From a virus: DNA of 21,816 nt. Under the pieces are notes generated by a model. The model did no database searches. It was given only the letters and a program-made list of their open reading frames with translations, and was not told the DNA's origin. The translations under genes and the position numbers were made by a program. The stretch is taken from positions 1 through 21,816 of the IMG/VR virus record IMGVR_UViG_3300002835_001252; one strand, given 5' to 3'. Shown piece after piece: positions 1 through 21,816 of the stretch (the first letter of the stretch is position 1; every line of letters starts with the position of its first letter).

Positions 1-2174
1 AAGTTCGCAGCCTCATCACTGGGCAATGTGGCGTCATATTCGCGTTGGAACTCTCCACCAATAGGAGAGCTTGCGCTGATGTTAGAAATATCCTGCTCTG
101 CATCGGCAATGGACTGGCGGATGGATTCCATAGATGCTTCACGCCTTGCCATGGCCTTGGGAGCCTTCATGTAGTCAAAGCCGTATTTAAGTCCTTCAAC
201 CCCGCTACCCAACATGCCGCCAACAATCAAAGCCTTGAAGCCATTGTTGACAATTTCAGATGTTGTAAGATTTGGATTGAACGTGGCCTGCTCTACAAAC
301 CCTTGACCAAGTTGTGCGATAAGTTCTTCAATACCCTCCACCGTGCCGCCGCCTATAACATTTGGCGTAAACCTATCTAGTTGAGCCTTAAAGGCTGGGG
401 TATTTAGCTTGGCCTTTATGGCATCTGGCCCCTCTCTAAACGGAGACTCGGAGCCTCTTTTGCCGCCAATAATTGTAACCGTTCCTTCAATTAATGCAGA
501 GAGTGCAGCGGGAAGCTGGGCCTCTTTGATTGCTTCTGCCCTAGCTTGGGTCGGTTCCATACCCCCATCGATCTTTTCTTTCTCCAAAGTCTGAATGGCC
601 GAAGAAAGAACTCCTCCGTAAGACTGGGCCATAACCGCACCGACAGAAGATCCAAAGCCGATATTGCTAACTGTCTTGGGCTTAAATCCCGCCTTTTTTG
701 CTCCAAACCCTACGGCACCACCCAAGCCTATTTGTACCCCCACTTGGAGTGCCCCGCTCGCAAGATCTTTAAAAATGGTAGGCCCGCCAATTTCTTGAGA
801 AATGCGCTCAAGCCTGTCAATCTCGTCACTGGTTTTGCTGGCTTCATCCAAGAATGGATCGGCAAACTTTTGCGCTCCCAAAACGGAAGCTGTTGCCCCA
901 ACAATCGTTTGACCAGCACCAAGAAACCCAAGAGCCTGTTGTCTGAGTCCAATACCAGTTTGAACGCCAGCTTTGGGAATGTTGCTCAACCATCCATCGT
1001 TGCGCCCCTTCCACTCGGCAATCTGGCGTTCTGGCGATACATCTTCAAGATTATTGTTTTTTACAAAGCTGTTAAATTCGCTGACGTTTTCTTTCAAAAA
1101 TGGGTATTCAATCTTTGCCGCTTCTTTTTGTAGTTGCGGGATTCCATTGATGGCCGTGCGCTTCTTGGAGTCAGAAATGTCAAGTGCTTCGATCTCGGCC
1201 CTGATTCCTTCGGCGTCCCACACATGGAGGGGGGAGATGCGGATCTCGTTGTTGACGATTCCGACCTTATTCGTTCCTTCAGCCAAATCCACCATGGCGC
1301 GGGCTTCGCGGAATAGGCGTCCTTTTTCGGGATCGTCTTGATTGAGGAGGGAATCCCGCAACTCATTAAATTCCTCGGCATCCGCTCCAGTTTCCAAAAG
1401 GAACTGATCTACTGTCTGCCCCTTGGCGAATGCCTGACTAATAACTTCTGCCGCATTGTTAATTTTGGTTTCGTTTTCCTTAAAGCGCCCCACATATTGA
1501 TTGGTCAGATCTTTCTCTTCCGCCTGATACTTAGCTTGAATAGCTGCCATTGCCTCCTTGCGCTTATCGGTATCTTCAATAGTTTGGGCTTGGGCGTATT
1601 CTTGTTCGGCGCGGGCATCGATATCATACAAAGCTTCTGCCGCTTGATCCCCAAACACCCCGCTACCACGGCGATCTTCGATGTAATCAATGCGGGCTTT
1701 CTTTTGCCTTTCGTTGAATTTCTCAATCTGGGGCTGAAGTTCCGCCACCTTGTTTTGTGCTGACTGCACGGAGAATCCCGAATTAAGAAGACTGTTCCAA
1801 GTAGTCTGTAACTCTTGCTCTTCTTCTGGGGTGCGCGTTTCCTTCGCTCCCAGTTCCTGATACCTTGCCCCTAATTGCTCATAGCCCTTGCGGGCATCGC
1901 TAAATTCCTTGGTTGTTTTATCCCAGCTAGAAAGAAGTTGCTTGTTGGGATCTTGCTCCTCTTTGGGGGTAGTAGTTTTATACTTGTCCCACCAATTGGC
2001 TTGCGGGGTATCTTCTGCTGGCTTGGCCTCTACGGGTTCGGGCTTGGGTTCAGGTGTGGACTTGTATTTGTCCCACCAATTTGCCTCTTGTGCTACTGAC
2101 TCGATTTCCCCTTCTTCTGGGGTAACGGCAGTGCCACTAGTTTTGTATTTGTCCCACCAGTTGCCATTCGCCAT
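1..2174 (-). CDS. Large phage internal/ejection-type protein, C-terminus cut by window edge
   Basis: An open frame starts at ATG 2174 and stays open to the left edge, giving 724 codons without a stop, so the C-terminal part lies outside the window. Residues 1-66 carry three copies of NWWDKYK (5-11, 32-38, 60-66) joined by P/E-rich linkers. Residues of about 70-260 are charged and probably coiled coil. From about residue 395 a Gly/Ala-rich, weakly hydrophobic stretch follows (GIGLRQQALGFLGAGQ, later GGAVGFGAKKAG), then an acidic segment with EELIAQLGQGF near 615-625. Short Trp-containing N-terminal repeats plus Gly/Ala-rich amphipathic segments are typical, to my knowledge, of very large phage virion proteins injected with the DNA (T7 gp16, N4-type or large polyvalent proteins). 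Any enzymatic domain would be in the missing part. It is last in the leftward block, 2 nt after the stop of the upstream gene. The reading frame is certain; the role is inferred. Confidence 0.8.
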   Translation of the reverse strand, partial: MANGNWWDKYKTSGTAVTPEEGEIESVAQEANWWDKYKSTPEPKPEPVEAKPAEDTPQANWWDKYKTTTPKEEQDPNKQLLSSWDKTTKEFSDARKGYEQLGARYQELGAKETRTPEEEQELQTTWNSLLNSGFSVQSAQNKVAELQPQIEKFNERQKKARIDYIEDRRGSGVFGDQAAEALYDIDARAEQEYAQAQTIEDTDKRKEAMAAIQAKYQAEEKDLTNQYVGRFKENETKINNAAEVISQAFAKGQTVDQFLLETGADAEEFNELRDSLLNQDDPEKGRLFREARAMVDLAEGTNKVGIVNNEIRISPLHVWDAEGIRAEIEALDISDSKKRTAINGIPQLQKEAAKIEYPFLKENVSEFNSFVKNNNLEDVSPERQIAEWKGRNDGWLSNIPKAGVQTGIGLRQQALGFLGAGQTIVGATASVLGAQKFADPFLDEASKTSDEIDRLERISQEIGGPTIFKDLASGALQVGVQIGLGGAVGFGAKKAGFKPKTVSNIGFGSSVGAVMAQSYGGVLSSAIQTLEKEKIDGGMEPTQARAEAIKEAQLPAALSALIEGTVTIIGGKRGSESPFREGPDAIKAKLNTPAFKAQLDRFTPNVIGGGTVEGIEELIAQLGQGFVEQATFNPNLTTSEIVNNGFKALIVGGMLGSGVEGLKYGFDYMKAPKAMARREASMESIRQSIADAEQDISNISASSPIGGEFQREYDATLPSDEAAN
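1977..2162 (-). repeat. Three NWWDKYK peptide repeats (27-28 residue spacing)
   Basis: Three near-identical heptapeptides NWWDKYK lie at residues 5-11, 32-38 and 60-66 of the large protein, spaced 27 and 28 residues apart. The DNA copies are similar (each reads close to TTGTCCCACCA on the plus strand), but the linkers differ. This looks like a tandem short linear motif kept by selection rather than a fresh DNA duplication. Confidence 0.85.
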
Positions 2175-2176
2175 GA

Positions 2177-3199
2177 TTAGGGAATAGTTATAACAGTTAT
2201 TCCATCGGGAGCAAGAACTCTATCTCCGCTATTGTATTTTTGAAGATCCTCCTCATTGGCAACCTTGGGAATCCTCAAAACGGCGGCAGCACCGCGAGCG
2301 GCAGCGCGGGCCTTGGCAACTTCTTCGGGTTCAGCCTGTTTGTCGCCAGCCAATCCCTCATATGCTGCAAAAGCCTTGTTGTAGTCATCAAATCTAGTAG
2401 CAGATTCTTCTTCTTGAGCTTTGGTTTCTTTTCTTCCCTCAATAGCTTTTTCTGCCTCGGCAATGACGGGCTTGGCTTTGTTGGGATCAAACCTAACAAC
2501 CCCAGCAGGAAGATTTGGCACAAGCATTTTGGACTGTTGTTCTGGCGTAAGATCGTATTTTACGATATCAGCTTGTATTTGGGCCTGCTCTTCCGCATCT
2601 TTTTTCTGTTGCTCAGACTGTGCCACAAGAGAGTTGTTATAAACCTCACTAGCCGCGCCATACTGGCCCCAAACCTTTTGAACACCTTCATCAGTCGCTC
2701 CCAATGGGTTTTGGCCAAATAAGGTGGCTACGTTTTTTTGGTAATCGGGGGATCGCGGATCAAGTTGGTTCAGTCCTCCAATAATAGCAGCGGCCTCCGA
2801 ACGCTGTTGGGCTTGAAGTTTTTGCTCCGCCTCTTTAAGACCTCTATTGTAATAAAATTCATCCTCTTGGAATTGCTGGTCGCGAGCCTGCATTTCAAAT
2901 TGTTTTCTTTGGATGTCCATTTGCTGAAAGGTTTGGGCTTCTTCAATTTGGCGTTCGCGCTTTTTATCCCACTCTTCCTGCATTCGGATAGCCCTACGAG
3001 AAGCGCCAGTAGGGCGACCACCATATTGCTCTGGTAGATCAGCCACCGAAGCCCGCCCCGCCGCAATCTCTGGCATTAATACGGATGCCTGATACGCTCG
3101 CTTTTCTTCGGGGCTTGCTAATGCAGATGGTTCCCACCCCCATTGTCTGCGGGGATCACGGGCCACTCTTTGTAGTGCTTCTTCTTCTCTTGTGGCCAT
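2177..3199 (-). CDS. Coiled-coil phage virion-associated protein
   Basis: The protein has 340 residues, starting at ATG 3199 and ending in TAA. It is rich in Gln, Glu, Lys and Ala. A long predicted coiled coil spans about residues 65-135 (repeated EEAQ, QMQ and QFQ patterns) and a second spans about 195-300. The last 30 residues have the form NEEDLQKYNSGDRVLAPDG followed by a short hydrophobic end. As I recall, this Y-x-LP/SG-x-PDG type of C-terminus closes many phage coiled-coil structural proteins. It sits between the truncated large protein (2 nt away) and a Pro/Thr-rich protein (6 nt away) in one leftward unit, which supports a virion or ejection-complex role. There is no catalytic motif and no SD before the start. 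Function is inferred from composition and context. Confidence 0.75.
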   Translation of the reverse strand: MATREEEALQRVARDPRRQWGWEPSALASPEEKRAYQASVLMPEIAAGRASVADLPEQYGGRPTGASRRAIRMQEEWDKKRERQIEEAQTFQQMDIQRKQFEMQARDQQFQEDEFYYNRGLKEAEQKLQAQQRSEAAAIIGGLNQLDPRSPDYQKNVATLFGQNPLGATDEGVQKVWGQYGAASEVYNNSLVAQSEQQKKDAEEQAQIQADIVKYDLTPEQQSKMLVPNLPAGVVRFDPNKAKPVIAEAEKAIEGRKETKAQEEESATRFDDYNKAFAAYEGLAGDKQAEPEEVAKARAAARGAAAVLRIPKVANEEDLQKYNSGDRVLAPDGITVITIP

Positions 3200-3205
3200 A
3201 GGTTA

Positions 3206-3931
3206 TTAATACATCCAAGAGCGGCGGGGTTGGGCATCAACTGGCCCAAGTCTTTCGGCTGGTTGCGGGCCACTAAAGCGAGAAGACGGGAACATGGGTG
3301 TTCCGCCAAATGTGGTTGCGGTTCTTGTGGTTCTCTCAAACGCCGACTCCGCGCCAGCAAAAGGAAATCTTAATGAAACATCTCCGAATCTTGTTGAAGG
3401 AACTTGCATGCTAGAAGCCGCAAGCCCGCGACCAACAGGAGTTTGATATTGGTCAGCCTTTTGGTTCCTTGCCGTTTGACCAAATCCCGTGAAGGCCAAG
3501 GGTTGCCCTGTTGGGCCAAGCATTGTTTCGCGAAGTTCCGTAGCTTGAGTTAATGACGGGGCTTGAGTTATACCTGTTGGAGTGGTGGTCGGCGTAGGGG
3601 TGGGCGGTTCTTCATCCATGCCTATGCTTCCGAATGTTCCAAATGGTTGTGGGCGAGGTGCGGCGAAAACAGGACGCCGCATTTCTGGATCATAACCAAC
3701 GCGCTGAATTTTGTTTATGTCTGTATTTGCAGGAAGCCCCATGCTGACAACCCTTTCCATTCTCTGTTTTCCTTCCATTCCAGCCTGCCCATATGCTAAT
3801 GATTCACGAAGGGATCGGAAGGCATCTTGGCCACCAGACATTGCGTCTATTGTTGATTGCCGTGGATTATATCCCGCCTGACGAAAGGAATACATATAGT
3901 TTGGGTCTGTTCCAAATCCTGAATAGTTCAT
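3206..3931 (-). CDS. Pro/Thr-rich hypothetical protein, probably virion-associated
   Basis: The protein has 241 residues and starts at ATG 3931. I do not recognise a family. The N-terminus (NYSGFGTDPNYMYSFRQAGY) is Tyr/Asn/Gly-rich. The middle has a low-complexity PTPTPTTTPT linker near residues 108-120. The C-terminal half is rich in Phe, Arg, Gly and Pro with repeated RFG/RFPF/RFSG motifs and ends in SWMY. There are no membrane segments or cysteines. It lies 4 nt from the 324-residue protein upstream and 6 nt from the coiled-coil protein downstream, so it is very likely co-transcribed with virion genes. Lack of a stable domain core suggests a flexible structural linker. It could also be an internal or scaffold-like protein. 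Confidence 0.65.
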   Translation of the reverse strand: MNYSGFGTDPNYMYSFRQAGYNPRQSTIDAMSGGQDAFRSLRESLAYGQAGMEGKQRMERVVSMGLPANTDINKIQRVGYDPEMRRPVFAAPRPQPFGTFGSIGMDEEPPTPTPTTTPTGITQAPSLTQATELRETMLGPTGQPLAFTGFGQTARNQKADQYQTPVGRGLAASSMQVPSTRFGDVSLRFPFAGAESAFERTTRTATTFGGTPMFPSSRFSGPQPAERLGPVDAQPRRSWMY

Positions 3932-3935
3932 AGAA

Positions 3936-4910
3936 TTAAGTCATGTTTACGAGTCGGCGGGTAAGCCAAGGAGCAATTTGCATAACTCCCTCTTGCCCTG
4001 CGTTATACTCTTTTAGTTCGGCATTGAGAAGCAAAATAGCTCTATCCATGTAATATTGTCCGCGCTCGACATCGGCTTTTTCTTCGGCGTTCAGGGCCAT
4101 GAGCCCAAGCTTGATAGCCTCCAGAGAGTCGGGATAAAGCGGATCATTGTCGCTGATAGCCCAACAATGCTTGCGCTTAAAGATGCCTTGGACGGCGTCC
4201 CAATTACGATCCACCAGATAGCGGCGGTAGCTGATTACCCTTTCACCCGATTCGTATTTTGCCAAGGTGGTAGCCCCAGCCGACAGAGAGACAACGCCCG
4301 TGGTAGGGGTTTTCTCGACAGAATAGATCTCCGCAAATGTCTGGGTTGTGGTTTGGGTTCCATCTCCAAGGTCAAGACGAATTCCCTCCACTCGTTCTCC
4401 ATCAACCGTAGAATAAATTTTATTCCCATTTGAATCCTTTCCGCGAATCCAGATGTAGCTTCCTGCACACTCTGTTTCGCTGCTTGATAGGGTAAGTTGG
4501 GACGGTGTCTCAATGTCCCGAAAGGTTACAAACCCCTCACCCATGTCTTGAATCGGGCCATAGTATTTCTCATCCGATTTACGGATGCCGCGCCCTTGAG
4601 GAAGATACTGATACCACTCACTCTGAACGGAGGTGGTCTTGTAGCCAGCCTTACCCGCCCGAATACAGGTCTCTAGATGACGGGGTAATGTAATAAACTT
4701 GTTGTCGTTGGCGTCCTCGTAGGCCGTGATCATGGCCTGAACCAAGGTGCCGACCCATTTCCCTTCCGAATGAACCCGCTCACAAAAGCGATTGATGTTG
4801 TTACGAAGCTCTGCTTGCCCGTCAAAGCCCTCCAGATCAGGAGGATCAGGCTGGGGCACAACGGATGCGGGAAGTCGTTCTACGGCAAGGCCAAGGGTAA
4901 GAGATGACAT
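3936..4910 (-). CDS. Putative tail/adaptor-type virion protein
   Basis: The protein has 324 residues, starting at ATG 4910. After a Pro-rich N-terminus (PASVVPQPDPPDLEGFDG) an alpha/beta pattern follows: FITLPRHLETCI near residue 92, a W-Y-Q-Y-L-P-x-G segment, then MGEGFVTFRDIETPSQL near 145-160. After that come alternating beta strands with GKDSNGN and GERVEGIRLDLG turns, and a C-terminal helical region rich in Glu, Leu and Lys. I recall similar ITLPR...WYxY...GF.TFRDI proteins in many environmental phage genomes, usually unnamed and located with structural genes. Beta-rich middle plus helical end would suit a head-tail joining, neck or tail component. It is followed within 4 nt by the Pro/Thr-rich protein. 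It is a real gene; the structural role is moderately supported and the exact part unknown. Confidence 0.75.
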   Translation of the reverse strand: MSSLTLGLAVERLPASVVPQPDPPDLEGFDGQAELRNNINRFCERVHSEGKWVGTLVQAMITAYEDANDNKFITLPRHLETCIRAGKAGYKTTSVQSEWYQYLPQGRGIRKSDEKYYGPIQDMGEGFVTFRDIETPSQLTLSSSETECAGSYIWIRGKDSNGNKIYSTVDGERVEGIRLDLGDGTQTTTQTFAEIYSVEKTPTTGVVSLSAGATTLAKYESGERVISYRRYLVDRNWDAVQGIFKRKHCWAISDNDPLYPDSLEAIKLGLMALNAEEKADVERGQYYMDRAILLLNAELKEYNAGQEGVMQIAPWLTRRLVNMT

Positions 4911-4960
4911 TTTGCCCGCGAAGTTACCATGCCATCTCTACAAGGTCAATAGCAGATTAT

Positions 4961-5764
4961 TTAATAAACCCGTGGCCAATATGGAAACATTGGAGGCTTT
5001 AGCGCATAACCAACATTTTCTGTTCCAGAAAGCAAATTTGATCCACTAATAGGAGTGTCGATATTTTTCCATCTTTCATAAGCTTTGGCATTCCATGGCA
5101 AAACATAATTTATTTTACCTGTGGGATAATTACTTCCAGCCAAAGTATATCCACCAGTTTCAGAATATGGCCCATATTGAGTTGGTCTATAATCTTGAAC
5201 GCTTGTTCGGTAATATGGCCGCATCGCGCTTTGAACGTACCCATAAAAAGGCATGTTTCTTGCGTTTAATTGACTAGAGATAGTTGATACTGGCATTTGT
5301 GGGACTTCTGGCATCGCAGGAACTGGCCTCATTTCTGGCATGGCAGGAGGCTCTTTGGCCCAGAAAGACTCAATGGGCTGGCCGTATCTGTTAGTCGGAG
5401 TCGCATCGTATCCGCCAGCGGCCCTTTCTTCTCTGGCTTTAGATTGCTGTTTGTAGGTTTGTTTTTGTTCCCGATACCGACTCATGGTTCGGGCATTTTC
5501 CCTCACAGCCTCGATCCTTGATAATCTTGCTGCTTCCCGTGCTTTGTCGGCCTCATAAGCCTCTTTTAGTTCTGATATGGGGACAGCCTTGTCTTTCGGC
5601 TTAAATACATTTCTCCCCTCATCTCTGGCCTTCTTGGTGGCGGTTTCAATGGCGGAAATATTGCCAGAAGCAATGGCCTTTTTTACATCGGGATGTTCCG
5701 ACCAATCGGAAACAACGGCAAATCCTTCAGCCGCTTTGATTTTTGGTCTTGATTTTTCCGCCAT
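4961..5764 (-). CDS. Hypothetical protein: Lys/Arg-rich helical half, Pro/Met/Tyr-rich half
   Basis: The protein has 267 residues, starting at ATG 5764. Residues of about 1-125 are basic and helical (ADKAREAARLSRIEAVREN), likely coiled coil. Residues of about 135-165 are a Pro/Met/Glu-rich linker with repeated PAMPE and PVP units. The last 100 residues are Tyr/Asn/Gly/Pro-rich (NMPFYGYVQSAMRPYYR) and end in PYWPRVY. No known domain is recognised. Similar aromatic, Gly/Asn-rich tails are seen in the neighbouring 241-residue protein, suggesting both belong to the same structure. A 50-nt gap separates it from the next gene and a 44-nt gap from the previous one, the largest gaps in this block, so a promoter could lie upstream: a TATAAG box sits 7 nt before the ATG, but no good -35 is seen. 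Confidence 0.65.
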   Translation of the reverse strand: MAEKSRPKIKAAEGFAVVSDWSEHPDVKKAIASGNISAIETATKKARDEGRNVFKPKDKAVPISELKEAYEADKAREAARLSRIEAVRENARTMSRYREQKQTYKQQSKAREERAAGGYDATPTNRYGQPIESFWAKEPPAMPEMRPVPAMPEVPQMPVSTISSQLNARNMPFYGYVQSAMRPYYRTSVQDYRPTQYGPYSETGGYTLAGSNYPTGKINYVLPWNAKAYERWKNIDTPISGSNLLSGTENVGYALKPPMFPYWPRVY

Positions 5765-5808
5765 TTGAGAACTTATACCCTAAAAAGGAGGTCGGCGGAA
5801 GCATTAAT

Positions 5809-6036
5809 TTACAACCCGCCCCAAAGATCTCCCTGACCCAACTTATCTAGATATTCTCCGAAGGTAATTAGCTGTTCTTCGTTATAGATATAGTCGAATA
5901 GATGATCTCTGAGTCGATCTTCGCTATCTAATCCAAGCTCAAAGCACAAGGACTCAAAATAGGCATCTTGAACCCGCGAGAGTTCGTTGATGAAGTCTTT
6001 GACCTTGAAGATGCTATCGTCTGGATGTGGTTTCAT
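5809..6036 (-). CDS. Small acidic hypothetical protein
   Basis: The protein has 75 residues. Its ATG (6034-6036) overlaps the TGA of the upstream gene as ATGA, which supports translational coupling and the start choice. It is acidic and helical (VKDFINELSRVQDAYFESL, later EEQLITFGEYLDKLGQGDLW). There are no cysteines and no membrane segment. No family is recognised. Its length and Asp/Glu content resemble small phage regulatory or inhibitor proteins, but nothing specific supports that. Confidence 0.6.
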   Translation of the reverse strand: MKPHPDDSIFKVKDFINELSRVQDAYFESLCFELGLDSEDRLRDHLFDYIYNEEQLITFGEYLDKLGQGDLWGGL

Positions 6037-6170
6037 TTTTCTTTGAACCCGCCCTTTTTGCTCTTCATCTTCTTATAGACCTTGGGGTCGATAGTGGATT
6101 TGGATTTCGGGCGGCTAGTGCCAGCCTTTTTCCTTGCGTTGATGTTGTCGTATAGTCCTTTTTTCTTCAT
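6033..6170 (-). CDS. Tiny Lys-rich phage protein (KKKGLYxNINxRKKAG type)
   Basis: The protein has 45 residues. I chose ATG 6170 rather than the upstream alternative at 6326 because the longer version would run through the neighbouring gene in another frame, whereas 6170 leaves a 4-nt gap. The sequence begins MKKKGLYDNINARKKAGTS and continues PKSKSTIDP, with 17 Lys/Arg residues. I recall near-identical tiny proteins (GLYxNIxxRxKAGTSRxKxKSTI) in many marine and freshwater phages, function unknown. It is very basic, so nucleic-acid binding or virion-DNA association is possible. It is coupled by ATGA to the acidic protein downstream. Confidence 0.75.
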   Translation of the reverse strand: MKKKGLYDNINARKKAGTSRPKSKSTIDPKVYKKMKSKKGGFKEK

Positions 6171-6174
6171 AGTA

Positions 6175-6411
6175 TTATTTTCCCTTCTTAACTGATTTGC
6201 TTCCACTGCATCCCCACTTTTTGCGGGAAAGTTTGTTCGGTGAATTGGGGTCACTTCGCCAATCGCCCTTAATTTTATTACTACGGGCACAGTAGGCATC
6301 GGCGCGGGGGCTACCGATAGGGCCAATCTTGCTGCCCTTCTCTCCGTATTTCACGGTTTTTTTACGCCCTGTTTCAGGGTTGGTTACAGTTTTGCTGAAT
6401 TTCTTTTTCAT
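6175..6411 (-). CDS. Small DUF6321-like basic protein
   Basis: The protein has 78 residues. ATG 6411 overlaps the TGA of the nuclease gene as ATGA, so it is preferred over the upstream Met at 6438. The sequence has a basic N-terminus (KKKFSKTVTNPETGRKK), then ADAYCARSNKIKGDW and DPNSPNKLSRKKWGC, and ends in SVKKGK. The Y-C-A-R-S...DPNSPN.LSRKKW.C signature matches, from memory, a small phage family listed as DUF6321; the assignment should be checked. Two cysteines, 55 residues of conserved core and high charge suggest a small nucleic-acid- or virion-binding protein. It is translationally coupled to the PD-(D/E)XK nuclease. Confidence 0.7.
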   Translation of the reverse strand: MKKKFSKTVTNPETGRKKTVKYGEKGSKIGPIGSPRADAYCARSNKIKGDWRSDPNSPNKLSRKKWGCSGSKSVKKGK

Positions 6412-7277
6412 TTTTTTAGGTTTCTCCAGTAGTTGCAATGGGCTCTAACACGGCAGTAGTCCGTGCAACGTTTATCTTCCCCAAGCCGTTCCTCAACAAC
6501 ACCTCCGATACTTTTGGCGTGAGACTCAGCCTGTAGTCGGTCTTCGTAAGTCCCATTGTTAACCGCTCGCTTTGCTCCCTTTTTTGGTAGGACGGCATAG
6601 AGGTCTGGGACGCGCCAACGTTCGGATTCGGTGCAGATCGGTATCTGGTCATCGGGAAGGTCTTTTGCTTGTTGGTGGAGATTAATCCGACTTTTGATAT
6701 ATGCAAATGTTTCTTCGGGCTTCCATGGATCTAACTTAATTTCCACAATAGCGCACTTGGGGTAATCAGCTTTGATTTTGGAGTCGCGCAACTTCCAGTC
6801 TTTCATTACAAGAATGATGGCCGCACGTTTTACTGGATATCCATTGTGTTCAAGTAGAAGCGTGTTGATTGCCGCTTGCGCCGTCCAGTCGAACTTGTCA
6901 TCGGACAAGGCTTTATAGACACTACTGACCTTGTAGTCATAGAGGACTTGCTCTTTCCTGTCATAGAGGTCGATCTGTCCACCAAGCTTCACGCCATCTA
7001 CATCCATGTAGAAACGCTCTTCGGTCAGATAGCGTTCAGGATTGCGTTTGGCAATCTGTTCAAGAACATAGTGGTTGGCCGTGCCAAGCATTGTCCATAC
7101 GCGATCCGAAGCATCCTCAGTAACCTTGTCTCCATGGCGCTTCATCAACTCCCGAATCTTCGGAGGTTGGAATAGGCTGGTTGTTGTGATATCGGCCTCG
7201 CCAGCCGAATAGCTAGATTCGCTCACCAAATCCACAAAGGGCTGGGGTAGTCCGAATATATTGGTAATAGTAGGCAT
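6408..7277 (-). CDS. PD-(D/E)XK (RecB/Cas4-like) nuclease with candidate Fe-S cysteines
   Basis: The protein has 289 residues, starting at ATG 7277. The RecB/Cas4-type nuclease core is visible: H69 in GTANHYVLE, D103 in GGQIDLY, and D114-Y-K116 in LYDYKVSS, followed by D130-W-T-A-Q134, which fits the conserved Q motif of this superfamily. Cysteines C215 and C271-x3-C275-x5-C281 resemble the one-plus-three arrangement that holds a 4Fe-4S cluster in Cas4/AddB proteins, although here the first Cys is in the middle of the protein rather than near the N-terminus. Such enzymes are metal-dependent DNA exonucleases or endonucleases. In phages they commonly act in recombination or DNA repair. The OB-like and SWIM proteins just upstream support a recombination or replication setting. 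There is no CRISPR array or other cas gene in view, so it should not be called Cas4. Confidence 0.85.
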   Translation of the reverse strand: MPTITNIFGLPQPFVDLVSESSYSAGEADITTTSLFQPPKIRELMKRHGDKVTEDASDRVWTMLGTANHYVLEQIAKRNPERYLTEERFYMDVDGVKLGGQIDLYDRKEQVLYDYKVSSVYKALSDDKFDWTAQAAINTLLLEHNGYPVKRAAIILVMKDWKLRDSKIKADYPKCAIVEIKLDPWKPEETFAYIKSRINLHQQAKDLPDDQIPICTESERWRVPDLYAVLPKKGAKRAVNNGTYEDRLQAESHAKSIGGVVEERLGEDKRCTDYCRVRAHCNYWRNLKK

Positions 7278-7299
7278 ATACCCCAGTGTGATTGTAGAC

Positions 7300-7461
7300 T
7301 TAGCGTTTCTTTTTCTTTTTGCTCATACCAGCCTCGCTGAGTGCGATAGCAATGGCTTGTTTGGGGTTCTTGACCTTCTGGCCAGAACTGCTTTTGAGTT
7401 TACCGCTGCCATACTCGCGCATGACCTTACTGATCTTTTTTTCTCCTTTGGATTTCTTCAT
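7300..7461 (-). CDS. Tiny DUF6496-like protein
   Basis: The protein has 53 residues, MKKSKGEKKISKVMREYG then KLKSSSGQKVKNPKQAIAIA, ending in a Lys-rich tail and TAA. The VM-x-E-[FY]-x-x-G-x-LKS-x-SG-x-KVK-x-x-KQAIAIALSEAG pattern is the one I associate with DUF6496, a very short basic family seen in bacteria and phages. It has no known function; nucleic-acid binding is a reasonable guess from charge. It lies 22 nt before the nuclease gene and 3 nt after the SWIM gene stop. The ATG is preceded by AATAT with no SD. Confidence 0.75.
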   Translation of the reverse strand: MKKSKGEKKISKVMREYGSGKLKSSSGQKVKNPKQAIAIALSEAGMSKKKKKR

Positions 7462-7464
7462 ATA

Positions 7465-7719
7465 TTATGCTGCTATTAGTTGGTTGTTGTTTGACTTCGG
7501 CGTTTGGACGCCCAAGAGTTTGCAGAGGTATCGGATGTGGAAGCACTCTTTGCGGAATTGATAGCCTGAACAAGTGCAGGAACACCCTGTGATATCCCCG
7601 ATTTCATCGGTAGTGAATTCCACCATGTAGTAGTCTTCGCGATTCGTCCGACTTTGAACGAGGAACGATCCCTTATCATGCGACAGAATTTCGATGCCGC
7701 GCTCTCGCTCATCAGTCAT
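7465..7719 (-). CDS. SWIM zinc-finger protein
   Basis: The protein has 84 residues. The zinc-finger motif is clear: C48-T-C50 then eight residues then C59-F-H61, matching the SWIM pattern CxCx(n)CxH, with the usual aromatic and basic residues between (SGYQFRKE). An additional Cys, C46, sits just before. SWIM domains bind DNA or mediate protein contacts and occur in transposases, SWI/SNF-type helicases and Shu2/Sws1 recombination proteins. Here the domain makes up nearly the whole protein, so it is probably an accessory DNA-binding subunit. Its start overlaps the end of the upstream gene by 8 nt. Neighbours (OB-like protein, PD-(D/E)XK nuclease) suggest a role in DNA recombination or repair, which is inference. 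Confidence 0.8.
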   Translation of the reverse strand: MTDERERGIEILSHDKGSFLVQSRTNREDYYMVEFTTDEIGDITGCSCTCSGYQFRKECFHIRYLCKLLGVQTPKSNNNQLIAA

Positions 7720-8368
7720 TCGCTTGTGGATTTTTCAGGGATTCGGCCTTGCTCGCCCCGAAGCCAAGTTGTTCGGGGGTGTATGCCGTAATAGGCATGG
7801 CTGAAATATGGCCTTGGCGATCTGCCTGAATAAAAAGGGTGGTTGCAATTCCCTGACGATGCTGCTCTGGAAGGTTGAGTTCCACCGCAATATCATTGGC
7901 CTTCTTGACGCACAGACGCATCAGATTTGCCGCCTGACAGAGGAATTGCTTGGCATCCTTGTCTGGGTGGGTTGGGGCCGTAACAACCTTTTCTAGGGGC
8001 TTCTGGGGCGATTGAGAGGTATTAATGGTGTTCCATGTAACGGGCTTCGATTGAGTGGGGGCCGCAGGCAGGCTTGAAGCGGGAACCCCAGCAGGCTGGA
8101 TCTCCATGGAATCGGTCTTCTGCTTGGAATTACCAGAGGCAATAAGCACTACAGACTTGCCCACATATTGCTGGAACTTCGACGCAATGTCTTTATTCTC
8201 AGTGAAATACACATGGGCCACGCCATCAACGATTAATTCGATAACGCACAATGAGTTGTTCTTTACCCATTTAGGGGGCGATTTAACGGCTACGAGTTTT
8301 GGCCCATTTTTGGCCAAAGTGAAGTGTGAGAGGACTGGTGCTTTAGGTTGGTTTGATTGATATGCCAT
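7712..8368 (-). CDS. Putative ssDNA-binding/recombination accessory protein
   Basis: The protein has 218 residues and is the first gene of the left block. Residues 1-85 alternate short beta-like strands (PKLVAVKSPPKWV, VAHVYFTENKDIAS, GKSVVLIASGNSKQ), which could form an OB-fold. Residues of about 85-130 are a Pro/Ser/Thr/Gln linker. Residues of about 135-200 are helical (AANLMRLCVKKANDIAVEL then EQHRQGIATTLFIQADRQG). The architecture of beta domain, disordered linker and second domain is similar to phage ssDNA-binding proteins, but I see no diagnostic motif. The ATG at 8368 lies a few nt downstream of a good promoter and has no SD, so the message may be nearly leaderless. Gene reality is high and function tentative; it could equally be an unrelated early protein. 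Confidence 0.7.
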   Translation of the reverse strand: MAYQSNQPKAPVLSHFTLAKNGPKLVAVKSPPKWVKNNSLCVIELIVDGVAHVYFTENKDIASKFQQYVGKSVVLIASGNSKQKTDSMEIQPAGVPASSLPAAPTQSKPVTWNTINTSQSPQKPLEKVVTAPTHPDKDAKQFLCQAANLMRLCVKKANDIAVELNLPEQHRQGIATTLFIQADRQGHISAMPITAYTPEQLGFGASKAESLKNPQAND

Positions 8369-8382
8369 ATAGGTAGATGTTC

Positions 8383-8409
8383 GTTATATCCGACAACCCA
8401 ACTTGTCAA
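8383..8409 (-). promoter_or_regulatory. Leftward promoter candidate (TTGACA ... TATAAC)
   Basis: On the minus strand a perfect -35 box TTGACA (8409-8404) is followed by 15 bp and TATAAC (8388-8383), a 5/6 match to the -10 consensus. The 15-bp spacer is shorter than the ideal 17. Predicted transcription start is around 8376, only about 8 nt before the ATG at 8368. It would drive the whole left block. Confidence 0.6.
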
Positions 8410-8415
8410 GCGTTC

Positions 8416-8451
8416 AAAAAAAGCGGGGCCGAGTTTTTAGCCCGACCCCGC
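8416..8451 (-). terminator. Leftward intrinsic terminator candidate
   Basis: Read on the minus strand, a GC-rich stem (6 bp: 8446-8451 with 8423-8428, extended by pairs across one mismatch) with a loop is followed directly by seven T (8422-8416). This is the standard order for a Rho-independent terminator of leftward transcription. It lies just upstream of the leftward promoter and would stop antisense transcripts entering from the fibre module. Read rightward it lacks a T tract. Confidence 0.6.
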
Positions 8452-8536
8452 CCCACACACATGAAAACAGGAAGACGAATGCCTTCCAAGCTCGCAACTT
8501 ATCACCTTTGTAAATCTATGCAAGCGGAAAATCATC

Positions 8537-8565
8537 TTGCCGCCACTCTATTTTTGAGTTAGATT
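8537..8565 (+). promoter_or_regulatory. Weak rightward promoter candidate
   Basis: TTGCCG (8537-8542) and TAGATT (8560-8565) are 17 bp apart, each a 4/6 match to the -35 and -10 consensus. The expected start near 8571 would leave only about 6 nt before the ATG of the giant gene. A sigma-70 match of this quality is expected by chance fairly often, so this is only a candidate. It is the sole reasonable match in the 208-nt divergent gap. Confidence 0.3.
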
Positions 8566-8576
8566 TTCGGGATTAT

Positions 8577-11500
8577 ATGGCTGAACAACCACCCCTGAAC
8601 CGCTCCTATGTAATTTCGTATGCGGGTAATGACAGAGATTATCCTGTAATTGGACTAAGACTTGATCCCCGTGTTGCTGGATATCGGGTGCCAGAGGATC
8701 TAAGCCCACACCCAGATTCCAAGCGGTATCCCAACCATGTATTTACTGGATCACAGCCCTCCAATGGGGATGAACGGGTTACTCATGTCTATGAAATTCT
8801 TCCCGCTCCTTGGGTGCCCTTTACCCGCTACGATGATGATCTAGGCCCAGTTCAGGGACGTAGACGTTCGGTTAAAAATGAGGGTCAAGAAGCTGACTTA
8901 GCAGCAGATAAGAAGATTTCATATGAGGGGCGCGAGGGTTCCGCCATTGTTTCAAATGAGATTGAAGAGACTTGGTCGATCAAGGTTGATGAAGATGGAA
9001 ATTCCCTGTTCCCAATTAAGGATCGGGATTTTTATGATGCCTCTCGTGGAGCCGTCCAAGAACGCCGTCAGCTTTTTGTCCCCACAGGAGAGGAGGTTGG
9101 AACGCTAGAGAATGTTGGTGGAGTTATTACCCAAACCTCCTACGAACCCTACAACGAATTTCTTTCAGTCAAGGTTGTCCAGACCTACAAGGTGGATGGG
9201 CCTCAATTAATTGGCAATACAACCGATAATGATGGCCAGCTAGTCACTATAACAACCCAACGAAAAGCGGCCCTAGATTACGTCCCGCCCAATCCCACGG
9301 CAACCAGAACGGTTGAGATTTCACGCGAAGACGCCGAATCCCTGATTGAGCGCATTATTGATACGCCAGAAGTTTTCAAAGCCGATACATTTTCCGTAGA
9401 ACGTCCCGATCCCATTCCACAGAAGTTTCGCGTTGCGGTTCCCATTAGATCTTCGCAAGAAGTCGTGGAGGGAGTGGCTGAGATTCCAACACTTGAAGAA
9501 GGAGAAATTTCTCGCTCTGAAGAACAGCGCAATAAATTCCTAAAACGGGTATCGGCAACATCGCGAGACCAAACGGTTCTTCCACAAACGTTAATTCAAA
9601 AATCAACAAATAACGAAAGACAGGAAGTAACGGTTACGGAAACGCTGCAATCTGGAGACACTGAAGAAGTTGCAACCGCAACAAAAACCATTGAAAGCGA
9701 GGCGCTTGGTGATGGTAATTATGTGGTTCGTAAAACAGAGATTCCAGAAGTGTTTGCTGGAGAAATTTATAGGAAAACAAAAGAAGACCTAACTCCGCAA
9801 AAATTCCGCGCCTCACAAGAAGAGGATATTTTTGAAGAAACCATTGAGGGAACAGCAGAATCCCCAACACTTGGTTCTGGAGAATTTGCAAAAAGCGAAC
9901 AACAGGTAGACAAGTTCACCAAGCGTATTTCTACAACTTTTAGAGATATCGAAGTAGCCACATCTCTTGATGAAGAGGTTGTTACCCCAGAGGGGATTGT
10001 CGCCAAAAGAACACTTAGGCTATCAAAAGATCCACAATCTATCAATCCTGATGAAAAACTTATTGATGGATCTATCGAAGCCTTGGGTGATGGAAGAACT
10101 ATTAAAACAGAGGTTAGGGTTCCAAAAATATTTGCCGCAACCACATTTTCTGTTGAGCGTCCAGACGCAGTACCTCAAAAGTTTAGGGTCTCTGTACCAG
10201 TAACCACAAAACAAGAAACAATTGTTGGAAACGCAGAAGAACCTAGCCTTGGAGAAGGAGAGATCACAAAATCCGAACAGCAAACAACTGAATTTTTAAA
10301 GAGGATATCCACATCTTCAAGAGACAAAACACAACTTCCCAAAACGCTTACCCAGAAAACAACCACCAATGAGGGCCAGTTGGCCACAGTTGAGGAGAAA
10401 CTACAACAGGGGGACACACTTGAGCAGCCAAGCGCCACCAAGACCATCGAAAGTGAGGCTGTTGGCGATGGAACCTATATCGTAAGAAAAACAGAAGTTC
10501 CTAAAATTTTTGCTGGCGCTTCATTCCGAGTCACGAAAGCCGACCTTACTCCAGAGAAGTTCAGAGCATCGCAAGAAGACGTTGTCAAAGAGGAAACAGT
10601 TGCTGGCAATGCGGAGCAACCAGCTTTATCCGAGGGAGAGTTTGCCAAAACTGAACAGCAAATTACTGAATTCGTTAAGCGGATATCAACTACCAAAAGA
10701 TCAACAGAAGAGGCTCAAGAACTGACGGAAAGCGTTCTTACTAACGATGGTCAAATAGGAGTCAGAAAGCTTACACTTTCTGATGGGCCTCAAGAAATAG
10801 AAGAATCTGAACTTGTAGTAGACGCCAGTATTGAGGCGCTAGGTGATGGAAGAACCATTAAGACAGAAGTTAAAGTTCCAGAAGTATTTGATGCCCGTGT
10901 GCTTTCGGTGGAGAGGCCAGATACCACACCAGCAAAGTTTAGGGCAAGCGTTCCAGTTAAAACCGAACAGTTTACCGAGAAAGGGGCCATTACTGAACCA
11001 GTCCTTCAAGATGGCGATCTTTCAAAATCAGAACAACAACAAACGAAATATGTAAAACGTGTTTCTACTTCTTCAAGAGATCAGACCAAGCTTCCGTCTT
11101 CTCTTGAACAAAAAACCACCAACGAATTTAAACAGGTGGTCAACATTAAAGAAACGCTGCAAAATGGCGACACATCCGTCGAGCCAACAGCCACAAAGAC
11201 AGTTGAAAGTGAAGCCCTTGGTAACGGGAACTATGTTGTAAGGACTTCTGAGGTAGACGATTTCTTTAGGGCAAAGTCTTTTTCTGTGGAATCGCCAGAT
11301 GTTGTTCCTGTAAAATTTCGTTCCAAATCACCCACCGAAACAACGCAAGAAATTATCGAGGGAGATGCGGAACTCCCATCATTGAGTGATGGGGAAATTG
11401 CAAAATCAGAGCAACAGCAAGACGAATTTCTAAAAAGAATTTCAACTACCACACGCGACAAAACACAGTTACCAGTTTCTCTTTTTCAAAAAACAACCAC

Positions 11501-14500
11501 CAACGATGGGCTTTTGGCAATCGTTACAGAAACGCTAAAAAACAGCGATACATCTGAACAGCCAAGCGCAAGGAAAACAGTAGAAAGTGAAGCTATTGGT
11601 GACGGGCTTTATGTCGAACGAATCACCAATCTTCCTAAGATTTTCGACGGAACCTCTTTCACTGTTGAAGCGCCCGATGTTCTTCCTGCAAAGTTCAGGG
11701 CAAAAATTAAAACACTTACCGAGCAAAAAACCGTTGAAAAGCTGGTAGCGGCTACCCCAACTCTTGCCACTGGAGATCTTTCCAAGACCGAACAAAGGGT
11801 CACCGAATTTCTTGTCAGAGAAACAAAGATCTCCAGAGATCTATCCCAAGAAGAATCACTGTCACAAAAAACAACAAACGAAAACCTACAGCTTGCCACA
11901 GTTACTGAGACGCTCCAGAAAACAGACACAACTGAGCAACCAACAGCAACCAAAACTGTAGAAAGCGAGAATCTTGGTGATGGGAATTACGTTATAAGGG
12001 TAACACAAGTTGACAAGCTTTTTGAGGCCAAATCCCTGTCTGAGGAAAAGACTGACACCATTCCAGCAAAATTCAGGGCTGATATCCCGACCAAAACCGA
12101 GCAGACAAACATAGAAGGAACGGCCCCAGAACCCGCGCTTTCAAGCGATGATATATCGGTTACCAATCAACAGATCAACGACAGGGTATACCGAGAAACC
12201 AAGGTTTTCCGCACAAGTTCTTCTTTCCCATCTTTAACCCAAAAATCCACCACTAACGAAAAACAACTGGCCACAGTTACCGAAAGCATTTCGGATAGTG
12301 ACACTTCAGAATCCCCGTCAGCAACCAAAGATGTTCAGAGCGAAGCCCTTGGTGATGGCAAGTACCTTATCAGAACAACCGAGGTTGCGAATGTTTTCCC
12401 AGCAAAAAGCGTTAGGGCATCCAAGCTGGATTTAACGCCAGAGAAATTCAAAGCCAAGGAAACGTCCAATACCGTTGAAACAACACAAGAGGGTTCTGAC
12501 ATACCAGAAAGTATTACGCTTGGGAATGGAGAATTTGAAAAATCCGAACAACAAATTAGTGAGTTTGTTAAGCGGGTTTCCACTACATCTCGCCAAACAG
12601 AAACAACCTCCATCCTTGAAGAAAGGGTTGTAACGGGCGAGGGACAGGTTGCCATTAGAACGCTTACCCTTTCCAAAGGAGCACAGGATATCCAATCAGA
12701 TCCACTATTGGTAGATGGCTCTATTGAGGAGTTGGGAGATGGTAGAACTGTTAAAACAGAAGTTAGGGTTGGTTCGGTGTTTGACGCCAAGCAAGAATCC
12801 CGACAAAAACCCGAAGTAATCCCTCCCGAATTTAGGGCCGCACTTACTGATAATACCACAGTAACAACCAAAGAGGGAAAAGAGACGGCTGTTTCTTTGG
12901 AGGATGATGAAGTTGCCAAATCTATTCAACGGATCACTGAAGACAAAATTCGTGAATCTGTTACAGTTCGGGCGCAAGGGCCATACCCATCCCTGACCGA
13001 GTCCATTGTAGATAATGACGGGTTGGTTATCACCAGAGTTAAAACACTTGTTGATGGAGATCAGCAAATAAGCCCTTCGGCAACAACTAGCGGACAGGTA
13101 CAGGCGTTGGGTGATGGGTACACCCTTAAAACAGAAGACACTAAGCCCAAGGTGTTTCGTGGTAACATGTTTAGCCAAGAGAAACCCGATAACGTTCCTG
13201 TCGAGTTCCGAGCAGAAAAGCCAGCAACTACCGAAGAGTTTTCCGAAGAAGGTGAGGCGGCTGAAGTTGCTCTTGCGAATGATGAAATATCTAAATCCGA
13301 GCAACAAGTTACGGAATTTGTCAAAAGAACCAGAAAAACTACCAGAGATATAGTTGGTGGAGTAACACTCAGTAATGGAAGGCAAATAGACGAAGATGGA
13401 ATCAAGGTAACTGTAACGAGAACCCTTGCCCAAGGATCTCAGGAAGTTACCCCCTCTGCCAAAGTCAGAGGAAGTGTTGAGGATATTGGTGACGGGAAAA
13501 CAATCAAGACCGAGCTAACCCGCGAAAAAGTTTTTGAAGGACAAACCTATTCTCGCGAGAAACCAGATAACATTCCCGCAGAATTTAGGGCCGAGAAACC
13601 CTCTTTAGTGGATGAAAAAATTATTGAGGGAGAGGTGGAGATACCAGAACTTGAAGGAGACGAACTTGCCAAGAGCGAGCAGCAAATTACAGAATTTCTT
13701 AAACGCATAAGAACAACAACAAGAGAAAATGTTGATACTGTTGAGCTTACTGGAGAACAAACAGATCAGAACAAGCAAAAGGTTACTATTAAAAGAACGC
13801 TCAGTAAAAGCGCACAGTCAATTACGCCATCCGCGAGAATAAGCGGAGATGTCCAATCTTTAGGAGACGGTTATACAATTAAAACCGAACAAGAAGTACC
13901 AACAACATTTGATCAAAAGTCTTTTTCTAGAACAAAACCAGACACAACGCCAGCAAAGTTCAGGGCAACAATACCAACACTTGTTGAAGAAACCACATTT
14001 GAAGATTCATCGTTGGAAGAATCAGATGTAAGCCTTTCAAGCAACGAAATATCCAAATCCATACAACGGATTGATGTTTTTACACAGCGTCAAAGAATTG
14101 AATCAAGAGACGAGATAGAAGACCAACAGCTTGTCGGCGGCAAGATTTTTACAACAGAGCTAAATGGCGGAATTGCTGAAATAATTGAAGAGTATTCTTC
14201 CGACTCTAGTGAGATTCCTGTTGAGCTTGGAACTATATCCTCCGAAGTTGAAAACATAGGTGACAATAAGTTTGTAAAAAGATCTGTTAAACTTGCGGAA
14301 CTTTCAGAACTTTCTGGAACGGTATACGATGAACAGTTTAACATTCAAATTCCATATACAAGAACCATTGTTAGTGCGAACGAAGAACAAAATCTTGCTC
14401 AAAGCGCCGAACTCACGCCAAGAGATTCGGTTCACTCACTAAAAACCATTTATAATAATGATGAAGCAATAAGCGTATTGCTTGAAAAATATATTCAGGC

Positions 14501-15212
14501 AGCAGAAGTTGTAAATATATCGCTTCCAGACACTCTTTTAAGTATTAAATTAATTGAGAATTTTTCAACGGAAGAAGACAGTAGTTCTCCAAGATCTTCA
14601 TTGATTGAAGGATCATCAGTTGATTTTACATTAGTTGTAGACTTAAAATACACCGCAGAACCAGTTGTCAAAATAAAAAAGGGTTACTCTGGGCCAGCAG
14701 AAGCGGTTCGCCATTATTTCTTTCTAAAAGAAGACAATTGCAACATAGGTGCTATTCTAGAAAAAACATCATCACAAAGATGGCCAGTATTTAAACCGCA
14801 AGATACAGAATTTGTAATAAACATTCAAAAATTTCAAACAAATGACAGGTTTTCATTTTCTCTACCAGACAACAAACAACAATATGTCGATCAAAATAAT
14901 TCCGTTTCACAGTTACGAATAGAAGTGCCAAACACACTCCACGACATAGTAATACCAGATCTTCCAAATGACCCTAAATTCTTTTTCAAATCAGACAAAT
15001 TGACCCTTATAAAAGATGACGGCTCAAGAGAAACCATAAACTTATCGTCTTCTGCATCCATTGAAACATCCTTGGTATATCAAGACCGCGCCCGCACATC
15101 ACCAACAGAAATACCATCAGGAAATTATCTTTATAGCTGTTCTGTTACACCATACAAATATGGACTTATGAGAGTTGAAGCCGTTACCATAGATCTCAAC
15201 AAATACAAATGA
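8577..15212 (+). CDS. Giant tandem-repeat tail-fibre/adhesin-type protein
   Basis: The protein has 2211 residues, starting at ATG 8577 in a TATATG context without SD. Residues 1-270 are a unique N-terminal region with conserved-looking segments (RSYVISYAGNDRDYPVIG, HVYEILPAPWVPFTRYDD, GREGSAIVSNEIEETWS); I recall similar N-termini in other environmental phage structural proteins, which suggests a virion anchor. Residues 272-1782 are twelve copies of a domain repeating every 125-128 residues, then one degenerate copy (1783 to about 1920). Residues of about 1920-2211 form a unique C-terminal region (RHYFFLKEDNCNIGAILEK, YLYSCSVTPYKYG), probably the distal knob. The repeats are rich in Thr, Glu, Lys and Ser, with no Cys, Trp or His that I could find. 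The next gene overlaps as ATGA. Size, repeats and neighbours favour a long receptor-binding shaft. A secreted adhesin-like or decoration role cannot be excluded. Confidence 0.85.
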   Translation: MAEQPPLNRSYVISYAGNDRDYPVIGLRLDPRVAGYRVPEDLSPHPDSKRYPNHVFTGSQPSNGDERVTHVYEILPAPWVPFTRYDDDLGPVQGRRRSVKNEGQEADLAADKKISYEGREGSAIVSNEIEETWSIKVDEDGNSLFPIKDRDFYDASRGAVQERRQLFVPTGEEVGTLENVGGVITQTSYEPYNEFLSVKVVQTYKVDGPQLIGNTTDNDGQLVTITTQRKAALDYVPPNPTATRTVEISREDAESLIERIIDTPEVFKADTFSVERPDPIPQKFRVAVPIRSSQEVVEGVAEIPTLEEGEISRSEEQRNKFLKRVSATSRDQTVLPQTLIQKSTNNERQEVTVTETLQSGDTEEVATATKTIESEALGDGNYVVRKTEIPEVFAGEIYRKTKEDLTPQKFRASQEEDIFEETIEGTAESPTLGSGEFAKSEQQVDKFTKRISTTFRDIEVATSLDEEVVTPEGIVAKRTLRLSKDPQSINPDEKLIDGSIEALGDGRTIKTEVRVPKIFAATTFSVERPDAVPQKFRVSVPVTTKQETIVGNAEEPSLGEGEITKSEQQTTEFLKRISTSSRDKTQLPKTLTQKTTTNEGQLATVEEKLQQGDTLEQPSATKTIESEAVGDGTYIVRKTEVPKIFAGASFRVTKADLTPEKFRASQEDVVKEETVAGNAEQPALSEGEFAKTEQQITEFVKRISTTKRSTEEAQELTESVLTNDGQIGVRKLTLSDGPQEIEESELVVDASIEALGDGRTIKTEVKVPEVFDARVLSVERPDTTPAKFRASVPVKTEQFTEKGAITEPVLQDGDLSKSEQQQTKYVKRVSTSSRDQTKLPSSLEQKTTNEFKQVVNIKETLQNGDTSVEPTATKTVESEALGNGNYVVRTSEVDDFFRAKSFSVESPDVVPVKFRSKSPTETTQEIIEGDAELPSLSDGEIAKSEQQQDEFLKRISTTTRDKTQLPVSLFQKTTTNDGLLAIVTETLKNSDTSEQPSARKTVESEAIGDGLYVERITNLPKIFDGTSFTVEAPDVLPAKFRAKIKTLTEQKTVEKLVAATPTLATGDLSKTEQRVTEFLVRETKISRDLSQEESLSQKTTNENLQLATVTETLQKTDTTEQPTATKTVESENLGDGNYVIRVTQVDKLFEAKSLSEEKTDTIPAKFRADIPTKTEQTNIEGTAPEPALSSDDISVTNQQINDRVYRETKVFRTSSSFPSLTQKSTTNEKQLATVTESISDSDTSESPSATKDVQSEALGDGKYLIRTTEVANVFPAKSVRASKLDLTPEKFKAKETSNTVETTQEGSDIPESITLGNGEFEKSEQQISEFVKRVSTTSRQTETTSILEERVVTGEGQVAIRTLTLSKGAQDIQSDPLLVDGSIEELGDGRTVKTEVRVGSVFDAKQESRQKPEVIPPEFRAALTDNTTVTTKEGKETAVSLEDDEVAKSIQRITEDKIRESVTVRAQGPYPSLTESIVDNDGLVITRVKTLVDGDQQISPSATTSGQVQALGDGYTLKTEDTKPKVFRGNMFSQEKPDNVPVEFRAEKPATTEEFSEEGEAAEVALANDEISKSEQQVTEFVKRTRKTTRDIVGGVTLSNGRQIDEDGIKVTVTRTLAQGSQEVTPSAKVRGSVEDIGDGKTIKTELTREKVFEGQTYSREKPDNIPAEFRAEKPSLVDEKIIEGEVEIPELEGDELAKSEQQITEFLKRIRTTTRENVDTVELTGEQTDQNKQKVTIKRTLSKSAQSITPSARISGDVQSLGDGYTIKTEQEVPTTFDQKSFSRTKPDTTPAKFRATIPTLVEETTFEDSSLEESDVSLSSNEISKSIQRIDVFTQRQRIESRDEIEDQQLVGGKIFTTELNGGIAEIIEEYSSDSSEIPVELGTISSEVENIGDNKFVKRSVKLAELSELSGTVYDEQFNIQIPYTRTIVSANEEQNLAQSAELTPRDSVHSLKTIYNNDEAISVLLEKYIQAAEVVNISLPDTLLSIKLIENFSTEEDSSSPRSSLIEGSSVDFTLVVDLKYTAEPVVKIKKGYSGPAEAVRHYFFLKEDNCNIGAILEKTSSQRWPVFKPQDTEFVINIQKFQTNDRFSFSLPDNKQQYVDQNNSVSQLRIEVPNTLHDIVIPDLPNDPKFFFKSDKLTLIKDDGSRETINLSSSASIETSLVYQDRARTSPTEIPSGNYLYSCSVTPYKYGLMRVEAVTIDLNKYK
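9390..13922 (+). repeat. Twelve tandem 126-residue (378-bp) protein repeats
   Basis: Units start at codons 272, 398, 524, 650, 776, 902, 1028, 1154, 1279, 1407, 1532 and 1658; a degenerate 13th starts at 1783. The anchor K/E-F-R/K lies at residues 283, 409, 535, 661, 787, 913, 1039, 1165, 1290, 1418, 1543, 1669 and 1794: seven consecutive steps of exactly 126, then 125, 128, 125, 126, 125. Consensus motifs in order are FSVERPD, P-x-KFRA, EG-A-E-P-L, GE-AKSEQQ-x-x-EF-KR-STT-RD, QKTT-NEGQ, ETL, SATKT, ESEALGDG-YV-R and P-VF. DNA copies are well diverged while the protein pattern is kept. Confidence 0.95.
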
Positions 15213-15985
15213 ATTACGAAAATCCATTTAATCAACAGATTTCAGAACAGCAAATTATTCAAAAAATAAAATCTGAGATTGTTTCGATTGTTAACAATGA
15301 AATTTTAAAACTTAAACAAGAATTAAAATCTGAGCTGAAAGAAAGCGAAACAACAACAACCAAGAAAAAACCATACACTGTCTTCTCATCAGAAGATATG
15401 GTAATAAAAAATTACAACAATAATGTTGGGCTTTTTAATTATACAATCACCCCTCCAGAATCAATCGCAAATAACCCAAATGTAAATTTTAATGAAAAAA
15501 TTTCCTCAATTTATGCTCAAGTAAAATTCTTTTCTCCGAATCCTCATATTCTTGGTTTAAGAGATGGAAAATTTTATTGGATTGAAGATGATTGTGTTGA
15601 TTTGACACTTTACAAAAAAACAGACGGAACACCACCAAATGAATCTCAACAGATTTGGATTAGCGCTGGTACCGTGGCTGGAGGAATCCCAGAAGGACTT
15701 GATCCATCTTATGGAAAATATCTTGCCGATTCAGGTTCTGGTAATGCATGGGTAGAGGTAAATATAGATGGAAATACTGGAGAAATTGTTTCTGTTGCTG
15801 TTGCTGGCGGCGGTTCAACCCCGCAAAATACAAACACATCTTTTTACCTAACTCTTGGATACTATGAATACAATGGCGACTCTCCTAGTATTACAAACTA
15901 TGGTTGCGGAAGCGTCGAAGTAACAGTTTGCCGAAATTGGTTTGCGGCTGAATCTCCATTTTATGGAGTAACATTTAATAGGTAA
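15209..15985 (+). CDS. Coiled-coil plus beta-rich fibre-tip/adaptor protein
   Basis: The protein has 258 residues. Its ATG overlaps the TGA of the giant gene as ATGA, so it is translated in step with it. Residues of about 10-50 form a clear coiled coil (IIQKIKSEIVSIVNNEILKL then KQELKSELKES), suited to trimerisation. After a Thr/Lys linker a beta-rich region follows (FNEKISSIYAQVKFFS, GKFYWIEDDCVDLTLYKK), with Gly/Ser-rich turns (VAVAGGGSTP) and a C-terminus with three Cys (DDC earlier, YGCGSVEVTVC). This is the usual build of a small phage fibre component that follows the main shaft gene. It is AT-rich compared with the left and right blocks. No specific family is recognised; an alternative is a chaperone or adhesin for the shaft. 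Confidence 0.7.
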   Translation: MNYENPFNQQISEQQIIQKIKSEIVSIVNNEILKLKQELKSELKESETTTTKKKPYTVFSSEDMVIKNYNNNVGLFNYTITPPESIANNPNVNFNEKISSIYAQVKFFSPNPHILGLRDGKFYWIEDDCVDLTLYKKTDGTPPNESQQIWISAGTVAGGIPEGLDPSYGKYLADSGSGNAWVEVNIDGNTGEIVSVAVAGGGSTPQNTNTSFYLTLGYYEYNGDSPSITNYGCGSVEVTVCRNWFAAESPFYGVTFNR

Positions 15986-15990
15986 ATCTA

Positions 15991-16008
15991 TTTTTTTTAT
16001 ATTTTTTT
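15991..16008 (+). promoter_or_regulatory. U-rich leader directly before a start codon
   Basis: A run of eight T, then ATA, then seven T ends exactly at the ATG of the 422-residue gene. There is no SD. In mRNA this would be a U-rich, unstructured leader, which is known to bind ribosomal protein S1 in some bacteria; its use here is inference. No stem precedes it, so a terminator is unlikely. Confidence 0.35.
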
Positions 16009-17277
16009 ATGGCTGGTAATTTTACCCCAAACTCTACTTGTGATTGTTGTCAAAAACCGCCAGACGTTGACATTGGATTTGAATTTGAAACAAGAACCTT
16101 TTATGGAGACATTCCATGTTGGGCTGGGTCTGATAGTTTTGGTGTTAAGTACGGAACCCAAAAAACCATATCCCCAAGAACAACAAAAACGGAAAATGTT
16201 GAACTTTTAGGGACATTCGATAGAACGCAGAGTCCAAATTGCTCATATAGTCGTGAATGTTCACCATATTCTTTTTCTGAACAGGCAACTACTACTACTA
16301 CTACTACTTATGCTGGACAACAGTTAGGTGGAGCTTTTTATACAGAAGGTGGCGGAAGCGGAACGACAACAACACAATTCTCAAGAAGTGTTGTTGTCAC
16401 AGATGACTGTCAACTGTTAGTAAATAGCATTTTTGTAAGCACAGATCCAAATGCTGGATACAGCACAAGTTCTTATGAAGAAAGCAACACAAATTGCTCT
16501 GGTATGGTTCAATATACAGTATTAAATTCAGATGACCCAGATTATCAAGTTAGTTGTGAAGGAAATTTTGTTTCTGTAAATAATCAGGGATGTTTTTTTG
16601 ACATTCAATGTGATAATGACACCGCAGGAAATATTGGTTCTTTAGCTATGGGGCAAACTACTTCAACAACGCAGATTGGGGCAAGCGCAGCATTGGGATC
16701 GCCCATAACATTTGAATATTCGGGTCAAATAAGTCCAATTACTTCAGAGGGAAATACATTTGGTGTTTACGACGATATGGATTCTTTACAATACACAATA
16801 TCAAGCGCAGTAAGTGCTTATAATGCCGCTTATCCAAGTGGTGAATTTCAAAAAAGCGTCACAAAATATCGTTTAGTTCACCAACCATCAGTAACCTGTT
16901 ATTTAAAAGTCTGGATAAAAAGAGTTACAGTTTGTTCGGTGGGTGAGGACGAATCCGAAGAAGAGGATATGTTGGAATATGAGTGGACAGGAGCGTCTAC
17001 TAATGGAAAATTGTGTTTAGACCCTCCATTTTCAAGCGGTTTTCCTTCAGCTATTAGTATACCTCCAGAATCTTGGAAGAATAACAAAATAGAATCTACT
17101 TTTTCAGGAGAACTTTCCCCTGAATCAGCGGCTGGGCAAACTTGTTCTGTATATTTACAAATATTTAAATATTCTTTTTTAAAAGACTACGAACCCAACG
17201 ATCCAAATGAGTTTGGCAATCAAGGATGCAAACCAAATGGATATCCAGATCCACTGTGTGGTGTTCAGCCAATATAA
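16009..17277 (+). CDS. Cys-rich beta protein of the fibre module
   Basis: The protein has 422 residues. It begins MAGNFTPNSTCDCCQKPPD, with Cys at 11, 13 and 14, and has about 19 cysteines spread along the chain (PNCSYSRECS, DDCQLL, GCFFDIQCD, VTCYLKVW, VTVCSV, GCKPNGYPDPLC). The rest is Thr/Ser/Gly-rich with beta-strand alternation, including a poly-Thr run from about seven ACT codons at 16288-16308, and one acidic patch (EDESEEEDMLEYEW). No known fold is recognised. Position after the shaft and coiled-coil proteins suggests a receptor-binding tip or decoration protein. Many cysteines suggest zinc binding or disulfides formed after release. The contrast with the Cys-free repeats of the giant protein is notable. 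No signal peptide is seen. Confidence 0.7.
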   Translation: MAGNFTPNSTCDCCQKPPDVDIGFEFETRTFYGDIPCWAGSDSFGVKYGTQKTISPRTTKTENVELLGTFDRTQSPNCSYSRECSPYSFSEQATTTTTTTYAGQQLGGAFYTEGGGSGTTTTQFSRSVVVTDDCQLLVNSIFVSTDPNAGYSTSSYEESNTNCSGMVQYTVLNSDDPDYQVSCEGNFVSVNNQGCFFDIQCDNDTAGNIGSLAMGQTTSTTQIGASAALGSPITFEYSGQISPITSEGNTFGVYDDMDSLQYTISSAVSAYNAAYPSGEFQKSVTKYRLVHQPSVTCYLKVWIKRVTVCSVGEDESEEEDMLEYEWTGASTNGKLCLDPPFSSGFPSAISIPPESWKNNKIESTFSGELSPESAAGQTCSVYLQIFKYSFLKDYEPNDPNEFGNQGCKPNGYPDPLCGVQPI

Positions 17278-17281
17278 ATTA

Positions 17282-17692
17282 ATGAGTAAAAATAATAAAC
17301 ACTTATTTAATTTTAGGACATCGGCATGCGGACAATGTAATTGTGGAATAGATAAATCTGACCCTTGTTCAATTTGCCCACTAAAAAAATGGGGAACACA
17401 TCCGACTTGTAACAAAAACACGCACTTAAAAAGTCATCCTAAAATAAGCTTTGAACTACCAACCAATTCACAAATGGCGAAATCTGTTGTTGGTTCTTTG
17501 TCAAAATGGGTCGGAGGGGGTTTCAAACAGGTGCAAGAAAAAGAATTTGATCAACGCTTATCACATTGTAAGCAATGTGAATTTTGGAATTCTAAAGGAT
17601 TTAACAATTCTGGAAGATGCATGAAGTGCGGATGCTCAACTTGGATTAAGCTTCGCATGGCTACCGAAAAGTGCCCTATTGGCAAATGGTAG
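17282..17692 (+). CDS. Zinc-ribbon protein with DUF6171-like C-terminus
   Basis: The protein has 136 residues. I chose ATG 17282 (MSKNNKHLFNF), 4 nt after the previous stop, because the earlier ATG at 17207 would overlap the 422-residue gene by 71 nt. Twelve cysteines form two groups: ACGQCNC, DPCSIC and PTC near residues 16-43, and SHCKQC, GRCMKCGC and EKCPIGKW in the last 45 residues. The second group (CxxC...CxxCGC....K.....CPxGKW) is a recurring phage zinc-ribbon signature that I associate with DUF6171. It often lies beside tail-fibre or glycan-modification genes, but its function is unknown. Here it closes the fibre module and overlaps the convergent gene by 17 nt. Confidence 0.75.
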   Translation: MSKNNKHLFNFRTSACGQCNCGIDKSDPCSICPLKKWGTHPTCNKNTHLKSHPKISFELPTNSQMAKSVVGSLSKWVGGGFKQVQEKEFDQRLSHCKQCEFWNSKGFNNSGRCMKCGCSTWIKLRMATEKCPIGKW

Positions 17693-17978
17693 TTTTTGGC
17701 CTGACAAATACCATCTCTCTAGTTTTACCACTGTAATCAATTTTTTTCTTGGTTGATTCCACCATATCTTTAGATATAAGGTCGAACATTGCCTGTCTTG
17801 ACAAACCAACCTCTTTGGCGGCAAGGATAGCAAGCTTCCATCCGTCTGCCTCCATATCTTCTGTAGTGGTCTTGGTTCGAGATTCCTTGAAAGAATCCCA
17901 TACACTATCCCAAGATTGAACTACAATTTTAGGAGAGGAGCCTTTTGCTCTACGAGTTTTGCTATGTGTTGTTTCCAT
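17676..17978 (-). CDS. Small winged-helix/HTH candidate protein
   Basis: The protein has 100 residues, starting at ATG 17978. Its start overlaps the end of the phosphoesterase by 58 nt, which is long for this genome; an internal Met (MEADGWKLAILAAKEVGLS) would be an alternative start. Residues of about 42-70 (DGWKLAILAAKEVGLSRQAM) look like the first helices of a winged helix: Trp, then helix, then G-L-S turn, then recognition helix. A basic stretch and a beta-like wing follow (SGKTREMVFVRPK). It is the last gene of the right leftward block and meets the zinc-ribbon gene tail to tail. A DNA-binding regulator is the best guess. Confidence 0.5.
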   Translation of the reverse strand: METTHSKTRRAKGSSPKIVVQSWDSVWDSFKESRTKTTTEDMEADGWKLAILAAKEVGLSRQAMFDLISKDMVESTKKKIDYSGKTREMVFVRPKTTICQ

Positions 17979-18718
17979 GAGAATGTGCCTTTGTCTACGG
18001 TGAATGTGATAAAACCAAAGTCTACTTTACCAGAACAGCGTCTGGCTCCGAATTTGCTCCCTGCTCCCTGAAGGGCGGGGGTTGTCATGGCAATCCAGTC
18101 TGGGCCTCCCGCAAAGTTGTGGTAGTGGACATGGCTACGAATCAAAACGTCAGCCTTGGTTTGCTCTCCCTCTGCTGCGAGGATTGAGTTCCAGAGACGG
18201 TCTTTAGCTACTCCTGTATGCCGTCCATGAGGTAAGGAGGAACTTCCTGCTGGGTGGTGTTTAAGATCGAAGACAATTCCTTCGACTTCAACCCACGCAT
18301 GGTCGGTTACTGTAGCCCCGACTCGTTCTGCGATAATATTCTCCCAGTCTTCTCCATCACTGGAACTCACATGATACGGAGTTCCTCTAGTGAGAACGAT
18401 CTTGCAATTCTTGGTCTTGGGCACCATGCGAATGATCTTGGTGGCCATATCCGCTTGATCCTCCATATCAGGGGCCAGAAGCTCCGTAGAGCCACTTTTC
18501 TTACCCTTACCGTCCACCAGATCCCCGTTGACGAAAACAATATCGTAGGGGCCATTGCGGGTAATTTCGCGGGCATACCATGTCCAGTGGGCTTTATTGA
18601 TCTGTGCCCAGAGTGGGATTTCCCCATTTTCATCTTTTTCGGGCAACCAGCCTGTAGGGGTAAGCCCGACACGATGGCCGCAGTGGAAGTCCGATAGGAC
18701 TGCTATTTTTTTGCTCAT
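17921..18718 (-). CDS. Calcineurin-like metallophosphoesterase
   Basis: The protein has 265 residues from ATG 18718, which overlaps the upstream TGA as ATGA; the in-frame start at 18751 adds 11 residues that do not fit the fold. Metal-binding motifs are present: D10-x-H12 in VLSDFHCGH, G65-D66...D69 in VNGDLVDG, H154-H155, and S195-H196-V197-H198-Y199-H200. The usual GNH(D/E) motif is replaced by RGTPYH (111-116), as I recall from a group of phage phosphoesterases. Such enzymes hydrolyse phosphodiesters or phosphomonoesters with two metal ions. The substrate is unknown; phage members may act in DNA processing or nucleotide turnover. It is coupled to the nucleotide-metabolism fusion protein upstream. 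Confidence 0.85.
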   Translation of the reverse strand: MSKKIAVLSDFHCGHRVGLTPTGWLPEKDENGEIPLWAQINKAHWTWYAREITRNGPYDIVFVNGDLVDGKGKKSGSTELLAPDMEDQADMATKIIRMVPKTKNCKIVLTRGTPYHVSSSDGEDWENIIAERVGATVTDHAWVEVEGIVFDLKHHPAGSSSLPHGRHTGVAKDRLWNSILAAEGEQTKADVLIRSHVHYHNFAGGPDWIAMTTPALQGAGSKFGARRCSGKVDFGFITFTVDKGTFSWKQHIAKLVEQKAPLLKL

Positions 18719-19317
18719 AGAGAGGTTGCTTGGTTGCAGAGATCTAAACACCGCGCATAGCCGCAGATATCGGCCACGCTGTCACGATGACGGGGTGAGT
18801 TGGTGAGTCTGGAAAGCTTAACCGCAATCATGCACATGGCGATTTGTTGCGGGGTCACATTGGTTCCAAGGATGGCTCCCCACATCTTGGCTTGCTTGGT
18901 AAAGTCTTCAATGGGGCTTCCGTAGTCGGTTTGGCGATCATAGGAAGTAAGGCGCTTGGCAATGTCGCAAACATCTTCTTTGTCCAACCTAACCATAGAA
19001 GGGTAAATACGCAAGGGTTTTTCCAGCCATTGGGCTACGGCGACTTCCGCTCTGGCTCCCTTGGACTTCTCCCACTTGGGAAGAAGAACCAACTCGTCGC
19101 ATTCAAAGACCGCATCAATATCCCTTCGGGCACAGTCTTCAATGAACTTGCTGTCCATTTGGGAGTTGTGGGGATCTAATCCAAGATCTTGATCCATCCT
19201 TGCTGGATTGATCACTTTGTGTCCCGCCTTCATTAGAGCTTCTTCAGCTTCAAAAAAGGCAGGATGGTTGAGGTTCTTGTGACCGCGCATAGGGCCACAG
19301 ATGTATACTGTAGTCAT
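18715..19317 (-). CDS. DUF4406-DUF6378 fusion (nucleoside deoxyribosyltransferase-like)
   Basis: The protein has 200 residues. Residues 1-115 match DUF4406, a nucleoside 2-deoxyribosyltransferase-like fold: VYICGPMRG at the start, then GHKVINPA, then ARRDIDAVFECDELVLLPKW followed by SKGARAEVAVA, where the Glu corresponds to the usual catalytic position. Residues of about 130-200 match the DUF6378 signature common in phages: DRQTDYGSPIEDFTK, then VTPQQIAMCMIAVKLSRL, then HRDSVADICGYA. DUF6378 is all-helical and I suspect a MazG-like NTP-pyrophosphohydrolase relation, which is inference. The two domains are often separate genes in phages; here they are one chain. Likely role: handling modified or excess nucleotides during phage DNA synthesis. 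The phosphoesterase follows by ATGA overlap. Confidence 0.8.
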   Translation of the reverse strand: MTTVYICGPMRGHKNLNHPAFFEAEEALMKAGHKVINPARMDQDLGLDPHNSQMDSKFIEDCARRDIDAVFECDELVLLPKWEKSKGARAEVAVAQWLEKPLRIYPSMVRLDKEDVCDIAKRLTSYDRQTDYGSPIEDFTKQAKMWGAILGTNVTPQQIAMCMIAVKLSRLTNSPRHRDSVADICGYARCLDLCNQATSL

Positions 19318-19337
19318 GTGTTGTATTGGTGTGGTTG

Positions 19338-19598
19338 TTAAGAGTCTTTGATGATCTTCTTCAGATCCCCGTCATCTAGATCGTCATCCCCCTCGTCCTC
19401 TTCTTGCCCGTAAAGGATGTCATGGATATTGGATACAATGCCTTCGATGGCGTAATCATTGCCGAATTTGAGGAAAGCGTTTTTGGTTTCGTGGCCGTCT
19501 TGAAAAGTGGCAACGACAAAGCCCGAATCAAAGTATTCAACAAGATCCTTGGCCAATTTGTCCAAGACTTCTTGCAGTCTTTTGTCATGGGAAGCCAT
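19338..19598 (-). CDS. Small acidic hypothetical protein
   Basis: The protein has 86 residues. The first 70 residues are a mix of helix and strand (DKRLQEVLDKLAKDLVEYF, then VVATFQDGHETKN). The C-terminus is a strongly acidic tail (EEDEGDDDLDDGDL) ending in KKIIKDS. No family is recognised. The acidic tail could mimic DNA or bind a basic partner such as an ssDNA-binding protein surface, but this is speculation. It lies 20 nt before the DUF4406 fusion gene and 4 nt after the zinc-ribbon gene. Confidence 0.65.
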   Translation of the reverse strand: MASHDKRLQEVLDKLAKDLVEYFDSGFVVATFQDGHETKNAFLKFGNDYAIEGIVSNIHDILYGQEEDEGDDDLDDGDLKKIIKDS

Positions 19599-19602
19599 GA
19601 GT

Positions 19603-19758
19603 TTAATCGATTTGTTCGCGGCAGTTCTTGCATGTCTTGATTACTCCGACATGCTTGATCACGGTTTGTTCAATATTTTTTGAGCCACAATAAGGACATT
19701 CTCTGAATTCGGGCTTGCGGTAGGTCTTTTTCTTTCGGGAACTGGGCTGCTCTTTCAT
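19603..19758 (-). CDS. Tiny zinc-ribbon protein
   Basis: The protein has 51 residues. The basic N-terminus MKEQPSSRKKKTYRKPEF is followed by CPYCGSKNI (C21, C24) and CKNC (C43, C46), giving a CxxC-x18-CxxC zinc ribbon. Its ATG (19756-19758) overlaps the TGA of the endolysin gene as ATGA, which fixes the start. Zinc ribbons of this size often bind nucleic acid or an RNA polymerase. The coupling to a lysin may simply reflect packing. Function is unknown. Confidence 0.75.
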   Translation of the reverse strand: MKEQPSSRKKKTYRKPEFRECPYCGSKNIEQTVIKHVGVIKTCKNCREQID

Positions 19759-20273
19759 TTAACTTTCGACTGATTGATTCTGATGTAACACCTTGCCAAA
19801 GAATGGTTTCTGCTCTTGAGCCAAACGCCATCACCAGAATCACTGTCTCTGGTTCCGCGCTGGTTTGTATTGCCCTCAACACAGTCAAACATTGTTTTGC
19901 TTGTGGCCACAACAATTCCCGTATGAGAGAAGTCAAAGACCGCAATGTCCCCGACCTTGGGAGCCTTGGTATTGTAGATGACTTGGGTGGTGTTCGGGCG
20001 CTTCTTGGCCCATTCAATCAGTCCGAAAGCGGCGGCAGTCCTTGGACGCCACTTGCTTGGGGTCATGGTCTTCAGACCAAGCCAAGACACAACTTCCTTG
20101 TCGTTGAGCCACTGAGCCACACACCAATCAACAAACGCAGCACACCATGGCCAAGCTGCTGGTGCTAAGTTAGTTGCAGCTTGATACTCGCGGATTTTCT
20201 TGCCGCGATTGTTCCCGCCAACTTCTTTAACTCCGACTTGCGAAAGCGCAATGTCTGCAAGTTTCTTTACCAT
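19755..20273 (-). CDS. Cysteine-peptidase endolysin (CHAP/NlpC-type)
   Basis: The protein has 172 residues from ATG 20273. A TTG start at 20300 is possible, but the ATG has an AGAGG 8 nt upstream and a short 7-nt overlap with the preceding gene. Catalytic residues are recognisable: Cys44 in WPWCAAFVDW, His117 in DIAVFDFSHTGIVV, and a polar third residue in CVEGNTN (Glu133 or Asn135). The W-C-A-x-F-V...GD-x-x-V-F...S-H-x-G-I-V order is that of CHAP/TIGR02594-type peptidoglycan amidases or endopeptidases. No signal peptide or cell-wall-binding domain is visible, so export would need the holins encoded just upstream. This is the enzyme that opens the host wall at the end of infection. Confidence 0.85.
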   Translation of the reverse strand: MVKKLADIALSQVGVKEVGGNNRGKKIREYQAATNLAPAAWPWCAAFVDWCVAQWLNDKEVVSWLGLKTMTPSKWRPRTAAAFGLIEWAKKRPNTTQVIYNTKAPKVGDIAVFDFSHTGIVVATSKTMFDCVEGNTNQRGTRDSDSGDGVWLKSRNHSLARCYIRINQSKVK

Positions 20274-20467
20274 TTGCACTGCCTCTGGCCAATATCCCAA
20301 TTCCTATAGATCCGTTCCACCTCGGACTCCGATGGAGACGGAAGCTTTTCCATCATTGCGCCACTTGATTTTGGAAGTGAATCGGATGGAACTGAGTAGA
20401 CGGACAAGGAAACTTCTGCGATCTTCTTCGGGCGGGACTTTGACGAGTATTGCTTTGAGGGTTTCAT
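20267..20467 (-). CDS. Small hypothetical protein in lysis cassette
   Basis: The protein has 66 residues, starting at ATG 20467. It lies 9 nt after the holin-like gene stop and overlaps the endolysin start by 7 nt, so the space is fully used, which supports a real gene. It is Ser/Pro/Lys-rich (KQYSSKSRPKK, LPSPSESEVE) and ends in WDIGQRQCKW. There is no membrane segment or lipobox, so it is not an obvious spanin. Low complexity and lack of family leave the function open. Moderate confidence that it is translated. Confidence 0.5.
   Translation of the reverse strand: MKPSKQYSSKSRPKKIAEVSLSVYSVPSDSLPKSSGAMMEKLPSPSESEVERIYRNWDIGQRQCKW
20282..20286 (-). promoter_or_regulatory. Shine-Dalgarno-like AGAGG deciding the endolysin start
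   Basis: AGAGG lies 8 nt before ATG 20273. It is one of very few SD-like sequences in the window and favours that ATG over the TTG at 20300. Confidence 0.45.
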
Positions 20468-20476
20468 GGGATAATC

Positions 20477-20809
20477 TCATTTCTTCTTGCGGCGAACGGG
20501 CTTTTTGATGGCGATAGCCCGACGAACTTCAGTATAGGTAATAGGCCCAGCCACCCCGTCCTCGTCAGTATGAACCAAGGCTTGGATTTTCTTAACACCC
20601 CTGACATTTACTTCGTTAGTGACGTAGTTAACGATAGATATAAGGAGGGCCACAATGAAGCCAGTAAGACTGACCTGATCAACGGACTCTGCCAATTTGG
20701 GGTCAACCATAGCGAGACGGGACACAATAGCCGCAACAACCATGGCAATGAGGGGCGTGATAATACCGCCCATCTTGGAGACTAGAAATGCGAGAAGTTT
20801 ATCTTTCAT
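20477..20809 (-). CDS. Holin-like two-helix membrane protein with peptidoglycan-binding-like tail
   Basis: The protein has 110 residues. There are two hydrophobic segments, at about 15-35 (IITPLIAMVVAAIVSRLAMV) and 47-66 (SLTGFIVALLISIVNYVTNE), linked by a short charged loop (DPKLAESVD): a holin-like hairpin. After the second segment, KKIQALVHTDEDGVAGPITY followed by TEVRRAI resembles the second half of a PG_binding_1 repeat (IQ...L....DG..GP.T...V), then a Lys/Arg-rich end (KKPVRRKKK). This could hold the pore-forming protein to the wall. ATG 20809 overlaps the TGA of the previous gene as ATGA. Placement directly upstream of the lysin supports a lysis role. Confidence 0.7.
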   Translation of the reverse strand: MKDKLLAFLVSKMGGIITPLIAMVVAAIVSRLAMVDPKLAESVDQVSLTGFIVALLISIVNYVTNEVNVRGVKKIQALVHTDEDGVAGPITYTEVRRAIAIKKPVRRKKK

Positions 20810-21090
20810 AGATCTAGTTTATAGCGTTGCACAGCAGATTCAACAGCAAAACGAATCAAAGATTCAGAGGCGCTGATGCCCTGCTTTTTGGCTGTAAGGG
20901 TAAGCTTTTTGACTGCGGCTTCGCGCTTTTCGGCTCCAGTTTTATCGGTGGAGGCCAGCGATTGGACGATCTCCAAGGCAATCGGGAGAAGAACTGCTAC
21001 CGAAGAGGAAGCAATTTCCCGAAGGATAGGAAGGAAGAAGTTGAAGACGTTTGAGGTAATACCCCAGATTTTGGCAAAGAATGATTTCAT
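20806..21090 (-). CDS. Holin-like membrane protein
   Basis: The protein has 94 residues, starting at ATG 21090. The N-terminal part is hydrophobic and amphipathic (FFAKIWGITSNVFNFFLPIL, then SSSVAVLLPIALEIVQSLAS). It is followed by a helical charged half (TGAEKREAAVKKLTLTAKKQ, then SESLIRFAVESAVQRYKLD). The latter pattern (EKR-AV-L...G...S-S-I-AVE-AV) recalls LLH-type phage holins or their tail segments. It overlaps the next holin-like gene as ATGA, which suggests a matched pair such as holin plus antiholin or accessory holin. The role is inferred from context. Confidence 0.65.
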   Translation of the reverse strand: MKSFFAKIWGITSNVFNFFLPILREIASSSVAVLLPIALEIVQSLASTDKTGAEKREAAVKKLTLTAKKQGISASESLIRFAVESAVQRYKLDL

Positions 21091-21105
21091 AGATTTAAAG
21101 CTAGA

Positions 21106-21390
21106 CTAGAATCCCTTGGATTTCAAGTAATCTTCGATTCTTTTTGTGCGCTCGTCAATTCGGGCTAGGGTCTCGGATCTCTCTTGGTTTTCCTTATTGA
21201 TCATCTCAATCCGCGCATCCTGTTTGGCATCATTAGCTTGGATAGACCGCATCTGCTCTGGCAGGACAATCCATCCATTGAGGGCCGAAAACATGGTAAC
21301 CAGAAGGGCCACTCCTGCGATCAACTCGCTCATCGTGAGCTTTACCCCCCGCTCCATCCCTCTACGTCTTGGTATTTCTTCTACGCTCAT
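21106..21390 (-). CDS. Single-pass membrane protein with coiled coil (lysis-associated)
   Basis: The protein has 94 residues from ATG 21390, which overlaps the upstream TGA as ATGA; an in-frame start at 21432 would overlap that gene by 46 nt and is less likely. A basic N-terminus (EEIPRRRGMERGVK) precedes one membrane segment (about 20-42, ELIAGVALLVTMFSALNGWI), followed by a coiled coil (QDARIEMINKENQERSETL, then ARIDERTKRIEDYLKSK). This is the layout of an inner-membrane spanin-like or holin-accessory protein (N-in, coiled coil outside). No partner lipoprotein is visible, so spanin is only one option. Confidence 0.7.
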   Translation of the reverse strand: MSVEEIPRRRGMERGVKLTMSELIAGVALLVTMFSALNGWIVLPEQMRSIQANDAKQDARIEMINKENQERSETLARIDERTKRIEDYLKSKGF

Positions 21391-21782
21391 AGTGCTGTAA
21401 TGATTGAAGCCACTTGATAGCGCCAAGGCCAATCAATATAGGTGGCTAGGCTTGCGGGGTTGCCCGTGTCTCCGCGATAGGCGGCGGCAATATGTCCCAA
21501 AGCTTGTTTCTCACTCCAGTCCGTAGTGCCCGTGCTCGACCCCGAAACCGCATTGTAGATATCCTTCCATACATACTGTTTAGGCAAAGATATATACGAT
21601 GCCTCATCCAGTGGTGCGCCAGCAGCTACGGCAATCTTGGCCCAGAGATAGCGTTCTGGGAGGGTGACGTAATCAGCAATAGATCCAGATCCCAATTCTT
21701 CTATTAGCCATTGGGAGAGCATGTACCTTCGGGGCACATCCGCCGCCGAAGCAAACACCGCATCTAAAGTGGGGAGAGCCAT
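21387..21782 (-). CDS. Helical-repeat phage protein with P-x-R-Y units
   Basis: The protein has 131 residues, starting at ATG 21782. It contains five related units of about 25 residues: VPRRYMLSQWL (Y20), LPERYLWAKI (Y45), LPKQYVWKDI (Y70), SEKQALGHIAAAY (aligned Q93) and WPWRYQVASI (Y122). Helix-capping Pro followed by Arg-Tyr and a hydrophobic helix repeats in each. There is no membrane segment or cysteine. I recall unnamed phage proteins with this Y-[IV]-x-L-P-x-[RQ]-Y signature near structural or lysis genes. A structural scaffold or tail-associated role is plausible but unproven. The next gene starts inside its stop (ATGA). Confidence 0.7.
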   Translation of the reverse strand: MALPTLDAVFASAADVPRRYMLSQWLIEELGSGSIADYVTLPERYLWAKIAVAAGAPLDEASYISLPKQYVWKDIYNAVSGSSTGTTDWSEKQALGHIAAAYRGDTGNPASLATYIDWPWRYQVASIITAL

Positions 21783-21785
21783 AGC

Positions 21786-21816
21786 CTATGGTCTCCGTCC
21801 TTTAAGCCATGCCCAT
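21786..21816 (-). CDS. Partial C-terminus of an upstream leftward gene
   Basis: In one minus-strand frame the right edge reads WAWLKGRRP then TAG at 21788-21786, 3 nt before the next ATG. Spacing fits the gene packing here, and a Trp-Leu-x-GRRP ending is familiar from phage proteins. Only ten codons are visible, so this is a weak call. Confidence 0.3.
   Translation of the reverse strand, partial: WAWLKGRRP

Follow-up and report, generated by a model that had tools for sequence, protein, structure and literature searches.

Organization of the locus

The window is a stretch of 21,816 nucleotides that constitutes positions 1 to 21,816 of the IMG/VR virus record IMGVR_UViG_3300002835_001252. On its plus strand, an open reading frame of 2211 amino acids was identified (8577-15212), relatives of which are present in 55 other IMG/VR contigs. 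The protein is composed of an N-terminal part of 262 residues (8577-9362), which is proposed to be the virion anchor, an array of 13 repeat units, and a C-terminal module of 309 residues followed by the stop codon (14283-15212), which is exchangeable among relatives and is proposed to form the distal end. A signal peptide is not apparent in the 2211-residue sequence.

Two smaller genes follow on the same strand. The second gene of the cassette (15209-15985) codes for a protein of 258 amino acids, proposed to be an accessory or tip protein; its distal half is common to 12 other loci, whereas the first ~118 residues are not. The third gene (16009-17277) codes for a Cys-rich protein of 422 amino acids, a candidate for a hypervariable tip or receptor-binding protein, whose similarity to relatives is limited to weak local matches in four of them. 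In this third place, 28 gene families occur in 50 loci, with conserved flanks. The variable island is closed by a conserved metallophosphoesterase gene on the minus strand (17921-18751; Pfam Metallophos), a flank outside the fibre genes which is present in 53 loci with a median identity of 71%.

The sequence derives from an uncultured tailed phage of aquatic bacteria, probably a podovirus with a genome of ~70 kb. The assignment as a podovirus is based on the absence of recognizable long-tail genes and on a giant ejection-like protein, a positive marker being absent. Genes for a tail tube or a tape measure were not recognized among the scanned open reading frames of the window or of a relative of 72.8 kb, which encodes a terminase, a scaffold-like protein, a tailspike and a collagen-like tail fibre. 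The terminase family PF03237 was absent from the 12 relatives searched, and a PHROG terminase was found in five relatives. An assignment to the N4-like phages, prompted by the ~70 kb genomes and by a weak virion RNA polymerase match on a giant protein, is not put forward, since the matches were weak and inconsistent in position.

The repeat array

The 13 units cover residues 263-1905 (9363 to about 14291) with a length of 125-128 residues each, and every full copy was scored with 130-170 bits by the unit profile. In a tree of the units, they fall into subtypes. Units 1 (9363-9740), 3 (10119-10496), 5 (10875-11252), 6 (11253-11630) and 7 (11631-12008), all of 126 residues, and unit 8 (12009-12383, 125 residues) belong to subtype 1. 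Subtype 2 comprises units 2 (9741-10118) and 4 (10497-10874), both of 126 residues, and unit 9 (12384-12767, 128 residues). Unit 10 (12768-13142, 125 residues) represents subtype 3, and units 11 (13143-13520, 126 residues) and 12 (13521-13895, 125 residues) represent subtype 4. Unit 13 (13896-14282) groups, at a weakly supported fork, with the terminal-unit subtype that adjoins the C-terminal module. All units lie on the plus strand.

The phenylalanine of the motif [KE]F[RK][AVS] is located at residues 283, 409, 535, 661, 787, 913, 1039, 1165, 1290, 1418, 1543, 1669 and 1794. The almost fixed period described in a first-pass annotation of this DNA, with seven steps of 126 residues followed by 125, 128, 125, 126 and 125, was thereby reproduced exactly. 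The annotation had counted twelve domains; the repeat array was found as described, but it contains 13 anchor motifs and 13 full units, in addition to a weak and very divergent half unit at residues 205-246, at the end of the N-terminal part. In a BLOSUM62 autocorrelation, the maxima were obtained at lags of 252, 126, 504, 378 and 630, with a best value of +0.46 as compared to -0.53 ± 0.02 (maximum -0.46) for the best lag of 200 shuffled sequences. The 126-residue periodicity is thus far above chance. The units are low in aliphatic and aromatic residues, and Cys, Trp and His are absent from the entire repeat region, as had been noticed before.

The pairwise DNA identity between the units of the window is 39-61%, in agreement with the strong divergence reported earlier. 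The units are too divergent for an assembly collapse or a recent duplication, and an assembly artefact is also ruled out by the agreement of independent contigs.

Relatives and evolution of the units

The N-terminal 262 residues were found in the 55 other contigs with identities of 71-94%, whatever follows downstream. The shared N-terminus is followed by 0 to 8 units in the IMG/VR relatives, by 9 in the distant homologue L003 and by 13 in the window. Within the family, the spacing from unit to unit is 123-131 residues (108 steps). Downstream of the units, at least three unrelated clusters of C-terminal modules of ~255-340 amino acids were identified, and the module of the window type is alignable among 44 relatives.

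In the unit tree, units 1, 4, 5, 6, 7, 8 and 9 of the window pair with units 1, 2, 3, 4, 5, 6 and 7, respectively, of the relative L002, which therefore lacks a pair of units present in the window. The distal units of the window match other phages (L006 and L021). The subtype order 1, 2, 3, 4 and terminal is largely kept across the relatives. Where dS was unsaturated, dN/dS between orthologous units was 0.02-0.35. Together with the narrow range of spacings, these values bear out the earlier suggestion that the length is kept by selection. Comparison of the sequences supports the view that the units are old and that their length and sequence are under purifying selection. It likewise supports an evolution of the cassette in which whole units are gained and lost as blocks and distal ends are exchanged.

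Searches for known families and folds

In Pfam, nothing was found for the window protein (P0001), and other family members gave scattered weak matches only. The matches of unit triples (COMMD1_N, GPS2_interact, DUF7765 and others, best 5e-5) were inconsistent between members and mostly concerned helical or charged low-complexity models, and were rejected. In PHROGs, two marginal families of unknown function were matched, phrog_7073 (residues 913-960, E 0.0016) and phrog_27818; neither was reproduced by any member of the 61-row family set. Both were discarded for their marginal scores, and phrog_7073 was treated as a chance match. The PDB sequence search gave no credible match, so that a convincing homologue among characterized fibre families was found neither in Pfam nor in PHROGs or the PDB. 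Among 50,697 phage records, no sequence similarity was detected to the window fibre, the distant fibre of L003, the capsid-like protein of a relative or a neighbouring protein of 324 amino acids. A search with the C-terminus of the window protein gave no match, and GTDB genomes contained no match to the fibre N-terminus or to the capsid-like protein of the relative.

An AlphaFold2 model of units 3-5 was obtained with a pLDDT of 92 and is all-beta, with three beta-hairpins per 126-residue unit. The predicted pattern, with 8 strands per ~126 residues, recurs every 126 residues, so that the period was confirmed on the level of the predicted structure. The pTM of this monomer prediction was 0.57, and the inter-domain arrangement, the rod shape and the oligomeric state are therefore left undefined by the model. 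For the N-terminal part, predicted in the one-unit relative L016, the confidence was mostly 30-70, so that a reliable model of the anchor was not obtained. When the monomer model of the units was compared with 350,542 PDB chains by Foldseek, the best match had an E value of 0.46 and a TM score of ~0.1, at most about 0.2, and no immunoglobulin or fibronectin beta-sandwich was matched. In the viral structure library BFVD, one uncharacterized phage protein was matched, A0A6J5RCY2.

The units might nevertheless adopt a known shaft fold, immunoglobulin-like or intertwined trimeric beta, that was missed by the monomer prediction or by Foldseek. Most fibres are trimeric, and the true core may be missing from a model of a single chain; the all-beta prediction with 8 strands and the low content of aliphatic and aromatic residues would fit such a fold. 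However, immunoglobulin-like domains normally give many matches in fold searches, and here the PDB search remained without a convincing match despite the high pLDDT; in addition, no immunoglobulin, fibronectin or shaft family of Pfam recurred among 67 unit triples. A known shaft fold is thus considered unlikely. The first-pass annotation had been unable to assign the unit to a known shaft fold, and had named a profile match to a well described fibre repeat as a finding that would speak against it; no such family was found, and no solved fold was matched by the three consecutive units.

Proposed role of the protein

The combination of a conserved anchor, a stalk of variable length and an exchangeable tip corresponds to the layout of a receptor-recognition cassette. 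The 2211-residue protein is therefore proposed, with a probability of about 0.75, to be a receptor-recognition fibre (a tail fibre or a comparable appendage of the virion) in which an anchor, a serial all-beta stalk of an undescribed family and an exchangeable tip are combined. Its presence and location in the virion are presumed. The N-terminal ~260 residues would anchor the protein to the virion, and the 13 all-beta domains, a repeat seen both in the sequence and in the prediction, would be placed in series in a presumably rod-shaped stalk, with the number of units setting its reach. The tip that contacts the host may be carried or docked by the C-terminal module, and accessory or tip proteins may be supplied by the two small genes downstream, of which the one in third place is hypervariable. 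As in tail fibres, a conserved N-terminal part is combined with a variable distal part, and attachment to the virion would occur by the N-terminus. The beta-rich and repetitive character of a fibre shaft was observed; an extended shape is presumed, the pTM of the model being 0.57.

The same genomes also encode a tailspike of the pectate-lyase type and a collagen-containing tail protein, and the receptor may thus be bound by another protein. The repeat protein could then be an appendage with no function in receptor binding, for instance a neck whisker, a head decoration or a scaffold holding other adhesins, with nearly neutral variation in length. The window-type C-terminus, alignable in 44 relatives, also varies less than would be expected if it were purely a receptor-binding tip. 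However, the unrelated C-terminal clusters and the hypervariable third gene argue against this explanation, which is regarded as improbable; exchangeable C-termini beside a hypervariable gene are typical of host-recognition cassettes.

Considerably less probable still is a role of the C-terminal module as a membrane-inserting beta-hairpin device, which would aid the penetration of the outer membrane and whose reach would be set by the stalk. In the model of this module from L016, two pairs of ~20-residue hairpins were predicted, and the top Foldseek matches were pore-forming proteins in the pore state (MACPF and gasdermin; best E 1.3e-3, probability up to 0.97), with a TM score of only ~0.1. 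Such entries can be expected as matches for any long, curved sheet of four strands, however. Ser, Thr and Ala are abundant in the strands, neither a MACPF signature (by eye) nor a Pfam match was found in the module, and a trimeric tip is the simpler reading.

A tape-measure or ruler protein setting tail length, to which the giant size, the fixed period and the variable copy number might point, is very improbable, because tape-measure proteins are helical and encoded beside tail-tube genes, whereas the units are all-beta hairpins, the open reading frames scanned in the 72.8 kb relative included no recognizable gene for a major tail protein or a tape measure, and the C-terminal exchange and the hypervariable neighbour fit poorly. 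The first-pass annotation had left the choice between a fibre and a ruler domain; the fibre is supported, its place in the virion being presumed, and the ruler is the less likely of the two, given the all-beta units, a copy number of 0-13 among similar anchors and the exchangeable C-termini.

For the receptor-recognition fibre, a more far-reaching interpretation is put forward tentatively. The 126-residue unit could represent a new beta fold and its copy number of 0 to 13 an evolvable reach of the adhesin, as a viral counterpart of the Periscope Proteins, with close relatives differing mainly in stalk length and tip. To our knowledge, the reasons for the length of a phage fibre can rarely be tested, since the length usually changes together with everything else. 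The dozens of related phages with an anchor of about 80% identity, which differ by whole units, constitute a natural fibre-length series. In addition, the unit is a domain without a described family or a solved relative, and a single structure would provide an annotation for an entire group of uncultured phages which have no relative in the 50,697 phage records searched.

Comparison to known systems

The closest structural relative is A0A6J5RCY2, a protein of 728 amino acids from an uncultured Caudovirales phage, which was aligned across the whole three-unit model (E 1.1e-16, probability 1.00, query TM 0.58, 18% identity). Its length would accommodate one or two units between an anchor and a tip. 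The protein is uncharacterized and thus adds no function.

Periscope Proteins are adhesins of the bacterial surface that carry SHIRT, Rib, G5-E or Big_6 repeats, in which a conserved attachment end and a distal binding domain are connected by a stalk whose repeat number ranges over an order of magnitude and is thought to set the reach (PMC8201768). Like these proteins, the phage stalk consists of tandem domains, with 0-13 copies among relatives. However, the repeats of Periscope Proteins are at least 80% identical (82-100% for adjacent SHIRT domains) and change quickly in number (PMC8201768), whereas the units of this viral gene share 39-61% DNA identity and have kept their subtype order. By sequence and by fold search, the phage unit is unrelated to the Periscope repeat domains.

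Modular fibres with a conserved N-terminus and exchangeable distal parts have been described for the fibre module of the Alteromonas schitovirus A5 (PMC10579305) and, with the same layout, for the lateral fibres of the T5-like phage DT57C (PMC10713586). Shared with these are the arrangement of anchor, shaft and tip, the horizontal exchange of distal parts and the small genes beside the fibre gene; in contrast to them, the shaft is here made of a single recurring domain in 0-13 copies. It is concluded that the layout of anchor, stalk and tip is itself known from modular fibres, and that the shaft domain is undescribed and varies in copy number.

Architecture of the Repeat Protein

The repeat protein is encoded by a single open reading frame of 2211 residues (window 8577-15212, plus strand), which holds the whole array. 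With a profile built from the unit set, thirteen units of about 126 residues were identified at residues 263-1905 (window 9363 to about 14291, plus strand), scoring 130-170 bits each. The first-pass annotation had described twelve domains of the same length; the repetition was borne out, but the count was not, since thirteen anchor residues (the F of [KE]F[RK][AVS], one per unit) mark thirteen units, all detected by the profile. It had correctly read the spacing of these residues, 126 seven times and then 125, 128, 125, 126, 125, as well as the lack of Cys, Trp and His in the repeats and the strong divergence of the DNA copies (39-61% identical). The autocorrelation, +0.46 at lag 252 and +0.44 at lag 126, greatly exceeds that of 200 shuffles, for which the best lag gave -0.53 +/- 0.02. 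The profile also matched a weak half unit at residues 205-246, a match seen again in many relatives; the last stretch of the N-terminal part may thus be a strongly diverged copy of the unit.

Relatives and Unit Number

The window is an IMG/VR record in its own right. Its N-terminal 262 residues, the N-terminal anchor, retrieved 55 other IMG/VR contigs (L002 and L005 being a single contig) with a median identity of 80% (range 71-94%); no match was obtained among 50,697 phage records or, for the anchor, in GTDB genomes. In most loci the anchor is followed by between one and eight units, complete or nearly so. Including the window and the distant relative L003, one unit was counted in 23 loci, two in 11, three in 5, four in 6, six in 3, seven in 1, eight in 4, nine in L003 and thirteen in the window, the longest array seen; near-duplicate contigs were counted separately, one contig appears twice among the eight-unit loci, and the tallies are not frequencies in nature. 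L028 has a broken unit only, and L050 (1886-3904) has none, a partial duplication of N-terminal sequence being followed directly by a C-terminal module. Queries with subtype-two units and the L003 start added the distant loci L069, L093, L094, L096, L097 and L098, with one to five units; in L094 and L096 an L003-like start is joined to a window-like remainder of the anchor.

Evolution of the Units

In a tree of 134 units and 125 columns, many forks of which are unresolved, unit subtypes are common to different phages. Window units 1, 3 and 5-8 belong to subtype one, units 2, 4 and 9 to subtype two, unit 10 to subtype three and units 11-12 to subtype four, while unit 13 falls, with weak support, into a terminal-unit group. 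Window units 1, 4, 5, 6, 7, 8 and 9 pair with units 1, 2, 3, 4, 5, 6 and 7 of the relative L002, respectively. The common subtypes and this pairing indicate that the units already existed before these phages diverged. The most economical account would be block gain or loss of units, as for the two-unit difference between the window and L002, together with exchange of the distal part, as for window units 10-12, which are linked with L006 and L021.

Selection on unit length, as had been proposed, is upheld by a spacing of 123-131 residues over 108 steps and by a low dN/dS, which is 0.02-0.35 for orthologous units where dS is unsaturated, several pairs being saturated. The units are under purifying selection; their length and sequence are constrained, and their copy number is free.

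Predicted Structure

Window units 3-5 were modelled by AlphaFold2 with an alignment of 67 unit triples (pLDDT 92, pTM 0.57), and the units are confidently predicted as beta domains. Each consists of a short strand, a helix turn, a strand and three hairpins, at unit residues about 48-67, 76-97 and 108-126. The period agrees with the model, the strand pattern returning at +126 and +252. As anticipated, no known shaft fold could be assigned, the best PDB match of the three-unit model in Foldseek having an E of 0.46. In BFVD, Foldseek gave one match, A0A6J5RCY2 (E 1.1e-16), an uncharacterised protein of an uncultured phage. By these searches the unit domain appears undescribed in the libraries covered, and it may have a new fold.

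In a full-length model of the one-unit relative L016 (6855-8999), the unit is good, the C-terminal module mostly good and the N-terminal part poor. Pairs of beta-hairpins of about 20 residues are predicted in its C-terminal 300 or so residues, for which the fold search matched nothing but MACPF and gasdermin structures in their pore state (E 1e-3, TM about 0.1); these matches probably reflect a generic long-sheet shape in common.

C-Terminal Modules and Genome Setting

After the units, three C-terminal clusters were identified (44, 9 and 3 loci), with no detectable similarity between them. The repeat-protein gene is followed by a second gene, a third gene and, on the opposite strand, a metallophosphoesterase, which is conserved (median identity 71% in 53 loci). 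With families defined by 50% coverage both ways, the second place holds 11 families in 52 loci and the third 28 in 50. The distal half of the window's second gene product is common to 12 other loci, its first 118 or so residues are not, and the third gene has weak local matches only, to four loci. A Cys-rich protein (window 17207-17692, plus strand) ends in CKQCEFWNSKGFNNSGRCMKCGCSTWIKLRMATEKCPIGKW and has a match in phrog_13558 (E 1.4e-11), a family of unknown function; in L003 (16012-16623), a similar ending lies after the fibre cassette.

In the 72.8 kb relative genome G001, which contains the same cassette, there is a match to a PHROG terminase, and a scaffold-like and a giant ejection-like protein are encoded. 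Since a tailspike of the pectate-lyase type and a tail fibre containing collagen are present there too (L062:3-2327 and L061:16196-19543), phages of this group may carry several adhesins. No long-tail gene was found among the open reading frames scanned, for which reason a podovirus is tentatively suggested. In the window, a giant ejection-like protein (3-2174, minus strand; 724 residues, cut) starts with three NWWDKYK motifs; at the homologous place, ITFLDEE occurs three times in L002 and IEYLDD/IEYIEEE in L059, so that this N-terminal motif is short, repeated and lineage-specific. Window 18715-19317 (minus strand) encodes a DUF4406 (nucleoside 2-deoxyribosyltransferase-like) domain fused to a DUF6378 domain.

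Proposed Working and Comparison to Known Systems

For a repeat protein with a conserved anchor, variable copy number, an exchanged C-terminus and a hypervariable neighbour, the N-terminal part would anchor the protein on the tail, the units would form a rod-like stalk and the tip would sit at the C-terminus, the receptor being recognised by the distal module or by the downstream gene products. In the simplest mechanism, unit number would set the reach of the fibre and recombination would renew its tip.

The layout resembles that of modular phage tail fibres (for example, PMC10579305 and PMC10713586), with no sequence kinship to any of the phage records searched. Near-identity of the repeats is the defining trait of the bacterial Periscope Proteins (PMC8201768), whereas the phage units are not near-identical and the phage protein is viral. 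In its working, the phage protein would nevertheless be analogous to a Periscope Protein.
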